Shown: positions 1 to 64,000 of the stretch, in pieces
Numbering within the stretch: position 1 is the first letter of the stretch
How the letters are laid out: every line of letters begins with the position of its first letter
Source: Sediminibacterium soli
GTDB lineage: Bacteria; Bacteroidota; Bacteroidia; Chitinophagales; Chitinophagaceae
Reading direction: 5' to 3'
Assembly: GCF_009939225.1 (NCBI RefSeq)
Contig: NZ_JAACJR010000006.1
Span: 248,001 to 312,000, forward strand
Length of the DNA stretch: 64,000 nucleotides
Position numbers and translations under genes: made by a program
The notes under the pieces: model-generated
Seen by the model: only the letters and a program-made list of their open reading frames with translations
What the model was told of the DNA's origin: nothing
Database searches by the model: none

Positions 1-644
1 TAGGTGATCATCGAATAAAGCGCCATTTCCAGGCTGAACAGGTACGCCGCCGTTGAAAAGACAATAACATTGATGATCACAATGATATCGCCGATGGTGG
101 TGCCGAATTTGCGACTGAGAAAAATGGCCAGCACTTCGGTGCCATCGATCACGGCGCCGCCTCTCACGGCCAGCCCGATACCCGCACCGAGAAAGAAACC
201 GCCGAATACGGCTACCAGCAGTCTGTCATGTGTAACCTCCGGAAAATGAAAACTGGCAACACAGATGGCAAGACCGGTGATGGCCAGCGCGGTCTTGATG
301 GCGAAGGAGCGCCCCACCACTTTGATCGCAAGAAACATAAAGGGAATATTCACCAGCGGTATCAGGAAATACAAAGGGATCTTCGCGGTCTCACTGATCA
401 GCAGCGAGATACCGGTGGCGCCGCCGTCGATAAAATTGTTCGGTAACAGAAAACCCTCGAGGCCGAATGCAGCGGAAGCAATGCCAAGCGTGACCAGGAA
501 AATATCTTTCAAACCGCGGGACAGCGTGATCTTTAATTCGCGGAAGCCTTTTGCCAGTGCATAGTCTGAATACACTTCGTTCTTCTGCGCATTTTTATCC
601 TTTAGGATCAGTTCGGTAATGATCTTCTGTAGAAATCCCCTCAT
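1..644 (-). CDS. YitT family membrane protein, 3' end outside window
   Basis: The reading frame opens with ATG at 644 and runs without a stop to base 1, giving about 214 residues. After a charged N-terminus (about 35 residues) come several hydrophobic segments typical of the YitT/DUF161 family. The family signatures NNFIDGGATGISLL and, later, GAGIGLAVRGGAVIDGTE are both readable. Family members are integral inner-membrane proteins of unknown transport role that usually end in a soluble DUF2179 domain. That domain would lie beyond the window, so the gene is simply cut by the window edge, not broken. Family assignment is firm, function unknown. Confidence 0.88.
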   Translation of the reverse strand, partial: MRGFLQKIITELILKDKNAQKNEVYSDYALAKGFRELKITLSRGLKDIFLVTLGIASAAFGLEGFLLPNNFIDGGATGISLLISETAKIPLYFLIPLVNIPFMFLAIKVVGRSFAIKTALAITGLAICVASFHFPEVTHDRLLVAVFGGFFLGAGIGLAVRGGAVIDGTEVLAIFLSRKFGTTIGDIIVIINVIVFSTAAYLFSLEMALYSMIT

Positions 645-705
645 ATCGCTAAAAATAAGGGAATGAGAAAAGAATGCGCAGCGATAAATGTTAAAAAAAT
701 CAGTA

Positions 706-746
706 CGAAAAAAATAAGCGCCGACTTATCGGTGATAGTCAGCGCT
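706..746 (-). terminator. Rho-independent terminator of the phosphatase gene
   Basis: On the minus strand, arms AGCGC-GAC and GTC-GCGCT (717-725 and 738-746 on the plus strand, one mismatch) enclose a loop of about 12 nt and are followed by a T-rich tract (706-716). It sits about 80 bp after the stop of the alkaline phosphatase at 829. Confidence 0.7.
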
Positions 747-828
747 TACAGTTGCCGGTAACAAAAAAATATTCTAACGGTATTCTAATCTGCGCAGGGC
801 AAACTGTTTTCCGATGTCGCAGCGGTAT

Positions 829-2475
829 TTATTTCATCACTTCTTCTATCACTTTGCCCACAGAACCGCTTGGCATCTGGATATTGAGCAGTCCGGCAAC
901 CGTGGGTGCGATATCGGTCATATAGGTTTCGCGTTTTGTGTTGCCTTTTTTGATGCCCCATCCATACCATAACAAAGGGATATGTGCATCGTAGGGATAC
1001 CAGGCGCCATGCGTGGTGCCGGTAAGACCGCCTTCGATGTATCCGGGTTTCAGTATCAGCTGCACATCGCCGCTGCGTGCGGGATAATAGCCATTGGCCA
1101 GCATTTCGCGCAGTGTTTTGGCGATGGGCACGGTCATGATATCGGCGGTGGCAAATGCATTGGCCACTGCGGGGTTGGCTTTCAGCGTATCGATGATCAG
1201 TTTTTTGATCGCAGCCTCATCCAGTTTTGCAGAATCGATCTTCGGATGGTTCAGTGAAAGCTGGTAGTTGTAGGTGCTTACCACCAGGTTATCGATGCCA
1301 TAGAGCGATTTCAGTTTTGCATTCAGCGATCTGCGCATACCCGATTCATCAAACAGCCCTGCAGGCAGTTTATGCTCTTTCATAAAACCGGGCACATGCG
1401 CCACGGCATGGTCTGCCGTAAGAAAGGCGGTGTATTGTCCTTTTCCCACCGTGGCATCCAGGTAGGCAAAGAGGCGTCCCAGGTCATCGTCAAGACGGAT
1501 ATAATCATCCACCTGCTCTATCGAATTGGGACCGAAAGCATGTCCCACATAATCGGGGGAAGAAAAACTTACGGCTAAAAAATCGGTGGTGTTTCCTTTG
1601 CCAAGCTGCTCGGCCGCAACGGCCGCTTTGGCCATTTCCACGGTGAGTGTGTTACCCCATGGGGTGGAGGAGATCTTGCCGTAGTCCTTGCCCGCAAATG
1701 CCGTCAGGTCATAGGGAAATCCTGTGGCCGTGTTTCCCAGCGGGCGGCCTTCGTAGGCCTTGCTGTCTTCGGTGGCGTATCTGGCATAGTCCCCCGCGGG
1801 CATACGCAGTTTCCAGTTCAGTTTATACAGCGAGTCAACCAGTTTGCGGTTGTTGAAGCGGGTTACCCAGGCGGGTAATTCGTTCATATACCAGCTGCTG
1901 GTGATAAAGTTTCCGGTACGCGCTTCGTACCAGTAGGCGGCATTGGCCGAATGGCCTGCAGGCAGTATTGCACCGCGGTCTTTGATGGCGATGCCGATCA
2001 CTTTGTTCTGGAAATTGCTTGCCAGGCGCAGTTCGTCGCAAACAGTGGTCACCAGCATGTTTTTGGGACTCATCTGTCCGTCTTCGGCAGACTGGCTGCC
2101 AACACCAATCACGGTTTTGTCTTCGCTGCAGTACACGGAGCGCATGGCCTGGTTATCCCACCAGGCATTGCCTGTAATGCCATGGATGGCGGGCACGCTT
2201 CCCGTATAAACGCAGGTATGACCGCAGGCCGTCACGGTGGGGGTGTAGGGGATCAGGGTATTGTCGCAGGAAAAGCCTTCGCCCATCATTCGCTTAAAAC
2301 CACCGGTGGCTTTGAACAGCGGGTTGAACCGGTACAGGTAATCCCAGCGCATCTGGTCGATGACGATGCCCACCACCAGTTTTGGTCTTTGGGCGCCCGT
2401 TTCGCCGGTTTTTTGTGAAAAAGCCGCCTGGCAGGAAAAAATGCCGGCAAATGCTAACAAAATCACTCGTTTCAT
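829..2475 (-). CDS. PafA-type alkaline phosphatase, secreted
   Basis: A 548-residue phosphomonoesterase of the alkaline phosphatase superfamily that should hydrolyse phosphate monoesters in the periplasm. Residues 1-21 form a signal peptide ending FSQ. The active site matches the flavobacterial enzyme PafA with a near-constant offset of three residues. The nucleophile is Thr82 in PTVTACGH, and Asn103 lies in GITGN. Lys165 and Arg167 in IKDRGA are the residues that set PafA apart from the E. coli PhoA type. Metal ligands appear as Asp308/His312 (PDYVGH), the DH pair in TADHAV and His in TTHGAW. Length fits PafA (about 546). The gene is monocistronic and followed by a terminator. Confidence 0.93.
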   Translation of the reverse strand: MKRVILLAFAGIFSCQAAFSQKTGETGAQRPKLVVGIVIDQMRWDYLYRFNPLFKATGGFKRMMGEGFSCDNTLIPYTPTVTACGHTCVYTGSVPAIHGITGNAWWDNQAMRSVYCSEDKTVIGVGSQSAEDGQMSPKNMLVTTVCDELRLASNFQNKVIGIAIKDRGAILPAGHSANAAYWYEARTGNFITSSWYMNELPAWVTRFNNRKLVDSLYKLNWKLRMPAGDYARYATEDSKAYEGRPLGNTATGFPYDLTAFAGKDYGKISSTPWGNTLTVEMAKAAVAAEQLGKGNTTDFLAVSFSSPDYVGHAFGPNSIEQVDDYIRLDDDLGRLFAYLDATVGKGQYTAFLTADHAVAHVPGFMKEHKLPAGLFDESGMRRSLNAKLKSLYGIDNLVVSTYNYQLSLNHPKIDSAKLDEAAIKKLIIDTLKANPAVANAFATADIMTVPIAKTLREMLANGYYPARSGDVQLILKPGYIEGGLTGTTHGAWYPYDAHIPLLWYGWGIKKGNTKRETYMTDIAPTVAGLLNIQMPSGSVGKVIEEVMK

Positions 2476-2540
2476 TTGTTTCTTGTTGGTTTTCAGTCCT
2501 GAGTTCCGGGTGTGAAGATAAGTGTTGACGAATAATTGCC

Positions 2541-2571
2541 TTGCCCTTTATGCCCTAAAAGGTTAGCTTTG
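2541..2571 (+). promoter_or_regulatory. Bacteroidota-type promoter of the oxoamine synthase gene
   Basis: TTG at 2541 and TAGCTTTG at 2564-2571 are separated by 20 bp, matching the TTTG / TAnnTTTG (-33/-7) pattern known for the Bacteroidota primary sigma factor. The start codon is 35 nt downstream at 2607. Confidence 0.6.
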
Positions 2572-2606
2572 CACCGATTTTTCATAAAAAGTGATAATTT
2601 GATAAT

Positions 2607-3866
2607 ATGGCAGACATTTTCGAGAAATTACTCAGGAGTTATGGTCCCATAGGACAGCACCGTGAAAGAGCACATGGTTATTTTGCCTTCCCCAAACTGG
2701 AAGGAGAGATCGGCAGCCGCATGAAATTCCGAGGGAAGGAAATGGTGGTCTGGAGCCTGAACAATTACCTCGGTCTGGCCAATCATCCCATTATCCGCAA
2801 AACAGATGCAGATGCGGCACAGCAGTTTGGCCTGGCCTTACCGATGGGTGCGCGTATGATGAGCGGCAACAGCAACTACCACGAACAGCTGGAACGCGAG
2901 CTGGCCGAATTCGAGGGCAAGGAAGATGCGATACTGATGAATTTCGGTTACCAGGGTATCATGAGCGCCATCGATGCGGTCTGCGGTCGCCACGATGTGA
3001 TCGTTTACGATGCGGAAAGCCATGCCTGTATCATCGACGGTCTGCGGCTGCATCCCGGTCACCGGTATGTGTTCAAGCACAACGATATCGAGGATTTCGA
3101 TAAGCAGATGGAGCGCGCCACGGCCCTGATCAGCAAACAGAATGCAGGCGGTATACTGGTGATCACAGAGGGCGTATTCGGCATGGCCGGCGACCAGGGT
3201 AAACTGAAAGAGATCATCGATCTGAAAAATAAATACGAATTCAGGCTGCTGGTGGATGATGCGCATGGTTTTGGAACGCTGGGTAAAACCGGCGCCGGCG
3301 CAGGAGAGGAGCAGGGCTGCCAGGATGGTATCGATCTGTATTTCTCCACCTTCGCCAAATCGATGGCTTCTATCGGCGCATTCCTGGCAGGCGACAAAGC
3401 GATCATCGATTATATCCGTTACAATATCCGCTCACAGATATTCGCCAAAAGTCTGCCGATGCCGATCGTGATCGGTAACCTGAAAAGACTCGAGATGCTG
3501 CGTACCATGCCCGAGCTGAAAGAAAAACTCTGGCAGAATGCGCTGAAGCTGCAGGCAGGACTGACAGAAAGAGGATTTGATATCGGCAATACCAATACCA
3601 TGGTAACACCGGTATACATGAAGGGCGGCGTGGAAGAAGCCACAGCCATGGTGATGGATCTCCGTGAGAACTACCATATCTTCTGCTCCATCGTGGTATA
3701 CCCGGTTATTCCTAAAGGACATATCATTTACCGGCTGATACCCACCGCTTCGCATACCGATGCGGACATTCAGGAAACCCTTACGGCGTTCAGCGAAACC
3801 AAGGCCAAACTTGATGCCGGCGCCTACAAGGCAGAGGCGATACCGGATATGGCCGAAGTGAAGTAA
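2607..3866 (+). CDS. Alpha-oxoamine synthase (serine palmitoyltransferase or cysteate acyltransferase type)
   Basis: A 419-residue PLP enzyme of the alpha-oxoamine synthase family, which joins an amino acid to an acyl-CoA or acyl-ACP with loss of CO2. The Schiff-base lysine is Lys251 in TFAKSMASIG, and the PLP-contacting Asp218 and His220 lie in VDDAHGFG. In Bacteroidota such enzymes make the backbone of sphingolipids (serine palmitoyltransferase) or of sulfonolipids/capnine (cysteate fatty acyltransferase). Sequence alone does not tell these apart. The near-N-terminal motif reads MGARMMSGN where serine palmitoyltransferases, KBL and BioF usually have GSR followed by a G, suggesting a separate subgroup. 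No biotin genes are nearby, which argues against BioF. Own promoter upstream and shared terminator downstream. Confidence 0.85.
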   Translation: MADIFEKLLRSYGPIGQHRERAHGYFAFPKLEGEIGSRMKFRGKEMVVWSLNNYLGLANHPIIRKTDADAAQQFGLALPMGARMMSGNSNYHEQLERELAEFEGKEDAILMNFGYQGIMSAIDAVCGRHDVIVYDAESHACIIDGLRLHPGHRYVFKHNDIEDFDKQMERATALISKQNAGGILVITEGVFGMAGDQGKLKEIIDLKNKYEFRLLVDDAHGFGTLGKTGAGAGEEQGCQDGIDLYFSTFAKSMASIGAFLAGDKAIIDYIRYNIRSQIFAKSLPMPIVIGNLKRLEMLRTMPELKEKLWQNALKLQAGLTERGFDIGNTNTMVTPVYMKGGVEEATAMVMDLRENYHIFCSIVVYPVIPKGHIIYRLIPTASHTDADIQETLTAFSETKAKLDAGAYKAEAIPDMAEVK

Positions 3867-3895
3867 ACGGAAACCGGAAAACGAAAATCAACAAT

Positions 3896-3933
3896 AAAAA
3901 AGGGACAGCCGATGTGATCGACTGTCCCTTTTT
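3896..3933. terminator. Bidirectional terminator
   Basis: A perfect 12-bp stem, AAAAAGGGACAG pairing with CTGTCCCTTTTT, encloses a 13-nt loop. A-run and T-run flank it on both sides, so it can stop transcription of both the oxoamine synthase gene (plus) and the DUF2911 gene (minus), which converge here. Confidence 0.9.
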
Positions 3934-3954
3934 ACTGTTGTAATGCAAGGACCG

Positions 3955-4797
3955 CTATAGCTTTTTCAGCAGTTCATTGGCCTGCCGTACATAGTCATCG
4001 TTCTTTGCTTCCGTGGCAACTTCGATGGTTTTTTCGGCGCTTGCTTTGGCGCCGGCCTTATCGCCCATATCTTTTTGAATACGCGCCTTCATCAGGAACA
4101 GCCAGTAACCTTTTGGGTTGGCATCGGCAGCCTTGCTGATGTTTACCAGCGCCTTGTTCAGGTCTTTATCCCATTCGTAATAGAAGGTGGCGGCGGCCTG
4201 GTAGTTACCTGGTTCAACCTTATCTGCCGACAATGTTTTTTCAACCTGCGCGCGGATGCGGTCTTTGATATTGCTGCTCATCGGCACCCGAACAGCGGTA
4301 TTGCTCCAGTAGGCCTGCAGTTCACAGCTTTCGCTCCTGATATCGCCAAACTGCATGGTAAAGGTTTCGATTTCCATACCCAGTTTCTCTGCTTTTACCC
4401 GCACGGTAACCACATCTTCACTTTCTTTATAACCATCGGTGCCGGAATTGGTAAGGCCTTTGTTGAAAATGATGTCCCAGTACTCCTTTCCGGGTTTTGC
4501 ATACAGCACATAGCTGCCGGTATCGAGCAGTTTACCGCCTACCATTACCGGGTCGGTAAAACTGATACGGGTTGCCGCGTTGGCACCAAATCGCCACAGC
4601 TTACCCAGCGGTGCCAGTTCGCTGTTTTCTTTGAAAACCACGCGGCCGCGGATATTGGGCCGGGAATACGTGAGTTTGATGGTGCCCAAACCAAAAGCCT
4701 GCGTAATGGTTTGTGTGGTGCTGGGGGCAGGTATTCTTATCTGCGCAAAAGCACCGGCGCTGCATATCATAGCAGCCATCAGCAATGTTTTTTTCAT
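3955..4797 (-). CDS. Secreted DUF2911 protein
   Basis: A 280-residue exported protein. Residues 1-18 are a signal peptide (cleavage near AFA-QI). Residues 20-190 match DUF2911, with the characteristic segments PSTTQTITQAFG, TYSRPNIRGR and LWRFGANAATRI, and a central KPGKEYWDIIFNK. The C-terminal 80 residues look helical and TPR-like, with regular Ala/Lys spacing (DLNKALVNISKAADANP). DUF2911 is common in Bacteroidota, and I know of no established function. The gene stands alone on the minus strand and ends at the bidirectional terminator. Confidence 0.88.
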   Translation of the reverse strand: MKKTLLMAAMICSAGAFAQIRIPAPSTTQTITQAFGLGTIKLTYSRPNIRGRVVFKENSELAPLGKLWRFGANAATRISFTDPVMVGGKLLDTGSYVLYAKPGKEYWDIIFNKGLTNSGTDGYKESEDVVTVRVKAEKLGMEIETFTMQFGDIRSESCELQAYWSNTAVRVPMSSNIKDRIRAQVEKTLSADKVEPGNYQAAATFYYEWDKDLNKALVNISKAADANPKGYWLFLMKARIQKDMGDKAGAKASAEKTIEVATEAKNDDYVRQANELLKKL

Positions 4798-4920
4798 ATC
4801 GCGTAACTTGTTTAGACAGCAAACCTAATGTATTATCCGCCACAAATACCTCCGGATCTGCTGATTGCGGACAAGCGGTAACCAGTGTGATGACTGTAAA
4901 ACGTTTTGGCGGGCCGATGA

Positions 4921-6306
4921 TCAGAAAACGATCGTAACGCTGCGGGTGGTATTCACCAGTGGCTTGCCCCGTTCCGTCCAGCCGCTTACCTGCTTCAGCG
5001 TTTTGATAAGCGCTTCGCCGGCCTCCCTGCCAATGCTGCGGCGAAGGGTTACATCGTAAACCATTCCGTTCCTGTCTATGCTGATCTCAGCCTGTATAGG
5101 TGCCCCCGAAGTGCTGCGGTTTTTTATCAGGTTCGTACCGGCAAGCGCCTGTTTCAGCTGCCGGTTAAAAGACCCCCAGCCTTTATCCGGCTGGATGGTA
5201 TTCAGCGCCCGGGCAAGAACGGAATCGTTGCCTGCCTGCGGATCGCCGGCAGCGGCCATCACCGTTTCAGCAAGCGCTTCGCGCGAAGGGCTGAGCAGGA
5301 TTTCTGCGGGCCTGCCCGTAGCCAGCGTCAACTGCCTGGGAACAAACCCAACGGCGGCTACCTGTACCTGGTGTATGCTGTCGGGCGCCAGAAACCGGAA
5401 CTCTCCCTTATCGTTGGTGGTGATACCGGTGGCAGCCATTCGTTTTTGGGAGGCAGCCTGCGTTTTTTCGCCGGTGAGAACAATGGTGGCATTGGGCACC
5501 GCCTCGCGGCTATCGGATTTTACCACGCCATTGAATTCAGACAGGACAATGCCGCTTGTATTTTTCCGGCTGATATTTTTCGCAGCTGCACCGGTAATAC
5601 CCGGGTTTTGCTGCCGTCCAAAATGAGTAACCCCTGCGCCCTGCCGCCTGCGGATAACACCTACCGCTGCCAGCGACTGTTGTATCATTTCCGAATCGGA
5701 TGGCGGGGGAGCCGCCGGCGGGTTAGGCTCCCTGGCGGTACGCGCGGCCATCAGCGAATGCTGTTCGGCCAGGTCGGCGGCCTGTTTTTCTGCCCGGGTC
5801 TTTTCGCGCCGCGCATTTTCCGCCCTTGCCATCAGTTGCCGCTCTCTGTCGGGTACTGTCTTAGTGGCTGCTGGTTTGGCTGGCTCAGCACGCGAAGCTG
5901 TGGTGCTGTCTGCTATAGCCGGTAACGGCGGTGTAACCCTTATGTCCGCGGTTTCCCGCTGCGTGCCGTTTTTGCTGTCAGACCTGAACAGCAGCCATCC
6001 GATACCGGCCGCACCTGTAACAAGGATAACACCCGCCGCAACGCGCCACCAGTTGGCTCCGCCCGCGGCACCGATGTGTTTTACAGGGGCGGGCTCCTGC
6101 AGCAACTGCTGTTTTATCGCCGACAGGTGCTGCCCGCTGACAGAACTGTCCGCCTGGTTGAAACCTTCGATCGCATCTGCCAGGAAGGGGTCCTGCAAAG
6201 CCGCTTTTTCCATGGCATGCATCTCGGTGGAGGACAGCTTTCCCTGCAGGTATCTTTCGATATCTGAATGTGTATAAGGGGTAGTATGTTGGCGGCGTTC
6301 GCTCAT
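4921..6306 (-). CDS. Anti-sigma-like membrane protein with carboxypeptidase-regulatory and TonB-type C-terminal domains
   Basis: 461 residues in four visible parts. Residues 12-50 (IERYLQGKLSSTEMHAMEK, then DPFLADAIEGF) resemble the cytoplasmic N-terminus of Bacteroidota proteins paired with ECF sigma factors. One transmembrane helix spans 86-107. Residues about 150-192 are a charged, probably coiled-coil Arg/Glu/Ala stretch. A carboxypeptidase-D regulatory-like beta domain covers 258-338, and 376-461 resemble a TonB C-terminal domain (AEISIDRNGMVYDVTL). ATG overlaps the stop of the sigma factor gene by 4 nt (ATGA), so the two are translationally coupled. I infer a membrane partner that binds the sigma factor and couples it to the envelope. 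Direct anti-sigma activity is not shown. Confidence 0.75.
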   Translation of the reverse strand: MSERRQHTTPYTHSDIERYLQGKLSSTEMHAMEKAALQDPFLADAIEGFNQADSSVSGQHLSAIKQQLLQEPAPVKHIGAAGGANWWRVAAGVILVTGAAGIGWLLFRSDSKNGTQRETADIRVTPPLPAIADSTTASRAEPAKPAATKTVPDRERQLMARAENARREKTRAEKQAADLAEQHSLMAARTAREPNPPAAPPPSDSEMIQQSLAAVGVIRRRQGAGVTHFGRQQNPGITGAAAKNISRKNTSGIVLSEFNGVVKSDSREAVPNATIVLTGEKTQAASQKRMAATGITTNDKGEFRFLAPDSIHQVQVAAVGFVPRQLTLATGRPAEILLSPSREALAETVMAAAGDPQAGNDSVLARALNTIQPDKGWGSFNRQLKQALAGTNLIKNRSTSGAPIQAEISIDRNGMVYDVTLRRSIGREAGEALIKTLKQVSGWTERGKPLVNTTRSVTIVF

Positions 6307-6872
6307 GTTTTTTCCATACAGATTTTCAGGTTCCTTCTTCCGTTCTGTATGAGACTTCTTACTTTGTTCCAGTCAGACCCGGTGATTGCGGTGATCTCGT
6401 TGTAGCATTTTCCCTGCAGGTAAAACAACCGTATGCTGTTGCTTTGTTCTGCCGGCAGCGCATCGATGCATTTTTCCAGTTTCTGCAGTTCGTTTTCTTT
6501 GTCCAGTACCGTATCCAGATGACTGAAATCCTCCGATTGCATAAAATTCGCCTGAAATTCCACCGTAACCGTTTTTTTCTGCTTTCGCAGGATCATCAGG
6601 CAATGGTTTTTAACAACCACATATAACCAGCTCCTGAAATTGTCTACCTCGTGCGCCGGCAGTTTTACCAGCAGTTCCTGGTAGATATTCATCACGGTAT
6701 CCTTGGCCTGTTCGGCATCTTTCAGGTATTTCAGCGCAGTGCCGTATACCAGGTCGGAATAGCGCAGGTAGAGTGTGGCCAGCACCTGCTGGTCGCCATG
6801 GGCACGGAACCGCCTGAGCAGCGATTCGTCCGACTGCGGATCGGGATTATCCATATGTATCACCGGCACCAT
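6303..6872 (-). CDS. ECF RNA polymerase sigma factor
   Basis: A 189-residue sigma-70 family factor of the extracytoplasmic function group. Region 2 is visible at residues 35-100 (LYLRYSDLVYGTALKYLKD, then FRSWLYVVVKNHC) and region 4 at 135-185 (ALPAEQSNSIRLFYLQG, then YNEITAITGSDWNKVRSLIQNGRRNL). The SDW segment in the recognition helix is unusual, since most ECF factors read a hydrophobic residue there. The start at 6872 is the first ATG. MDNPDPQS at residue 7 is an equally possible start and may be the true one. The gene is coupled to the downstream membrane protein, its likely regulator, and lies divergently 78 bp from a vWA gene, which may be a target. Confidence 0.9.
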   Translation of the reverse strand: MVPVIHMDNPDPQSDESLLRRFRAHGDQQVLATLYLRYSDLVYGTALKYLKDAEQAKDTVMNIYQELLVKLPAHEVDNFRSWLYVVVKNHCLMILRKQKKTVTVEFQANFMQSEDFSHLDTVLDKENELQKLEKCIDALPAEQSNSIRLFYLQGKCYNEITAITGSDWNKVRSLIQNGRRNLKICMEKT

Positions 6873-6950
6873 GGTAACCTGAAGATAATTTTTTTTCGAT
6901 ACGGTTGTGTAATCGGTAAAATTCGGGCATCCTTCCCGAAAACATGCTTT

Positions 6951-8879
6951 ATGAAACAGCTATTGTGCAGCCTGCTGTTATGGGTGATGGCAGCGGGTTT
7001 TGTGGTGCCGCCGCATACGGTAACCGGAAAAATTGTGGACGATAAGGGGCAGCCCATCGGTTATGCCACGATACTGATCAAACAAACCAGCAAATCGGTA
7101 TCGGCGGCAAGGGACGGCAGTTTTACGATCCAGGCAAACGATGGCGATGTGTTACTGGTCAGCAGCATCGGCTATCAAACCACCGAGGTGCCGATAGGCT
7201 TGGGCAAACCCCTGCGCATCGTATTAAAAGCGATCGAACCGGCACTGAACGAAGCCATGGTGGCCGCTCAGAAGCAGCTTGCCGGCGCAAGGGATAAGGC
7301 CACACGACTTACTGCAGCAGCCCGGCATACCCTGGTGGCCACCGCCGGTCTGAACAGCGCAGCAACGCCATCGATCAGCTACGGGTATGGCAGTGCGCCG
7401 CGGATGCAGCTGCCCTTGCCAGGCTTTGACAGGGAAGGATATGATCACATCACCGATAACCCTTACCAGAAAGTGCTGGACAATCCACTGTCCACTTTTT
7501 CCATCGATGTGGATGCGGCATCCTACAGCAACGTACGCCGGATACTTAAAAGCGGTCAGCTGCCACAGGAAGGCGCTGTGCGTGTGGAGGAACTGGTCAA
7601 TTATTTCACCTACCGGTACGAACAACCCAGGAATGCCGATCCGTTTTCGGTGCATACCGAACTGGCCGTATGTCCCTGGAATCCGCAGCACCAGCTGGCG
7701 ATGATCGGCCTGCAGGCAAAAAAAATCGATATGTCAAGACTCCCCGCTTCCAACCTGGTCTTTCTGGTCGATGTAAGCGGCAGCATGTACTCTCCGGATA
7801 AACTGCCGCTGGTCAAAGAATCGCTCAAACTGCTGGTTGACCAGCTGCGGGAGGAAGACAGGGTTTCGCTGGTGGTGTATGCAGGCAGGGCAGGACTGGT
7901 ATTGTCACCTACCCCGGGCGATCAGAAAATGCGGATCAGGGAAGCGATTGACCAGTTGGAGGCAGGTGGTTCAACCGCGGGCGGAGAAGGTATTCAGCTG
8001 GCGTATAAAACCGCGCGGGAACATTTTATCAGTAAAGGCAACAACCGCGTGATACTGTGTACCGACGGTGATTTTAACGTAGGTCTTTCGAGCGATGATG
8101 CGCTGGAACGGATGATTGAGGCAGAAAGAAAAAGCGGTGTGTTTCTGACCGTACTGGGTTTTGGCAGCGGCAATTACCAGGATGCCAAAATGCAGAAGCT
8201 GGCCGACAAGGGCAATGGCAACCATGCCTACATAGACCAGATCGGCGAAGCCAAAAAAGTGTTCGTGTCTGAATTCGGCGGCACCTTGTTCACCGTTGCC
8301 AAAGATGTAAAGCTGCAGGTGGAGTTTAACCCGCAGCAGGTGCAGGGTTACCGCCTGATCGGTTACGAGAACCGGATGCTGGCAAAAGAAGATTTTAACG
8401 ACGATGCAAAAGACGCGGGCGAACTGGGCAGCGGGCATACCGTAACGGCTTTGTACGAGATCGTTCCCAAAGGCGTGCCCATGCCTGCAACGGGTAAGGT
8501 GGATTCGCTTCGCTACCAGGTAAACCTCTCCGCAGCAACCGCCGATCAGCAAAAACCGGCCGGAGAGGTACTGACGGTAAAAGTGCGTTACAAACAACCC
8601 GATGGCGATAAAAGCAACTTGTTATCGTTTCACCTGAAAGGAGATGCGAAAGGGCTGGACCAGTCCTCCCAGAATTTGCGATTTGCTTCTTCGGTGGCAT
8701 CTTTCGGTATGCTGCTGCGCAACTCGCCGTACAAAGGCCACAGCAGTTATGCATCCATACTCAGTCTGGCCGAAAAAGCAATAGGTGCGGATGAAGAGGG
8801 CTACCGGAAAGAGTTCCTGCAACTGGTTAGCAAAGCCGCATCGATCAGCGGAAAAAAAGACCTGGCGCGAGAGGAGTAG
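6951..8879 (+). CDS. vWA domain protein with carboxypeptidase-regulatory domain (YfbK-like)
   Basis: 642 residues from the ATG at 6951. The frame stays open upstream to 6651, but that part overlaps the sigma factor and the ATG here starts a signal peptide (MKQLLCSLLLWVMAAGF). Residues 24-95 are a carboxypeptidase-regulatory-like beta domain (VTGKIVDDKGQPIGYATI). Residues 165-225 match the vWF N-terminal region found before this type of vWA domain. A vWA domain follows from about 268 with an intact MIDAS metal site Asp274-Ser276-Ser278 (DVSGS). Residues about 430-630 match the DUF3520 C-terminus of YfbK proteins. It is exported and probably binds a protein ligand through a metal ion. Its divergent placement beside the sigma/anti-sigma pair suggests one regulon. 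Confidence 0.88.
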   Translation: MKQLLCSLLLWVMAAGFVVPPHTVTGKIVDDKGQPIGYATILIKQTSKSVSAARDGSFTIQANDGDVLLVSSIGYQTTEVPIGLGKPLRIVLKAIEPALNEAMVAAQKQLAGARDKATRLTAAARHTLVATAGLNSAATPSISYGYGSAPRMQLPLPGFDREGYDHITDNPYQKVLDNPLSTFSIDVDAASYSNVRRILKSGQLPQEGAVRVEELVNYFTYRYEQPRNADPFSVHTELAVCPWNPQHQLAMIGLQAKKIDMSRLPASNLVFLVDVSGSMYSPDKLPLVKESLKLLVDQLREEDRVSLVVYAGRAGLVLSPTPGDQKMRIREAIDQLEAGGSTAGGEGIQLAYKTAREHFISKGNNRVILCTDGDFNVGLSSDDALERMIEAERKSGVFLTVLGFGSGNYQDAKMQKLADKGNGNHAYIDQIGEAKKVFVSEFGGTLFTVAKDVKLQVEFNPQQVQGYRLIGYENRMLAKEDFNDDAKDAGELGSGHTVTALYEIVPKGVPMPATGKVDSLRYQVNLSAATADQQKPAGEVLTVKVRYKQPDGDKSNLLSFHLKGDAKGLDQSSQNLRFASSVASFGMLLRNSPYKGHSSYASILSLAEKAIGADEEGYRKEFLQLVSKAASISGKKDLAREE

Positions 8880-8946
8880 GGGAAGAATTTGGAATTTGAA
8901 ATGGGGGATTGGGAATTGGGAATTTGGGTTGGTGGGTTTGCGGCTC
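8880..8946. repeat. One-armed word repeat at a convergent gene end
   Basis: The 75-bp gap between the vWA and xerD genes is filled with imperfect copies of GGAATTTG / GGGAATT words. I see no inverted partner, unlike the two-armed repeats elsewhere in the window. Not coding in any frame I can support. Confidence 0.5.
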
Positions 8947-8954
8947 AATCCTCT

Positions 8955-9854
8955 TTATTTGAATGCGGGATGAAACTGCTGTAAGGTATCTCTGAGGTAA
9001 TCCCTGTCGAGATGTGTGTAGATCTCGGTGGTGGTGATGCTTTCATGGCCCAGCATTTCCTGCACGGCACGCAGATCGGCACCGCCTTCTACCAGGTGTG
9101 TGGCAAAGGAATGACGGAAGGTGTGCGGGTGGATGTTCTTGGTGATACCGGCTTTGCGGGCGAGGTCCTTGATGATGTAAAAGATCATCACCCGGCTCAG
9201 CGGTTTACCCCGTTTGCTGAGGAACACGATGTCTTCGAACCCCGGTTGTATGGGCTGGTGTACGCGGATGTTTTCTTTGTACAGCGTAAGGTATTTCACC
9301 GCGTCGGAACCGATGGGAACCAGCCGCTCCTTATCGCCCTTACCCGTAACCCGTATAAAACCGATATCGAGGTAAAGCGCCGATAATTTGAGGTTCACCA
9401 CCTCGCTTACCCTAAGCCCGCAGCTGTACATGGTTTCCAGAATGGCTTTGTTGCGGCCGCCCTCGGGTCTGCTCTGGTCTATTTGTGCGATCACGTTTTC
9501 AATCTCTTCAAAACTCAGCACATCGGGAAGTTTTCTCCGGTTCCTGGGTGCTTCCAGCAGGGCAGAGGGGTCGGCCTGTGTCAGCTGTTCCACCAGGCAA
9601 TACCGGTAAAAACTCCGGATGCCCGATATCATCCTCGCCTGGGAAGACGGCGTCATACCCAGTTCCCCAACCCATTTTACAAATGCCTGCAGATCAGTCA
9701 GCATTATTTCGTCGGGTGTTTTGAGCAGGTTGTTTGTCTGCAGGAAGCCGGTGAGTTTTTCCAGGTCACGCAGGTAGGCTTCAACAGAATGATCGCTGAG
9801 CGATTTTTCGAGCTGCAGCCAGGCCTTATACCCTTTTTTATACGGTTCCCACAT
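8955..9854 (-). CDS. xerD: Tyrosine recombinase XerD
   Basis: 299 residues, the usual XerC/XerD size. It resolves chromosome dimers at the dif site, together with a partner recombinase and FtsK. The N-terminal SAM-like core-binding domain covers about 1-90 and the catalytic domain 105-299. All catalytic residues are present: Arg148 (CGLRVSEV), Lys172 (TGKGDKER), His244 and Arg247 (HPHTFRHSF), His270 (LGH) and Tyr279 (EIYTH). XerD rather than XerC is the usual name for the single long Bacteroidota form, but the paralogue assignment is not certain. No integration site or phage genes lie nearby, so it is a housekeeping copy. Confidence 0.88.
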   Translation of the reverse strand: MWEPYKKGYKAWLQLEKSLSDHSVEAYLRDLEKLTGFLQTNNLLKTPDEIMLTDLQAFVKWVGELGMTPSSQARMISGIRSFYRYCLVEQLTQADPSALLEAPRNRRKLPDVLSFEEIENVIAQIDQSRPEGGRNKAILETMYSCGLRVSEVVNLKLSALYLDIGFIRVTGKGDKERLVPIGSDAVKYLTLYKENIRVHQPIQPGFEDIVFLSKRGKPLSRVMIFYIIKDLARKAGITKNIHPHTFRHSFATHLVEGGADLRAVQEMLGHESITTTEIYTHLDRDYLRDTLQQFHPAFK

Positions 9855-9952
9855 ACGATTTACACCGGGTTATGCATAGATAATCCACCGGCAGCTTCCA
9901 TTTTTGGAATTGATGGCAAGGTAAACGATATTGCCTTTTTTTATCAAATCGT

Positions 9953-10465
9953 TTGGCAAATTCCATGATCGTATCGCTCCGCACCTTCCGTAAGAAAATG
10001 AAAGAGAACCACCGCAAACTGCGCAGGTACCTTGGCCGGCTGGAAAAAGACCCCGCACCCGGACTGGATAAGATGGCAGAACAGATAGACGCGGAAGTAT
10101 GGGCCGAAACGGATTGCCTGGCCTGCGGCAACTGCTGCAAGCGCATGACACCTACCTTCAAGCGAAAAGATGTGCTGCGCATTTCCGCACATCTCAATAT
10201 GACGCCTGCCGCCTTTACGGAAAAATGGCTGGTGTATGAAAAGAAGGATGGCGACTGGATCAATAAAAAACAGCCCTGCCAGTTCCTCGACAGGAAAACA
10301 AATAGGTGCAGTATCTACGCGGTGCGCCCCGCCGACTGCGCCGGCTTTCCCTATCTCAAAAAGAAAAAGATGAAGGACTACCTGCATGTGCATCAGCAGA
10401 ACGTGGAGTATTGTCCGGCTTCTTACCGTATGGTGGAGAAACTGATGGAGCGGGTGGTTATATGA
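9953..10465 (+). CDS. YkgJ family Cys-cluster protein
   Basis: A 170-residue protein with the YkgJ/CxxCxxCC cluster. CLACGNCCKR at about residues 56-65 and the later CSIYAVRPADCAGFP give the conserved cysteines, which family knowledge suggests bind a zinc ion or an Fe-S cluster. The N-terminal 45 residues are basic and helical. The first ATG (9953) gives MANSMIV and a second ATG at 9965 is equally possible. It lies divergent from xerD with about 100 bp between. Reaction unknown. Confidence 0.82.
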   Translation: MANSMIVSLRTFRKKMKENHRKLRRYLGRLEKDPAPGLDKMAEQIDAEVWAETDCLACGNCCKRMTPTFKRKDVLRISAHLNMTPAAFTEKWLVYEKKDGDWINKKQPCQFLDRKTNRCSIYAVRPADCAGFPYLKKKKMKDYLHVHQQNVEYCPASYRMVEKLMERVVI

Positions 10466-10466
10466 G

Positions 10467-10650
10467 TGGATTCCGGATTAGCGGAGTATGGATTGGCGGA
10501 TTATGGATTAGCGAATTCGCGGATTCTCTGCGAAACACCACATCTCTTCGTTTAAAAAGAAAGTGAAGCGTTCACCGCAGAGACGGGGAGGGGCAGAGTT
10601 GCGCAGAGAGAATCCACTAATCCATAATCCGCCAATCCACTAATTCAGTA
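10467..10650. repeat. Large word-built inverted repeat between convergent genes
   Basis: A perfect 22-bp inverted repeat (10490-10511 with 10617-10638; core GGATTGGCGGATTATGG) flanks a nested pair, GGATTCTCTGCG (10521-10532) and CGCAGAG-AGAATCC (10602-10615). The left arm itself contains four imperfect copies of a GGATTnGCGGA word. The loop holds CACCGCAGAG and GCAGAGTTGCG segments. It fills the gap between ykgJ (plus) and yraN (minus). Confidence 0.8.
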
Positions 10651-10660
10651 TTCCTTCTTC

Positions 10661-11020
10661 TCAGAAATACACATCTTCAATCAGAAACACTTCTTTGGCG
10701 GTTTCATCGATTACCGTGATGGCCATTACATCGAACTGGATGTATTTCCATTTGGGATGCCGGTACTGGTATTCTTCTGCAAGCTGTTTGAGGTGATTCA
10801 TTTTCTCGCGGCTGATACTTTCTTCCGGTCTGCCATAGCGAAGGGACTGTCTTGTTTTTACTTCGATAAAATGCAGCCGGTCGCCCCGCGCGGCAATGAT
10901 ATCGGCTTCCCAATGACGGAAACGCCAGTTGCGCTCGATGATACGATAGCCTTTGGCCGAGAGAAAGGCCGCCGCCATTTCCTCGCCTTTTTCACCGGTT
11001 TGCCGGTTGGATGATTGCAT
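10661..11020 (-). CDS. YraN/UPF0102 family endonuclease-like protein
   Basis: 119 residues, the normal length for the UPF0102 (YraN) family, which has a restriction-endonuclease-like fold. Conserved N-terminal GEKGEEMAAAFL with a following KGYRIIERNWR, then the putative metal-binding acidic residues in HWEADIIAARGD and the ExK motif FIEVKTR. In most members the first acidic motif reads GEIDLI. Here Glu and Asp are kept as WEADII. Its cellular role is not established, though a Holliday-junction or DNA-processing role has been suggested for relatives. It ends in the large inverted repeat and is not in an obvious operon. Confidence 0.85.
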   Translation of the reverse strand: MQSSNRQTGEKGEEMAAAFLSAKGYRIIERNWRFRHWEADIIAARGDRLHFIEVKTRQSLRYGRPEESISREKMNHLKQLAEEYQYRHPKWKYIQFDVMAITVIDETAKEVFLIEDVYF

Positions 11021-11093
11021 AGGCTGAAAGTAACGCGGGATGCCTGATATTTGCGCAGGGGCAGGGCCCGATTAATACCCGTAATTAATACGT

Positions 11094-12296
11094 ATGCAAC
11101 TCAAAGAAAAGGTCTATAAACTGAAGGGTAAAGTGTTCCATTATGCCTGGGGGGGGTATGCGTTTTTGCCGGCATTGCTGGGCGAAGACAATAGCCGGCT
11201 TGCGCCCTATGCCGAGTACTGGCTGGGCGCCCATGCGCTTGCGCCATCTGAACTGCAGACGGAACAGGGCGCCGTTCCCCTCAGCCGGCTGATTGCGGAG
11301 GATGCGGTCGCTGCGCTTTCGCAGGAAGTGGCCGACCGGTTTGGCGAACTGCCGTATCTTTTTAAAGTGCAGGATGTAAAAGACATTCTCTCCATACAGG
11401 TGCATCCCTCCAAGCAGGAAGCGGAAAAAGGGTTTGACAGGGAAGAGGCGCTGGGCATTCCGCGCGATGCTGCGCACCGCAATTACAAAGACCGCAACCA
11501 CAAGCCCGAAATGATGGTGGCGCTGAGCGAATTCTGGCTGCTGCACGGGTTCCTTCCGCTTGCCGCCATTGAAAAAGTGCTGGATGAAACACCCGAGTTC
11601 AATGTATTGCTTCCCTATTTCCGCAAGGAAGGGTTGCAGGCCCTGTACCGGTTGGTGATGGAAATGCCGCAACTGGATATAAACTTTCTGCTCGAAGACC
11701 TGGTTAAACGCGAGATCAGGCGTAAACGGGAAGGAGAACTGACAAAAGAAATGCCCGGCTGGTGGGTGGCGAGACTATTCGAGACAGCGCCCTTCACCGG
11801 TGAAATAGACAGGGCTGTTTTTTCGATCTACCTGTTCAATATCGTTAAGGTAAACCCGGGAGAAGGCGTTTTTCAGGGAGCCGGCATACCGCATGCCTAT
11901 ATGGAAGGCCAGACGATGGAACTGATGGCCAACAGCGATAATGTACTGCGGGGAGGTCTTACGCCCAAACACATCGACGTACCGGAATTACTGAAGCAGA
12001 CATCATTCCAAAGCATCGTTCCCCAAATTATGAAAGGTGAGGAGCGGCTGCCCGGTGAAACACTGTACCCCTGTCCGGTGGCGGATTTTGGTATGGCGCG
12101 TATCCGGCTGACGGGCGGCGGTCAGTACAGCGGCCAGGCAGCTTCGTTTGAAATAATCATCGTGACCGAAGGCGGTGTGCTGGTCAATAATTCGCTTGTA
12201 CTGAAACGCGGCGAAGCCGTGGCGGTGCTGCCCGGCGGGGAATACACCATTGATGCTTCAGGACACGCCCTGCTGTTCAAAGCGTTTATTCCGTAA
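11094..12296 (+). CDS. manA: Mannose-6-phosphate isomerase, class I
   Basis: 400 residues. Converts fructose-6-phosphate and mannose-6-phosphate, feeding GDP-mannose sugars for the cell envelope. The type I zinc site is readable: Gln and His in LSIQVHPSK, Glu in HKPEMMVAL and His in GAGIPHAYMEG. The signature YMEGQTMELMANSDNVLRGGLTPKH is split by no gap. The C-terminal cupin domain covers about 310-400 (FEIIIVTEGGVLVNN). ATG at 11094 follows a short AT-rich leader. No sugar-nucleotide genes adjoin it. Confidence 0.94.
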   Translation: MQLKEKVYKLKGKVFHYAWGGYAFLPALLGEDNSRLAPYAEYWLGAHALAPSELQTEQGAVPLSRLIAEDAVAALSQEVADRFGELPYLFKVQDVKDILSIQVHPSKQEAEKGFDREEALGIPRDAAHRNYKDRNHKPEMMVALSEFWLLHGFLPLAAIEKVLDETPEFNVLLPYFRKEGLQALYRLVMEMPQLDINFLLEDLVKREIRRKREGELTKEMPGWWVARLFETAPFTGEIDRAVFSIYLFNIVKVNPGEGVFQGAGIPHAYMEGQTMELMANSDNVLRGGLTPKHIDVPELLKQTSFQSIVPQIMKGEERLPGETLYPCPVADFGMARIRLTGGGQYSGQAASFEIIIVTEGGVLVNNSLVLKRGEAVAVLPGGEYTIDASGHALLFKAFIP

Positions 12297-12325
12297 AAGC
12301 TATGCACACCCGTTGAAAATTGCCC

Positions 12326-12355
12326 TTTGTATAAAGGCCATAACGCTTATTTTTG
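12326..12355 (+). promoter_or_regulatory. Bacteroidota-type promoter for the DUF6580 gene
   Basis: TTTG (12326-12329) and TATTTTTG (12348-12355) with an 18-bp spacer. The start codon is 18 nt further on at 12374. Confidence 0.65.
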
Positions 12356-12373
12356 TAGCCGAAATAACAGAAA

Positions 12374-12952
12374 ATGAAAATCAACAGATCATTAATCATT
12401 TCATTGGTGCTGATGGTGGTAGTAAGTGCATTGTATCGCATTATGCCCCAGCGGCCAATGGGATTTGCCCCGCAGATTGCGATAGGGCTGTTCAGCGGCG
12501 CCATTTTTGTCAAAGACAAGAAATGGGCTTTTGCAGCACCGCTGATATCCCTGTTACTGTCTGATCTGCTCTACGAAGCCATGTACATCTACAGCAATGG
12601 CAGCACGCTGATCAGGGGTTTTTATGATGGTCAGTGGATTAACTACCTCCTGTTTGTGGGCATTACCTGTTTTGGTTTCCTGATCAATACACGCAGGGTG
12701 GGTAATGTGGTGCTGGCTGCCCTGGCCGCGCCGACCACCTATTTCCTGATATCCAATTTCCTGGTATGGGCCAGCAACCGCGGATTCGGTCTCGACCGCC
12801 CGAAAACCTTTAACGGGTTACTGCTTACCTATGGCGATGCGCTGCCGTTTTTCAAGAACAGCGTAATGGCCACACTGGTGTTTTCGGCGGTGCTGTTCGG
12901 TATGTATTATATCGTAAAAGACAGGTTTGCGGCCAAAGAGGCCGAAGCCTAG
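12374..12952 (+). CDS. DUF6580 family membrane protein
   Basis: 192 residues with five to six hydrophobic segments (about 8-25, 37-50, 53-68, 90-107, 115-135, 160-182). The conserved RPMGFAPQIAIGLFSGA near the N-terminus and FFKNSVMATLVFSAVLFG near the C-terminus fit DUF6580, a family of putative transport proteins that resemble the substrate-binding S components of ECF transporters. The substrate is unknown. It has its own promoter and ends only 6 bp from the stop of the convergent ATP-pyrophosphatase gene, an arrangement that suggests a shared function or shared 3' processing. No ECF ATPase or T component is in the window. Confidence 0.75.
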   Translation: MKINRSLIISLVLMVVVSALYRIMPQRPMGFAPQIAIGLFSGAIFVKDKKWAFAAPLISLLLSDLLYEAMYIYSNGSTLIRGFYDGQWINYLLFVGITCFGFLINTRRVGNVVLAALAAPTTYFLISNFLVWASNRGFGLDRPKTFNGLLLTYGDALPFFKNSVMATLVFSAVLFGMYYIVKDRFAAKEAEA

Positions 12953-12958
12953 CCAACC

Positions 12959-13612
12959 TTACCCTACCAGTTTCAATGAACTGAACCAGTAGTGCTCGTG
13001 TTGTGCCGTGCCGGTTACCGCTACGGGTATCCTGTTACGGAACAACGGGCAATGCAGCACCAGCGTATGGTATTCGCCGTTCTCGCCGCATGCATCAATG
13101 CCCAGTGCCTCGAGCTCTTCTATGAGTGAGGGTGTAATGGTTTTTCCGAGGAAACGTTCTCCCATCACGCTGTTGCAGCTTACGATGATGGTTTCTATCC
13201 CGCTTTGCAGCATCTGCATAACCAGGGCTTTCCGCTCGCGCTGCCAAAGCGGCAAAAGGGCGGTGAGACCCACTGCCGCGCAGACTTTTTCTTCCCAGTC
13301 GCGGTGCGGCTGCAGATCGATATCGCCAAATACCGCCTGCTGCAGGTTGTAGGCAGTCTTCAGTTCGGTCAGCGCCTGTTTGAAATTGGGTTCGTAATCC
13401 TGCCAGCTGCTGCTGATTAGGTGTATGGGCAGTCCCGCCGCTGCTGCCTGGGCTTCGAGTATGTCTGATGGAATGCCGTGACTGCGTGAGATCCTGCCCG
13501 CTTCGTTCAGTACGTTCAGCAACACAAGGGGCACCACGCCCAACTGCATCGCCTGCATCAGCGCATAGCAACTGTCTTTTCCCCCGCTCCAGCTACATAG
13601 TGCATTTTTCAT
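12959..13612 (-). CDS. Dph6-like ATP pyrophosphatase (diphthine-ammonia-ligase family)
   Basis: 217 residues of the adenine nucleotide alpha-hydrolase fold. The PP-loop SGGKDS sits at residues 9-14 (CSWSGGKDSCYAL), and the family signature GENGEYHT appears near residue 185. In eukaryotes this domain amidates diphthine on elongation factor 2. Bacteria lack diphthamide, so the bacterial enzyme must act on something else and the usual product name is misleading. It is convergent with, and nearly touches, the DUF6580 membrane gene, which hints at use or salvage of a transported compound. Function is inferred only to the level of ATP-dependent amide or adenylate chemistry. Confidence 0.8.
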   Translation of the reverse strand: MKNALCSWSGGKDSCYALMQAMQLGVVPLVLLNVLNEAGRISRSHGIPSDILEAQAAAAGLPIHLISSSWQDYEPNFKQALTELKTAYNLQQAVFGDIDLQPHRDWEEKVCAAVGLTALLPLWQRERKALVMQMLQSGIETIIVSCNSVMGERFLGKTITPSLIEELEALGIDACGENGEYHTLVLHCPLFRNRIPVAVTGTAQHEHYWFSSLKLVG

Positions 13613-13617
13613 GCTGA

Positions 13618-13633
13618 AAAGTCAAAAGTAAAA
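13618..13633 (-). promoter_or_regulatory. Promoter core TACTTTTG of the Dph6-like gene
   Basis: The minus strand reads TTTTACTTTTGACTTT, with the -7 type box TACTTTTG at 13623-13630, ten nt before the start codon. The same 16 bases occur upstream of rnhA (14179-14194). Confidence 0.5.
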
Positions 13634-13667
13634 AATTGGTTGGCTGATCCAACCGCAGATCCACTGC

Positions 13668-14165
13668 TTAATCCTTACTCCCGCCAAACCGGATATTGTC
13701 CGTTTCACGTTCGTATGCTTCATCCACCAGTAAATTTCCGCCGTCTGCCGCAGCAGTGGCCAATTCGTCGCAGCGGTTGTTCATCGGGTTGTCTGCATGG
13801 CCTTTTACCCAAACAAATTTTATCTGGTACTGTCTGGCAAGCTGGTGGTATTGCAGCCAGAGATCCTTGTTTTTTTTACCGCCTTTGAAATCCGTCCTGA
13901 TCCAGTTATCAAGCCATTTTTTCTCCACCGCGTTCACGATATACTGGCTGTCGGTATAAATGGCAAGCGGTATATTCTTTTTTGTCAGCGACTGCAATGC
14001 AACGATCACGGCCAGTAATTCCATTCTGTTGTTGGTGGTGAGGCGGTAACCGGCAGACAATTCTTTTCGCCGCTCGCCCCATAGCAGCACAACGCCGTAA
14101 CCACCCCTTCCGGGATTGCCTCTTGCCGCGCCGTCGGTATAAATGATCAATGGGTGTGCAGACAT
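13668..14165 (-). CDS. rnhA: Ribonuclease HI
   Basis: 165 residues. Cuts the RNA strand of RNA-DNA hybrids such as R-loops and primers. The four metal-binding acids of RNase HI are present: Asp11 (IYTDGA), Glu49 (NNRMEL), Asp72 (IYTDSQY) and Asp133 (RCDELA). The catalytic histidine is His123 (VKGHADNPMNNRCDE). A basic handle region KKNKDLW is also kept. Length is normal for the bacterial enzyme, with a short C-terminal tail. The gene has its own promoter and lies 55 bp upstream of the Dph6-like gene on the same strand. Confidence 0.95.
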   Translation of the reverse strand: MSAHPLIIYTDGAARGNPGRGGYGVVLLWGERRKELSAGYRLTTNNRMELLAVIVALQSLTKKNIPLAIYTDSQYIVNAVEKKWLDNWIRTDFKGGKKNKDLWLQYHQLARQYQIKFVWVKGHADNPMNNRCDELATAAADGGNLLVDEAYERETDNIRFGGSKD

Positions 14166-14178
14166 GTAAGATCAGATC

Positions 14179-14194
14179 AAAGTCAAAAGTAAAA
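14179..14194 (-). promoter_or_regulatory. Promoter core TACTTTTG of rnhA
   Basis: Minus-strand TACTTTTG box at 14184-14191, 18 nt before the rnhA start, embedded in 16 bases identical to those upstream of the Dph6-like gene. Confidence 0.5.
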
Positions 14195-14201
14195 CATTCA
14201 C

Positions 14202-14229
14202 AAAAAAACGGCCTGTGCAGCAGGCTGTT
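14202..14229 (-). terminator. Terminator after the PhzF gene
   Basis: On the minus strand a 9-bp stem (AACAGCCTG / CAGGCCGTT, one mismatch) with a 5-nt loop is followed by a T run. The stem begins inside the PhzF stop codon, so transcription would end immediately after the gene and before rnhA. Confidence 0.7.
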
Positions 14230-15014
14230 TACAGGTAATAGGTTCCCTGCATATACAGTACCGCTTTGCCGGCAATGGTTACCCTGTCGTTTAACGACGT
14301 GCACCAGAGATGCCCTTTTCTTTTTGATAGCTGCGCGGCGGTAAGTGCGGGTTTGCCAAGCTCCTTTGCCCAGTAAGGGATCAGTGTTGCATGGGCGGAA
14401 CCGGTTACCGGGTCTTCGCCGATCACGGAATTGGGTACAAAAAACCGGGATACAAAATCGGTGTCATCGCCCTGGGCAGTGATGATCACGCCGAGTGTTT
14501 CAACCTTATTTAAATACTGGAAATCGGGCACCACCTGCACCACTTCCTGCTGCGAGCGATATACGAGGAAATAATCCCGCGAGCGAAGTATTTTGGCGGG
14601 TGCGATGGAAAATCCTTTCAGCAGTTCTTCGGGTGGCGTGCAGTTAACCGGCATACGCGCAGGGAAATTCATTTCAAGCAGATCGCCTTTTTTTATTACG
14701 GTGAGATCACCGCTTTTCACTGTGTGAAAAAGTATCTGATCGCTCTCATGACCCAGGTGATGAAAAATAATGAATGCAGTAGCCAGGGTGGGATGTCCGG
14801 CCAGGTCTATTTCCAGTTCAGGCGTAAACCAGCGGATATCGTAGCTGCCGTCGGGCCGCTTCACAAAAAATGCGGTCTCCGAAAGATTGTTTTCATTGGC
14901 AAGCCGCTGCATGGCACTGTCGGGCAGCCATGTCTGAAGGGGACAAACCGCTGCAGGGTTGCCGCCGAATACATGATCGGTAAAAGCATCAACGGTGTAT
15001 ATCGGATAATTCAT
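14229..15014 (-). CDS. PhzF family isomerase/epimerase-like protein
   Basis: 261 residues, the standard size of PhzF/DapF-fold proteins, built of two similar halves. Typical motifs are DAFTDHVFGGNPAAVC at the N-terminus (including the GNPAAV signature), the catalytic Glu in ANENNLSETAF, GHPTLATAF, and EDPVTGSAHATL in the second half. Phenazine PhzF is one member, but no phenazine genes are present, so this is one of the many family members with unknown substrate. Monocistronic, ending in a hairpin terminator. Confidence 0.88.
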   Translation of the reverse strand: MNYPIYTVDAFTDHVFGGNPAAVCPLQTWLPDSAMQRLANENNLSETAFFVKRPDGSYDIRWFTPELEIDLAGHPTLATAFIIFHHLGHESDQILFHTVKSGDLTVIKKGDLLEMNFPARMPVNCTPPEELLKGFSIAPAKILRSRDYFLVYRSQQEVVQVVPDFQYLNKVETLGVIITAQGDDTDFVSRFFVPNSVIGEDPVTGSAHATLIPYWAKELGKPALTAAQLSKRKGHLWCTSLNDRVTIAGKAVLYMQGTYYL

Positions 15015-15093
15015 AGCCGGTTATTGAATCGGCAAGGTAGCGCATAAACGGTAACGGGCGTTTACAAATAAAACACCCGGGAAAATGCGATTG

Positions 15094-16719
15094 TCAGACC
15101 TGGAACACACCCGTTTTGAAATCGCCGGATACCGGGTTCTGGTTGGCTGCATGAATTCCTTCTGCAATCACCTGCCTGGTCTGTAACGGGTCTATGATAT
15201 TGTCTACCCATAAACGCGCGGCAGCATAGTAAGGCGATGTTTGTTTATCGTAGCGGCTGCGGATGGTGTCGAGCAGTTTTTTTTCTTCCTCTGCCGGCAC
15301 CGAAGTTCCTTTTGCTTTCATGGCCGCCACCTGAATCTGCAGCAATGTTTTAGCGGCCTGTTCGCCACCCATCACCGCTATCCTGGCTGAGGGCCATGCA
15401 TAGATAAAACGCGGGTCGTAGGCTTTGCCGCACATGGCATAATTGCCGGCGCCAAAACTGTTTCCTACAATGATCGTGAATTTGGGCACAACGGAATTGG
15501 CAACGGCATTCACCAGTTTGGCGCCGTCTTTGATGATGCCGCTCTGCTCGCTGCGGCTTCCTACCATAAAACCGGTCACATCCTGCAGAAACACCAGCGG
15601 TATCTTTTTCTGGTTGCAGTTCATGATAAAACGTGCGGCTTTGTCGGCGCTGTCGTTATAGATCACACCGCCTATCTGCATCTCGTTCTTTTTTGTTTTG
15701 CTCACCAGGCGCTGGTTGGCAACAATACCCACCGCCCATCCGTCTATTCTTGCATAGCCGCAGAGAATCGTTTTTCCATAATCCTGTTTGAACTGGTCAA
15801 ACTCGCTGTTGTCAACAATACGCTCAATAATGCCCAGCATATCGTAGGGTTTGGCATTTCCCTCGGGTAGGATGCCGTACAAACCGGCGGCTTCTTTTTT
15901 CGGTGCAGCAGGGGTGATCCTGTCGAAGCCCGCGCTGGCAGGGCATCCCAGTTTGCTTACGATCTTTTTGATATGATCCAGGCAGGCTTCTTCTGTTTTG
16001 AATTTGTAATCCGCAATACCGCTGATCTCGGTGTGCGTAACCGCGCCGCCAAGGGTTTCGCTGTCTACCTCTTCGCCGATGGCGGCTTTGACAAGGTAGG
16101 GGCCTGCAAGGTAAATACTCCCGTTGCCTTCCACCATCAGCGTTTCATCGCTCATAATGGGCAGGTAGGCGCCGCCGGCCACGCATGCACCCATCACGGC
16201 CGCTATCTGCGTAATGCCCATTGCGCTCATACGCGCATTGTTGCGGAAGATGCGGCCAAAATGTTCTTTGTCGGGAAAGATATCATCCTGCATGGGCAGG
16301 AATACGCCGGCACTATCTACCAGATAAATCACCGGCAGGTGGTTCTCCATGGCAATCTCCTGCATCCTCAGATTTTTTTTGCCGGTAACCGGAAACCAGG
16401 CGCCGGCTTTCACTGTCTGGTCGTTGGCAACGATCATGCACTGCCTGCCGCTCACATACCCAAGGCCCGCCACGGTACCGCCCGCAGGACAGCCTCCCTG
16501 CTCCTCGTACATCTCAAAACCGGCAAAGCTGCCGAGTTCGATAAAGGGCCGGTCATGATCGCACAGGTAATCGATCCGTTCCCTCGGCGTGCGCTTGTTG
16601 CGTTCGTGCTGTTTGTCGATGGCTTTTTTGCCGCCGCCCAGCCGGATCGTTTCCCGGTACCGGTTCATCTGATCGAGGCTTTGCAGCATCCAGTCTTTAT
16701 TGGGGTTATCCATATTCAT
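15094..16719 (-). CDS. Acyl-CoA carboxylase beta (carboxyltransferase) subunit, methylcrotonoyl-CoA type
   Basis: 541 residues. Carboxyltransferase subunit that moves CO2 from biotin to an acyl-CoA. Both crotonase-like halves are present, with oxyanion motifs GACVAGGAYLPIMSDE (N half) and GNSFGAGNYAMCGKAYDPRF (C half). The phrase YLVDSAGVFLPMQDD(I) and the length fit the methylcrotonoyl-CoA carboxylase group (leucine breakdown) better than propionyl-CoA carboxylase, but this is a similarity judgement. The biotin-carrying alpha subunit is not next to it. The start at 16719 gives MNMDNPN. The ATG two codons later is equally possible. A TATATTTG box lies upstream. Confidence 0.9.
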   Translation of the reverse strand: MNMDNPNKDWMLQSLDQMNRYRETIRLGGGKKAIDKQHERNKRTPRERIDYLCDHDRPFIELGSFAGFEMYEEQGGCPAGGTVAGLGYVSGRQCMIVANDQTVKAGAWFPVTGKKNLRMQEIAMENHLPVIYLVDSAGVFLPMQDDIFPDKEHFGRIFRNNARMSAMGITQIAAVMGACVAGGAYLPIMSDETLMVEGNGSIYLAGPYLVKAAIGEEVDSETLGGAVTHTEISGIADYKFKTEEACLDHIKKIVSKLGCPASAGFDRITPAAPKKEAAGLYGILPEGNAKPYDMLGIIERIVDNSEFDQFKQDYGKTILCGYARIDGWAVGIVANQRLVSKTKKNEMQIGGVIYNDSADKAARFIMNCNQKKIPLVFLQDVTGFMVGSRSEQSGIIKDGAKLVNAVANSVVPKFTIIVGNSFGAGNYAMCGKAYDPRFIYAWPSARIAVMGGEQAAKTLLQIQVAAMKAKGTSVPAEEEKKLLDTIRSRYDKQTSPYYAAARLWVDNIIDPLQTRQVIAEGIHAANQNPVSGDFKTGVFQV

Positions 16720-16737
16720 GCGAACGGTTGTTAGTTA

Positions 16738-16745
16738 CAAATATA
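16738..16745 (-). promoter_or_regulatory. TATATTTG -7 box for the carboxylase gene
   Basis: Minus-strand TATATTTG, 18 nt before the start codon at 16719. No convincing -33 element is visible. Confidence 0.45.
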
Positions 16746-16858
16746 GGCAGCATTCGGGTTGATCGTTCGTTTGGCGGTGGCTGTCTAACCCTGCGGCTGT
16801 TTTGATGTGTTTTCTTTACACATTGTTTTATTATCTTAGGGCTCCAAAATGATTTGCA

Positions 16859-19669
16859 TTGCCCAGGAAGAAGTTACCAGCAGAACACAAAAACGATAAG
16901 GCTTTGGCTGGCGGGGATACCGGCCGTATACCGCCCGCCGGCGAGGCAAAAAAGCCGGCAGCCGGTTTGCAGAAACTGATTTTCCGGGTGGGTTTTCATA
17001 CGGAGTTCGGGCAGGAGCTTTTCCTGATGGGCGACCATCCGCTGCTGGGCGGCAACCAGCCCGAGCAGGCCCTGCCCATGCAATATTTTGACGAGGGCAA
17101 CTGGTACCTGGCAATCGATGTGTCTTCCATCGCGTCGCTCGACCAGAAAATCGTATACAATTATGTTCTCCGCAACGCGGACGGCACTTTTCGCTTTGAC
17201 TGGGGCACGGATAAATACATCCATCCTTCCAGGGTCAGCGCTGAAGAACTGGTTTGTATAGACGCCTGGAACCATGCAGGTTATTTTGAAAATAGTTTTT
17301 ACACCGAGCCTTTCCGCAAAGTGCTGCTGAAGGACAACCATACGCCCGTTGTCATTGCATCGCCTGAAAAATACACGCATACCCTGCATGTAAAAACGCC
17401 GTTGCTGCCCCGGGGACAAACGCTGTGTGTACTGGGAAGCTGCGCTGCGCTGCGTAACTGGGACGAAGAGCGCCCGCTGCTGATGGCCCGCGCGGCAGGA
17501 GAGGATGCGTATGAACTGCCGGTGGACCTGTCGGGAGATAGCTTTCCCATCGCCTACAAATACGGGGTATACGATACGGTTGCCGGGAAGTTTGTGGGTT
17601 ACGAAGACGGCCGCAACCGCGTGCTGCACGATTCAGGGAAAGCGGGCCGGCAAACGCTGGCCCACGACGGATGGGCGGCCCTGCCCGCCGACACCTGGAA
17701 AGGCGCAGGCATTGCCATACCCGTGTTCAGTCTGCGTACCGGGAACAGTTTTGGCATTGGCGAGTTCAGCGATATACCCTTGCTGGTTGACTGGGCCAAA
17801 AAAGCCGGTCTTACCATGATCCAGCTGTTGCCGGTGAACGATACAACGGCAACGCATACCTGGATGGATTCCTATCCTTACGCGGCCATCTCGGCTTTTG
17901 CGTTGCACCCCATCTACCTCAACCTCGATAAACTTGCCGGCAAAACCAGGGCACTGCAGAAACTGGAGGCGGAGCGTAAACGGCTGAACGCGCTTGACAA
18001 AGTGGATTATGAAACCGTTGCCGCACTTAAATGGCAATACATACAAACGGCATATAAGGCATCGGATGGAACCTTTCTGCAGGAGCCCGAATACCAGCAG
18101 TATTTTTCGCAGAACCAGCACTGGCTGGTTCCCTATGCCGCATTCTGCTACCTGCGCGATCAGTATGGCACCGTTAATTTTCACCAGTGGCCTGCCTATA
18201 AAAAATACGATGAGCAGTCGGTCAGCGAACTGACCGATCCATCTTCCAGGGCGTTTGCAGAAATAGCGCTGCATTATTTTGTACAGTATCACCTGCACAA
18301 ACAGCTGAAAGAAGCCACTGCGTATGCACATGCAGGCGGACTGATCGTAAAAGGCGATATCGCCATCGGTGTATACCGCTACGGCGCCGATGCCTGGCAG
18401 TCGCCCGAACTGTACCATATGGATTTCCAGGCGGGCGCACCGCCGGATGATTTTGCCGTTACGGGGCAGAACTGGGGTTTTCCGACCTACGACTGGGAAC
18501 GCATGCGCAAAGACGGGTTTGCCTGGTGGAAACAGCGCTTTGAACAGATGAGCGATTATTTCGATGCCTTCCGTATCGATCATATACTGGGGTTCTTCCG
18601 TATCTGGAGCATACCCATGGATGCGGTGGAAGGCATCATGGGGCATTTTGTTCCTGCCATACCCGTACATATTTCAGAATTCCACAGCAGGCAGATCTGG
18701 TTTGACCATCACCGTTATACCCGGCCCTTTATCAACGATGAAGTATTGCGTGAACTGTTTGGCGCCGACAGTGAACTCGTGAAAAGCCTGTTCCTGAAAT
18801 ACGATGGCTTTGGCCAGTATGCACTCAAACCCGAGTACGATACGCAACGGAAAGTGGAAGCGCATTTCAGCACACTGGAACAGGATACCCTGCATTCGAA
18901 AGTGCAGCAGGGACTGTACCAGCTGATCAGCAATGTGCTGCTGTTTGAAGCAGAGAACGGCGAGGCGCAGCAGTACCATTTCCGTTTCGGTATGGAGCAT
19001 ACCAGTTCTTTCCGGCAGCTTGATCCGCATACACAATACCAGCTGAGGGAAGTGTACGTGGATTATTTTTTCCGCAGACAGGACGATTTCTGGATGCGCG
19101 AAGCCATGCAGAAACTGCCGGCGCTGAAGCGTGTTACGAATATGCTGGTATGCGGCGAAGACCTGGGTATGGTACCGGCCTGTGTGCCCGATGTAATGAA
19201 ACAGCTGGGCCTGCTCAGCCTGGAGATACAGCGTATGCCGAAAAATCCTGCCGAGGAATTCTTTCATCCCGCCAATGCACCGTACCTGAGTGTGGTAACA
19301 CCTTCTACGCATGATATGAGCACGGTTCGCGGCTGGTGGACAGAGGACCGCGAACGCACGCAGCATTTTTACAACCAGCAGCTTGGCCAGCCCGGGGAAG
19401 CGCCACAGGATTGCGAAGCCTGGATCAATAAAGCGATCCTGGTGCAGCACCTGTATTCTCCCGCTATGTGGAGCGTGTTTCAGTTGCAGGACCTGCTGGG
19501 CATCGATGAAAGCTTACGCAGAAAAGATCCCGTCGAAGAACGCATCAATATACCTGCCAACCCCAGGCATTACTGGCAATACCGCATGCATATCTGTCTT
19601 GAACAGCTGCTCGCCGAGGAGTCGTTCAACACGGCCCTGAACAAAATGGTGAAAGACAGCGGCCGGTAG
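16859..19669 (+). CDS. malQ: 4-alpha-glucanotransferase, DPE2-like with CBM20 domains
   Basis: 936 residues. A GH77 amylomaltase that transfers alpha-1,4-glucan chains in maltose and glycogen turnover. Two starch-binding CBM20-like domains (about 39-150 and 165-290) precede the GH77 barrel, and the barrel is interrupted by an insertion, as in plant DPE2. Catalytic residues are intact: nucleophile Asp574 (FRIDHILG), acid/base Glu767 (CGEDLG) and Asp819 (STHDMS). No ATG is in frame before the first CBM. I chose TTG at 16859 (reading MPRKKLPAEHK). The ATG at 16849 is out of frame and stops after 16 codons. It lies divergent from the carboxylase gene, with no other glycogen genes adjacent. Confidence 0.92.
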   Translation: MPRKKLPAEHKNDKALAGGDTGRIPPAGEAKKPAAGLQKLIFRVGFHTEFGQELFLMGDHPLLGGNQPEQALPMQYFDEGNWYLAIDVSSIASLDQKIVYNYVLRNADGTFRFDWGTDKYIHPSRVSAEELVCIDAWNHAGYFENSFYTEPFRKVLLKDNHTPVVIASPEKYTHTLHVKTPLLPRGQTLCVLGSCAALRNWDEERPLLMARAAGEDAYELPVDLSGDSFPIAYKYGVYDTVAGKFVGYEDGRNRVLHDSGKAGRQTLAHDGWAALPADTWKGAGIAIPVFSLRTGNSFGIGEFSDIPLLVDWAKKAGLTMIQLLPVNDTTATHTWMDSYPYAAISAFALHPIYLNLDKLAGKTRALQKLEAERKRLNALDKVDYETVAALKWQYIQTAYKASDGTFLQEPEYQQYFSQNQHWLVPYAAFCYLRDQYGTVNFHQWPAYKKYDEQSVSELTDPSSRAFAEIALHYFVQYHLHKQLKEATAYAHAGGLIVKGDIAIGVYRYGADAWQSPELYHMDFQAGAPPDDFAVTGQNWGFPTYDWERMRKDGFAWWKQRFEQMSDYFDAFRIDHILGFFRIWSIPMDAVEGIMGHFVPAIPVHISEFHSRQIWFDHHRYTRPFINDEVLRELFGADSELVKSLFLKYDGFGQYALKPEYDTQRKVEAHFSTLEQDTLHSKVQQGLYQLISNVLLFEAENGEAQQYHFRFGMEHTSSFRQLDPHTQYQLREVYVDYFFRRQDDFWMREAMQKLPALKRVTNMLVCGEDLGMVPACVPDVMKQLGLLSLEIQRMPKNPAEEFFHPANAPYLSVVTPSTHDMSTVRGWWTEDRERTQHFYNQQLGQPGEAPQDCEAWINKAILVQHLYSPAMWSVFQLQDLLGIDESLRRKDPVEERINIPANPRHYWQYRMHICLEQLLAEESFNTALNKMVKDSGR

Positions 19670-19732
19670 TGCGTCCATGCCTGCGATGGCGGTTTCGGGC
19701 TTCTTCTGTTTCTTTGCAAAAAACAACCGCCA

Positions 19733-20746
19733 TTGAAGCTGTACTACCGATCTGTCAGTCTTGCCTTTGAATACCCGTTTACGATCTCCGGCGGCCGCAG
19801 CAAAACGCACCAGCCTTCCCTGGTGGTGGCGCTGCAATTGGGCGACCAGGTGGGTTATGGAGAAGCACCGGCCATTGCGTATTACAATGTAACGGTGGAG
19901 CAACTGATAGAGACGCTGGAATCGAAAAGAACCCTGGTGGAGAAATTTGCCCTGACGGAGCCCGAGCGCTACTGGCATTACCTGCACCATCTTTTTCCCA
20001 ACGATCCCTTCCTGGTATGCGCGCTTGATATGGCCTGCTGGGACCTGTTTGGTAAAATGAAAGGGAAACCGCTGTTCCGGCTCTGGAATACAGCCTGGGA
20101 GAACACACCTGTCACCGACTACACCATCGGAATCGATACCATTGAAAAAATGGTGGCAAAAATGAAAGCCAAACCATGGCCGGTATATAAGATCAAACTG
20201 GGCACGGCCGAAGATATCGGTATCGTGGAAGCCCTGCGCAGACATACCGATGCGGTGCTTCGTGTGGATGCCAACGCCGGCTGGACGGTTGATGAAGCAC
20301 TGGCGAAAATACCCGCGCTTGCTTCCCTGGGCGTTGAATTCATTGAGCAGCCGCTGGCAAAGGACGACTGGGAGGGGATGAAAATCCTGTACGCCCAATC
20401 GCCGCTTCCGTTGTTTGCAGATGAAAGCTGTGTATCGGAAGCAGATGTCAGCAAATGCCAGAACCATTTTCATGGCATCAATATCAAACTCACCAAATGC
20501 AGCGGCATCACACCCGCACAGCGGATGATCAGGGAAGCGCGTGCACTGGATATGCAGGTAATGATGGGCAGTATGAACGAATCCTCCATCGGCTCCGCAG
20601 CCATCGCCAATTTTCTTCCCCAGCTGGATCATGCAGATATGGACGGCCCTTTGCTGCTGTCAGAAGACCTCGCGACAGGCATCTCGTTCCAGGATGGACA
20701 GGTAGGGTTGTCGGGAGCGCCTGGTCTGGGGGTGAGGGTGGTGTGA
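19733..20746 (+). CDS. Dipeptide epimerase (L-Ala-D/L-Glu epimerase type)
   Basis: 337 residues of the enolase superfamily, muconate-lactonizing subgroup. The pair of catalytic lysines is Lys153/Lys155 (YKIKLG) and Lys255 (LTKCSG). Metal ligands are Asp179 (VDANAGW), Glu205 (FIEQPL) and Asp230 (ADESC). The motif MGSMNESSIG near 287 and the C-terminal DMDGPLLL match dipeptide epimerases, which recycle murein peptides such as L-Ala-D-Glu. Exact specificity cannot be read. The start is TTG at 19733 (MKLYYRS), only 63 bp after malQ on the same strand. Followed by a strong hairpin. Confidence 0.9.
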   Translation: MKLYYRSVSLAFEYPFTISGGRSKTHQPSLVVALQLGDQVGYGEAPAIAYYNVTVEQLIETLESKRTLVEKFALTEPERYWHYLHHLFPNDPFLVCALDMACWDLFGKMKGKPLFRLWNTAWENTPVTDYTIGIDTIEKMVAKMKAKPWPVYKIKLGTAEDIGIVEALRRHTDAVLRVDANAGWTVDEALAKIPALASLGVEFIEQPLAKDDWEGMKILYAQSPLPLFADESCVSEADVSKCQNHFHGINIKLTKCSGITPAQRMIREARALDMQVMMGSMNESSIGSAAIANFLPQLDHADMDGPLLLSEDLATGISFQDGQVGLSGAPGLGVRVV

Positions 20747-20770
20747 GAGGTTGCATTGTTATATGGTTAA

Positions 20771-20821
20771 ATGGTTGTATGGCTGCATTGTTTCCAGACA
20801 ACAATTCAGCCATACAACCAT
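20771..20821. repeat. Word-built hairpin, 22-bp arms
   Basis: Arms 20771-20792 and 20800-20821 pair over 22 bp with one mismatch and a 7-nt loop. The arm core is ATGGTTGTATGGCTG, preceded by a half copy (ATGGTTAA). It lies 24 bp after the dipeptide epimerase stop. Similar words are found in the hairpin at 61184-61238. It could fold as a terminator stem but has no T run. Confidence 0.85.
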
Positions 20822-20974
20822 ATAGCCATTTAGTAGCAATACCTTCCCGCCGCCTTCCATCCCCCCACTCGCCGATAACCGATCCCGCCCGCGCAATCAT
20901 TCACAGAACTATAACAGTTGTTAGTATTTCTGGCACCGGCTTTGGATGGTACTGGGTAATAAAAACCATTCTAT

Positions 20975-21526
20975 ATGAAAAATTTATTACTCGCAACGGC
21001 TTTCGCGGTAGGTGCTTCTCTTTATGCAAATCATACGGAAGCACAGCTGCGTGTGAACGTGAACCTGAATATTGGTCGTCCCAGCTGGGGTATCCCGGGC
21101 CAGCAGATGGGTGATTTTTATTACCTGCCCGAGATAGACGCTTATTACGACCTGCAGCGTGCGCAGTTCGTTTATTTCGATAACAGGGGACAATGGATCT
21201 ATGCACAGCAGTTGCCCGGCTATTATAGGAATTATGACCTGGCACGCGGTTACAAGGTATTTATCAACGATCCCTGTCCGTACGCGCATCCTGATAGGTA
21301 CAGGAGAAAATACGCCAGGTATTACAATGGATACGGTTACCAGGGCATGATGAACAACAGGCGAAACAAGTGGGAGGATGACGATGACGACGACCGCGAC
21401 GACCGTTTTAACCGCGGCAGGGGTAACCAGCGATTTGACAACCGACGTTTCGAAGACGGGCGCGATAACGACCGCGACTACGATAACTGGAATGGCGGCG
21501 GTCGCTGGAACGGCAGAAGAGGTTAG
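20975..21526 (+). CDS. Secreted low-complexity protein, unknown
   Basis: 183 residues; I do not recognise the family. A signal peptide covers residues 1-23 (ending THTEA-like, then QLRVNVNLN). The middle (about 35-115) is rich in Tyr and Gly with patterned YYLPEIDAYYDLQRAQFVYF, suggesting a small folded beta domain. From about 128 on it becomes a polar tail of Asp, Arg, Asn and Gly, with a run of six Asp. The tail is likely disordered and highly charged. The gene has its own terminator. It could coat the outer surface or bind cations, but there is no direct evidence. Confidence 0.7.
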   Translation: MKNLLLATAFAVGASLYANHTEAQLRVNVNLNIGRPSWGIPGQQMGDFYYLPEIDAYYDLQRAQFVYFDNRGQWIYAQQLPGYYRNYDLARGYKVFINDPCPYAHPDRYRRKYARYYNGYGYQGMMNNRRNKWEDDDDDDRDDRFNRGRGNQRFDNRRFEDGRDNDRDYDNWNGGGRWNGRRG

Positions 21527-21549
21527 GTTAATGGCTTCTAATGATTGCG

Positions 21550-21581
21550 GCGCGGTGGTGTAAAGCCATCGCGCTTTTTTT
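21550..21581 (+). terminator. Terminator of the secreted-protein gene
   Basis: 9-bp stem GCGCGGTGG / CCATCGCGC (one mismatch), 7-nt loop, followed by seven T. It starts 24 bp after the stop at 21526. Confidence 0.85.
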
Positions 21582-21635
21582 GCCGTCGGTATGGATTACC
21601 GGTTGCCAATTCTTCGTTATTAAGGATCGCTGCGC

Positions 21636-21643
21636 TACATTTG
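21636..21643 (+). promoter_or_regulatory. TACATTTG -7 box for trmH
   Basis: TACATTTG lies 26 nt before the ATG at 21670, after the upstream terminator. The -33 element is weak. Confidence 0.45.
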
Positions 21644-21669
21644 GTCTTCATTTTTATCTTTTACTGTTC

Positions 21670-22275
21670 ATGACCCCGCAACGATACCAGAAGCTTTGGA
21701 ATGTACTCAGTAAACGCCAGGCAGGACTGGCGGTGGTGATGGAAAACGTAAACGACCCGCACAATATTTCCGCGGTAATGCGTACCTGCGATGCGGTAGG
21801 CATACAGGATATCTACATACTGAACACAAAAATACCCAGGCATAAGAAATTCGGCGCCAAAAGCAGCAGCAGCGCGGCCAAATGGCTGTCTGTTCACCAG
21901 TACGAGGATACGCAGGCATGTTTTACCGAGTTGCGGAAACATTACGACAAAATACTGACCACACATCTTTCTTCGGATGCCGTAAGTTTGTATGAGATTG
22001 ATTTTACGGGAAGGATCGCACTGGTTTTTGGTAATGAACATGCCGGTGTGAGCGAGGAGATCAGGGCATTGGCCGATGGCAATTTTCTGATACCGCAGAT
22101 GGGCATCATACAAAGCCTGAATATTTCCGTGGCATGCGCCGTCAGTATCTACGAAGCCCTGCGGCAGAAAACCCTGGCGGGGCAGTATGCAGCGCCTTCG
22201 CTTCCGGAGCAGAAAAGGGAGACGCTGATGAAAGAATGGGGATTGAACGAAAACAACGCTAATACCGCATTATGA
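21670..22275 (+). CDS. tRNA (guanosine-2'-O-)-methyltransferase TrmH-like
   Basis: 201 residues from the ATG at 21670. The open frame reaches back to 21541, but that part runs through the upstream terminator. SpoU/TrmH knotted methyltransferase with the three motifs: motif 1 MENVNDPHNISAVMRTCDAVG, broken here as NVNDPHN and AVMRT; motif 2 LVFGNEHAGVSEE; motif 3 PQMGIIQSLNISVACAVS. The N-terminus MTPQRYQKLWNVL with VVMEN fits TrmH, which makes Gm18 in tRNA. Other SpoU enzymes cannot be excluded. Its stop overlaps the thioredoxin ATG by 4 nt. Confidence 0.88.
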   Translation: MTPQRYQKLWNVLSKRQAGLAVVMENVNDPHNISAVMRTCDAVGIQDIYILNTKIPRHKKFGAKSSSSAAKWLSVHQYEDTQACFTELRKHYDKILTTHLSSDAVSLYEIDFTGRIALVFGNEHAGVSEEIRALADGNFLIPQMGIIQSLNISVACAVSIYEALRQKTLAGQYAAPSLPEQKRETLMKEWGLNENNANTAL

Positions 22276-22751
22276 AAAAGATAGGCATCGTTCTGCTGCT
22301 GCTCTGCTTCCTGCAGGCACTGCAGGCCCAGGAGATCAAAAAACTGAAAATAGACCAGTTGACCAGGCTCATTGATACGAGCTCCGTTCCCACGGTAGTT
22401 ACTTTCTGGGCTACCTGGTGCGGCCCCTGTGTACGGGAGATACCCTGGTTTGAAAAAAATGTGGCGGCCTACGGCAAGAAAATAAAGATGCTGCTGGTAA
22501 GCATCGACTTCGCCGAAGACTATCCCGTATCCATCCGCGATTTTGCAAAGAAACAGGGATACAAATCGCAGGTGCTATGGCTTAATGAAACCAATGCCGA
22601 TGTGTTTTGTCCGCGCATCGACAAGAGCTGGGAAGGCGCCATTCCCGCCACCCTGATGGTCAACAACAAAACCAAATACCGCCAGTTCTTCGGCCAGCAA
22701 TTGCCCGAAGAAAGATTTAAACTGGAACTGGAGAAACTGGTAAAGGAATAG
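22272..22751 (+). CDS. Periplasmic thioredoxin-like (TlpA-type) protein
   Basis: 159 residues. Signal peptide 1-19 (LLLLCFLQALQA-Q). Thioredoxin fold with active site WCGPC at about residues 49-53 (FWATWCGPCVREIPWF) and the cis-proline region GAIPATLMVNN. Likely a periplasmic disulfide reductase or resolvase. Start codon inside the trmH stop (ATGA) indicates translational coupling, although the functions look unrelated. Transcription ends at the large hairpin that follows. Confidence 0.9.
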   Translation: MKKIGIVLLLLCFLQALQAQEIKKLKIDQLTRLIDTSSVPTVVTFWATWCGPCVREIPWFEKNVAAYGKKIKMLLVSIDFAEDYPVSIRDFAKKQGYKSQVLWLNETNADVFCPRIDKSWEGAIPATLMVNNKTKYRQFFGQQLPEERFKLELEKLVKE

Positions 22752-22770
22752 GGGAGAAATCAAAAATTAA

Positions 22771-22853
22771 AAATCAAAATTCAAAATTTTTTGGCCGCAG
22801 ATTCGCAGATGTCCCATAATCTGCGGATCTGCGGCCATTTTGAATATTGATTT
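22771..22853. repeat. Word-built hairpin between convergent genes
   Basis: Two nested inverted repeats. The inner one, GGCCGCAGATTCGCAGAT (22793-22810), pairs with 22819-22836 at 17 of 18 positions across an 8-nt loop. The outer one, AAATCAAAATTCAAAAT (22771-22787), pairs with 22837-22853 at 16 of 17. Each arm contains a tandem word (GCAGATTCGCAGAT; AAAATTCAAAATT). It ends just before the stop of the small membrane gene. Confidence 0.85.
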
Positions 22854-22861
22854 GTTCGATC

Positions 22862-23053
22862 CTATACTTCCTCCTCTTCGGCGCTCTGCGTCAGCTGGTT
22901 TACGAGGTAGATGCAGACCCAAAGCGCGCCCAGGCTTCCGAGGGCCAGGAAGATGCCGAGGGCATTGTAATTGTTGATACTGTCGGCTAATGCATAGGTG
23001 ATAAAGAAGAGTACCACCAGAATGATGCTGTTGCGTAAAAATGGACGATACAT
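22862..23053 (-). CDS. 63-residue membrane protein, unknown
   Basis: Start chosen at ATG 23053 (MYRPFLRNSI). The open frame runs further upstream, but that part is polar and overlaps the thioredoxin-like gene end. Two hydrophobic helices (about 9-22 and 30-50: SIILVVLFFITYALA and GIFLALGSLGALWVCIYLV) and an acidic tail ending SAEEEEV. I do not recognise the family. It is tandem with and 74 bp downstream of the thioredoxin-like gene and ends at the hairpin. Confidence 0.6.
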   Translation of the reverse strand: MYRPFLRNSIILVVLFFITYALADSINNYNALGIFLALGSLGALWVCIYLVNQLTQSAEEEEV

Positions 23054-23127
23054 AAGCAAACGTTTAGGTGAGCAATCGGGATTTACTATGTGATGCCGTT
23101 TTTCCGGGATTCCATAAAAAAGGGGAA

Positions 23128-23727
23128 TTAACTGCGTTTGATGCCACAACCCATTGACCGGCTTTCTTTTACCGTTACGGGTTTGCCGGCGGCCATTTCC
23201 AGTATCGCTTCCCTTGCATGGTTTCTTTTTACATTGCCCGCGTTGGCGGGGTTATCGTCTATGGCCCCTTTGTATTGCAATTTGTCCGCTGCATCAAAAA
23301 GGTATACTTCCGGGGTGCGGCTGGCGCCAAAGGCATTGGCCATTTTTGACTCCTTGTCCAGCACGTAATAAAAACGATAGTCCTCTGTTTTGGCGTACGC
23401 CTGCATATCAGCAAAAGAGTCTCCGTCGTCGCGCCCGCCTTCGTTGGAATTGAGCAGGATCACGCCTATCTGGTGCTGTTTTGCAAACGCTGCCAGCTGC
23501 CTGGTGCGCGCCCTGTTCTTCATCACATAAGGGCAGGTATTGCAGGAAAACATCACCAGCAGGCCATTCTTCAGCCTGGCGTCGTTCAGCGATACTTCTT
23601 TTCCGGAAATATCTTTCATTTCGGTTTGTGCCATTGGGATCTGGCTGCCCAGCGCGAGAGAAGTTTGTTGCGCGCGTAAAACGCTTCCGGTCAGTAAAAA
23701 AAGGACTGCTGCGATAACTGTTTTCAT
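23128..23727 (-). CDS. Exported thioredoxin family protein
   Basis: 199 residues. Signal peptide 1-19 (ending LRA-QQ). A peroxiredoxin/AhpC-TSA-like thioredoxin fold with a CxxC-like active site in FSCNTCPYVMKN, and a GGRDDGDSFADMQAYAKTE helix typical of a Bacteroidota subgroup. The cis-proline loop is SRTPEVYLFD. A further pair of cysteines or metal ligands is missing, with only Cys in the tail SMGCGIKRS. Probably a redox protein outside the cytoplasm. The substrate is unknown. Confidence 0.85.
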   Translation of the reverse strand: MKTVIAAVLFLLTGSVLRAQQTSLALGSQIPMAQTEMKDISGKEVSLNDARLKNGLLVMFSCNTCPYVMKNRARTRQLAAFAKQHQIGVILLNSNEGGRDDGDSFADMQAYAKTEDYRFYYVLDKESKMANAFGASRTPEVYLFDAADKLQYKGAIDDNPANAGNVKRNHAREAILEMAAGKPVTVKESRSMGCGIKRS

Positions 23728-23774
23728 ATGATCTGGAAATGAATAGTGAATAATCGGCCACCTGTGATGAGGTG

Positions 23775-24791
23775 CTACTTTTGGTTGTTGGCCTTTGGTC
23801 TGTGGCTTTCTTCCCCGAGTGCTTTTTCTTCCAGTTTTGCCTCGTCGCGCTGCATGCGGGCCTCGGCCTCTCTGGTAAGATAAACAATACTTACATTCAA
23901 TTCAAAGCCGATGAGCAGAATTAACGAATTGATGTAGATCAGCACCATGATGATCAGCACCGTGCCGATGGAGCCGTACACCTTGTTATAGCTGCCGAAA
24001 TTGTTGACCCAATAAGAGAACAGGGCGATGGTGGCCAGTGTAAGCGCCGTAGCCAGTATGGCGCCGGGTGAACGCAGTTTCCAGCGTTTCCGGATAGAGG
24101 GCGCATATTTGTAGATCAGGGCTATACCAAAATAAAGCAGGCCCAGGATGATGGTCCATCGCAGGCCGTTCCACCAGGGAATCCGCTCGGCCCTTTTCAT
24201 GTTGAAGATTTTCTTGAGTACAAAAACCAGTTGCTCACCGCCCACCAGCAGTGCAAACGTAGAGATCATCACCAGCACGATCAGGAGGAACGTAAGCCGG
24301 ATGGCCCGCACCCTTTTCTGGAAAAAATACCTTCGCTTCGGTTCATGGATCGATTTGTCGAAACTGCGGATCACACCCATCATGGCATTGGAAGCATAAA
24401 AGATCAGCGCCAGGAAGCCGAAAGAAAACACACCCGCATGACCCGTGTTCAGCAGATCGGTGATCAGGTTCCTGATAAGCTGGTAAGTATTGGTGTTTGG
24501 CGAGATATCCCTGAATACATTCAGTATTTCCTTCTGCATGTTCTGTGCATTGGGGAAAAACGGTATCAGCGAAAAAAGAAACAGTATGGCTGCAGGCAGG
24601 GCCATCACCAGGTTAAAAGAGATCGCTGCCGCCCGCTCGTTGAGTCCCACTTTTTGGACCTGTTTGGTAAAGAACACGATCACATCATACAGCGGCAGGT
24701 TCTGGAAACCGGGCAGCACAATGGTCTTGCTTTTCGTAACCAGAAAAGCTCCCGGTGCAGAGTCCCATATCATTTTTTCCAGCTTTGTCAA
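23775..24791 (-). CDS. YihY/BrkB family inner-membrane protein
   Basis: 338 residues. After about 60 polar residues there are six transmembrane segments (around 66-88, 132-150, 182-205, 220-240, 253-270, 280-305). Conserved family features include AAAISFNLVMALPAAI in the first helix region and the later FSYWVNNFGSYNKVYGSIGTVLI. The family was once called ribonuclease BN by mistake. Its true role is unknown. The start lies 2 bp after the stop of mltG, so the two form one transcription unit. The C-terminal tail is charged and cytoplasmic. Confidence 0.9.
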   Translation of the reverse strand: MTKLEKMIWDSAPGAFLVTKSKTIVLPGFQNLPLYDVIVFFTKQVQKVGLNERAAAISFNLVMALPAAILFLFSLIPFFPNAQNMQKEILNVFRDISPNTNTYQLIRNLITDLLNTGHAGVFSFGFLALIFYASNAMMGVIRSFDKSIHEPKRRYFFQKRVRAIRLTFLLIVLVMISTFALLVGGEQLVFVLKKIFNMKRAERIPWWNGLRWTIILGLLYFGIALIYKYAPSIRKRWKLRSPGAILATALTLATIALFSYWVNNFGSYNKVYGSIGTVLIIMVLIYINSLILLIGFELNVSIVYLTREAEARMQRDEAKLEEKALGEESHRPKANNQK

Positions 24792-24793
24792 GA

Positions 24794-25828
24794 CTATAGG
24801 TTTTGCTGTTTACGGGCCATGTACGCGTCCAGCGCTTTCTGATAGGCTTTGGCGTAGGTATTGTGTTCGTCGTAGTTACTGCTGAAATGATGGTAGCCGC
24901 TGAAATCGCTTTTGGCAACAAAATAGAGATAATCCGTTTTGGGTGCGTCGAGTATGATATCGATTGTTTTGGGCGACGGCGTGCAGATCGGTCCCGGCGG
25001 CAGTCCTTTATGCCGGTAGGTATTGTAAGGGGAGGGGTTCACCAGGTATTTTTCATAGATCCTTGTCAGCGCAAAATTGCGCATGGCGTATTTGATGGTG
25101 GGGCAGGCCTGCAGCGGCATACCCGTATGCAGGCGGTTTAGGTATACGCTGGCGATCTTGTATTTATCGCTTTCAAAATTGGTCTCTTCGTCCACGATCG
25201 ATGCAAGGATGTATACCTGCTCAGCGCTTAACCCCAGGGCTTTTGCCTTTTCCTGCCGGTTGTTTCTTTTCCAGAAAGCCTCTTTTGCATCGGAAAGCCT
25301 GCGGAGGATACGGCTTACAGAAGTGTTCCAGTAAAACTGGTAGGTATCGGGTATCATCAGCGTGAAAACAGAACCGGTATCCACGCCAAACGGTTTCAGC
25401 GAATCCTTCGAACCCAGGAACTTCATCACCGAAGCGGAATCGGGTCTGAAATTCTTGCCGATCAGTCGGGCCAGGTCCTCTTTCAGCCTGATCCGGTTGA
25501 TCACGAGTTTGTATTCGGCCAGTTTGCCGTTTTTGAGCATACGCGCAATGTTCAGGGCGTTCTCGCCTTTTTTTACCTCGTATTTGCCGGGTCTGATCTT
25601 ATCCCACACATGCATCCTGGAGGCCACCAGCGAAAAAGCCCAGGCACTGCCGATGATGCCGTTCTTTTTCAATACCGCCGTCACCGAAGCCCGATCGGTC
25701 TGTTCTTCCTCTATGATAAACGAATGGCTCTTTTCAGGAAAATCCGTTGCCGGTCCCAGCACTTTCCAGGTGATCAAGCCGGCAGCAAGTAAGAGTAGGA
25801 TCACGAGGATCGTGAGAAATCTGGCCAT
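24794..25828 (-). CDS. mltG: Endolytic transglycosylase MltG
   Basis: 344 residues. Cuts nascent peptidoglycan strands at the inner membrane and so limits their length. One N-terminal transmembrane helix (5-25) is followed by a LysM-like/YceG region and the catalytic YceG domain. The active glutamate lies in ASIVDEETNFESDKYKIA and the downstream VYLNRLHTGMPLQACPTIKYA is highly conserved. The C-terminal end PSPYNTYRHKGLPPGPICTP is also diagnostic. A terminator separates it from secG upstream. It is coupled to the yihY-like gene downstream. Confidence 0.94.
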   Translation of the reverse strand: MARFLTILVILLLLAAGLITWKVLGPATDFPEKSHSFIIEEEQTDRASVTAVLKKNGIIGSAWAFSLVASRMHVWDKIRPGKYEVKKGENALNIARMLKNGKLAEYKLVINRIRLKEDLARLIGKNFRPDSASVMKFLGSKDSLKPFGVDTGSVFTLMIPDTYQFYWNTSVSRILRRLSDAKEAFWKRNNRQEKAKALGLSAEQVYILASIVDEETNFESDKYKIASVYLNRLHTGMPLQACPTIKYAMRNFALTRIYEKYLVNPSPYNTYRHKGLPPGPICTPSPKTIDIILDAPKTDYLYFVAKSDFSGYHHFSSNYDEHNTYAKAYQKALDAYMARKQQNL

Positions 25829-25842
25829 ACATCAAATTAAAT

Positions 25843-25872
25843 AAAAAACCCTGCCTGAAATGACAGACAGGG
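25843..25872 (-). terminator. Terminator of secG
   Basis: On the minus strand a 9-bp stem CCCTGTCTG / CAGGCAGGG (one mismatch) with a 6-nt loop is followed by TTTTTTAT. It lies 22 bp after the secG stop, just before mltG. Confidence 0.85.
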
Positions 25873-25894
25873 TGTTAAATATCGGTGTATTGAT

Positions 25895-26251
25895 CTATTT
25901 CTTCAGTGTATCTGCGGGTTTTACAGGAACCGTATTCGCAGGTATGCTGCCCGGTGCAGGTGCAGGTGCAGGTGCGGTTTGGTTGGTAGGCACGTTCTGG
26001 AGAGGATTTACGGTGCTTTCGCTGCCGCCTTTCAGGAACAGGGTAGAGAACAGTGCCAGCAGGGCAATGATGCCGGAAAACAGCCAGGTGCCTTTTTCCA
26101 GCACATCGGTGGTTTGCTTTACGCCCATGAACTGGTTGCTGAGGCCGCCTACATTTCCTGAAAGTCCGCCACCCTTGGGGTTTTGCACCAGCACCACAAA
26201 ACCAAGCGCTACAGAAGCGATCACGATCAGGATCAGAAACAGAATGATCAT
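25895..26251 (-). CDS. secG: Protein-export membrane protein SecG
   Basis: 118 residues. Accessory subunit of the SecYEG translocon. The two helices are at about 3-22 and 55-75, with the conserved loop LVQNPKGGGLSGNVGG between them, followed by a long Pro/Ala-rich cytoplasmic tail (APAPAPAPG) that is common in Bacteroidota. ATG overlaps the stop of the upstream hypothetical gene by 4 nt. Confidence 0.93.
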   Translation of the reverse strand: MIILFLILIVIASVALGFVVLVQNPKGGGLSGNVGGLSNQFMGVKQTTDVLEKGTWLFSGIIALLALFSTLFLKGGSESTVNPLQNVPTNQTAPAPAPAPGSIPANTVPVKPADTLKK

Positions 26252-27123
26252 ATAATTCCTTTTAATTGTTCGATTCGAGCCGCAAAATAACTGGATTTTT
26301 CAGGATTTATGAAACTTAATTTGCCCAGCAGGTGGATAGCTTTTGCCACCTGTCCCTGTTTTACCAGCACTTCGGCCATGGCTTCGGTCAGCACTTCGCG
26401 CGAAACATTGGAGGTTTTGGCGATCTCCGCCACCGCGTCTTCCATTTCCGCCGTAGTGCCCAGGTCTGCGCCGGCCTGCCCGGTCTGCGGATTTTTCATT
26501 TCTTTCAGCCAGTCGGTGAACTTGCGGAGATGCGAGCTCAGCTTATCCTGCGGCAGCTTGTCCAGGTCGATCTTAATACCCTGCGAGGCAAAATAATCCA
26601 CCGTATGCAGGCGCTCGCCCTGTGTTTCGATATCCAGTTTGTCGTTGTTGTCCACCGGCTTTTTGAAATCAGCGAACTGCTCCGAAAGAATGTTCGACAG
26701 TTTTGTCTCGGCCAGGTTTTCCTGTTCTTCGAGCGCTTCTTCGGGTAAGGTATCCTCTTCTTCCGGGGCCGGTTCTTCGGGTTCGTCCTGTATGGACTGG
26801 TTGCGGTCTATATTGCGCATGGTTTCCCGGATCGATTCCAGGGTGGGGATCACCGCTTTTTCTGCTTTGTCTGCAACCACCGCAACACTCGACTGAAGCT
26901 GGTACTGCAGCCAGTAGGGATTGCTGAAGTACAGGGCCGTTTTTACCTGCTGCGCCGCTGCGGCGGAAGGGGAGCGCTGCCTGAGTTTGGACGCGAGAAA
27001 GAATTGTGCGGGGGCGAAATATGGGTACTGTTCCGCCAGTTGCTGCCAGTATTCAAGCGGTATGCCGGCTTCATCAGAATTGCCGGTTAAATGATGCAAC
27101 GCTTTTTCCCGGGTATTGTTCAT
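26248..27123 (-). CDS. Conserved hypothetical, secG operon
   Basis: 291 residues, cytoplasmic (no signal peptide or membrane helix). The N-terminus PLEYWQQLAEQYPYFAPAQFFLASKLRQ and the C-terminus AKAIHLLGKLSFINPEKSSYFAARIEQL read as helical, TPR-like repeats. The middle (about 125-165) is an acidic Glu/Pro-rich linker (EEPAPEEEDTLPEEALEEQE). I do not know a function. The position between lptE and secG, with a 4-nt overlap to secG, is an arrangement I would expect to be conserved in Bacteroidota, which argues for a role tied to export or outer-membrane assembly. Confidence 0.7.
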   Translation of the reverse strand: MNNTREKALHHLTGNSDEAGIPLEYWQQLAEQYPYFAPAQFFLASKLRQRSPSAAAAQQVKTALYFSNPYWLQYQLQSSVAVVADKAEKAVIPTLESIRETMRNIDRNQSIQDEPEEPAPEEEDTLPEEALEEQENLAETKLSNILSEQFADFKKPVDNNDKLDIETQGERLHTVDYFASQGIKIDLDKLPQDKLSSHLRKFTDWLKEMKNPQTGQAGADLGTTAEMEDAVAEIAKTSNVSREVLTEAMAEVLVKQGQVAKAIHLLGKLSFINPEKSSYFAARIEQLKGII

Positions 27124-27143
27124 CGGTTAAAAATAGGGATTGC

Positions 27144-27668
27144 TTACCACTCAGAGAAAATCTGGTTGAAAATTTCATCGGTCATCGTACGCACAATTTC
27201 ATCCATCAGCGAAGCTTCGGCCTGCTGCAGCGATTGCGTGGCGGGGTAATCAAAACTCCGGCTTACCGAAAAATCTTTCGGCTCTTTTGTGGGATCGTAG
27301 TTGTACTTCACATTCATCCGTATGCTCACCGTTAACCGGTTTACCGTAGCCTGTGTTGAGCTGATGCCCACGGTTTGAGTGGCATCGTAATTCGTAACAG
27401 TGCCGCTGATCACCAGTCCCGCCGTTTCATCATTGGTACGTGCCAGTTTGGTGCCGCTGATCACTTTCTGTTGCAAACGTTCATAGAGTTTGGGTGCAAA
27501 CTGGGGGCTTACATAAGTGGCCCTGTTCTCCAGAAACTTCACGTTTGCGGTTTTGACTTTTGCAAAGTCCATTCCGCCCGTATCCCTGAACCGGTAAATA
27601 CCGCATGACCCCAGTGCCAGCAGCAGCACCGCAGCAATAAATATTCGTATCGTCCCCATTCTTTTCAC
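27144..27668 (-). CDS. LptE-like LPS-assembly lipoprotein
   Basis: 174 residues. Lipoprotein signal with lipobox LLALGSC (Cys at about 22). The mature domain carries the LptE fold features IYRF, NVKFLENRATYVSPQFAPKLYERL and a C-terminal amphipathic helix, as in the Bacteroidota family that plugs the outer-membrane LptD barrel during lipopolysaccharide delivery. A second ATG at residue 4 (MGTIRIF) could be the true start. Sits between the sigma-54 activator and the TPR-like protein in the miaB-secG cluster. Confidence 0.87.
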   Translation of the reverse strand: MKRMGTIRIFIAAVLLLALGSCGIYRFRDTGGMDFAKVKTANVKFLENRATYVSPQFAPKLYERLQQKVISGTKLARTNDETAGLVISGTVTNYDATQTVGISSTQATVNRLTVSIRMNVKYNYDPTKEPKDFSVSRSFDYPATQSLQQAEASLMDEIVRTMTDEIFNQIFSEW

Positions 27669-27741
27669 AACTGTTTTTTACTAATGATGTTTGTTTCAGA
27701 AAGCGCCGTCTCCGTCTGGTGTGCTTCCCGGTTTGCCGTTC

Positions 27742-29019
27742 TCATTCCTCTATATCGTATTCCTTCAGCTTCCGGTACAGGGTGCGTTCGCTGATGCCAA
27801 GATCCAGCGAGGCGTCCCGTCTTTTGCCCTTGTGTTTTTTCAGCGCTTTAACGATCAGTTCTTTTTCCTTGTCCATGATATTGAGCGATTCTTCCACTTC
27901 TTCGTGGTGGTGGATATCGTCGTTATGCAGCAGCATCGGCTGCGAGCCTCCTGTTGCCGGCAGAAAAGACGGCTGGCTGTTTACCGCAGGTGCTATCGCC
28001 GGTGCGCTGATCACAGGCTGGATATCGCCGTTGGTATGGAAATCGTTCATGAGCGACTCACGCGTATAGCTGGCGGCATTGCTCATATGCGAAGGGTTCT
28101 GCAGTATGTCGAGGAACATTTTTTTCAGCTCCGTTACATCTTTCTTCATATCGAAGAACAGTTTGTACAGTATTTCGCGCTCGCTGGCGAATTCGCTGCC
28201 ACCGCCCTGTGCGGACAGGATCATCTGCCGATTATCGATCTTTTCGGGCAGGAACCTGCGCATATCCTGGGCAGAGACCAGGGGGCTGGGAGCAAGCACC
28301 GATATCTGTTCTGCAATATTCTTCAGTTCACGCACATTACCAGGCCAGGGGTGGTTAATTAACAGATTCCTGGCTTCATCGTCCAGCTGCACCGCTGTGG
28401 TATTGTACCGCTCCGAAAAATCCACCACGAATTTGCGGAACAGGAGCGAGATATCCTCTTTCCGGTCGCGCAGCGAAGGCACCCGGATGGGCACCGTGCT
28501 CAGGCGGTAATACAGGTCTTCCCTGAATTTTCCTTTCTGCGTAAACTCCAGCAGTTCGCGGTTGGTGGCGGCGATCACGCGCACATCTGTCTTCTGCACT
28601 TTGGAAGAACCTACGCGGATGAACTCACCCGTTTCCAGCACGCGCAGCAGCCTTGCCTGTGTACCCAGCGGCATTTCTCCGATCTCGTCGAGGAAAATGG
28701 TGCCGCCGTTCACGGTTTCAAAATAACCCTTGCGACTGTCTACCGCCCCGGTAAACGCGCCTTTCTCATGACCGAACAATTCGGAATCGATGGTGCCTTC
28801 GGGGATGGCGCCGCAGTTAACGGCAATAAATGGGTTGTGCTTGCGCGATGACAGCGCGTGTATGATCTGTGAAAACGCTTCCTTGCCCACGCCGCTCTCA
28901 CCAACGATCAGTACGGTAAGATCGGTGGCCGCCACCTGCACGGCTGTATTCAGCGCGTGGTTCAGTCCCGGCGAATTACCAATGATACCAAAGCGGTTTT
29001 TTATACTTTGTAAATCCAT
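27742..29019 (-). CDS. Sigma-54-dependent transcriptional activator, no receiver domain
   Basis: 425 residues from the ATG at 29019 (MDLQSIKNRFGI). The open frame goes on to 29133, but that part overlaps miaB. The AAA+ domain is at about 10-245, with Walker A GESGVGKE, the sigma-54-contacting loop GAFTGA, Walker B GGTIFLDEIGEM and arginine finger FREDLYYRL. The linker is Pro/Ala/Ser-rich and a Fis-type helix-turn-helix (DASLDLGISERTLYRKLKEY) ends the protein. No receiver, PAS or GAF input domain is present, so its activity must be set by a partner protein or by level. It is tied to the miaB-lptE-secG cluster, which it may control. Confidence 0.9.
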   Translation of the reverse strand: MDLQSIKNRFGIIGNSPGLNHALNTAVQVAATDLTVLIVGESGVGKEAFSQIIHALSSRKHNPFIAVNCGAIPEGTIDSELFGHEKGAFTGAVDSRKGYFETVNGGTIFLDEIGEMPLGTQARLLRVLETGEFIRVGSSKVQKTDVRVIAATNRELLEFTQKGKFREDLYYRLSTVPIRVPSLRDRKEDISLLFRKFVVDFSERYNTTAVQLDDEARNLLINHPWPGNVRELKNIAEQISVLAPSPLVSAQDMRRFLPEKIDNRQMILSAQGGGSEFASEREILYKLFFDMKKDVTELKKMFLDILQNPSHMSNAASYTRESLMNDFHTNGDIQPVISAPAIAPAVNSQPSFLPATGGSQPMLLHNDDIHHHEEVEESLNIMDKEKELIVKALKKHKGKRRDASLDLGISERTLYRKLKEYDIEE

Positions 29020-29081
29020 TGCTGTTGATAAGGCACCCCCGGCATACGCCCAGGGGTTGCGGTTTTTTGAATGTTGTATAT

Positions 29082-30518
29082 CTATATCCGGCTCTCTTCC
29101 ACCACCTGGCCCAATAAAGTGGCCTTGGTACACCCGGTAACTTTTACACTGGCATACTGGCCCCTGGTATACCCATGTCCCGCTTTGGGAAATACGATGG
29201 CTTTGTTCTGGCTGTTACGGCCCACCCAGTCATGCGCGCTCTTTTTACTGTCGCCTTCTATCAGCACCCTGAATGTTTTGCCAAGGTCTTTCTGGTTGCT
29301 CTCTTTCGACAGTCTTCCCTGCAGGTCAACGATCTCCTGCAGGCGGCGTTTTTTGGTTGCTTCGGGTATATCGTCTTCGTAACGTTTTGCCGCCAGCGTG
29401 CCGGGTCTCTCGCTGTAGAAATACATATAGCTGAAATCGTATTTCGCAAATTCCATCATGCTGAGCGTTTCCCGGTGGTCTTCTTCTGTTTCGGTGCAGA
29501 ACCCCGCGATCATATCGGAAGTGATGCTGCAGTCCGGCATGATCTCCCTGATACGGTTCAGTTTAGCCATGTACCATTCACGGGTATAGGTTCTGTTCAT
29601 CAGCTGCAGCACACGGGTGCTGCCGCTCTGTACGGGTAAATGAATGCATTTGCAGATATTCTCGTGTCTCGCCATGGTATGCAGCACTTCGTCGGTGATG
29701 TCTTTCGGATGCGAGGTGCTGAAACGGATACGCAGATCGGGACTTACCAGCGCGGCTTTTCCGAGCAGGTCGGCAAAAGTAACCGCCTGGTCGCCCTGTT
29801 CGTCTACCCAGTAATAACTGTCCACATTCTGCCCCAGCAGGGTCACTTCGCGGTAACCGCGCTGGTACAGGTCTCTGATCTCGGATAAAACAGAATGTGC
29901 ATCGCGACTTCTTTCCCTGCCGCGGGTGAAAGGAACCACGCAGAAGCTGCACATATTGTTACAGCCGCGCATAATGGACACAAAACTGGTGATACCGCCC
30001 GAATCGAGCCGTACAGGGGCGATATCCGCATAGGTTTCTTCCCGGCTCAGCAATACGTTAACCCCTTTCTGACCTGTTTCGGCTTCTTTTACCAGTCCGG
30101 GCAGACTGCGGTAGGCATCCGGGCCGATCACGAGGTCCACCAGTTTTTCTTCTTCGAGCAGCCTGGCTTTCAGTCTTTCCGCCATACAGCCAAGTACGCC
30201 TATCAGCATGGAAGGATTCTGTTCCTTGTTTCTTCTGAACTCTTTCAGCCGTTTGCGCACCGTATCCTCCGCTTTTTCGCGGATAGAACAGGTATTGATC
30301 AGCACCAGGTCGGCCTCTTCGTAATTGCGGGTGGCGCCAAAACCTTCCTGTCCCAATATAGAAGCCACCACTTCACTGTCCGCGAAATTCATCGCGCAGC
30401 CATAACTCTCTATGTAAAAGCGTTTCCTGAAAGAACCGTTGAACAGGTCTGCAGGCAAAAATGCCTCACCCTGTCTGTTTTCATCATGCACTTTACCGGG
30501 TATCTCCAACAGGCCCAT
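29082..30518 (-). CDS. miaB: tRNA-2-methylthio-N6-dimethylallyladenosine synthase MiaB
   Basis: 478 residues. Radical SAM methylthiotransferase that finishes ms2i6A37 in tRNA. The N-terminal cluster cysteines lie in [19 protein letters not shown] and LGCMAERL. The radical SAM motif is [17 protein letters not shown], and a TRAM domain ends the protein (about 400-478). Starts at 30518 downstream of two possible -7 boxes. First gene of the miaB - sigma-54 activator - lptE - hypothetical - secG series. Confidence 0.95.
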
Positions 30519-30539
30519 GTATTGTTAAAGTTTAGTCAG

Positions 30540-30555
30540 CAAAAGTACAAAAATA
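30540..30555 (-). promoter_or_regulatory. Twin -7 boxes for miaB
   Basis: On the minus strand TATTTTTG (30548-30555) and TACTTTTG (30540-30547) are adjacent, the second 21 nt before the miaB start. Either could act as the -7 box. No clear -33 element. Confidence 0.5.
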
Positions 30556-30574
30556 TGCCAGATTGGCAGCATCG

Positions 30575-30606
30575 TTTGGGTTAAATGGGCATTACGATTA
30601 GATTTG
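30575..30606 (+). promoter_or_regulatory. Promoter for the DUF3078 gene
   Basis: TTTG (30575-30578) and TAGATTTG (30599-30606) with a 20-bp spacer, 25 nt before the ATG at 30632. Confidence 0.65.
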
Positions 30607-30631
30607 CGGAAACCCCCGAAACCTGAACTGA

Positions 30632-31606
30632 ATGAAGCAATTGGCGTTGTGTATCCTGCTGGCTTTTGGTATGAATGTCGCAACATCGCAGGAGCTTATT
30701 TTAGGAAAACTGAGAAACGAAACTTCCCGTACGATCAGGAAGGAGGCCGATACCTCCCGTTGGAACTGGAAAAAAGGCGGCCTGATGAGTTTTAACCTGT
30801 CGCAGGGCTCGCTGAGCAACTGGGCTGCCGGCGGCGATAATTTTTCGCTCGCGGTGAACGGTTATTTCAATTATTTCTTCTTTTTCAAACAGAAGCGGCA
30901 GTACTGGGACAATAACCTGGACATGAACCTGGGTTTTATCCAGACCACGAGCCAGGGTGGAAGAAAGAACGACGACAGGGTGGATTTCCTGAGTAAATAC
31001 GGGTATAAGATCGACTCGCTTGGTAAATGGTATATCTCCACGCTGTTCAACTTCCGTTCGCAGCTGTTTGACGGGTATACGTACAGCGGGGGTGTGGGCG
31101 AATTGTCTTCCTCCTTTCTTTCGCCGGCCTACATGATCCTTTCTGCGGGTTTTGATTACAAGCCGAACGAGCGGTTATCGGTGTTCCTTTCGCCGCTCAC
31201 ATCCCGTTCCACCTTCGTAACCAAAAAACTGCTGGCCAACAAAGGCGCTTACGGTATACCGCCGGGAAGTTATATGCTTAACCAGATCGGCGCTTTTGCC
31301 ACCATCAACTACAACAATGCCACGGTGGCCAAGAATATCGGCTATAAGGGAAGGCTCGACCTGTTCTCCGATTACGGAAACCACCCGCAGAATGTAGACA
31401 TATTCATGACCAATCTTGTTTCTTTCAAGATCAATAAATATTTATCGGCCACCTACAGCCTTGACCTGATCTACGACGACGATATCCGTCTGTTCGGCCC
31501 GGTGAAACAGTCCCCCGGTCTCCAGCTAAAAAGCCTGATCGGTATCGGCTTCCTCAAACAGATCGCCGTAAGAAGATACCAGTATGCGCCGAAGATCATT
31601 GTGTAG
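30632..31606 (+). CDS. DUF3078 protein, probably an outer-membrane beta-barrel
   Basis: 324 residues with signal peptide 1-19 (LALCILLAFGMNVATSQ). The DUF3078 start is WNWKKGGLMSFNLSQGSLSNWAAGGDNFSLA. The rest alternates polar and aromatic residues (NYFFFFKQKRQYWDNNLDMNLGF; FNFRSQLFDGYTY), as in beta-strands of outer-membrane barrels, and ends YAPKIIV. Function unknown. Divergent from miaB, with its own promoter. Convergent with purK across a word repeat. Confidence 0.85.
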   Translation: MKQLALCILLAFGMNVATSQELILGKLRNETSRTIRKEADTSRWNWKKGGLMSFNLSQGSLSNWAAGGDNFSLAVNGYFNYFFFFKQKRQYWDNNLDMNLGFIQTTSQGGRKNDDRVDFLSKYGYKIDSLGKWYISTLFNFRSQLFDGYTYSGGVGELSSSFLSPAYMILSAGFDYKPNERLSVFLSPLTSRSTFVTKKLLANKGAYGIPPGSYMLNQIGAFATINYNNATVAKNIGYKGRLDLFSDYGNHPQNVDIFMTNLVSFKINKYLSATYSLDLIYDDDIRLFGPVKQSPGLQLKSLIGIGFLKQIAVRRYQYAPKIIV

Positions 31607-31619
31607 ATTGCCGATTTTA

Positions 31620-31721
31620 GGATTGCCGATTGCCGATTGGGAATTTGATTGAATATTTTTACTGCTTTGCTAACTACAGTTTTTTTAATCCCTCCGATAG
31701 GCAATTGGCAATCGGCAATCC
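31620..31721. repeat. GATTGCC word-built inverted repeat between convergent genes
   Basis: Left arm 31620-31639 (core GATTGCCGATTGCC) pairs with 31702-31721 over 20 bp with one mismatch, with a 62-nt loop. An extra GATTGCC copy lies at 31607-31613. It fills the gap between the DUF3078 gene (plus) and purK (minus). Confidence 0.85.
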
Positions 31722-31729
31722 CCAAATCT

Positions 31730-32851
31730 TTATTCCGCTGTTATCCGCAGCAGGTTCCTGATGCGGTGGGCTTTGTAGGTGAGGTCTGCGTAGTCTTTGT
31801 GCAGGATGGTTACATGTCCCATTTTACGGCCGGGCTTGGTGATCTTTTTGCCGTAGAGATGAACGAATACATTGTCCATTTTCAGCACTTCTTCCAGCCC
31901 CTCGTATCTGGCCGGGCCTGAATGACCGTCTGCGCCAACAAGGTTTACGATGGCGGAGGGGAGAATGGGATCGGGATTGCCAGGCGGGTAGCCGAGCATA
32001 ATACGCCAGAGCATATCGAACTGGCTTGAATAGTTGGCCTCAATGGTATGGTGGCCGCTGTTGTGCACCCGCGGTGCCGTTTCGTTTACCCATACTTCAT
32101 CGTCTTTGTCAACAAACAGCTCCACCGCAAACAGTCCCGGGCTTTTCAGTTCTTTCACCAGCCTGATGGCAATGGCTTCGATCTTCCACAATACGGTTTC
32201 CGGAAGCAGGGCCGGACTTACCTGGTGGTCGAGTAAATTTAATACGGGATCAACGACCATTTCCACCGGGGGAAAAAGAACGGGTTCTCCTTCGTTGTTC
32301 ATGGCAACGATGATGGCGATCTCTTTCCGGATGTTCACTTTTTTTTCAAGCACGGATGGCGCATCGAATGCTTTGCCGAGATCGCCTTTTTCGTTCAACA
32401 CCTGCACGCCTTTGCCATCGTATCCGCCCTGTCCGATTTTATGAACCGCGGGCAGGAAAGCCAGGTGCTGCATAAGCTCCGCCGCTTTATGGGTAACCAC
32501 AAAATCGGGTGAAGGAATGCTGTGGGCTTTGTAAAATTCTTTCTGTGTGATCTTGTTCTTGATGATACGGATGGCGGCAGGCCTGGGGTATACTTTTACG
32601 CCTTCGCTCTCGAGTTTTTCAAGCGCGTCCACGTTAACCGCTTCTATTTCGATGGTAATGGCGTCGAGGTTTTTGCCAAATGCATATACCGTATCAAAAT
32701 CGGTGATATCGCCCTTTATAAAATGATGGCATAAATGGGCAGAGGGACATTCGCTGTCGTTTTCCAGCACCCAGGTTTCCACCACGTAGTTGGCTGCTGA
32801 CTGCAACAGCATGCGGCCGAGCTGGCCTCCCCCGAGAATACCTATTTTCAT
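31730..32851 (-). CDS. purK: 5-(carboxyamino)imidazole ribonucleotide synthase PurK
   Basis: 373 residues. ATP-grasp enzyme that carboxylates AIR in purine synthesis. N-terminal GGGQLGRM (residues 7-14), ATP-grasp loop IGQGGYDGKGVQVL and the metal-binding C-terminal part WVNETAPRVHNSGHHTIEA are all PurK hallmarks. The family length is about 350-390. purE is not adjacent. The C-terminal region contains the highly conserved GKKITKPGRKMGHVT. Single gene, ending at the word repeat. Confidence 0.95.
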   Translation of the reverse strand: MKIGILGGGQLGRMLLQSAANYVVETWVLENDSECPSAHLCHHFIKGDITDFDTVYAFGKNLDAITIEIEAVNVDALEKLESEGVKVYPRPAAIRIIKNKITQKEFYKAHSIPSPDFVVTHKAAELMQHLAFLPAVHKIGQGGYDGKGVQVLNEKGDLGKAFDAPSVLEKKVNIRKEIAIIVAMNNEGEPVLFPPVEMVVDPVLNLLDHQVSPALLPETVLWKIEAIAIRLVKELKSPGLFAVELFVDKDDEVWVNETAPRVHNSGHHTIEANYSSQFDMLWRIMLGYPPGNPDPILPSAIVNLVGADGHSGPARYEGLEEVLKMDNVFVHLYGKKITKPGRKMGHVTILHKDYADLTYKAHRIRNLLRITAE

Positions 32852-32887
32852 AAGCGCGAAGATATGCGAAAGCCGTTTGCCCGCGGC

Positions 32888-32918
32888 TTTGGGCTTTCGG
32901 TGTTTTAGACTAATTTTG
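32888..32918 (+). promoter_or_regulatory. Promoter of the hppD leader
   Basis: TTTG (32888-32891) and TAATTTTG (32911-32918), 19-bp spacer. The nearest ATG (32922) opens a 31-residue frame (32922-33017), not the HPPD start at 33133. The leader is about 210 nt. Confidence 0.6.
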
Positions 32919-33090
32919 ACTATGCTTCCCGATTATCCCCATAAGGTTTTCAACGACAAGCGTATCTGCTATTGTCTGCTTATGGAAACACTGGCCATGC
33001 GAACGTTGTTAGCATAGATGCCGTAGCTGAAAGCAAATCGCTTTCGGTCAGGACCAATTCCTCTTTCCAAGCCCTTTTTTAAAATAACAT

Positions 33091-33113
33091 CACCGGCAAT
33101 CACCCCGCCGGTG
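33091..33113 (+). other. Hairpin in the hppD leader
   Basis: Perfect 7-bp stem CACCGGC / GCCGGTG with a 9-nt loop, 19 nt before the start codon of HPPD. A run of six T (33075-33080) precedes it. It could form part of a leader structure or a ribosome-access switch. Confidence 0.4.
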
Positions 33114-33132
33114 CACCGCAATTAGTATACCG

Positions 33133-34263
33133 ATGGAAACAATGACAAAAAACATACCTGCCGCTGCGGCGCAAACCGATTTTCTTCCCCTGCAGGGAAC
33201 CGATTATGTGGAGTTCTATGTAGGCAATGCCAAACAGGCTGCGCATTTTTACAAGAGCGCATTCGGTTTTCAAAGCCTGGCCTATGCCGGCCCCGAAACA
33301 GGGGTCAAAGACAGGGCCAGCTATGCCGTGTGCCAGAACAAACTCGTATTCGTATTCACCACGCCGTTAAGAAGCCAGAACCCCATTGCAGACCATATTT
33401 ACAAACACGGCGATGGTGTAAAAATGCTGGCGCTGCGCGTAGACGATGCCGCGGATGCCTGGCAGCAGACCACCAACCGCGGTGCAAAATCATACCTGGA
33501 ACCGGTAACCACCGGCGATGCAGACGGCGAAGTGACCATGAGCGGTATCCATACCTATGGCGATACCATACACCTGTTCATCGAAAGAAAAAACTACCAT
33601 GGCGCATTCCTGCCGGGTTACCGCGCATGGAAAACGGAATACAATCCCGCAGAGACCGGCCTGTTATATGTTGATCACTGCGTAGGCAATGTTGGCTGGA
33701 ACCAGATGAATCCCTGGGTGAATTTCTATGAAGAAGTGATGGGCTTCCGCAATATCCTGAGCTTTGACGACAAGGATATTTCCACCGAATACTCCGCACT
33801 GATGAGCAAAGTGATGAGCAACGGCAACGGGTTCGTGAAATTCCCGATCAATGAACCGGCCGAGGGAAAGAAAAAATCACAGGTGGAGGAATACCTCGAT
33901 TACTACGATGGCGAAGGCTGCCAGCATGTAGCCCTTGCCACGCACGATATAGTGAAAACCGTTAACGAGCTGCAGAGCAGGGGTGTGGAGTTCTTAAAAG
34001 TGCCGACCACCTATTACGACGACCTGCTCGACCGCGTTGGGCATATCGATGAAGACCTGGCGCCGCTGAAAGAACTGGGCATCCTGGTTGACCGCGACGA
34101 GGAGGGCTACTTATTACAGATTTTCACCAAGCCCGTGGAAGACCGGCCCACACTTTTTTTCGAGATCATCCAGCGCAAAGGTGCCAAGAGTTTTGGCAAG
34201 GGAAATTTTAAAGCGCTGTTCGAAGCCATTGAAAGAGAGCAGGAAAGCAGGGGAAATTTATAA
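33133..34263 (+). CDS. 4-hydroxyphenylpyruvate dioxygenase
   Basis: 376 residues. Converts 4-hydroxyphenylpyruvate to homogentisate in tyrosine and phenylalanine breakdown. Two vicinal-oxygen-chelate domains. The Fe(II) ligands are His182 (VDHCVGN), His265 (CQHVALATHD) and Glu344 (FFEIIQRKG). The C-terminal helix GKGNFKALFEAIE covers the active site as in known HPPDs. No homogentisate dioxygenase or fumarylacetoacetase follows, so the rest of the pathway must be elsewhere. It has a structured leader and a strong terminator. Confidence 0.95.
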   Translation: METMTKNIPAAAAQTDFLPLQGTDYVEFYVGNAKQAAHFYKSAFGFQSLAYAGPETGVKDRASYAVCQNKLVFVFTTPLRSQNPIADHIYKHGDGVKMLALRVDDAADAWQQTTNRGAKSYLEPVTTGDADGEVTMSGIHTYGDTIHLFIERKNYHGAFLPGYRAWKTEYNPAETGLLYVDHCVGNVGWNQMNPWVNFYEEVMGFRNILSFDDKDISTEYSALMSKVMSNGNGFVKFPINEPAEGKKKSQVEEYLDYYDGEGCQHVALATHDIVKTVNELQSRGVEFLKVPTTYYDDLLDRVGHIDEDLAPLKELGILVDRDEEGYLLQIFTKPVEDRPTLFFEIIQRKGAKSFGKGNFKALFEAIEREQESRGNL

Positions 34264-34283
34264 GCCCGAAGGGTGCTGATCAA

Positions 34284-34329
34284 CGGTCAATAACCATAAC
34301 CGCCGGCCAGGGTTATTGACCGTTTTTTT
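34284..34329 (+). terminator. Terminator of the HPPD gene
   Basis: Stem CGGTCAATAACC (34284-34295) pairs with 34311-34322, 12 bp, followed by seven T. Starts 20 bp after the HPPD stop. Confidence 0.92.
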
Positions 34330-34449
34330 GTGTGGCTGGCAAGAACTCCAAGGGCTGCTGCACCCGCAGCCTTCTCCCGGTTCGCTGTCCGGTACCTGCC
34401 GGGAGCTCCTGTCTGCCGGCCGGTTGCCACAATTTTCTCTGTTCTTCAA

Positions 34450-34502
34450 CGTTAATTTAACGAACCCCGGGGTTTCCGGGAGTGAACATTCCTTTATTTT
34501 TG
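34450..34502 (+). promoter_or_regulatory. Promoter with adjacent palindromes, L,D-transpeptidase gene
   Basis: Two touching palindromes, CGTTAATTTAACG (34450-34462) and AACCCCGGGGTT (34463-34474), precede TTTC (34473-34476) and TATTTTTG (34495-34502). The second palindrome overlaps the -33 element, so a repressor site is plausible. The ATG at 34508 is only five nt after the -7 box. Confidence 0.5.
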
Positions 34503-34507
34503 AGACC

Positions 34508-35257
34508 ATGAAGCGCATTGTAATTACCCTTTTCCTGCTGGTATGTGGCGTAGTATCCTTCGCACAGTCTTCTGCTTTTATGAGTCAGCGCCTCAGCGCC
34601 AAGCTCAGTAATGTGATGCGTATGCGGGAAGATACCCTGCGCAAGGAACTGGCGGTAATGGGTATCGGCTGGCCCCTGAAACAGATTTATATCCGCAGCT
34701 TCAAATACGACAGCCAGCTCGAGGTATGGGTGCGCGGTGGCAGGAATGATGCATTCAAATTATTCCGGACTTACAAGGTATGCGCATTGTCCGGCGCACT
34801 CGGCCCCAAAAGAATCGAAGGCGATTACCAGGTGCCGGAGGGTTTTTATTATATCAACGAATTCAAACCCAACAGCACTTATAACATGGCACTGGGCATC
34901 AATTACCCCAATGCATCCGACAGGCTGCTGAGCGATTCCATCAAACCCGGTAACGATATCTATATTCACGGCAGCTGTGTTACCGTAGGCTGCATACCGC
35001 TGCGCGACCAGATAGAGGAACTGTACCTGCTGGCATCGTATGCGCACGACCAGGGACAGGATTTTATTCCCGTGCATATTTTCCCCATCCGTTATAATGT
35101 TGAAAAAAGCAAGGAAATACTTGCCAAGTCCACCAGGGAAGACGCCGAGTACCAGAAGTTTTCCGGGCGCCTGAAAGAGATGTTCGATTATTTTGAACAG
35201 CACCGGAAAATTCCGCTGGTTACCGTGAACCGCAAAGGCGAGTATATCCTGATGTAA
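34508..35257 (+). CDS. L,D-transpeptidase (YkuD/YafK type), exported
   Basis: 249 residues from ATG 34508. The longer upstream frame overlaps the promoter and terminator. Signal peptide 1-20 (ending FAQ). YkuD catalytic motif IHGSCVTVGCIPL with His154 and Cys162, the nucleophile. The placement of the motif in a YafK-like protein with a long helical C-terminus (SKEILAKSTREDAEYQKFSGRLKEMFDYF) is typical. Enzymes of this type make or cut 3-3 crosslinks or anchor proteins in peptidoglycan. The promoter has operator-like palindromes and the message may be leaderless. Confidence 0.9.
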   Translation: MKRIVITLFLLVCGVVSFAQSSAFMSQRLSAKLSNVMRMREDTLRKELAVMGIGWPLKQIYIRSFKYDSQLEVWVRGGRNDAFKLFRTYKVCALSGALGPKRIEGDYQVPEGFYYINEFKPNSTYNMALGINYPNASDRLLSDSIKPGNDIYIHGSCVTVGCIPLRDQIEELYLLASYAHDQGQDFIPVHIFPIRYNVEKSKEILAKSTREDAEYQKFSGRLKEMFDYFEQHRKIPLVTVNRKGEYILM

Positions 35258-35284
35258 GATTTTTCAGCGTTGTTCCGCTGCGTG

Positions 35285-36532
35285 TCACCGGTACAATGCC
35301 TGCACCGTTTCCTTTGTACGCTGGCTCAGCACGATCTCTTTGTCTTTTGTCAGGGATTCAAACACTTCCGTATTGTAATGCCGGATGGTGAGCAGGCTCA
35401 GCTGTTTTTCGAGATTCACATCAAACACCTGGCTGGCCTCTGTTGCCAGCTGGTTTACTTTGTCGGAACGGTCATCCAGGCAAACCTGCACGCTGATGGC
35501 ACCGGATTGTATCAGGTTGGGTTTGATCTTCACTTTTGCAAACAGTTCATACAGCCGGCTCATCAGTTGCTCGCCCACAAATGAAAAATCCTTGCTGTGC
35601 AGGTGCAGCAGGGCCTGGTTTTCCTTGATCACGATGATGGGCGGCAGCGTTTTGCTGTTTTTGTGATGTATCACCGTTCCCGACAGGGAGGGATCGAGAA
35701 AACATTTTACAAAAAGCGGGATTTTTTTATTCTGTAAGGGCTTGATGGTTTTTGGATGGATCACCTGGGCACCGTAATAAGCCATCTCGATCACTTCGGT
35801 AAAACTCAGTTCGGTGATCAGCTGCGCCGAAGGGAATAATTTAGGGTCGGCATTCATAACACCTTCCACATCTTTCCAGATGGTAAGACTCCCTGCATCG
35901 AGTATATGTGCAAAGATCGCGGCCGTATAATCGCTGCCTTCCCTGCCCAGCGTAGTGCTTTCATTGTCATCGGTGGAGCCGATAAAACCCTGTGTAAGGT
36001 ACATGCGGTCGTTACGGATGGTGCCGGTTATCCTTTCGGAGGTAACAGGCCAGTCGATGCCGGCATCACGGAAATTGTTATCCGTTCTTACCAGGTCGCG
36101 TACATCGAGCCATTCGTTGGCGGTGCCTGCTTCATTGAGGTAATGACTGATGATACAGGTGCTCAGGAGCTCACCCACACAAACGATCTGGTCGTAGTAA
36201 TAATCGTATTCACGAACCGGTTTATCGTGCAGCAGCCATTCGATCTCGGTAAAGAAGTCGGTCAGTTGCGCAAGACAGGCATTGAAACCGGTTACCAGCA
36301 GGTATTTGGCGGTGGTGATATGGTGCTGTTTCACCGTTTCAAACAAACCCAGCGCTTCTTCTTTTTTCCCCTCGTAAAAAGTCTCCGCAACCTTCTCCAG
36401 CGCGTTGGTGGTTTTTCCCATGGCCGAGATGATCACCACCAGCGGGTCCTTTTCCTGCTGAAGGATGGCTGCCAGGTTTTTTATTCTTTCCACGTTGTTC
36501 ACGCTGGCGCCGCCGAATTTAAACACTTTCAT
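35285..36532 (-). CDS. Aspartate kinase, monofunctional
   Basis: 415 residues. First step from aspartate to lysine, threonine, methionine and diaminopimelate. N-terminal KFGGASV (KFGGTSV in many enzymes), catalytic region with LGREGSDYTAAIFAHIL and VWKDVEGVMNADP, then two short ACT domains at about 290-415 that would bind an inhibiting amino acid. No fused homoserine dehydrogenase. The start is ATG 36532. The leader contains an inverted repeat overlapping the -7 box. Confidence 0.93.
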   Translation of the reverse strand: MKVFKFGGASVNNVERIKNLAAILQQEKDPLVVIISAMGKTTNALEKVAETFYEGKKEEALGLFETVKQHHITTAKYLLVTGFNACLAQLTDFFTEIEWLLHDKPVREYDYYYDQIVCVGELLSTCIISHYLNEAGTANEWLDVRDLVRTDNNFRDAGIDWPVTSERITGTIRNDRMYLTQGFIGSTDDNESTTLGREGSDYTAAIFAHILDAGSLTIWKDVEGVMNADPKLFPSAQLITELSFTEVIEMAYYGAQVIHPKTIKPLQNKKIPLFVKCFLDPSLSGTVIHHKNSKTLPPIIVIKENQALLHLHSKDFSFVGEQLMSRLYELFAKVKIKPNLIQSGAISVQVCLDDRSDKVNQLATEASQVFDVNLEKQLSLLTIRHYNTEVFESLTKDKEIVLSQRTKETVQALYR

Positions 36533-36545
36533 GCCTGCTTGCTTT

Positions 36546-36566
36546 ACTTAGCGGGCAAAGCTAAGT
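36546..36566 (-). promoter_or_regulatory. Inverted repeat over the aspartate kinase promoter
   Basis: ACTTAGC (36546-36552) and GCTAAGT (36560-36566) form a 7-bp inverted repeat with a 7-nt gap. The minus-strand TAGCTTTG -7 box (36556-36563) lies within it. It may be an operator or a leader hairpin. Confidence 0.45.
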
Positions 36567-36724
36567 GTTAATTGGTTAGTAGAGAATGGCACTGAATAGT
36601 GGCGGGATCGTTTTCTTGTTCGGGTTCTTTTAAGAAACGGGGCTGTTAACTTTTTACCGGGGGATGTGTTCCTGGGACCGGCTTTTCGAGACTGGTATAA
36701 TTGTTGCCTCATCTTCTTAAAAAA

Positions 36725-37234
36725 ATGCAGAAAACTTATATGGTTCTGATAGGCCTGGTTGGAATGGTGTTGTTATCCTGCGGCAAACCCACTGCGCCGT
36801 CTGCTTCCAGAACCGCTTCCCGGGCCCCGGAGCGGCCCGCAGCCGCCTCAACAACCAATATGGAGGCGTCCATACTTTCTTATATCAATGCGTACCGTCG
36901 CTCAAAAGGACTGCCCAACCTGCAAACAAGCGGCGCCGCCGAGCAGCAGGCAGAACTGCATAGCCGCAATATGGCCACCGGTCGCACTTCGTTTGGTCAC
37001 GACGGGTTTCAGCAAAGGGTAAAAAATATTGCCGCCGCGCTTGGCTTTGTATCGGCCTCGGCCGAGAATGTTGCCTATGGCAGCCGTACAGCCCGGCAGG
37101 TGGTGGATGGCTGGCTCAACAGCTCGGGTCACCGCAGAAACATAGAAGGCAATTACAACCTTACCGGCATCGGTGTGTCCGCCGACCGCAATGGCGTACT
37201 GTATTTCACACAGCTATTTGTAAGGAAAGGGTAG
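36725..37234 (+). CDS. CAP/SCP-domain lipoprotein
   Basis: 169 residues from ATG 36725 (MQKTYMV). An ATG at 36701 is in frame but has a poorer signal. Lipoprotein signal with lipobox LLSC (Cys at about 19) followed by a Ser/Ala/Pro-rich linker. The CAP domain covers about 45-165 (ILSYINAYRRSKGLPNL, HSRNMATGRTSFGHDGF, SAENVAYG, GWLNSSGHRRNIEG), with the His and Glu that bind metal in CAP proteins. Role unknown. Probably envelope-associated. A TATAATTG box lies at 36696-36703. Divergent from aspartate kinase. Confidence 0.87.
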   Translation: MQKTYMVLIGLVGMVLLSCGKPTAPSASRTASRAPERPAAASTTNMEASILSYINAYRRSKGLPNLQTSGAAEQQAELHSRNMATGRTSFGHDGFQQRVKNIAAALGFVSASAENVAYGSRTARQVVDGWLNSSGHRRNIEGNYNLTGIGVSADRNGVLYFTQLFVRKG

Positions 37235-37380
37235 GGCGCTTTGGTATGCCGCGTACCCAACGCTGTTTGAAAAAGTCGGATCGGGAATGGCTGCTGCATA
37301 ATCCGTTCGCAGCTGTTTGCAGGGTGCAGGCACCGGTTCCGGTCCTCCGTCCCCGATTCGCAAACTACCTGCCCAACCCC

Positions 37381-37388
37381 TACCTTTG
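37381..37388 (+). promoter_or_regulatory. TACCTTTG -7 box for fbp
   Basis: TACCTTTG 14 nt before the fbp ATG (37403). Confidence 0.4.
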
Positions 37389-37402
37389 GTTAAAAGCTCC
37401 CT

Positions 37403-38413
37403 ATGGCGATCAATCGCAGCGTTCTTACACTGGATGAATTTACCCTTGCACAGTTAAGACAGTTTCCTACGGCTACCGGAGAACTCAGCCGTTTGCTGCG
37501 CGATATGGCGCTTGCAGCCAAGCGTGTGAATGTGGAAGTGAACAAGGCCGGCCTGGTGGATATACTCGGTGATGCCGGTTCCGTGAATGTGCAGGGAGAA
37601 GATGTGAAGAAGCTCGATATTTTTGCCAACAACCAGTTCATGGGGGTGCTGAAACACGGCATCAGCTGCGCGGGCATCGGCAGCGAGGAGATGGATGATT
37701 TTGTGGTGTTCGACGATGAAGTGAGCAACCAGAGCAAATACGTGGTACTGTTCGATCCGCTGGATGGCAGCGGCAATATTGATGTCAACGTATCGATCGG
37801 CACCATTTTCAGCGTATACAGGCGGGTAAGCGAGCTGGGAAAACCCTGCACACAGGAAGATTTTTTACAGCCCGGCAACAAACAGGTGGCGGCGGGATAT
37901 GTTGTATACGGTTCAAGCACCATGCTGGTGTATGCCACCAGGAGGGGCGTGAACGGTTTTACGCTCGACCCCTCCATCGGTGAGTTCACACTCAGCCACC
38001 CCGATATCAAATGCCCGGAAGCCGGTAAGTTTTATTCTGTGAACCACGGTAATTTTTTCCAGTACGACGAATCGGTGCGCAAATACATCGATGCCTGCCA
38101 GCGCAAAACAAAAGACGCCGGGGGGCCATATACGCAAAGGTATATCGGCAGCATGGTGGCCGATGTGCACCGGAACCTGATCAAGGGCGGTATTTTTATG
38201 TATCCCGGTACGATTGAAAAACCCGGGGGCAAACTGCGTCTGCTCTATGAAGCCAATCCTTTTGCCTTTATTGTAGGTGTGGCCGGCGGACTTGCCACCA
38301 ACGGCAAACAGCGGATACTGGACGTACAGCCTGCATCGCTGCACCAGCGCACGCCTTTGTTCATCGGCAGTAAAAAAATGATGGAAGAACTGGAAACTTA
38401 TATGAAAGCCTGA
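37403..38413 (+). CDS. fbp: Fructose-1,6-bisphosphatase, class I
   Basis: 336 residues. Removes phosphate from fructose-1,6-bisphosphate in gluconeogenesis. Metal-binding DPLDGSGNIDVN (around 112-123) and the signature KLRLLYEANPFAFI near 275 are typical. Size matches the bacterial class I enzyme. First gene of a plus-strand run of five (fbp, hypothetical, ABC ATPase, bstA-like, nudix). Confidence 0.96.
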   Translation: MAINRSVLTLDEFTLAQLRQFPTATGELSRLLRDMALAAKRVNVEVNKAGLVDILGDAGSVNVQGEDVKKLDIFANNQFMGVLKHGISCAGIGSEEMDDFVVFDDEVSNQSKYVVLFDPLDGSGNIDVNVSIGTIFSVYRRVSELGKPCTQEDFLQPGNKQVAAGYVVYGSSTMLVYATRRGVNGFTLDPSIGEFTLSHPDIKCPEAGKFYSVNHGNFFQYDESVRKYIDACQRKTKDAGGPYTQRYIGSMVADVHRNLIKGGIFMYPGTIEKPGGKLRLLYEANPFAFIVGVAGGLATNGKQRILDVQPASLHQRTPLFIGSKKMMEELETYMKA

Positions 38414-38458
38414 TCTTTGGAAAAGAGAACACCCATGACTGCAGCAAACCACGGCCGG

Positions 38459-38938
38459 ATGAAAAATGTTTTACTGTTACTGTTAACCTGCTTCTGGGCG
38501 TATACCGCGGGAGCGCAACAACGGATCGATACCAGGAAAATGAGTTTTATCCCCGGGCTCAAACCGAATAATATACTGTATAACGATACGCTGTACATGG
38601 GCAGCAGGCAGTTTATGTCGCTTTTTTACCGCACGCGCGACCAGGAGATCATTTATTATTACCGGAAGCACCAGTCGAACAAGATCGCAGGCAATATTCT
38701 TGGTGTAACAGGTACGCTGGCAACGCTGGTTGGTCTTGCCATCGTATCCGATAACAGCGGCACGGGATGGGCGCTTGCGGGTGCGGGTTTTGCCTCCACA
38801 CTGGCGGGCGGGTACCTGCTGGTGCGGGGGCAGCAGAACCTGCAGACCGCCGTGATCCTTTTCAATAACAAATACAATAACGCAACGCTGAACCTGGGTC
38901 TGGGTGAAAAGCGTGCGGGGTTAACCTTTAATTTCTGA
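38459..38938 (+). CDS. Secreted or membrane-linked hypothetical protein
   Basis: 159 residues from ATG 38459, chosen because it opens a clear signal peptide (NVLLLLLTCFWAYTAGAQ). An in-frame ATG at 38435 has a better purine-rich upstream sequence and cannot be excluded. After a polar region (about 20-75) come two hydrophobic stretches (NILGVTGTLATLVGLAIV and GWALAGAGFASTLAGGYLLV) and a C-terminal strand NATLNLGLGEKRAGLTFNF. I do not recognise the family. It is 2 bp before the ABC ATPase gene. Confidence 0.65.
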   Translation: MKNVLLLLLTCFWAYTAGAQQRIDTRKMSFIPGLKPNNILYNDTLYMGSRQFMSLFYRTRDQEIIYYYRKHQSNKIAGNILGVTGTLATLVGLAIVSDNSGTGWALAGAGFASTLAGGYLLVRGQQNLQTAVILFNNKYNNATLNLGLGEKRAGLTFNF

Positions 38939-38940
38939 TC

Positions 38941-39702
38941 ATGAAAAACACCATCATACAGGTCAGGGATCTTCACAAAAAATACGGCGACTTTGAAGCG
39001 GTCAAAGGGATCAGTTTTGAAGTGTACGAGGGGGAGATCTTCGGTTTACTGGGGCCTAACGGCGCGGGCAAATCGACCACACTCGAGATCATTGAAACGC
39101 TGCGGGAGAAAACCAGCGGCGAAGTGTATGTGAACGGCATCAACCTTGATGAATCGCCCAACGAAATCAAAAAGATCATAGGCGTGCAGCTGCAGACATC
39201 GGGTTATTACCCCGGACTTAACCTTACGGAACTGATCGTACTGTTCGCGGGTCTGTATAACGAAACCATCGAACCGCTGGAACTGCTGGATAAAGTAAAC
39301 CTGCGGGACAAGGCAAAAGCCAAATACAAGGAGCTGAGCGGCGGACAGAAACAGCGTTTTTCCATTGCCACCACGCTGATCAACCGGCCCAGGATCATTT
39401 TCCTGGACGAGCCTACCACCGGGCTTGATCCGCAGGCGAGAAGGAACCTGTGGGACCTGATCCGGAATATCCGCAACCAGGGGACCACCGTGATCATCAC
39501 CACGCATTATATGGACGAAGCGGAAGTGCTGTGCGACAGGGTGGCGATCGTAGACAGCGGTAATGTGATCGCGATCAATACCCCAGATAAACTGATCGAC
39601 GACCTGGTGGCCAGTGGGTTTGAAAAACCAAGAGAAGTGAAACAGGCCAACCTGGAAGATGTGTTCATTCACCTGACAGGAAAACACCTGCGGGAGGAAT
39701 AA
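38941..39702 (+). CDS. ABC transporter ATP-binding protein without adjacent permease
   Basis: 253 residues. Walker A GPNGAGKST (39-47), signature ELSGGQKQR (about 133), Walker B RIIFLDEPTTGLDP and H-loop TTHYMDE. Its sequence and the YMDEAEVLCDRVAIVDSGNVIA ending resemble the ATPases of ABC-2 type exporters. They normally pair with an integral membrane subunit, but no permease gene is next to it. The upstream hypothetical with two hydrophobic stretches might take that place. Part of the fbp run. Confidence 0.9.
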   Translation: MKNTIIQVRDLHKKYGDFEAVKGISFEVYEGEIFGLLGPNGAGKSTTLEIIETLREKTSGEVYVNGINLDESPNEIKKIIGVQLQTSGYYPGLNLTELIVLFAGLYNETIEPLELLDKVNLRDKAKAKYKELSGGQKQRFSIATTLINRPRIIFLDEPTTGLDPQARRNLWDLIRNIRNQGTTVIITTHYMDEAEVLCDRVAIVDSGNVIAINTPDKLIDDLVASGFEKPREVKQANLEDVFIHLTGKHLREE

Positions 39703-39739
39703 GGTTACCTGATTCTTCAATTTTTTAACCGGCACCCAT

Positions 39740-40267
39740 ATGAACAACGATCCACGCTACCCCATCGGCAAATACCAGCCCCAGCCGTTTTCGCAGCAGC
39801 AGAAAGAAAAATGGCTGGCAGATATCAGGTTCCTTCCCGAGGAACTGGAGCGGGCAACGCTAAATCTTGATGAAGCGCAGCTTAATACCCCTTACCGCGA
39901 GGGCGGCTGGATGCTGAAACAGGTGGTGCACCATGTTGCGGACAGCCATATGAATGCTTTTGTACGCTTCAGGCTGGGATTGACAGAGGACAACCCTACG
40001 ATCAAACCCTACGATGAAAGCGCCTGGGCAAAGCTGGCCGATATCGATACCGTACCCATTAATGTATCGCTTACCTTACTGCATGCATTGCATAACCGCT
40101 GGTATCAGACCATTGCCGGTCTCGACGATGCGGCATGGGAGAGAACCGTAGTACACCCCGAACACGGACGCACCATGTCGTTATGGTTTTTGCTGGGTAT
40201 GTATGCCTGGCATGGCAGGCACCATACGGCGCATATTACTTCACTGCGCGAAAGCAGGGGCTGGTAA
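39740..40267 (+). CDS. YfiT/BstA-type DinB-fold putative metal-dependent thiol transferase
   Basis: 175 residues of the DinB four-helix-bundle superfamily. Family features: YPIGKYQPQPF at the start, the metal-ligand histidines in KQVVHHVADSHMNAF and WHGRHHTAHI, and RFRLGLTEDNPTI. Members of this group are known as bacillithiol S-transferases in Firmicutes. Many Bacteroidota also make bacillithiol, so a detoxifying role is plausible but not proven. Its stop overlaps the ATG of the nudix gene by one base (TAATG). Confidence 0.88.
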   Translation: MNNDPRYPIGKYQPQPFSQQQKEKWLADIRFLPEELERATLNLDEAQLNTPYREGGWMLKQVVHHVADSHMNAFVRFRLGLTEDNPTIKPYDESAWAKLADIDTVPINVSLTLLHALHNRWYQTIAGLDDAAWERTVVHPEHGRTMSLWFLLGMYAWHGRHHTAHITSLRESRGW

Positions 40268-40830
40268 TGGAAAGAGACATGACATGGAAGACGCTTTCTT
40301 CCCGGCAACTGTTCAGCGAAACCTGGATGAATGTAAGGGCGGATACCTGCGAGAAGCCCGACGGCAGTATCGTATCCCCGTATTATGTGTATGAGTTCCC
40401 CGAATGGGTCACAGCCCTGGCCATTACAAAAGACGGGCAGGTGATACTGGAAAGACAATACCGTCACGCGCTGGGCCGCACCGATCTTGAATTACCCGGA
40501 GGCTGTGTGGATCGTACCGATGCTTCTTTCGAAGCCGCTGTTGCGCGGGAACTGCTGGAAGAAACCGGGTTTCGTTTTGAGCGGTTTGTGTTCCTGGGAC
40601 AAACATCCGCCAACCCTTCCACCAATACCAACCTGATGCATATGTACCTGGCCACCGGCGGCGAAAAAGTGCAGGAGCAGGAACTGGATGCCGGCGAAGA
40701 CATAGACATCGTACTGGTGAGTATGGACGAACTGGTGGAACTGTTCCGCAAACAGCAATTTATCCAGTCGATGCATATGGTGGCCATCAGCCTGGCCCTG
40801 CAGCATCTGGGGCGGATACATATTCAATAA
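40267..40830 (+). CDS. NUDIX hydrolase, ADP-sugar-pyrophosphatase-like, with altered Nudix box
   Basis: 187 residues from ATG 40267. An upstream open frame overlaps the bstA-like gene. The Nudix box reads GGCVDRTDASFEAAVARELLEETGF. The metal-binding REL-EE-G part is intact, but one residue is inserted and the first glutamate is replaced by Asp (x5-D-x8-R instead of x5-E-x7-R). Overall it resembles ADP-ribose/ADP-sugar pyrophosphatases (VTALAITKDGQVILERQYRHALGR). Substrate not certain. Coupled to the bstA-like gene. Confidence 0.87.
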   Translation: MERDMTWKTLSSRQLFSETWMNVRADTCEKPDGSIVSPYYVYEFPEWVTALAITKDGQVILERQYRHALGRTDLELPGGCVDRTDASFEAAVARELLEETGFRFERFVFLGQTSANPSTNTNLMHMYLATGGEKVQEQELDAGEDIDIVLVSMDELVELFRKQQFIQSMHMVAISLALQHLGRIHIQ

Positions 40831-40870
40831 GCCGGTATGCTGTGTTCAAACCGGCAATCAGCATCAGCCT

Positions 40871-42160
40871 CTAATAGTTCAGTTCACCCACAAGAAATAC
40901 GCTGCCGCAAATAAGGATAAGGTCTTCTTTGTGAGCGCGGGCAAGCGCTTCCTGGTAAGCGGCGTTAACCGTGGGATATACATCACCGTGCAAACCATGC
41001 GCAGCAGCATGCCGCTGCAGGCTCGCCGCATCCAGGGCGCGCGGGATCTGTGCCTGCGTAAAATAATAGGTGGCATATTTGGGCAGCAGGGCCAGTGCGG
41101 CGTCGATGTCTTTGTCCTTTGCCATTCCGGTCACGATGTGCAGGTAGGTGTAATCGCAGAATTCCAGTTGCCGGATAAGCTGTTTTATGCCATCGGTATT
41201 ATGCCCCACATCGAGCACCGCCATCGGGTGCTGCCGTATCACTTCCCACCGGCCATGCAGGCCGGTCAGTTTTTTTACGTGTGACAACCCGTGTTTCAGC
41301 TGTTCGTCGGTGATCTGCCATCCTTTCAAACGCAATTGCCGCAGAACTTCCAGCACGCCTACAATATTTTTCAGCTGGTAAATGCCCGTCAGGTCAAGCG
41401 AAATATGCTCATGGGTATCCTGTGTTTTATCGGCAATTTCCACCTGCAGCAGGTGCTGTTCGTTTCGCCAGTCGGCGATGTATTTTTTTTCTTCGGCAAA
41501 AACCAGCGGTGCGTTAACCGACAGGGCCTTGTTGCGGAACACCCCTTTTGTTTCCGGTACAACCTCGCTGACAACAGCAGTGATACCCGGTTTGATGATA
41601 CCCGCTTTTTCAAAGGCGATTTTTTCCAGCGTATCACCCAGTATGTTCATGTGATCCCAACCGATATTGGTGATCAGGCTTAGTTCGGGTGTAATGATAT
41701 TGGTGCTGTCGAACCTGCCGCCAAGTCCCACTTCGATCACGGCTATATCCACTCCCTGCTGCGCAAAATAATCAAAGGCCATGGCCACGGTGATCTCGAA
41801 GAACGAAGGCGATATTTCTTCGATCAGCGTTTGCATGCGCTGTGTGAAATCGATCACGAAACCGGGCTCGCACATATCACCGTTCACTTTGATCCGTTCC
41901 CTGAAATCTTTCAGGTGAGGAGAGGTGTACAACCCCGTTTTATACCCCGCCGCCTGCAGCACGGCCGCCAGCATATGACTCGACGAGCCCTTGCCGTTTG
42001 TTCCGGCGATATGAACCGATCTGAATCTGGTATGCGGGTTACCCAAAGCCTCGCAGAGGCGCAGCGTATTTGTCAGGTCTTTCTTAAAAGCATCCGCACC
42101 CACCCGGCTGAACATCGGCAACCGGGTGAACAGGTAGTCGAGGGTTTGGGGATAGTCCAT
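40871..42160 (-). CDS. folC: Bifunctional dihydrofolate/folylpolyglutamate synthase FolC
   Basis: 429 residues. Adds glutamate to dihydropteroate and to folates. P-loop HIAGTNGKGSSSHM (about 50-63), VALGLGGRFDSTN-like motif (IEVGLGGRFDSTNII) and the Mur-ligase-type ITNIGWDHMNILG and FEKAGIIKPGI. C-terminal Rossmann domain from about 290 with VLDVGHNTDGI. Length is normal. ATG 42160. A word repeat precedes it. No other folate genes nearby. Confidence 0.95.
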   Translation of the reverse strand: MDYPQTLDYLFTRLPMFSRVGADAFKKDLTNTLRLCEALGNPHTRFRSVHIAGTNGKGSSSHMLAAVLQAAGYKTGLYTSPHLKDFRERIKVNGDMCEPGFVIDFTQRMQTLIEEISPSFFEITVAMAFDYFAQQGVDIAVIEVGLGGRFDSTNIITPELSLITNIGWDHMNILGDTLEKIAFEKAGIIKPGITAVVSEVVPETKGVFRNKALSVNAPLVFAEEKKYIADWRNEQHLLQVEIADKTQDTHEHISLDLTGIYQLKNIVGVLEVLRQLRLKGWQITDEQLKHGLSHVKKLTGLHGRWEVIRQHPMAVLDVGHNTDGIKQLIRQLEFCDYTYLHIVTGMAKDKDIDAALALLPKYATYYFTQAQIPRALDAASLQRHAAAHGLHGDVYPTVNAAYQEALARAHKEDLILICGSVFLVGELNY

Positions 42161-42186
42161 GGTGCAAATTACTATCGAAAATTGAA

Positions 42187-42262
42187 CGGAGGAACAGATG
42201 AACGGAGGAACAGATGAGCAAGGAACAGGGGAGCAAGGAACGGATGAGCAAGGAACAGAGGA
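42187..42262. repeat. GAACGGAGGAACAGATGA tandem word repeat
   Basis: About five imperfect copies of a 15-16-bp unit (GGAACAGATGAGCAA and variants) in the gap between folC and tonB, both on the minus strand. No inverted partner. It reads in one frame as repeated SKEQGSKER, but there is no gene to hold it. Confidence 0.7.
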
Positions 42263-42273
42263 GGCAGGGGTGT

Positions 42274-43176
42274 TTAGCCGCGGAGTTTGAAATTAAATAC
42301 CAGGGTGCCTGTCTGCTGGTCTTCGGTGCCGCTGTTGAGTTTGAGGCTACGGGCTTTGCGGAGGGCGATGGCGCGCATGCTCTGGTTGGTGGTGGTGGTG
42401 CCGCGTGGGTTTACCACTGCCGCAACCACATTGCCCGCACGGTCAACGGTAATGTCAACGGCCACTTTTGCGTTCTCGTTGAAATCATCTTCAAACGATG
42501 GCAGTCTGGTGATCCTCCTTCCATCCAGTCCGCTGCGTATGCTTACGCCGCCTGTTCCACCGCTGCCGCCATTGCCGCTGGCTGCATTGCCCCGGTAGCT
42601 GTCTGAATTGGGGTTGCCGTTGGGATTGCCTTGGTCGCCTTTGCCGCCCGCTATGCCCTGGTTTTTGACACCGTTATAGCTGTCTGCACGGTTGCCGCTT
42701 GTGGTGGTGCTGGTACCGCCCTTGAAAACCGCCTTGGGTTTGGGTGGCGCGGGCGTAGGGTTGACAACAGGTGCGGGATTGGTTTTCCTGGCGGTATGCG
42801 TGGGTTCGATAACCGGTTTTGCAACAGGTTTGTTTACGGGCTTATGAATGGCGGGGGCATCGCCATCGTCGTATGCATCGGCCTGTACCTTCTGCTCGGA
42901 AGACTGGGTGCTGCTTTTCGGTGTGGCGCTCTCGGTTTCCTGTGTGGCAGAAGGTTCGCCGGGACTCTGCGGAGCCACATCCCCCGAACCGGTTTCACTG
43001 TTACCGAGGTTCACTTCAATGCCTTCGCCAAAATCAGGAGGGGGTATGCGGGGCAGTGTCCACTGCAGAAAAAAGAATAACAGGAAGAGCAATACACAGA
43101 TCACCGCCGTATACAACGACGCCTTCAGGTTCTTTTCCTTTTCAAAGCTGCCCGTCATGGAAACTTGGTTATTCAT
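42274..43176 (-). CDS. TonB-family energy-transducer protein
   Basis: 300 residues. A single N-terminal transmembrane helix (about 22-40, TAVICVLLFLLFFFL), a long Pro/Lys/Ser/Thr-rich periplasmic stalk (residues 45-220, with repeated HKPVNKPVAKPVIEP) and a C-terminal TonB-like domain (about 225-300, ITVDRAGNVVAAVVNPRG). It would span the periplasm to power TonB-dependent receptors. ExbB/ExbD genes are not adjacent, so it is a stand-alone copy. Confidence 0.88.
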   Translation of the reverse strand: MNNQVSMTGSFEKEKNLKASLYTAVICVLLFLLFFFLQWTLPRIPPPDFGEGIEVNLGNSETGSGDVAPQSPGEPSATQETESATPKSSTQSSEQKVQADAYDDGDAPAIHKPVNKPVAKPVIEPTHTARKTNPAPVVNPTPAPPKPKAVFKGGTSTTTSGNRADSYNGVKNQGIAGGKGDQGNPNGNPNSDSYRGNAASGNGGSGGTGGVSIRSGLDGRRITRLPSFEDDFNENAKVAVDITVDRAGNVVAAVVNPRGTTTTNQSMRAIALRKARSLKLNSGTEDQQTGTLVFNFKLRG

Positions 43177-43327
43177 ATCAAATGTAGCTGTTGAAAAAAC
43201 ACACCCCTACGGATGTTGAAAATTATGCCAAAGCCAGGCCGTAATCCACTTTTTGGGGTATAAAGCTTAGTTAAAAGGATGGTCTGCTGGTTTACCGGTG
43301 TTTTGGCCTATGGGGTTGCCATCTTAC

Positions 43328-44098
43328 TTAATTCTTCACAAACACATCATACGCCAGCCGCAGCAAAGTGGCCGTAACGATGCATAAAAAGAATAGGCGG
43401 ATAAAATGATTGCCTTTGGCGATGGCAAGACGGGCGCCGATGATGCCGCCCAGGCCATTGCAGACGGCCATGGGCAGGGCAACGGACCAGAGTATGGTGC
43501 CTTTGAGGAGGAACAGGGCGATGGACCCGCTGTTGGTGGCCATGTTTACGAGTTTGGCATTGGCGCTGGCATGCAGGAAATCGTAACCGAGCAGCGCGAT
43601 AAAGGCAAGGATCAGGAAGCTGCCGGCACCCGGGCCGATAAAACCATCGTAAAAACCAATGACCAGGCTGATCAGGAATGCATACCACAGCTGCTTTTTC
43701 CGGGAATAGGGTTTGGTGGTATGCTCTCCGAAATTCTTTTTCGTATAGGTATACACCGCCACGCCGGCCAGGATGAAAAAGATAACGGGTTTCATAAAAC
43801 GGCTGCTTACCATGGTCAGCAGGGCTGATCCCGCGAAAGCGGCGCCAAAAGCCGTGATACACATCAGCACCGCCGTTGGAAAATGCAGCCGAACACGACG
43901 GATGTATTGCCCTATGGCAAGACCGGTGCCGGTAAAAGAAGGGAGCTTGATCGTGGCGATGATGGTGGCCACCGGGTATTGGGGCAGCAGTACCAGCGCA
44001 GCCGGTGTTTGTATCAGACCGCCGCCGCCGGCAATTGCGTCAACTAACCCGGCGGTGAAGGCAAACACGCAAAGAAGCATCAGCGTAGAAAGATCCAT
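43328..44098 (-). CDS. TSUP family (TauE/SafE) membrane permease
   Basis: 256 residues, eight predicted transmembrane helices. N-terminal DAIAGGGGLIQTPALV-like segment (GLVDAIAGGGGLIQTPAAL) and the repeat-half GFYDGFIGPGAGSFLIL are the two family signature loops. Such proteins export sulfite, sulfoacetate or other small organic anions. Substrate not readable. A second, half-length TSUP gene is 1.3 kb upstream on the same strand. Confidence 0.9.
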   Translation of the reverse strand: MDLSTLMLLCVFAFTAGLVDAIAGGGGLIQTPAALVLLPQYPVATIIATIKLPSFTGTGLAIGQYIRRVRLHFPTAVLMCITAFGAAFAGSALLTMVSSRFMKPVIFFILAGVAVYTYTKKNFGEHTTKPYSRKKQLWYAFLISLVIGFYDGFIGPGAGSFLILAFIALLGYDFLHASANAKLVNMATNSGSIALFLLKGTILWSVALPMAVCNGLGGIIGARLAIAKGNHFIRLFFLCIVTATLLRLAYDVFVKN

Positions 44099-44143
44099 GG
44101 TACAAAGACATTGAGGTTAAGGTACAGGATGCAGGAAGATCGG

Positions 44144-45061
44144 TCAGGTGGCGGTTTTCAGGCGGAACGAGGTGTTGGCAATAATCAGTCCGCCGATCAC
44201 CAGCACACCGCTTACCAGGTGAATGGTGGATACTTTTTCACCCAGCAGCAGTACGGCTTCCCATACGCTGAAGACCGGTATCAGGTTTCCGAACAGTACG
44301 GTGGTGGCTGCCCCCAGTTTCTGTATGGCCGTATTCCAGCAAAGAAAAGAGATCACCGAAGCGCCGGCGCCCAGGTACAGTATAATGCCGATCAGCTTGG
44401 CATCCCATTGTGTAACCTGTCCTGCCAGGCTCTCCCAGACAAAAAACGGCAGCAGCATAACCGTTCCCGACAGAAAAACCGCAAACAGGAAACTGATGGT
44501 CGAGATTTGCTGCGGTTTCTTTTTGACTAGCACACTGTACACCGCAAAAGCAACCGCGCCCGCTATCACCCAAAGATCGCCTTTTGAGAAGCGGAAGGAT
44601 GCCAGTATCTCCCAACGGCCGTTTGACAACAGCAGCAGGACACCGGCGATGCAGCATGCAAAACCGATGATCCGGGCAGGTGTCATACGTTCTTTCAGAA
44701 AGACCACGGCCATGATCGTGGAAAAGATCGGAGACGAAGTGGTGCCGATCAGCGCCAGGTTGATGGCACTGGTATAATGACCGGCAATGTATACACAGGT
44801 ATTGAACAGCGCGACGCCGGTGAGTGCCGCCCAGAACACATATTTTTTGTACTGAAGGATATAGCCGGATTCTGCGCGGAACTGCTTCCAGGCAAGCGGC
44901 GCCATAATGACCGTAGCCGTAAGCCAGCGGTAAAAAGCCAGTCTCACCGGGCCGATATGTTGCGAAACGCCCCTGGCCACCACAAAATTTCCTGACCAGA
45001 TAATCGTAGCGAGAATGGCGAGTCCTATTCCGAGATAGCGGTCGTTTTGTTTTACGGACAT
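44144..45061 (-). CDS. EamA/DMT superfamily transporter
   Basis: 305 residues from ATG 45061 (MSVKQNDRYLG). A longer open frame upstream reads as polar and overlaps the terminator. Ten hydrophobic segments in two EamA repeats (first IGLAILATIIWSGNFVVARG; second GDLWVIAGAVAFAVYSVLVKK). Likely a drug/metabolite exporter of the EamA family, substrate unknown. A hairpin terminator separates it from the upstream 50-residue gene. Just 45 bp from the TSUP gene. Confidence 0.88.
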   Translation of the reverse strand: MSVKQNDRYLGIGLAILATIIWSGNFVVARGVSQHIGPVRLAFYRWLTATVIMAPLAWKQFRAESGYILQYKKYVFWAALTGVALFNTCVYIAGHYTSAINLALIGTTSSPIFSTIMAVVFLKERMTPARIIGFACCIAGVLLLLSNGRWEILASFRFSKGDLWVIAGAVAFAVYSVLVKKKPQQISTISFLFAVFLSGTVMLLPFFVWESLAGQVTQWDAKLIGIILYLGAGASVISFLCWNTAIQKLGAATTVLFGNLIPVFSVWEAVLLLGEKVSTIHLVSGVLVIGGLIIANTSFRLKTAT

Positions 45062-45135
45062 GGGCAAATATACGATTGGGAGAAATGGTAAAGGGAGCCG
45101 CTGGAGTATGTCTGGAAGGTGAGCGGGCCGGTGAA

Positions 45136-45166
45136 ATAAAAAGGGACTTCGCAAAGAAGCCCCTTT
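45136..45166 (-). terminator. Terminator of the 50-residue membrane gene
   Basis: Minus-strand stem of 11 bp (AAAGGGGCTTC / GAAGTCCCTTT, one mismatch) with a 5-nt loop, followed by TTTTTATTT. Confidence 0.88.
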
Positions 45167-45190
45167 CAGTATGGTTACCCGGACGGGAAA

Positions 45191-45343
45191 TTACATGATG
45201 TCCAGGCCTTTTGCAAAATAAGTGCATACACCAGGCAGGGCGAGCCAGAACCACTGGCGGTAGAATACCAACAAAAGGATCATGATCGCCAGCCATAAAA
45301 AACAGAGGAACCAATATTTACCTGTAGATTTTTGCGCTTCCAT
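45191..45343 (-). CDS. 50-residue membrane protein, unknown
   Basis: A short gene with ATG 45343 and TAA ending at 45191. The protein begins MEAQKSTGKYWFLC and has one to two hydrophobic helices (WFLCFLWLAIMILLLVFY at 11-28 and WFWLALPGVCTYFA at 31-44), with six aromatics. A polar N-terminus and a strong terminator directly behind it support a real gene. I cannot assign a family. Nothing else in the neighbourhood shows what it does. Confidence 0.65.
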   Translation of the reverse strand: MEAQKSTGKYWFLCFLWLAIMILLLVFYRQWFWLALPGVCTYFAKGLDIM

Positions 45344-45426
45344 GTATGCTGATTTTTGGCAAAGATAGGGGTGGGGATTGATTTTACCGAATGGATGACG
45401 GTCCGTTACGGCATTTTTTCTCTGAG

Positions 45427-45864
45427 TCAGGATAGCGGGTTATTTCTTTCCGGGTCGTGCTGCGCCATATCCGGCTTGCCGGTTGAGGCGGTGCTTTTAT
45501 CGAAGAAAAGCATTTTAACCGCGAGCACCAGCATAACGATGGCGAATACCTTTTTCATTTTCGCGTCGCTGATCAGCAAAGCCAGTTTACTGCCAAACAA
45601 ACTGCCCAGCACAAATGCCGCCGCCACGATGGCCACGTATTTGATATCGAGGTATCCCTGTTTATAATACTGCATCACGGCCAGTATGCCTACTGGCAAC
45701 AGCAGTATTCCCAGCGATGTGCCCTGCGCCTGTTTCTGCGAAAATCCCATCAGCATAACCAGCGCGGGAACGATGATGATACCGCCCCCGATGCCAACAA
45801 GCCCGCTCAGAAAGCCCGCCGCCAGGCCGATCAGTACAAGCAGTAGAATAGTGGTGAGGTTCAT
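45427..45864 (-). CDS. Half-length TSUP (TauE/SafE) permease
   Basis: 145 residues, half the usual family size, with four helices. The loop signature FLSGLVGIGGGIIIVPALVM is intact, and the frame opens and closes normally, so it is not a fragment made by a visible frameshift. In Bacteroidota, half-size forms may work as dimers. C-terminal tail of about 25 polar residues. Substrate unknown. The first half-length protein of two TSUPs in this window. Confidence 0.83.
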   Translation of the reverse strand: MNLTTILLLVLIGLAAGFLSGLVGIGGGIIIVPALVMLMGFSQKQAQGTSLGILLLPVGILAVMQYYKQGYLDIKYVAIVAAAFVLGSLFGSKLALLISDAKMKKVFAIVMLVLAVKMLFFDKSTASTGKPDMAQHDPERNNPLS

Positions 45865-45876
45865 GGGTGGTGGTTT

Positions 45877-45914
45877 AGATAGATGGATGGGTTGATGAGT
45901 TGATGGAATGATGA
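45877..45914. repeat. GATGGATGGGTTGATGAG word repeat
   Basis: Short run of GATGG/TTGATG/GATGAG words in the gap before the half-length TSUP gene. One-armed, with no partner seen. Confidence 0.4.
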
Positions 45915-45973
45915 GAGCGATTACAGGTACAGGTTTACCGGTACTGGTTTTCGGCCGCGATCAGGCCATCAGC

Positions 45974-46522
45974 CTATTTGTCTCCGAATGTTTTCCGGTA
46001 ATACAGGACCGCCTCTTCCACGATAGAGAGGGCCTGCGCCTTGTCGCCGATATCCTCCACTTTCACGGTCTTGTTCTCAAGTTTTTTGTATTCCTCAAAG
46101 AAATGCCGCAGTTCGTCAAAGAAGTGTTTGGGCAGTTCTTCGATATTGTTGTAATGGTTAACACCGGGGTCTGTGGCGGCTACTGAAATGATCTTGTCGT
46201 CAGGATCTCCGCCATCGATCATCTGCATCACACCGATCACTTTGGCTTCCATCAGCGTAAGCGGCTGTACGGGAAGGGAGGTGATCACCAGTATGTCCAG
46301 CGGGTCTTTATCGCCGCCATAACTCTGGGGGATAAAACCGTAGTTAACTGGATAGTAAAAGGAGGAATAGATCACCCGGTCCAGCTTCAGCAAACCCGAA
46401 TCCTTGTCGATCTCATACTTGCACCGCGAACCCTGGGGGATCTCGATGATGGCGTTTACGACTCTGGGGGCATGATCGCCCGGCGGTACTCCATGCCAGG
46501 GATGTAATACAGTTTGTTGCAT
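45974..46522 (-). CDS. ppa: Inorganic pyrophosphatase, family I
   Basis: 182 residues. Hydrolyses pyrophosphate to two phosphates. Active-site signature DKDPLD ([13 protein letters not shown]) and [16 protein letters not shown] at the N-terminus with [18 protein letters not shown]. Family I length is 170-180. Family I enzymes are strongly inhibited by fluoride. The crcB gene starts only 4 bp upstream, and a lipoprotein gene overlaps crcB, so the three are one operon. Confidence 0.96.
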
Positions 46523-46526
46523 ATGC

Positions 46527-46889
46527 TTATTTGGTTAACCAGTATCCGATCGCCACGCAAAGCAGTCCCAATACAATGGAACCGCCCGTGTACAGAACGA
46601 AAGCCTGGTATCGTTGCTGTTGTAAGAACTGCCAGTTCTCCCAGGCAAAAGCCGAGAACGTGGTAAAACCGCCGCAGATACCCGTTGCCAGGAACAGCCG
46701 CCAGTCGCCGAAGCCCTCCGTTTTTGCTGCATATCCCATCACCGAACCGATCACCAGTGATCCGAGCAGGTTTACCATGAGCGTTGCATACGGAAACGCA
46801 CCATGCCGTATGGCAACCCCCGTCAGGTAACGGAGTATGCTGCCGATCATACCGCCCAGTCCCACCATCCATATATGTTTGAATAGCAT
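46527..46889 (-). CDS. crcB: Fluoride channel CrcB/FluC
   Basis: 120 residues from ATG 46889, which shares one base with the stop of the lipoprotein gene (TGATG). Four helices. FluC signatures [13 protein letters not shown] (residues 11-23) and [17 protein letters not shown] (about 67-83). FluC dimers export fluoride. A pyrophosphatase directly downstream is a known fluoride target. I looked for a fluoride riboswitch in front of the operon and could not confirm one. Confidence 0.94.
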
Positions 46890-47284
46890 CAGCGAACAGT
46901 TTTCAGATCGGTTATCGTTACCAGCCACTGCCGGTCAAGGCGTATCGCCATCAGCGAATCCGGTGTTTTGTCAAATGAATTGCTGTAAAAGATCAGGGTG
47001 GTATCGGCAGAGATTTCCCTTACCTCGTGCAGGTTGATCGATGCCAGCCTGTATTGCTGCCGCCCCTCCTTGTCTTTCTGCCGGTACAAACCTTCTATCA
47101 GGTCCAGTTTTTCCCTGTTCTTTTCTCCGGGAGCAAGATAAAATGCCGCTTTCTGAAAATCGCCCCATAAACAGGATTCAATAAACTGTCTTCCCGCATC
47201 CAATGCATTCTCTGCAGGAAGGTGTTTCTGCTTTGACCCGCAGGCCAGGATCGTTATCAGTAAAATAAAAAGAAATAGGCGCAT
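46889..47284 (-). CDS. Small lipoprotein, crcB operon
   Basis: 131 residues. Lipobox ITILAC (Cys 15), then GSKQKHLPAEN. The mature part (AGRQFIESCLWGDFQKAAFYLAPGEKNREKLDLIEGLYR, then a beta-rich end NSFDKTPDSLMAIRLDRQWLVTITDLK) resembles the DUF4878-like small lipoproteins with a cystatin/NTF2-like core. Function unknown. It sits first in the operon with crcB and ppa. Confidence 0.72.
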   Translation of the reverse strand: MRLFLFILLITILACGSKQKHLPAENALDAGRQFIESCLWGDFQKAAFYLAPGEKNREKLDLIEGLYRQKDKEGRQQYRLASINLHEVREISADTTLIFYSNSFDKTPDSLMAIRLDRQWLVTITDLKTVR

Positions 47285-47436
47285 ACGCTGTTACGAAGTT
47301 ACACAGTCACCGGTGAAAACCATCATCCTGCTGTTGTATAATAAAAGTTTTTGCGATACCCGCTTTACCCTAAATTACTGTTTATGGATGATGCTGCCGG
47401 TTATTCTTTTCTGAAACCGGCACGGCGCAGTTGGCT

Positions 47437-47766
47437 TTAGTGCGCTGACACCATTTTCAGTCCCACGATGGAAGCAATCAGCGTGCAGATAAAGAACAGC
47501 CGCCAGAAATCAGCCGGTTCTTTAAAAAAGATAATGCCGATGATCACCGTACCCACGGCGCCTATACCCGTCCATACCGCATAGGCCGTACCCAGCGGCA
47601 GTGTCTGTGTGGCACGGTACAGCAGGTACATGCTCAGCGTAAGACAAACAAAAAATCCGCCCAGCCACAGGTAGGAATCGGTGCCGGTGGTGGCCCTTGC
47701 TTTGCCGAGACAGGTGGTAAAACCCACTTCAAATAAACCTGCAATGACGAGGATGATCCAGTTCAT
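47437..47766 (-). CDS. SMR family transporter, Gdx/SugE-like
   Basis: 109 residues, four helices. The Glu14-type active residue is in AGLFEVGFTTCLGKA. The motif order FEVG with no GEV(I) pattern fits the Gdx/SugE subgroup (guanidinium exporters) better than EmrE, although this is a short-motif judgement. WTGIGAVGTVIIGIIFFKEP in helix 3-4 is typical. No guanidine riboswitch seen in the 14-bp gap to nudK. Confidence 0.88.
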   Translation of the reverse strand: MNWIILVIAGLFEVGFTTCLGKARATTGTDSYLWLGGFFVCLTLSMYLLYRATQTLPLGTAYAVWTGIGAVGTVIIGIIFFKEPADFWRLFFICTLIASIVGLKMVSAH

Positions 47767-47780
47767 GGTAGAAAATTTCG

Positions 47781-48356
47781 CTAAATAAGTGCATTGAGTT
47801 TGAGGTGCTGAAGCAGCAGAATGGTTTTTGCGTCTTTGATGCCGCCATTGGTTGTCATGCGCATGGCTTCGTCAAAAGCGATTTCCAGCACTTCGATGTG
47901 TTCGTGTTCCTCTTCCAGTCCGCCGCCTTCGGCCATCTTCATGGAGGCATTGTATTCGGCGATAAAGAAATGCAGTATCTCGGTAACCGAGCCCGGCGAC
48001 ATATACGCTTCGTACACTTTCCGGATGCCGGTTAGCCGGTAACCCGTTTCTTCCTCGGTTTCGCGACGGATGCAGGTTTCCGGGTCTTCCCTGTCGAGCA
48101 GGCCCGCACAGGCTTCCACCAGCATGCCATCGGTATTGCCGTTCAGAAAACTCGGCAAGCGAAACTGCCGCGTAAGGATCACCGTTTTTGATACCGGGTT
48201 GTACAGCAGAATGACCGCGCCATTGCCCCGGTCGTATACCTCGCGGGTATTGACCATGGGTTTGTCGTTGTTACTGTAACCGTAGGTGATTTTCTTCAGG
48301 CTGTATTTGTAATAGGAGAGAAGGGTTGTATCAAGGATATGAACATCGGTTACCAT
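47781..48356 (-). CDS. NUDIX hydrolase NudK (GDP-mannose pyrophosphatase) type
   Basis: 191 residues. Begins MVTDVHILDTTLLSYYKYSLKKITYGYSN, as in NudK. Nudix box ACAGLLDREDPETCIRRETEEETGY is regular at the metal-binding end. The NudK group hydrolyses GDP-mannose and related sugars. Substrate is inferred from similarity only. TACCTTTG box upstream. Followed by the SMR gene on the same strand. Confidence 0.88.
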   Translation of the reverse strand: MVTDVHILDTTLLSYYKYSLKKITYGYSNNDKPMVNTREVYDRGNGAVILLYNPVSKTVILTRQFRLPSFLNGNTDGMLVEACAGLLDREDPETCIRRETEEETGYRLTGIRKVYEAYMSPGSVTEILHFFIAEYNASMKMAEGGGLEEEHEHIEVLEIAFDEAMRMTTNGGIKDAKTILLLQHLKLNALI

Positions 48357-48394
48357 ACTAATTAATCGGTAAGTAGGAATAATGAATGATACCG

Positions 48395-48402
48395 CAAAGG
48401 TA
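48395..48402 (-). promoter_or_regulatory. TACCTTTG -7 box for nudK
   Basis: Minus-strand TACCTTTG 38 nt before the start codon. No strong -33 seen. Confidence 0.4.
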
Positions 48403-48415
48403 CATTAATCCGTTG

Positions 48416-48985
48416 TCACGGAAGCGGAGCAGTCCTGCGGATACGATGCTGCGCGATCCGGCAGCCGATGGCGGTGCCGAGTGTGTTCAGCAGCACATCG
48501 TCGATATCCACAAACCGGTAAATGCCGCAGAGCCGCGATACCCATTGCGTGGATTCTATAATCACGGATACCGTCATGCCCGTCAGCACCACCCGCCGGA
48601 ATCGCTGTATGTTTGAAAAAACCAGCGGCAGCAGCAATCCCATCGGTATGAACAGGATGATATTGCCCACGATGTTCTGCAAAGCGTGCAGTGTCACTGT
48701 CTGGTTGTCTACCCGGAGCATGGCTTTTACCTCGAGCCAGGTATTTTTTATGGGAACCAGGTTAACACCGCGTGTCCGCAGGTTGTTGTACCGTGCAAAA
48801 GGCATGGGAAAAACGGTTACCGCCGCAAGAAACACGGTATAGGCATACAGCAGAAAGTATTTCATCTCCTGTTGCCTGGGAAATCCGTGTTGTTTTCCCG
48901 ACCGGAAAAACAACCTGATCAGTATCCAGCACGGAAGTGTACACAGGAAAAGCAGCAGCGCGGGTCTCAGGAATGCGGTTGGCAT
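48416..48985 (-). CDS. VanZ-like membrane protein
   Basis: 189 residues. About five hydrophobic segments. VanZ hallmarks: ILFIPMGLLLPL (NIIGNIILFIPMGLLLPL-like) and SVIIESTQWV plus DIDDVLLNTLGTAIG at the C-terminus. In vancomycin clusters VanZ affects teicoplanin resistance, but most homologues, like this one, lie outside such clusters and have no known task. Lies 44 bp from PAP2 on the same strand. Confidence 0.87.
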   Translation of the reverse strand: MPTAFLRPALLLFLCTLPCWILIRLFFRSGKQHGFPRQQEMKYFLLYAYTVFLAAVTVFPMPFARYNNLRTRGVNLVPIKNTWLEVKAMLRVDNQTVTLHALQNIVGNIILFIPMGLLLPLVFSNIQRFRRVVLTGMTVSVIIESTQWVSRLCGIYRFVDIDDVLLNTLGTAIGCRIAQHRIRRTAPLP

Positions 48986-49029
48986 ACCTGATAAAAATAA
49001 TCATTCGGATCAATTTTTCAGCGGATGGT

Positions 49030-49950
49030 TTATAATTTGTACACCAGCGCCAGTCCTTTGTAATCCCTGCCGGCCTGCGGTACCAGGCTCAGGTTCCGGA
49101 AAGTTTTGCTGCGGTGCAGTTTGGGAACCAGTATGCCCGTGGCCATTCCGATACCATATCCCAGGATGATATCGCTGAGAAAATGCTGTCCTGCCTCGTA
49201 ACGGAAATAGCTTACCAGCGCGGGTAATGCGGCCGCCGCTATCCATACATAGGGTTTTGCCTTTGAGTCGGGGTTGAAATCACTGAACACCTGCGCTGCA
49301 AAAAAAGTGGCCGAGGCGGTGGCGGATACATGTCCTGCAAAAAAAGAACGCTGCGAGTTATTGCTTACGCGGCGGTCGTACGGCGCTGCAGGATTGTATA
49401 CCAGCGGTCTGCTGCGCGAAATGGCGCCCGCCGACAAAGTGTAGAGCGCCCCGCTGATGGCCATGGTTTCGAGGTACAGTGAAGTTACCTGGAAAAAATG
49501 GCTTCTTTGTTTCTTATCGATCAGCGAGGCCACCAATGGCGTGGCGAAGGAAGCAAAGAACGGCAGATAGCTGGCATCGTTTGCCTTATCGTTAAAATAA
49601 CCCACATTGCCCCTGTCGAACCAGGGAACATTCGATTCTTTTTTTGCGGCCAGTTCGGTGGCGGTAAGTCCCGCTTTGTTCACGATCATATTATAGCCAA
49701 GCAGCGTAAGACCGATACTGCCGAGTATGATCGGCCCGTCTGCACGAAAACTGGTTTTGTAGGGCGAAGCATAACTGTCGTACCTGGCCGGTGCAGCAGA
49801 ACGCGGCGGTGTTGCAGGAATAGCCGGTGGCGACAGGCTCTCCGAAGAAAGCAATGCAGCGGAATCTTTTGCACGTGAAGTGGTATCCTGCGCGTATATC
49901 AGCGAAACAACAACAAAGGAACCCATCAGCAGGGATAATTTTCGAACCAT
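49030..49950 (-). CDS. PAP2 family phosphatase, exported/membrane-linked
   Basis: 306 residues from ATG 49950 (MVRKLSLLMGSF). The upstream ATG at 49980 adds ten residues that are less like a signal. Signal peptide about 1-21 (ending IYAQ). PAP2 motifs: SRSRPL (C1, with no clear Lys), SFFAGHVS (C2) and RYEAGQHFLSDIILG (C3: Arg, His and Asp). Probably a lipid phosphate phosphatase, for example acting on undecaprenyl or phosphatidate species. C1 Lys is not visible. Confidence 0.87.
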   Translation of the reverse strand: MVRKLSLLMGSFVVVSLIYAQDTTSRAKDSAALLSSESLSPPAIPATPPRSAAPARYDSYASPYKTSFRADGPIILGSIGLTLLGYNMIVNKAGLTATELAAKKESNVPWFDRGNVGYFNDKANDASYLPFFASFATPLVASLIDKKQRSHFFQVTSLYLETMAISGALYTLSAGAISRSRPLVYNPAAPYDRRVSNNSQRSFFAGHVSATASATFFAAQVFSDFNPDSKAKPYVWIAAAALPALVSYFRYEAGQHFLSDIILGYGIGMATGILVPKLHRSKTFRNLSLVPQAGRDYKGLALVYKL

Positions 49951-50201
49951 AGCGATTGTATTTTGTGTAAAAAAATACACAGTTCATAAGCTGTTGCCGT
50001 TCAGTACAAACAACCGAAGTGCGTGAAGGCTTATAAAAAGTATTTCAACACATATCCATGCAAAAGCGATACCCGCCGCATGCCTGTGCGTGGGCAATCA
50101 CAGATGCGGGATTACTGTTCCGGCTGAATAAAAAGCGGATGTTGCTGAGATTTCTACAGGAATGTATTGCCCCTGACCTGACGGTGATGGGTGGCGTTCG
50201 G

Positions 50202-53000
50202 TTATTTTTCGGGCAGCAGTACCAGTTTTATCAGGTTGTTTTCATTGAGGAAGCTATTGGCTGTTTCCTTGCTTTTTTCCACTGAGAATGCGCGGATACG
50301 TTTGTCTGCCGTAAGTATCGATAACGGATCGTTGTTGCGGAAGAACTGCTGTTCCAGGCGGTACCGCCAGTAGCTGTTTTCTTTTACGCTGTTTTCCAGC
50401 GAACGGGTCTGCTCCGCGATCACTTTGTCTACGTTCTGCTGCGATACCCCTTCCTGTCTGGTGCGCCTGATCTCTTCGGTTACGATCGCAACCAGTTTAT
50501 CAACATTTGCGGGTGCGCAGCCAAAAGAAACACCTATGCTGTAACTGTTCACCGGTTCGCGGCTTATTCCGCCGTTTACCGATACGCCGTACACGCCGCC
50601 CGCATCTTCGCGCATCAACTCCCGCAAACGGATGGTCATTGCGGCACATAGCTGCCCCAGCAGCCGGTCCTGGTCTTCCTGGTAAGCAGAAAGCGTTCCT
50701 GTAAAGAACAACCGTACGCTGGCTTTGTTCTCTTTGCCTTTGTAAAACAGTTTGCTGATGGGGCCTGCCGGGTACCGGATACCCACATCGCGCCAGCTAT
50801 CGCCTGTGGCGGTCGCGGGTAAGGACGCAATGTATTTTTCCACCAGGGGTCTGATGCTGTCCAGGCTGAAATTGCCCACAAAGGTGAAAATGAACTGTCC
50901 CGCATTGCTGAACCGCTGGCGGTAGATACCGTAGGCTTTGTCGAGGTTGAGTCTGCCGATATCGTTTACCGTAAATGGTTTTCGCAGCGGATGGTAATTG
51001 CTCATGATATAATTCACGGAATCGCCGAACACAGAAGCCGGATCCTTATCCTTGTTCTGCAACTGGGCCTGCACCTGCTGCCTGATCACTTCAAACATCT
51101 GCGGGTCTTTCCTGGGTGCGGTAAAGCTGCCGTTCAGCAGTTCAAATGCCGTGGCAAGGTCTTTCTGCGTACTTCGTCCATTCAGTCCCTGCATATAGGT
51201 GTTGATACCCGGCCCCACAAAACAGTTCTTGCCGCTGAGCGCTTTCTGCATGGCCTGCATATCCATATCTCCCATACCGCCCGATGACACGATCATGGCG
51301 GCATTGGATGCGTTCAGGAAATCATCGCCATCGTACAGCGATGCGCCGCCCCAGCTGATGGCAGAAAATTCGATCTCGTCGTTCTTGAAATCGGTTGGCT
51401 TGAGTATCACCCGGGCGCCGTTAGACAATGTCCACTCGGTGGTATTGATCGCTTCGTATTTTTTTTCTGCAAGTGTCTTTCCGGCAACAGGGGCCACAGG
51501 CAATAACGGACTGCTGCTTATTTTGTCAATATACCTGTCGAGTTTGCCAAAAGGCTTGTTCAGTAAAGCAATAACGGTTGCCTGTGCGGGCAGGTTGTTT
51601 TTTTCCTTTTCGGGTGCGGTGATCACCACCGAACGGTCTGTGGTTCTGATCCAGTCTGCGATCAGACCATTTATCTCCTTAAGGGTAATACCGGGCAGGT
51701 ATTGCCGGTACAGTGCGTATTCATAGGCGATACCGGGGATGGCTTCCCCATGCAGGTAATTGTTCACCAGTTCCTGTACATGTTCCGCAGATTTGGTTTT
51801 GTCTCTTTCGCGGTACCTATTTTCTATGCGCGACAGCATATTCTTCACGGCCCTGTCGAGCTCGCTCTGCTGGAAGCCGTATTGTTTTACGCGTTCGTTC
51901 TCGGTGAGCAAGGCGGTAAGCGATGCCTGTATTTCCCTGCCCGATTTGGCAACCGATAACAAACTGAATGCATCGAGGTTACCAATGAACTTTCCATAGC
52001 TGCTGCTGCCAAACAAAAACGGCGCCTCGGGCTTCTGGGCAATCTCGTCCAGTCTTGCACTCATCATTTCATTGAACAGACTGCGCACCAGGCTCTGCCG
52101 GTACTGTGTTTCCGTTTTGATAACGGGCAGTTCGGGTCTTGTGTAATATACCTGTATGATGCTGTAGGGCTGCTCGGGGTCGGTAAGTATCGCCGTCCGG
52201 GTATCGGTATGCGAAGGGATCAGGAACCGGGTTCTTTTTTTCGGCGCAATCGCTTTGGGTATTTTCCCAAAATGAGCCATGATCAGCTGCTCCGTTTCCG
52301 CCACATCAATATCGCCAACCACCACCACGGCCTGCAGATCGGGGCGGTACCAGTCTTTGTAAAACGAGGTCAGTGTTTGGTAGTGCGCCGTATCGATATT
52401 CTGTTTGGTGCCGATAGGAATCCTTTTCGCGTACTGCGATCCTTTGAGCAGGATGGGAAAATAACGGTCGCGCAAACGGGCGTCCGCACCACGGCCCAGT
52501 CGCCATTCTTCCACGATCACGCCTCTTTCCTTGTCTATTTCGGTATGTTCGAAGCTTACTCCCTGCGCCCAGTCCTCGAGTATCTGCATACCCTGTTTGA
52601 ATACCAGCGGACTATCGGTGGGCACCTGCAGTTCGTACACCGTTTCGTCAAACGAAGTATAGGCATTCAGATCAGCGCCGAAGTGTACACCGCTTTTCTC
52701 GAGGAAATTGACCAGCTCATTCTTTTTAAAATGCGCTGTGCCGTTAAAAGCCATATGTTCTACAAAATGCGCAAGACCTGCCTGCTTATCCGTTTCGAGA
52801 ACGGACCCGGCGTTCACCACCAGCCTCAGTTCCGCGCGGTTACGGGGCTCCAGGTTCCTGCGGATATAATAGGTAAGGCCATTGGCCAGTTTGCCGATTT
52901 TGATATCCTTGCTCACCGGCAGCGTTTTAGCAATGGTCTGCGCTTCTGTATGACTGATAACCGCCGCTGCGATAAATAACGTGAGAACGATGTATTTCAT
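50202..53000 (-). CDS. M16 family (insulinase-like) zinc metallopeptidase
   Basis: 932 residues, the double-length M16 form with two homologous halves. Signal peptide 1-20 (ending TEAQT). The inverted zinc motif HFVEH (His78, Glu81, His82) and the downstream Glu in IDKERGVIVEEW are intact in the first half. The second half (from about 480) is the non-catalytic repeat. Likely a periplasmic or outer-membrane oligopeptidase. Strand-alone gene. Confidence 0.95.
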   Translation of the reverse strand: MKYIVLTLFIAAAVISHTEAQTIAKTLPVSKDIKIGKLANGLTYYIRRNLEPRNRAELRLVVNAGSVLETDKQAGLAHFVEHMAFNGTAHFKKNELVNFLEKSGVHFGADLNAYTSFDETVYELQVPTDSPLVFKQGMQILEDWAQGVSFEHTEIDKERGVIVEEWRLGRGADARLRDRYFPILLKGSQYAKRIPIGTKQNIDTAHYQTLTSFYKDWYRPDLQAVVVVGDIDVAETEQLIMAHFGKIPKAIAPKKRTRFLIPSHTDTRTAILTDPEQPYSIIQVYYTRPELPVIKTETQYRQSLVRSLFNEMMSARLDEIAQKPEAPFLFGSSSYGKFIGNLDAFSLLSVAKSGREIQASLTALLTENERVKQYGFQQSELDRAVKNMLSRIENRYRERDKTKSAEHVQELVNNYLHGEAIPGIAYEYALYRQYLPGITLKEINGLIADWIRTTDRSVVITAPEKEKNNLPAQATVIALLNKPFGKLDRYIDKISSSPLLPVAPVAGKTLAEKKYEAINTTEWTLSNGARVILKPTDFKNDEIEFSAISWGGASLYDGDDFLNASNAAMIVSSGGMGDMDMQAMQKALSGKNCFVGPGINTYMQGLNGRSTQKDLATAFELLNGSFTAPRKDPQMFEVIRQQVQAQLQNKDKDPASVFGDSVNYIMSNYHPLRKPFTVNDIGRLNLDKAYGIYRQRFSNAGQFIFTFVGNFSLDSIRPLVEKYIASLPATATGDSWRDVGIRYPAGPISKLFYKGKENKASVRLFFTGTLSAYQEDQDRLLGQLCAAMTIRLRELMREDAGGVYGVSVNGGISREPVNSYSIGVSFGCAPANVDKLVAIVTEEIRRTRQEGVSQQNVDKVIAEQTRSLENSVKENSYWRYRLEQQFFRNNDPLSILTADKRIRAFSVEKSKETANSFLNENNLIKLVLLPEK

Positions 53001-53057
53001 AAGAGTAATTGTGTCGCTTCATTAAACGGTGTCGGCAAAACAGTTGCTGCCGGAATA

Positions 53058-54140
53058 CTATACATGAAATCCGAGATTGGCAATCAACGCAGCCGGTAGG
53101 GCGGGCAGTTTTCTTCTTTCGATCAGGTAGGTCGACAGTCCCGAAAGATCTTTGTATACATAATGTTTGCTGAGTGCGCCCTCGAGATAGCCTGCGCCCG
53201 ATGTGTTGCCCGTCCCCACGCGCATGCCGATCATTCTTCTTACCATGATCAGGTGTTTGTGCCGCCAGTTGCTCATCAGGTGGTCTATCTCTATCAAGGC
53301 ATCCAACACCTGGTACGAGGTCTGGAAAACGGGGAAATCGCGGTACAGCATAATGAACAGGGCTGCCCGCAGCGCCGCCGGCGAGAAATTGCTGCGCAGC
53401 AGATCAAGCTGTTCCGCAGCGTAGCCTTCGGGCTTTTTTTCAAAGAATACATAGTCAAAGTCGTGGATCTTGCTCTGTTCCCGCTCGGTAAGTCCGGAGA
53501 GATAGATATGGCGGTAATCGTTCCAGAAAGAATGACCGGTTAACGGGGATACCGAAGTGGCCGCATATTGTTGCCAGTACTCGTCGCGGAAGAATGGCAT
53601 ACGCTCCAGCCAGCGGTTCACCAGCTGCAGCAGGTTGGGTTTTGCCTCGGTTTGCGTAATGGTATGGTAGTCTTGCTGCGTAAACCCGCCTTCGTTGGTT
53701 CTTTTGTAATAGTCTTTCTGGTGACGCGCATCGATCTGCAGTCCCAGCTTGGCTTCAAGCAAACGGAACTGTTTGCTCTGGAAACCCGAGGAGGGTGTAA
53801 GCAGGTTGCGGAACTCGAGAAAATCGAGCGGTGTCATCGTATCAAGTATCTGTACCTGCTGGTTCAGCAGCTGCAGTATCTGTATCACCCGGTTGAGGCG
53901 GTGTCTTACCAGGTTAAGGTCTTCCGAGTTATCGTTGATCTGTTCTTTCGAAAAAACACCGGTCACGTAGTCCAGTTCAAAAAGGATCTGCTTAAACCAG
54001 AGTTCATAGGCCTGGTGGATGATGATGAACAGCATTTCATCGTGCGCAGGCTCATTGCCCTCGCGAAAACTCACCGGATGCTGCGCATCGAGTATCTTTT
54101 CTATCTGTAAATAACTTCCGTAGTATCTGGGTTCTTCCAT
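53058..54140 (-). CDS. Tryptophan 2,3-dioxygenase
   Basis: 360 residues. Heme enzyme that opens tryptophan to N-formylkynurenine. Family signatures: YLQIEKILDAQHP, DEMLFIIIHQAYELWFKQILFEL and GFQSKQFRLLEAKLG in the N half, and RRMIGMRVGTGNTSGAGYL near the C-terminus. Kynureninase lies 3.1 kb away on the same strand, which fits tryptophan breakdown. The kynurenine formamidase and the 3-hydroxylase are not in the window. The ATG is five nt after a -7 box. Confidence 0.93.
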   Translation of the reverse strand: MEEPRYYGSYLQIEKILDAQHPVSFREGNEPAHDEMLFIIIHQAYELWFKQILFELDYVTGVFSKEQINDNSEDLNLVRHRLNRVIQILQLLNQQVQILDTMTPLDFLEFRNLLTPSSGFQSKQFRLLEAKLGLQIDARHQKDYYKRTNEGGFTQQDYHTITQTEAKPNLLQLVNRWLERMPFFRDEYWQQYAATSVSPLTGHSFWNDYRHIYLSGLTEREQSKIHDFDYVFFEKKPEGYAAEQLDLLRSNFSPAALRAALFIMLYRDFPVFQTSYQVLDALIEIDHLMSNWRHKHLIMVRRMIGMRVGTGNTSGAGYLEGALSKHYVYKDLSGLSTYLIERRKLPALPAALIANLGFHV

Positions 54141-54145
54141 GGCAG

Positions 54146-54173
54146 CAAAAATAAAATGTCAGGTGGGACCAAA
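54146..54173 (-). promoter_or_regulatory. Promoter of the tryptophan dioxygenase gene
   Basis: Minus-strand TTTG (54170-54173) and TATTTTTG (54146-54153) with a 16-bp spacer. The start codon (54140) comes five nt after the box, so the message may be leaderless. Confidence 0.5.
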
Positions 54174-54259
54174 TGTAGAGATTCGGCAGCATTCATGTAT
54201 GTAATCGTATAGTTAATATGTGTATCTTACACATTATTCAATCCTAATCATTGCCTGCC

Positions 54260-55636
54260 ATGCAACTGAAACAATTCCTTCCGTATATGCTGCTGTTTGC
54301 AGCGTTTTCGTGTAAGAACAGTGACCTTCAGACAAACCCCGCCGATTCAACAGCCCATATAGACGGGCATCCCGCCTGGATCATGCAGGGTAATATCTAT
54401 GAAGTGAATGTGCGCCAGTATACAAAGGAAGGCACTTTCCGCGCATTTGCGCAGCATCTTGACCGGCTGAAAGAAATGGAGGTACAGACACTCTGGTTCA
54501 TGCCGATCAACCCCATCAGCAAGCTGGAGAGAAAGGGTACGCTGGGCAGTTATTATGCGGTTGCGGATTATACTGCCATCAATCCCGAATACGGGAATAT
54601 GGAAGACTGGAAGGAACTGGTTCGCCAGGCACATGAAAAAGGGTTTAAGGTAATGATCGACTGGGTGCCGAACCATACGGGTGCGGATCATTACTGGCTG
54701 CAGAAACACCCCGACTTCTATGTTAAGGACAGCACGGGCAAACCCGTTTCGCAATTTGACTGGACAGACACCCGCAAACTTAATTTTGCCAATGCAGAGC
54801 TGCGCGATACGATGATGGCACAGATGAAGTTCTGGGTAACGGAAACGGGTATCGACGGGTTTCGCTGCGATTATGCCGTGGGACCGAGCCGCCAGTTCTG
54901 GAAAGAATGTGTTAAGCAGTTAAAAGCGGCCAAACCGGATATTTTCCTGCTGGCCGAAACAGACAGCGCCTGGCTGCACGATATGGGTTTTGATGCCACA
55001 TATGCCTGGCCCGAATTCGGTATGATGAAACTGATCGCCGCGGGAAAACGCAAAGCTGCCGCCTTCGACAGTGTGCTGCATTTTACAGACAGTGTGCTTC
55101 CCGCCAACGCGCTTCGGCTGTTCTTTACCAGCAACCACGACGAAAACAGCTGGAACAAGGCCGATTATGCCACCATGCCCGGCGCTTCCCACGAACCTTT
55201 TATGGTGCTTACACAAACCATGAAACGGAGTATACCGCTTGTATACGGCGGTCAGGAAGAGCCGGTATTGCGTGCCATACCTTTCTTTGAGAAAGACAGC
55301 ATGGGCTTTGGCAGGTACCTGCGCGCGCCTATGTACCGGCAGTTGCTGGCACTGCGTAAAAACAATCCGGCGCTGGCGGGTAATGCATCCTTCACCAAAC
55401 TGGTTACCGATAAACCCGGCGAAGTGTATGGGTATTACCGCAGGGCAGGCGATCACCTGGTATGGGTATTGTTGAACCTGTCTGGCACCGCCCAGAAAGT
55501 TTCGATGGATAGAACCGGTATGTCGGCGATCGGAGCCGAAGGCGATTACCATTTGCTTGGTCAGAATGGTACGCTCAAAACCATACCGGCGTCTTACGAC
55601 CTAAAACCCTGGGGTTGGGTGGTGATCAGCAAGTGA
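54260..55636 (+). CDS. GH13 alpha-amylase-like lipoprotein
   Basis: 458 residues from ATG 54260. A TTG three codons earlier is not needed. Lipoprotein signal with AAFSC (Cys at about 18) followed by a polar linker, so it is anchored in the membrane, probably facing outward or the periplasm. The GH13 barrel carries DWVPNHTG (region I), nucleophile Asp204 in GFRCDYA (II), acid/base Glu233 in LLAETDS (III) and Asp294 in TSNHDENSW (IV). Likely acts on alpha-glucans, though not assigned to a subfamily. No other sus genes are adjacent. Confidence 0.91.
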   Translation: MQLKQFLPYMLLFAAFSCKNSDLQTNPADSTAHIDGHPAWIMQGNIYEVNVRQYTKEGTFRAFAQHLDRLKEMEVQTLWFMPINPISKLERKGTLGSYYAVADYTAINPEYGNMEDWKELVRQAHEKGFKVMIDWVPNHTGADHYWLQKHPDFYVKDSTGKPVSQFDWTDTRKLNFANAELRDTMMAQMKFWVTETGIDGFRCDYAVGPSRQFWKECVKQLKAAKPDIFLLAETDSAWLHDMGFDATYAWPEFGMMKLIAAGKRKAAAFDSVLHFTDSVLPANALRLFFTSNHDENSWNKADYATMPGASHEPFMVLTQTMKRSIPLVYGGQEEPVLRAIPFFEKDSMGFGRYLRAPMYRQLLALRKNNPALAGNASFTKLVTDKPGEVYGYYRRAGDHLVWVLLNLSGTAQKVSMDRTGMSAIGAEGDYHLLGQNGTLKTIPASYDLKPWGWVVISK

Positions 55637-55650
55637 TCTTCTGAGAGGGT

Positions 55651-55706
55651 ATTGCCACAGATTACACAGGTTATTTTCTGTGCCAATCTGTGTAATCTGT
55701 GACAAT
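55651..55706. repeat. CACAGATTACACAG word-built hairpin
   Basis: Arms 55651-55669 and 55688-55706 pair over 19 bp with one mismatch, with an 18-nt loop. The arm repeats the word ACAGATTACACAG. Lies between the amylase and pyrF genes, both on the plus strand, just before the pyrF promoter. Confidence 0.85.
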
Positions 55707-55730
55707 TTTCTCCCATCCCTTCCTGTCCTT

Positions 55731-55738
55731 TATCTTTG
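55731..55738 (+). promoter_or_regulatory. TATCTTTG -7 box of pyrF
   Basis: TATCTTTG ends four nt before the ATG at 55743. The expected start of transcription would fall at or near the A of the start codon. Confidence 0.5.
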
Positions 55739-55742
55739 CCGC

Positions 55743-56561
55743 ATGAACCGTTCCGAACTCGTCTCGCGCATCCATGCTCAGAAAAATTATCTCTGTGTTG
55801 GGCTCGATACCGATATCACCAAACTGCCCAAACACCTGCTGTCAGGCCCTGATCCGGTGTTTGCTTTTAACAAGGCCATTATCGATGCCACCAAAGACCA
55901 CTGTATGTCGTATAAGATCAACACGGCATTTTATGAATCGCAGGGACTGAAAGGCTGGGAGTCTATGGAAAAAACGGTTCGGTATATTCCCGATACGCAT
56001 TTTAAGATCGCCGATGCCAAACGCGGAGATATCGGCAATACCTCTGCACAGTATGCCAAGACCTTTTTCGAAACACTGCCTTTTGACGCAATAACCGTTG
56101 CCCCGTATATGGGAGAGGACAGCATACGCCCCTTTCTTGCCTACCCCGATAAATGGACGATCGTGCTCGGTCTTACCTCCAACGCCGGCAGCAATGATTT
56201 TCAGCAGCTGACCCTGGGCGATGGTGCAAAACTCTACGAACGCGTGCTGGCAACAACCGCCTCCTGGGGAACCGCGGGCAACCTGATGTTTGTTGCAGGC
56301 GCTACACGCGCCAGTGATTTTGCCCATATCCGCACCATCATTCCCGACCATTTTCTGCTGGTGCCGGGTATCGGCGCGCAGGGTGGCAGCCTCGAAGAAG
56401 TGTCGCGTTACGGTCTGAACAAAGACTGCGGCCTGCTGGTGAATGCCAGCCGCGCGGTGATTTTTGCAGGCAGCGGGGAAGATTTTGCGGAGAAAGCAGG
56501 GGAGGCAGCCAAAGACTATGCCGGCGCAATGGCCAACTACCTTACCGGCGTTAGGGGTTGA
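55743..56561 (+). CDS. pyrF: Orotidine-5'-phosphate decarboxylase, type 2
   Basis: 272 residues from ATG 55743 (MNRSELVSRI). The frame runs on upstream to 55680 but includes the hairpin. Decarboxylates OMP to UMP, the last step of pyrimidine synthesis. Active-site residues KIADAKRGDIGNTSAQYAK and the N-terminal LCVGLDTD are typical of the PyrF type 2 enzyme. Single gene with very short leader. Confidence 0.94.
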   Translation: MNRSELVSRIHAQKNYLCVGLDTDITKLPKHLLSGPDPVFAFNKAIIDATKDHCMSYKINTAFYESQGLKGWESMEKTVRYIPDTHFKIADAKRGDIGNTSAQYAKTFFETLPFDAITVAPYMGEDSIRPFLAYPDKWTIVLGLTSNAGSNDFQQLTLGDGAKLYERVLATTASWGTAGNLMFVAGATRASDFAHIRTIIPDHFLLVPGIGAQGGSLEEVSRYGLNKDCGLLVNASRAVIFAGSGEDFAEKAGEAAKDYAGAMANYLTGVRG

Positions 56562-56579
56562 GTACAGCACGCAAGCCGA

Positions 56580-57194
56580 TTACCTGTGCAGCTGCAACTG
56601 CACGATGCGCGCAACTTTTTCGGCCCATACCATATGCGCTTTACCGGAATAATGCAGTTTGTCCGAAGCCAGCAGTTCCCTGTCGTTCGCGGCTTTCCTG
56701 GTATCCGCGGTGATATCGATAAAATGCGCGTGCATTTTTCCTGCCTCCGCTTCACAGATGCGGTTGAATGCATCGATTTCGGAGGCGATCCTGCTGCGGT
56801 CTTTTTTATCCGCAAAAGGCGTTATGCCCCAGTCGGGAACCGATAGTACGATCACCCGGTTGCTGAGTTCCCCCGCAAGATGGATGGCCTTGCGGAGAAG
56901 GAATTCGAAATCCGTTCTGAATTCAGCCTGCGGCAATCCCCTGTACTGGTTGTTCACCCCGATCAGCAGGGTCACAAAATCATAACTCTCATCGAGCCGG
57001 GTATGCAGGATATGTTCAGCCAGTTCAAAACTTGTCCAGCCGGTTTTGGCAACGATCTCGGGTGCATGAAAAAGCGATCCCTGCTTCCGCAACAGCTGCA
57101 CCGCCTGGTAGGGAAAGCTCTCGTGCAGCGGCACGGATTCCCCGATCGTATACGAATCGCCTAACGCGAGATAGGAATAGTGGTGTTTGCTCAT
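56580..57194 (-). CDS. SGNH/GDSL hydrolase
   Basis: 204 residues from ATG 57194 (MSKHHYSYLALGD). Block I LALGDSYTIGE with the catalytic Ser, block III LIGVNNQYRG with Asn, block V DKLHYSGKAHMVWA with Asp/His. No signal peptide, so probably cytoplasmic. Esterase or acylhydrolase of unknown substrate. It is convergent with pyrF (18 bp apart) and lies downstream of kynureninase. Confidence 0.88.
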   Translation of the reverse strand: MSKHHYSYLALGDSYTIGESVPLHESFPYQAVQLLRKQGSLFHAPEIVAKTGWTSFELAEHILHTRLDESYDFVTLLIGVNNQYRGLPQAEFRTDFEFLLRKAIHLAGELSNRVIVLSVPDWGITPFADKKDRSRIASEIDAFNRICEAEAGKMHAHFIDITADTRKAANDRELLASDKLHYSGKAHMVWAEKVARIVQLQLHR

Positions 57195-57237
57195 GGGCGG
57201 ATGGATTGATAAACTAATGAGGCGGCCGTGCAGCCAT

Positions 57238-58503
57238 TTACGCAAATCCCTTCAGCAGTTCATAAAAACGGTACACGTCTGTAAAACTGCAATACAACGG
57301 GGCAGGGGCTACGCGTATCACACCCGGTTCCCGGTAATCAACAATGATGCCATTGGCGATCATCCTGTCGTGTATCTCCCTGCCTTTTTCCCTGAAATAC
57401 AAAGACAGCTGCGCACCGCGGGCCTCGCTGTCGGCGGGCGTGATGATCTCAAACGATAAGCCGGGCAACTGTTGCAGCAGGTATTCGAGGTAAGCCGTCA
57501 GCCGCAGGCTTTTCCTTCGTATGGCCTGCATACCCGTTTTGCCGAATAACTCAAGCGATGCTTTCAGCGCCACCATATTGAATACCTGGGCCGTGCTGAT
57601 GTTCCAGCCGCCTGCATCGGGTTTGGGTACAAAACCTTTCTCCATTTTGAAACGGGTCTTTTCATCATTGCCCCACCATCCGCCAAGTCGCTGCATACCG
57701 GTATTGCCTGCATGTGTTTCATGAACAAAAACGCCGCCGGCAGCGCCCGGCCCTGCATTCAGGTATTTATAACTGCACCATACCGCAAAATCAACCTGCC
57801 AGTCGTGCAGCTGCACCGGCACATTTCCGGCCACATGCGCCAGGTCAAAACCTGCCACCGCATGCACACTGTGGGCCGCTGCCGTTATCGCCGCTATATC
57901 GTATAACTGCCCGGTATAGTAACTGATGCCTCCGAACAGCACCAGGGCAACGCTGTCGCCATATTGCCGGATAACATCGATGATATCCGGTGTGCGCAAC
58001 AGTTTTTCGCCGTCTGCGGGATGCACTTCGACGACGGCGTCTGCGGGGTCAAAGCCATGATGCCGCACCATGGTTTCCACCGCATACTGGTCCGAGGGAA
58101 AAGCACCCGCTTCCATAATGATCCGGTAACGTTGTTTGGTGGGCCGGTAAAAACTCAGCATCATCAGGTGAAGGTTCACCGTCAGGGTATTCATCACCGT
58201 TACCTCGTTTTCTTTTGCACCCACGATACCTGCCATCACCGGCCGCATATAGTCCTGGTAATACAGCCAGGGATTGGCCCCGCCGAAATAACCACCCACC
58301 GCCATGTCTCTCCAGGTAGTCAACTCAATATCGATCGCCTGTTTGGTATGAATAGGCTGCAACCCAAGGGAGTTGCCGCAAAAATAAATCGCATCCTTAC
58401 CGTTGTGCTGCGGAAAATGGAACTGCTGTTTGCACCAGGCCAGTGCATCCTTTTGATCGGCATCTTCGGCAAAGCCGGCGTCCGTATGAAAGATTTCCTG
58501 CAT
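57238..58503 (-). CDS. kynU: Kynureninase
   Basis: 421 residues from ATG 58503 (MQEIFHTDAGF). Cleaves kynurenine to anthranilate and alanine (or the 3-hydroxy form). PLP lysine in CSYKYLNAGPGAAGGVFVHE, substrate region GFDLAHVAGNVPVQLHDW and NSLGLQP near the N-terminus match kynureninase. Works with the tryptophan dioxygenase in this window. The open frame to 58605 has no start I prefer. Divergent from the S9 peptidase. Confidence 0.94.
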   Translation of the reverse strand: MQEIFHTDAGFAEDADQKDALAWCKQQFHFPQHNGKDAIYFCGNSLGLQPIHTKQAIDIELTTWRDMAVGGYFGGANPWLYYQDYMRPVMAGIVGAKENEVTVMNTLTVNLHLMMLSFYRPTKQRYRIIMEAGAFPSDQYAVETMVRHHGFDPADAVVEVHPADGEKLLRTPDIIDVIRQYGDSVALVLFGGISYYTGQLYDIAAITAAAHSVHAVAGFDLAHVAGNVPVQLHDWQVDFAVWCSYKYLNAGPGAAGGVFVHETHAGNTGMQRLGGWWGNDEKTRFKMEKGFVPKPDAGGWNISTAQVFNMVALKASLELFGKTGMQAIRRKSLRLTAYLEYLLQQLPGLSFEIITPADSEARGAQLSLYFREKGREIHDRMIANGIIVDYREPGVIRVAPAPLYCSFTDVYRFYELLKGFA

Positions 58504-58629
58504 GGGTATGTTTGCTGCAATGTAAACAATCTCCGGCTGCAGGCAACCCTTCGCCGAATTTTTGACCGCCGGTTTTCCGTATAACGGTGTTTGCTTTATA
58601 TTCACCCACTTAACACCAAAATAACTGTC

Positions 58630-61161
58630 ATGAGAATTGCCTGTTTATGCTGTTTGTTCTTTGTGATTACCGCAACTGCACAGCATGCGCCTGTTATGAA
58701 AGCCAATTACCAGCAGGCCTCCCGTTTTGCACCGCGTAAACTGGATAAACTGATCTTCAGCACCAGCGTGGATGCGCACTGGCTGAAAAAAAGCGACCGT
58801 TTCTGGTATGTATACGAAACCACCGACGGGAAGAAATGGTATATCGTTGATCCGGCCAAAGGCGAAAAGAAAACACTGTTCGATAATGCCGATCTCGCCG
58901 CCAAGATCACCCGTATTGTGAAAGACCCGTTTGATGCGCAGCACCTGGGCCTGGACAGTATGCGTTTTGTAAAAGATGAGAACTGGATCCAGTTCGAGGT
59001 AAAAAGCACGCAGGAAATAGAGAAAAAAGATTCTGCCGCAGGCAAAAGAACAGGCCCGCCGGTGCGTGAGAGAAAAGTGTTCTATTTCGAGTACAATATC
59101 AATACAGGCGAACTGGTGGAACTGACCGATTTCAAAAAGCCAAAACGCAGACCCGGCTGGGCTTCGATCTCGCCCGACGGCAATACCATCGTATTCGGCC
59201 GCAACAACAACCTGTACTGGATGGATAAGGCCAATTATGAAAAAGCGTTGAAGAACGAAGACGATTCCACCATCGTTGACCGTGCGCTTACCAGGGACGG
59301 CGTTGAGTATTTCAGCTATTTTTCAGAGGGAAATCTTTCGGGCAACGGCGACAATAACGTGGATAAGGAAAAGAACCGGAACAAACGCAAACCGGCATTT
59401 ATTCTCTGGTCGCCCAACTCCAGGCATTTTGCCATGACGCGTGTTGACAACCGCAGGGTAAAAGACCTTTGGGTGATCAACAGCATTTCCGATCCTCGTC
59501 CCACGCTGGAAACCTACAAATACTGGATGCCGGGAGAAAAAGACGCACCTGTTGACCATGTATACCTGTTCGATATAGCAGCAGAGAGCGGTAAAGAGAT
59601 GCAGGTGTCTATGTTCAAAGACCAGAACATCAGTATCTGGGCCGATCCGGGTTTGGCAAATACAAGAGACGATGACTGGCGGCCTGCAAAATGGCTGGGT
59701 AATAACGATAAATTTTATTTCAGTCGCACCGGCCGCGATCTGAAGAAAGTGGATGTGTGCCTGGTGGATATCAAAACCGGCACGGTAAAGCCGCTGATAG
59801 AAGAACGCTTCAATACCTATATTGAAATCAGAAGGGTAGGACTGGTTAATGAGGGAAAGGAAATGATCCACTGGAGCGAGCGCGACGGCTGGGCGCACCT
59901 GTACCTGTACGATGAGAATGGCAGGATGAAGAACCAGATCACTTCCGGCGCATGGCATGTGGAGAACATACTCGGCATCGACGAGGCAAAACGCGTGGTG
60001 TATTTTTCAGGAAATGGCCGCGAACCCGGCGAGGATCCCTATTACCTGCATGCCTATCGCGTAAATTTCGACGGCAGCGGTTTGAAACTCCTGAACCCCG
60101 GCGAATTTGAACACGCCATGAGTGTGAACGATGCCAAAACGTTTTTTGTCGATAACTATTCGCGTGTAAACACCGTTCCGAAATCCGCTTTGTATGCAGC
60201 CGACGGGCGCAGGATCATGGATCTTGAAACCGCGGATCTTTCGTCGCTGTTTGCAACGGGATACAAGTTCCCGCAGCCCTTCAAACTCAAAGCCGATGAC
60301 GGCATCACGGATATCTATGGGGTGGTGTACAAACCGATGGATTTTGATTCAGCCAAAAAATACCCGGTTATCGAATACGTCTATCCCGGTCCGCAGACAG
60401 AGGCCGTGAACAAGGCTTTTGGCAGGGGTATGGACAGGACCGACCGCCTCGCCAACCTCGGTTTTATCGTGGTGACAATGGGCAACCGCGGCGGACATCC
60501 CTCGCGCAGCAAATGGTACCATAATTTTGGTTACGGCAATCTCCGCGATTATGGCCTGGCCGATAAGAAAGCCGTTGCGGAACAACTGGCCGACCGTTAT
60601 TCCTGGTTTGATGTAAGCAGGGTGGGTATTCACGGGCACTCGGGCGGTGGTTTTATGAGCACGGCTGCCATGCTGGTATACCCCGATTTCTTTAAAGCGG
60701 CAGTTTCCTCTTCGGGCAACCACGATAATTCGGTGTATAACCGCTGGTGGAGTGAGCAGCATCATGGGGTAAAGGAAACCATCGGCGACAAAGGCGATAC
60801 CAGTTTTACCTATAATATTGAAAAGAACCAGGACCTGGTAAAGAACCTGAAAGGGCACCTGATGCTCTCCACCGGTGATATCGACAACAACGTGCACCCC
60901 GCCGGAACCATCCGCGTGGCCAATGCACTCATCAGGGCCAACAAGCGTTTTGATTTGGTGATACTGCCCGGACAGCGTCATGGATACGGTGATATGACCG
61001 AATACTTTTTCTGGCGCATGGCCGACTACTTCACCGAACACCTGATGGGAGATACAACCCCCAGACCGGTTGATATGGAACAGATGAACCGCGAGATAGA
61101 ACAGAGCGGTGCAAAAGGCGGCGGAGCTGCAAGAAGAGCGCCGGAGGAGGATGATTACTGA
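58630..61161 (+). CDS. S9 family peptidase (DPP4-like), exported
   Basis: 843 residues from ATG 58630 (MRIACLCC); an in-frame start at 58591 precedes the signal. Signal peptide about 1-18. Beta-propeller from about 60 to 560 and the alpha/beta hydrolase domain from about 580. Catalytic triad Ser671 (GHSGGGF), Asp752 (GDIDNNV) and His784 (GQRHGYG). Similar to dipeptidyl peptidase 4 of the prolyl-oligopeptidase clan. Likely trims peptides in the periplasm. Ends in a word repeat. Confidence 0.93.
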   Translation: MRIACLCCLFFVITATAQHAPVMKANYQQASRFAPRKLDKLIFSTSVDAHWLKKSDRFWYVYETTDGKKWYIVDPAKGEKKTLFDNADLAAKITRIVKDPFDAQHLGLDSMRFVKDENWIQFEVKSTQEIEKKDSAAGKRTGPPVRERKVFYFEYNINTGELVELTDFKKPKRRPGWASISPDGNTIVFGRNNNLYWMDKANYEKALKNEDDSTIVDRALTRDGVEYFSYFSEGNLSGNGDNNVDKEKNRNKRKPAFILWSPNSRHFAMTRVDNRRVKDLWVINSISDPRPTLETYKYWMPGEKDAPVDHVYLFDIAAESGKEMQVSMFKDQNISIWADPGLANTRDDDWRPAKWLGNNDKFYFSRTGRDLKKVDVCLVDIKTGTVKPLIEERFNTYIEIRRVGLVNEGKEMIHWSERDGWAHLYLYDENGRMKNQITSGAWHVENILGIDEAKRVVYFSGNGREPGEDPYYLHAYRVNFDGSGLKLLNPGEFEHAMSVNDAKTFFVDNYSRVNTVPKSALYAADGRRIMDLETADLSSLFATGYKFPQPFKLKADDGITDIYGVVYKPMDFDSAKKYPVIEYVYPGPQTEAVNKAFGRGMDRTDRLANLGFIVVTMGNRGGHPSRSKWYHNFGYGNLRDYGLADKKAVAEQLADRYSWFDVSRVGIHGHSGGGFMSTAAMLVYPDFFKAAVSSSGNHDNSVYNRWWSEQHHGVKETIGDKGDTSFTYNIEKNQDLVKNLKGHLMLSTGDIDNNVHPAGTIRVANALIRANKRFDLVILPGQRHGYGDMTEYFFWRMADYFTEHLMGDTTPRPVDMEQMNREIEQSGAKGGGAARRAPEEDDY

Positions 61162-61183
61162 TTGTTGAATGGCTGTATGATTA

Positions 61184-61238
61184 CATGACTGAATGGTTGA
61201 TTGTTTAAGTCCCCAAAAACAATATAACCATTCAGCCA
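61184..61238. repeat. Word-built inverted repeat between convergent genes
   Basis: CTGAATGGTT (61189-61198) pairs with AACCATTCAG (61226-61235), with weaker pairing on both sides (ATTGTTT / AAAACAAT). The left part (61162-61206) contains the words AATGGCTG, ATGATTAC and GAATGGTTG. The right part resembles the hairpin at 20771-20821 (CCATATAGC). Confidence 0.75.
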
Positions 61239-61253
61239 TATAGCTATTGTCCC

Positions 61254-62201
61254 CTACAGCACCCGCACATTCCCGAAACTGCTCCTGATGCTGATTTTTG
61301 TACCGCCGCCTTTTCCGATGCTGCCGGTGTAATGGTGATTGGGAGAATAGTAAACTGCACGCATATGGCTGTTTTCTGCGCCGGTTTTTGTCTCTTTGAT
61401 TGCGATGTCGTTCTTGCCGCTGGCGCTGGCATTATGGGTGGTGATATCGTAATCGGCCGAGAGGTCTTTGGCGGTAAGCAGGTACATGCTGGTATGATTG
61501 CCGCTGATATTGATCTCCTTCAGCGAATTGTCAATTGGCAGGTCGATGCTGTTGCAGAACTGGAATTCCGCTCTGGCAATACCGGATAGTTTGCTGATGT
61601 CGGCCCTGGAATATTTGAATACCAGCCGGCTGCTGTCGCTCAGGACGCCCGTCACCGCTTTTCCGAATTCAACCTGCAACACCTTCCTGTTGGAGAGATT
61701 ACCGGTGGTGAGTGTGCCGTACCTGCATTGCAGTTCCACCACGCCTTTGTAATCGCCGATGGTCAGCGGGCCAAAGCGGTTTTCTGCATACAGCATGGGC
61801 GTGGAAGGCATATGCACCACCCAGTCGATACGCATTTCATGCCCACCGTTTTCCTCTGTCCAGCCGGTATTGCCATCGCCAAGCGTTGTCCGGAACTGGA
61901 CACTGCCGTCTTTGCTTTCGTCCTGTATGGTTATCCTGTCGAGCATTTTCTGCGCAAACCCTTTGTCCTGTGCGCCAATGAAGATCCGGGCTTCCACTTT
62001 CACTTCGTCCTTATCCCAGGTTTCGATCGCCATCTTCCCGTATTTATTCATCAGCGCCACCATCTGGCTGCCTACGGGGTAGGATTTGCTGTATTCTTTC
62101 TGAAGGTTCACGGCCCATTCTTTTTTCTCCTGGGAGAACAGCTGGGTATTTGCCAGCAGCAACGCGGAAAGCAGGTATGTTTTGAAGCGGATCTGTTTCA
62201 T
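61254..62201 (-). CDS. Exported beta-helix-like protein (DUF4097-like)
   Basis: 315 residues. Signal peptide 1-23 (ending FSQ). The rest (from about 50) reads as many short beta strands of similar length (KVEARIFIG, RFGPLTIGDYKG, RYGTLTTGNLSN, EINISGNHTSMYLL, ITTHNASASGKND), as in DUF4097-like beta-solenoid adhesin proteins. Ends GTKISIRSSFGNVRVL. No enzymatic motifs. Function unknown. Confidence 0.72.
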   Translation of the reverse strand: MKQIRFKTYLLSALLLANTQLFSQEKKEWAVNLQKEYSKSYPVGSQMVALMNKYGKMAIETWDKDEVKVEARIFIGAQDKGFAQKMLDRITIQDESKDGSVQFRTTLGDGNTGWTEENGGHEMRIDWVVHMPSTPMLYAENRFGPLTIGDYKGVVELQCRYGTLTTGNLSNRKVLQVEFGKAVTGVLSDSSRLVFKYSRADISKLSGIARAEFQFCNSIDLPIDNSLKEINISGNHTSMYLLTAKDLSADYDITTHNASASGKNDIAIKETKTGAENSHMRAVYYSPNHHYTGSIGKGGGTKISIRSSFGNVRVL

Positions 62202-62248
62202 AAGGTATTTGTTGTGGTTGTGAAGAAGAGTATTCCTTCCCCAAAAGG

Positions 62249-62275
62249 TTGGAAGCGCTGAAACAGTTATTTTTG
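62249..62275 (+). promoter_or_regulatory. Promoter for the acyl-CoA dehydrogenase gene
   Basis: TATTTTTG (62268-62275) with a TTG 16 bp upstream (62249-62251). ATG is 33 nt after the box. Confidence 0.45.
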
Positions 62276-62307
62276 GTATCCAAACACCTTATCTCAAAAC
62301 GATTCCA

Positions 62308-63492
62308 ATGGCTGCCAGAACCGATCAATTTCAATCGCCCGACTATTACCTGCTGGATGAATTGCTGACGGAAGAGCATAAACTCATCCGCGAATCGGTT
62401 CGCAGTTATGTCAAAAAAGAAATATCGCCCATCATAGAGGAATATGCGCAGCGCGCCGAATTTCCGCAGCAGATCGTACGGCAGATGGGCGACCTGGGCT
62501 GCTTCGGACCCACGGTTCCCGTGGAGTACGGGGGAGGCGGACTGGATTATATCAGTTACGGACTGATGATGCAGGAACTTGAAAGAGGCGACAGCGGCGT
62601 GCGAAGCACGGCCAGTGTGCAGGGCAGCCTGGTGATGTTTCCCATTCATGCCTATGGCAGCGAGGAGCAGAAACGCCGGTTCCTTCCCAAACTGGCAAGC
62701 GGCGAGTGGCTGGGCTGTTTCGGGTTAACGGAGCCCGATCATGGCTCTAATCCCGCGGGCATGCTCAGTAATTTCAGGGATGCGGGGGATCATGTGGTGC
62801 TGAACGGCTCCAAGATGTGGATCAGCAATGCACCTTACGCCCAGGTGGCCGTGGTATGGGCAAAGAACGAGGAAGGAAAAATACAGGGTTTGATACTCGA
62901 AAGAGGAATGGAAGGGTTTTCAACCCCAACCACCCACGGCAAATGGAGCCTCCGCGCAAGTGCCACCGGCGAACTGGTATTTGATCATGTAAAGGTTCCG
63001 AAGGAAAATATACTGCCGGGTGTTAGCGGGGTAAAAGGGCCGCTTAGCTGTCTCACCAAAGCCCGTTACGGCATTGCGTGGGGAGCGCTCGGGGCAGCGA
63101 TGGACTGTTATGATACCGCATTACGCTATAGCAAGGAAAGGGTTCAGTTCGACAGGCCTATAGGCGGTTTTCAGTTACAGCAGAAAAAATTGGCCGAGAT
63201 GATCACCGAGATCACCAAGGCGCAACTGCTGGTTTGGCGTTTGGGGGTGCTGATGAATGAAGGAAAAGCCAGCCCCGAACAGGTAAGCATGGCCAAACGC
63301 AACAGCTGCGAGATTGCCGCAAACATAGCCAGGGATGCCAGGCAGATGCTTGGCGGTATGGGTATCACCGGCGAGTACAGCATCATGCGTCATATGATGA
63401 ACCTCGAGAGCGTGATCACCTACGAAGGAACACACGATGTTCACCTGCTGATAACAGGGATGGATGTGACGGGGTTGAATGCTTTCAAATAA
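62308..63492 (+). CDS. Acyl-CoA dehydrogenase, glutaryl-CoA dehydrogenase type
   Basis: 394 residues. FAD enzyme that oxidises acyl-CoA. Catalytic base Glu373 (TYEGTHDVHLL) and the glutaryl-CoA-dehydrogenase-type GDSGVRSTASVQGS, in which the Arg binds the terminal carboxylate. Glutaryl-CoA arises from lysine and tryptophan, which fits the tryptophan genes nearby, but the assignment is by motif, not by test. ATG 62308. Followed closely by aroK. Confidence 0.9.
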   Translation: MAARTDQFQSPDYYLLDELLTEEHKLIRESVRSYVKKEISPIIEEYAQRAEFPQQIVRQMGDLGCFGPTVPVEYGGGGLDYISYGLMMQELERGDSGVRSTASVQGSLVMFPIHAYGSEEQKRRFLPKLASGEWLGCFGLTEPDHGSNPAGMLSNFRDAGDHVVLNGSKMWISNAPYAQVAVVWAKNEEGKIQGLILERGMEGFSTPTTHGKWSLRASATGELVFDHVKVPKENILPGVSGVKGPLSCLTKARYGIAWGALGAAMDCYDTALRYSKERVQFDRPIGGFQLQQKKLAEMITEITKAQLLVWRLGVLMNEGKASPEQVSMAKRNSCEIAANIARDARQMLGGMGITGEYSIMRHMMNLESVITYEGTHDVHLLITGMDVTGLNAFK

Positions 63493-63537
63493 TCATTTGT
63501 TCTTCATTCTAATTGCTCAACTTTTAATTTCTTTTTG

Positions 63538-64000
63538 GTGAAACTTTTCCTACTCGGCATGATGGGTACCGGTAAAACCTACTGGGCAAAAAAACTGGCA
63601 AAGAAATGGAAGACCGGTTGTTATGATCTCGATTTCCTCATCGCATCCCACGAGGAGAAATCTATCGGGGAATTGTTTTCGGAAGACGGGGAGGACTATT
63701 TCCGTAAATCAGAAGCCAAAGTGCTGCGCTGGTTTGCCGAGAAAAAAAATTTCGTACTGGCGGTAGGAGGGGGCACGCCTTTCTATCATGAAAATATGAA
63801 CTGGATGAACAAACACGGTGTTACGGTATGGATAGATGAACCGGTACCTGTATTGTTCGAGAGGTTGAAAGCAGAAAGGGCGCACCGGCCCGCCATAAAA
63901 GAACTGGATGATGCAGGGCTGCTGCAGTTTATCCAGGCAAAACTGTTGCAGCGGATGCCTTTCTACGAAAAAGCGCAATACCATTTACAGGGCGCAGATA
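63538..64000 (+). CDS. aroK: Shikimate kinase, 3' end outside window
   Basis: GTG at 63538 opens a frame that continues past the window end (154 codons seen). Phosphorylates shikimate in aromatic amino acid synthesis. P-loop GMMGTGKT (residues 7-14), Asp pair YDLDFLI for shikimate and metal, FRKSE (Arg that binds the substrate) and the GGG in VGGGTPF. The next start in frame, ATG 63559, falls inside the P-loop, so GTG is the likely start. Gap of 45 bp from the dehydrogenase. Confidence 0.9.
   Translation, partial: MKLFLLGMMGTGKTYWAKKLAKKWKTGCYDLDFLIASHEEKSIGELFSEDGEDYFRKSEAKVLRWFAEKKNFVLAVGGGTPFYHENMNWMNKHGVTVWIDEPVPVLFERLKAERAHRPAIKELDDAGLLQFIQAKLLQRMPFYEKAQYHLQGAD

Follow-up and report, generated by a model that had tools for sequence, protein, structure and literature searches.

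Inverted repeats built from tandem degenerate 7-8-nt words and their preference for gene ends in Sediminibacterium soli

Several families of short repeats are known from the intergenic regions of bacteria. Each REP is a copy of a short consensus motif, a link to a RAYT being known in several cases, and a role as barriers at transcript 3' ends is known for REP/BIME elements; the STRR repeats of cyanobacteria are a further group of known repeats. Construction from degenerate words has been described for the P6b stem-loop of the Nostoc trnL(UAA) group I intron, which carries Class I (TDNGATT) or Class II (NNTGAGT) repeats, and in the sections of that study drawn on here its authors suggest that either word class can serve the same role (PMC4476775). 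Direct repeats of the heptamer TAACTGA occur in Beggiatoaceae, Cyanobacteria and Bacteroidetes, according to the passages used from PMC4679880. In the open-access titles, abstracts and selected passages that were covered, hairpins built from words at gene ends are undescribed beyond the relatives cited in this text, and none of the terms looked for occurs in PMC2267715.

The DNA analyzed here is a window of 64,000 nucleotides (the whole stretch under study) from the genome of Sediminibacterium soli, which comprises 3,876,070 bases in 14 contigs. A first-pass annotation of this window had reported a stem between positions 20771-20792 and 20800-20821, with a difference at 1 of 22 positions and a 7-nt loop, and this description proved exactly right. 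The hairpin continues without gaps to arms of 33 nt (20760-20792 and 20800-20832) that are 88% complementary, and it starts 13 nt after the stop codon of the upstream gene. The features of the locus are as follows.

19733-20746, forward strand: gene upstream of the main hairpin, MR_MLE_C / enolase-superfamily protein
20760-20792, forward strand: 5' arm of the main hairpin, tandem 8-nt words NATKGYTR
20793-20799, forward strand: loop of the main hairpin, 7 nt, TCCAGAC
20800-20832, forward strand: 3' arm of the main hairpin, words complementary to the 5' arm
20975-21526, forward strand: gene downstream of the main hairpin, co-directional, no Pfam match

Folded as RNA, the main hairpin reaches −43.9 kcal/mol (z −9.07), and none of 200 dinucleotide shuffles was equally stable. 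Upstream of the gene at 20975, TCTGGCACCGGCTTTGG (window positions 20929-20945) has the shape of a sigma-54 promoter. A similar element, TGGCAT-N5-TTGG, was seen by eye at the same place before the orthologous gene in two other genomes (G010 and G070).

With the Nostoc P6b stem-loop, as presented in the sections drawn on, the word hairpins share tandem degenerate words in which the core is fixed while other letters vary, an opposite arm made of the complementary words, and the likeness that the P6b stem varies in length by whole words. The two differ in that the P6b words are 7 nt long, fall into two classes and occupy a single intron site, whereas the words described here are mostly 8 nt long, belong to several vocabularies and occupy many gene-end sites. 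A search of the 64-kb window against Rfam gave no match above the gathering score, and the main hairpin lies between two protein genes, not in a group I intron. The likeness to REP/BIME/REPIN elements is one of position, as these are intergenic palindromes that are present many times per genome and in some cases close behind stop codons (parts of PMC12306157). Unlike them, the present set has no consensus element, and its words vary in order and number. The word hairpins are probably best read as REP/BIME-like in position and Nostoc trnL P6b-like in construction, while being members of neither group.

The words of the main hairpin had been said to recur about 40 kb away, where a second hairpin belonging to this word family is located.

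58591-61161, forward strand: DPPIV_N + Peptidase_S9 gene on the left side of the second hairpin; start uncertain, gene call from 58696
61161-61247, no strand assigned: second hairpin, made of words of the same family and flanked by convergent gene ends
61254-62201, reverse strand: gene right of the second hairpin, convergent, no Pfam match

This hairpin folds to −32.3 kcal/mol (z −4.75; shuffles as stable, 0 of 200), with about one word (7 nt) of its 5' arm staying unpaired. The exact words that had been named are absent from the 61-kb site: in the window, ATGGTTGTATGGCTG is confined to both arms of the 20-kb hairpin, and CCATATAGCCATT is found at that hairpin only. What the sites do have in common, in register, is the degenerate 8-nt word; in both hairpins the 5' arm is a tandem run of NATKGYTR and the 3' arm is its complement. 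The tested string that is exact at both hairpins is CCATATAGC (positions 20818 and 61236). Positions 20800-20830 and 61218-61248 are 81% identical over 31 nt, a level that chance repeats in the window also reach.

At the level of the genome, the proposal that the word repeats form a family holds and chance is excluded: the two-word pattern ATGGYTGNATGGYTG has 20 exact matches against 0 for the reversed control, and 512 against 43 when up to 2 mismatches are allowed. In contig C11, matches with up to 2 mismatches number 100 in intergenic and 35 in coding sequence (1 and 8, respectively, for the reversed pattern), and the coding excess of this two-word pattern perhaps reflects codon usage. The 68 hit clusters of this contig include 33 single hits in genes, one multi-hit cluster in a gene and two multi-hit clusters in divergent regions. 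Half of the genome holds 74 intergenic ATGG word arrays. A parent element or common boundary, which the first-pass annotation had proposed to look for, was not found among the 134 intergenic hairpin regions of half of the genome, and the comparison of these regions across loci returned 565 weak matches, just 2 of which were of at least 50 nt at 85% identity or more.

The rarity of long matches argues against the view that the words are degenerate small mobile palindromes of the REPIN or MITE type, mobilized by a transposase (RAYT/TnpA_REP or another one) and later rearranged. We regard this origin as unlikely, although the family is dispersed and species-restricted, the genome has a single Y1_Tnp gene (C8:48791-49135), and words are missing from the 250 nt behind the gene orthologous to that of the main hairpin in all 29 relatives compared, 5 of which retain the next gene. 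The coexistence of several vocabularies also speaks against it, as do the GGCGCTTTCAGGCGCC and GGCCTAAAGGCCGCGG palindromes beside the Y1_Tnp gene, which on visual inspection bear no relation to the words. In the region around this RAYT-like gene (L299; region C8:48301-50200), the gene was seen by eye to be flanked by palindromes of the GGCGCTTTCAGGCGCC type and followed by a tandem run of units of about 70-80 nt. As the palindromes in this one 1.9-kb stretch differ from the words, a RAYT origin of the words is unsupported.

The ATGG words are near absent from congeners and constitute a lineage-specific vocabulary: an exact ATGGYTGNATGGYTG match was present in 2 of 36 congeneric genomes, with one match in each. 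Three words in a row were found in 2 of the 296 genomes of a phylum sample, one of them being the window's own, and a genome from another family of the same order (G041) has 37 exact ATGGYTGNATGGYTG matches, many of which lie in perfect tandem arrays. A scan of public genomes yielded at least 119 stretches with three words, and the 80 matches listed come from many Bacteroidota and also from other phyla. Of the 124 arrays in these stretches, 28 have complementary words downstream, none has them upstream and 96 have them on neither side; in the control, 53 of 2380 random 160-nt stretches had complementary words. On several contigs of Bacteroidetes bacterium HyVt-532 (loci L131, L176 and L185, with variants at L178 and L196), ATGG arrays adjoin a similar terminator-like hairpin of the CCGATGG..CCATCGG type, being placed beside it or running outward from it.

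The family is genuine, but ATGG shares this genome with further word families, and the genome in addition to NATKGYTR uses AATTTG.., GGATT.., GATTGCC.. and CACAGATT.. words, with a period of mostly 7-8 nt. Hairpins of other vocabularies are present in the window as well.

22792-22837, no strand assigned: hairpin of GCAGATYC words, at convergent gene ends
55651-55706, no strand assigned: hairpin of CACAGATTA words

In some nested stems, outer AATTTG words enclose inner ATGG words. The period was assessed in the gene-end survey sample, which covers 1.94 Mb of the 3.88-Mb genome, and here 368 of 1144 intergenic regions have a 6-mer that is repeated at 7-9 nt, as compared to 138 after shuffling. 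Lag 7 has 930 and lag 8 has 1166 repeated 6-mers, compared with 208-360 for lags 5, 6 and 9-13, and the arms of the first 1.54 Mb have autocorrelation maxima at 7-8 and at 14-16. In the relative G010, 38 of 188 intergenic regions have a 6-mer repeated at 7-9 nt (19 when shuffled). Two further kinds of repeats were noted in the window, namely a 15-nt direct repeat, AGGAACAGATGAGCA, present three times at 42206-42265 and similar to the GAACA vocabulary, and word repeats of the GATTGGGAATTTGG type at 8892-8940 and 31613-31647, which are absent from the inverted repeats of the window.

The order of the arms is nearly uniform over the vocabularies, and almost always it is the 5' arm that holds the C-poor word. 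Counting array pairs with the core first and its reverse complement second against pairs in the opposite order, we obtained 25 versus 0 for ATGG, 8 versus 0 for AATTTG, 59 versus 0 (period 8) and 26 versus 0 (period 7) for GGATT, 8 versus 0 (period 8) and 1 versus 0 (period 7) for GAACA, 11 versus 0 for GATTG (period 7), and 1 versus 0 for GGAAT (period 8). ACAGA gave 2 versus 2 at period 8, 4 versus 0 at period 9 and 0 versus 0 at period 7, and the other combinations of core and period that were tried gave no pairs. The 5' arm has more G than C in 39 and more C than G in 6 of the 50 word-type inverted repeats, with 5 ties, as compared to a balance of 28 to 25 in the 64 other stems. One conceivable source of such order would be an active word-writing process, enzymatic or tied to replication, that lengthens the stems behind genes in steps of a single 7-8-nt word, copies each step into the opposite arm and keeps the polarity constant. 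Every lineage would in this way acquire vocabularies of its own that are interchangeable in a single structural task at transcript ends; we consider this quite improbable.

Alternatively, the stems could be a neutral and functionless product of DNA-level events, in which slippage at microhomologies and template switching of the nascent strand between the arms create tandem words and palindromes, and only those at gene ends are tolerated. Such an origin would be compatible with the period of 7-8 in several unrelated vocabularies, with the 8-nt offset between the arms in 2 of the 50 word-type stems (where the offset lengths are too few to form a peak), with the long perfect arrays in other bacteria (among the 80 listed of at least 119 loci), and with some arrays that look like products of slippage, in particular those of GAACA, in which 22 of 26 neighbouring period-8 spacers are identical. 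The ATGG arrays themselves are of a different nature. Their neighbouring words agree no more often than words from different loci do, at any of the free positions N (0.314 versus 0.312), R (0.403 versus 0.406), K (0.449 versus 0.534) and Y (0.445 versus 0.489), and recent slippage is therefore unsupported as the maker of these arrays. AATTTG neighbours are even more different than expected (2 of 18 identical, versus an expected fraction of 0.516), those of GGATT at period 8 are identical in 0 of 16 cases (0.151 expected; not significant alone), and those of GATTG at period 7 in 5 of 10 (near the 0.405 expected). Moreover, neither slippage nor template switching predicts a nearly fixed polarity, and the neutral account leaves unexplained why one word is present at so many loci. 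Taken on both sides, we judge a purely neutral product to be rather unlikely. Slippage may nonetheless have a part in shaping the arrays, as perfect arrays would slip and then be lost or grow, runs of identical words perhaps having disappeared in this way, and mixed arrays would persist and fix the register of pairing.

With respect to the genes, ungapped inverted repeats prefer 3' ends. Of the 178 convergent intergenic regions of the survey sample 37 contain one, as do 69 of the 699 co-directional and 7 of the 235 divergent regions (gene ends versus divergent, p = 8e-6). The bias is weaker for word-type repeats (33 co-directional, 13 convergent, 4 divergent; p = 0.02) than for other stems (37, 24 and 3, respectively; p = 0.0004). 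Strictly defined ATGG hairpins, of which 1.54 Mb contains 24, are convergent in 9 and co-directional in 15 cases and never divergent or coding, and the reversed pattern and the opposite order of the arms both gave 0 in the same 1.54 Mb. In co-directional gaps of at least 120 nt, the other stems are closer to the stop codon in 28 of 31 cases and the word-type repeats in 21 of 26, the latter lying at a median of 21.5 nt after the stop codon (versus 90 nt). This placement and the inverted pairing set the word hairpins apart from the TAACTGA repeats, which share with them the character of short, patchily distributed tandem intergenic words that are in several cases missing from the corresponding site of close relatives, but which in the passages of PMC4679880 used here are direct and in the main genome mostly situated shortly before start codons, the arrangement being different in some Bacteroidetes. 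Looser stems of at least 25 bp selected with RNAfold show no depletion in divergent regions (27 of 190, or 14%, against 81 of 586 co-directional, 14%, and 28 of 152 convergent, 18%), and a loose RNAfold-selected set of 32, including a few of other vocabularies, has 3 divergent members (Fisher p = 0.18). Of the two, we prefer the DNA criterion, which allows no gaps and treats both strands alike.

A stable hairpin soon behind a stop codon is also what characterizes intrinsic (Rho-independent) terminators. Unlike these, the main hairpin has long word-built arms with a C-poor 5' arm and no U-tract; such a tract is absent after the 3' feet of both hairpins, at 20832 and 61247. Co-directional stems have TTTT close to their end in 7 of 33 cases for the word type and in 14 of 37 for the others. 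The window does contain a canonical intrinsic terminator at 34282-34324, the last two T of its stem continuing into five more, and ordinary terminators therefore coexist with word hairpins.

Mispairs in the arms were used to distinguish between effects at the RNA and DNA levels. In the orientation of the transcript, word-type co-directional stems have 28 G.U and 11 A.C mispairs (p = 0.0095), which points, weakly because this was one of nine tests without correction, to a role of the word hairpins at the RNA level. By order the mispairs are GT 14, TG 14, AC 6 and CA 5, and the equal numbers of GT and TG speak against simple deamination on the non-template strand. Convergent word-type stems, which are unoriented, have 7 G.U and 7 A.C mispairs, and the other stems have 15 versus 11 when co-directional and 5 versus 11 when convergent. 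In 11 of 32 loci the locus's own 3' arm is the best fit among all 32 (chance 1/32), and word by word, the arms of one locus covary only modestly more than arms taken from different loci (spacer 0.56 versus 0.43).

The arrays could also be binding sites, the 8-nt word being recognized by a protein or an RNA, with the hairpin as a by-product. Protein binding has been proposed by MacGregor for the TAACTGA repeats (passages of PMC4679880), and the division of the word into a core (A, T, G and T, 94-98% constant) and letters N, K, Y and R that vary freely between neighbours would suit a reader of this kind, but the constancy of the core is inflated by the word definition used in detection. Since the arms are palindromic and unrelated vocabularies have a common polarity and intergenic place, we find this explanation very unlikely.

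The turnover of the hairpins was followed at 148 gene ends with orthologs in G010, of which 14 carry a word hairpin here (12 hairpins). In G010, 4 of these 14 ends have no gap, 6 lack a hairpin, 3 have a plain hairpin and the remaining one has a hairpin made of other words. Positional conservation was unsupported in this comparison with G010 alone, because hairpins are about equally common there at the gapped word ends (4 of 10) and at ends that are hairpin-free here (22 of 67). Turnover at orthologous ends thus marks the word hairpins as lineage-specific.

The words, their period, the polarity of the arms, the presence of several vocabularies in this one genome, the near absence of the ATGG vocabulary from congeners and the 3'-end preference of ungapped inverted repeats are direct observations. 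The explanation that we favor, and to which we give about an even chance of being right, is that the main hairpin belongs to a lineage-specific set of transcript-end hairpins with stems made of tandem degenerate 7-8-nt words. Each element would form the end of the transcript of the gene before it, or of both genes where these converge, and would then fold as RNA. The folded hairpin may serve as a 3'-end barrier that blocks exonucleases and/or slows the polymerase, followed by termination. The stems would persist through selection, or through template-switch repair, for pairing rather than for sequence, so that the words could drift.

If this is true, hairpins can be conserved solely as a grammar, consisting of a period of 7-8, a core with free letters and the C-poor arm first, and would as such be missed by homology searches. 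The origin of short words and their spread among loci would then become a testable question. The nearly fixed polarity of the arms over unrelated vocabularies calls for a cause at the level of RNA (folding order, Rho, exonuclease) or of replication. In bacteria, hairpins of this grammar-only kind could, if the reading is correct, stand in for terminators or REPs that are conserved in sequence.
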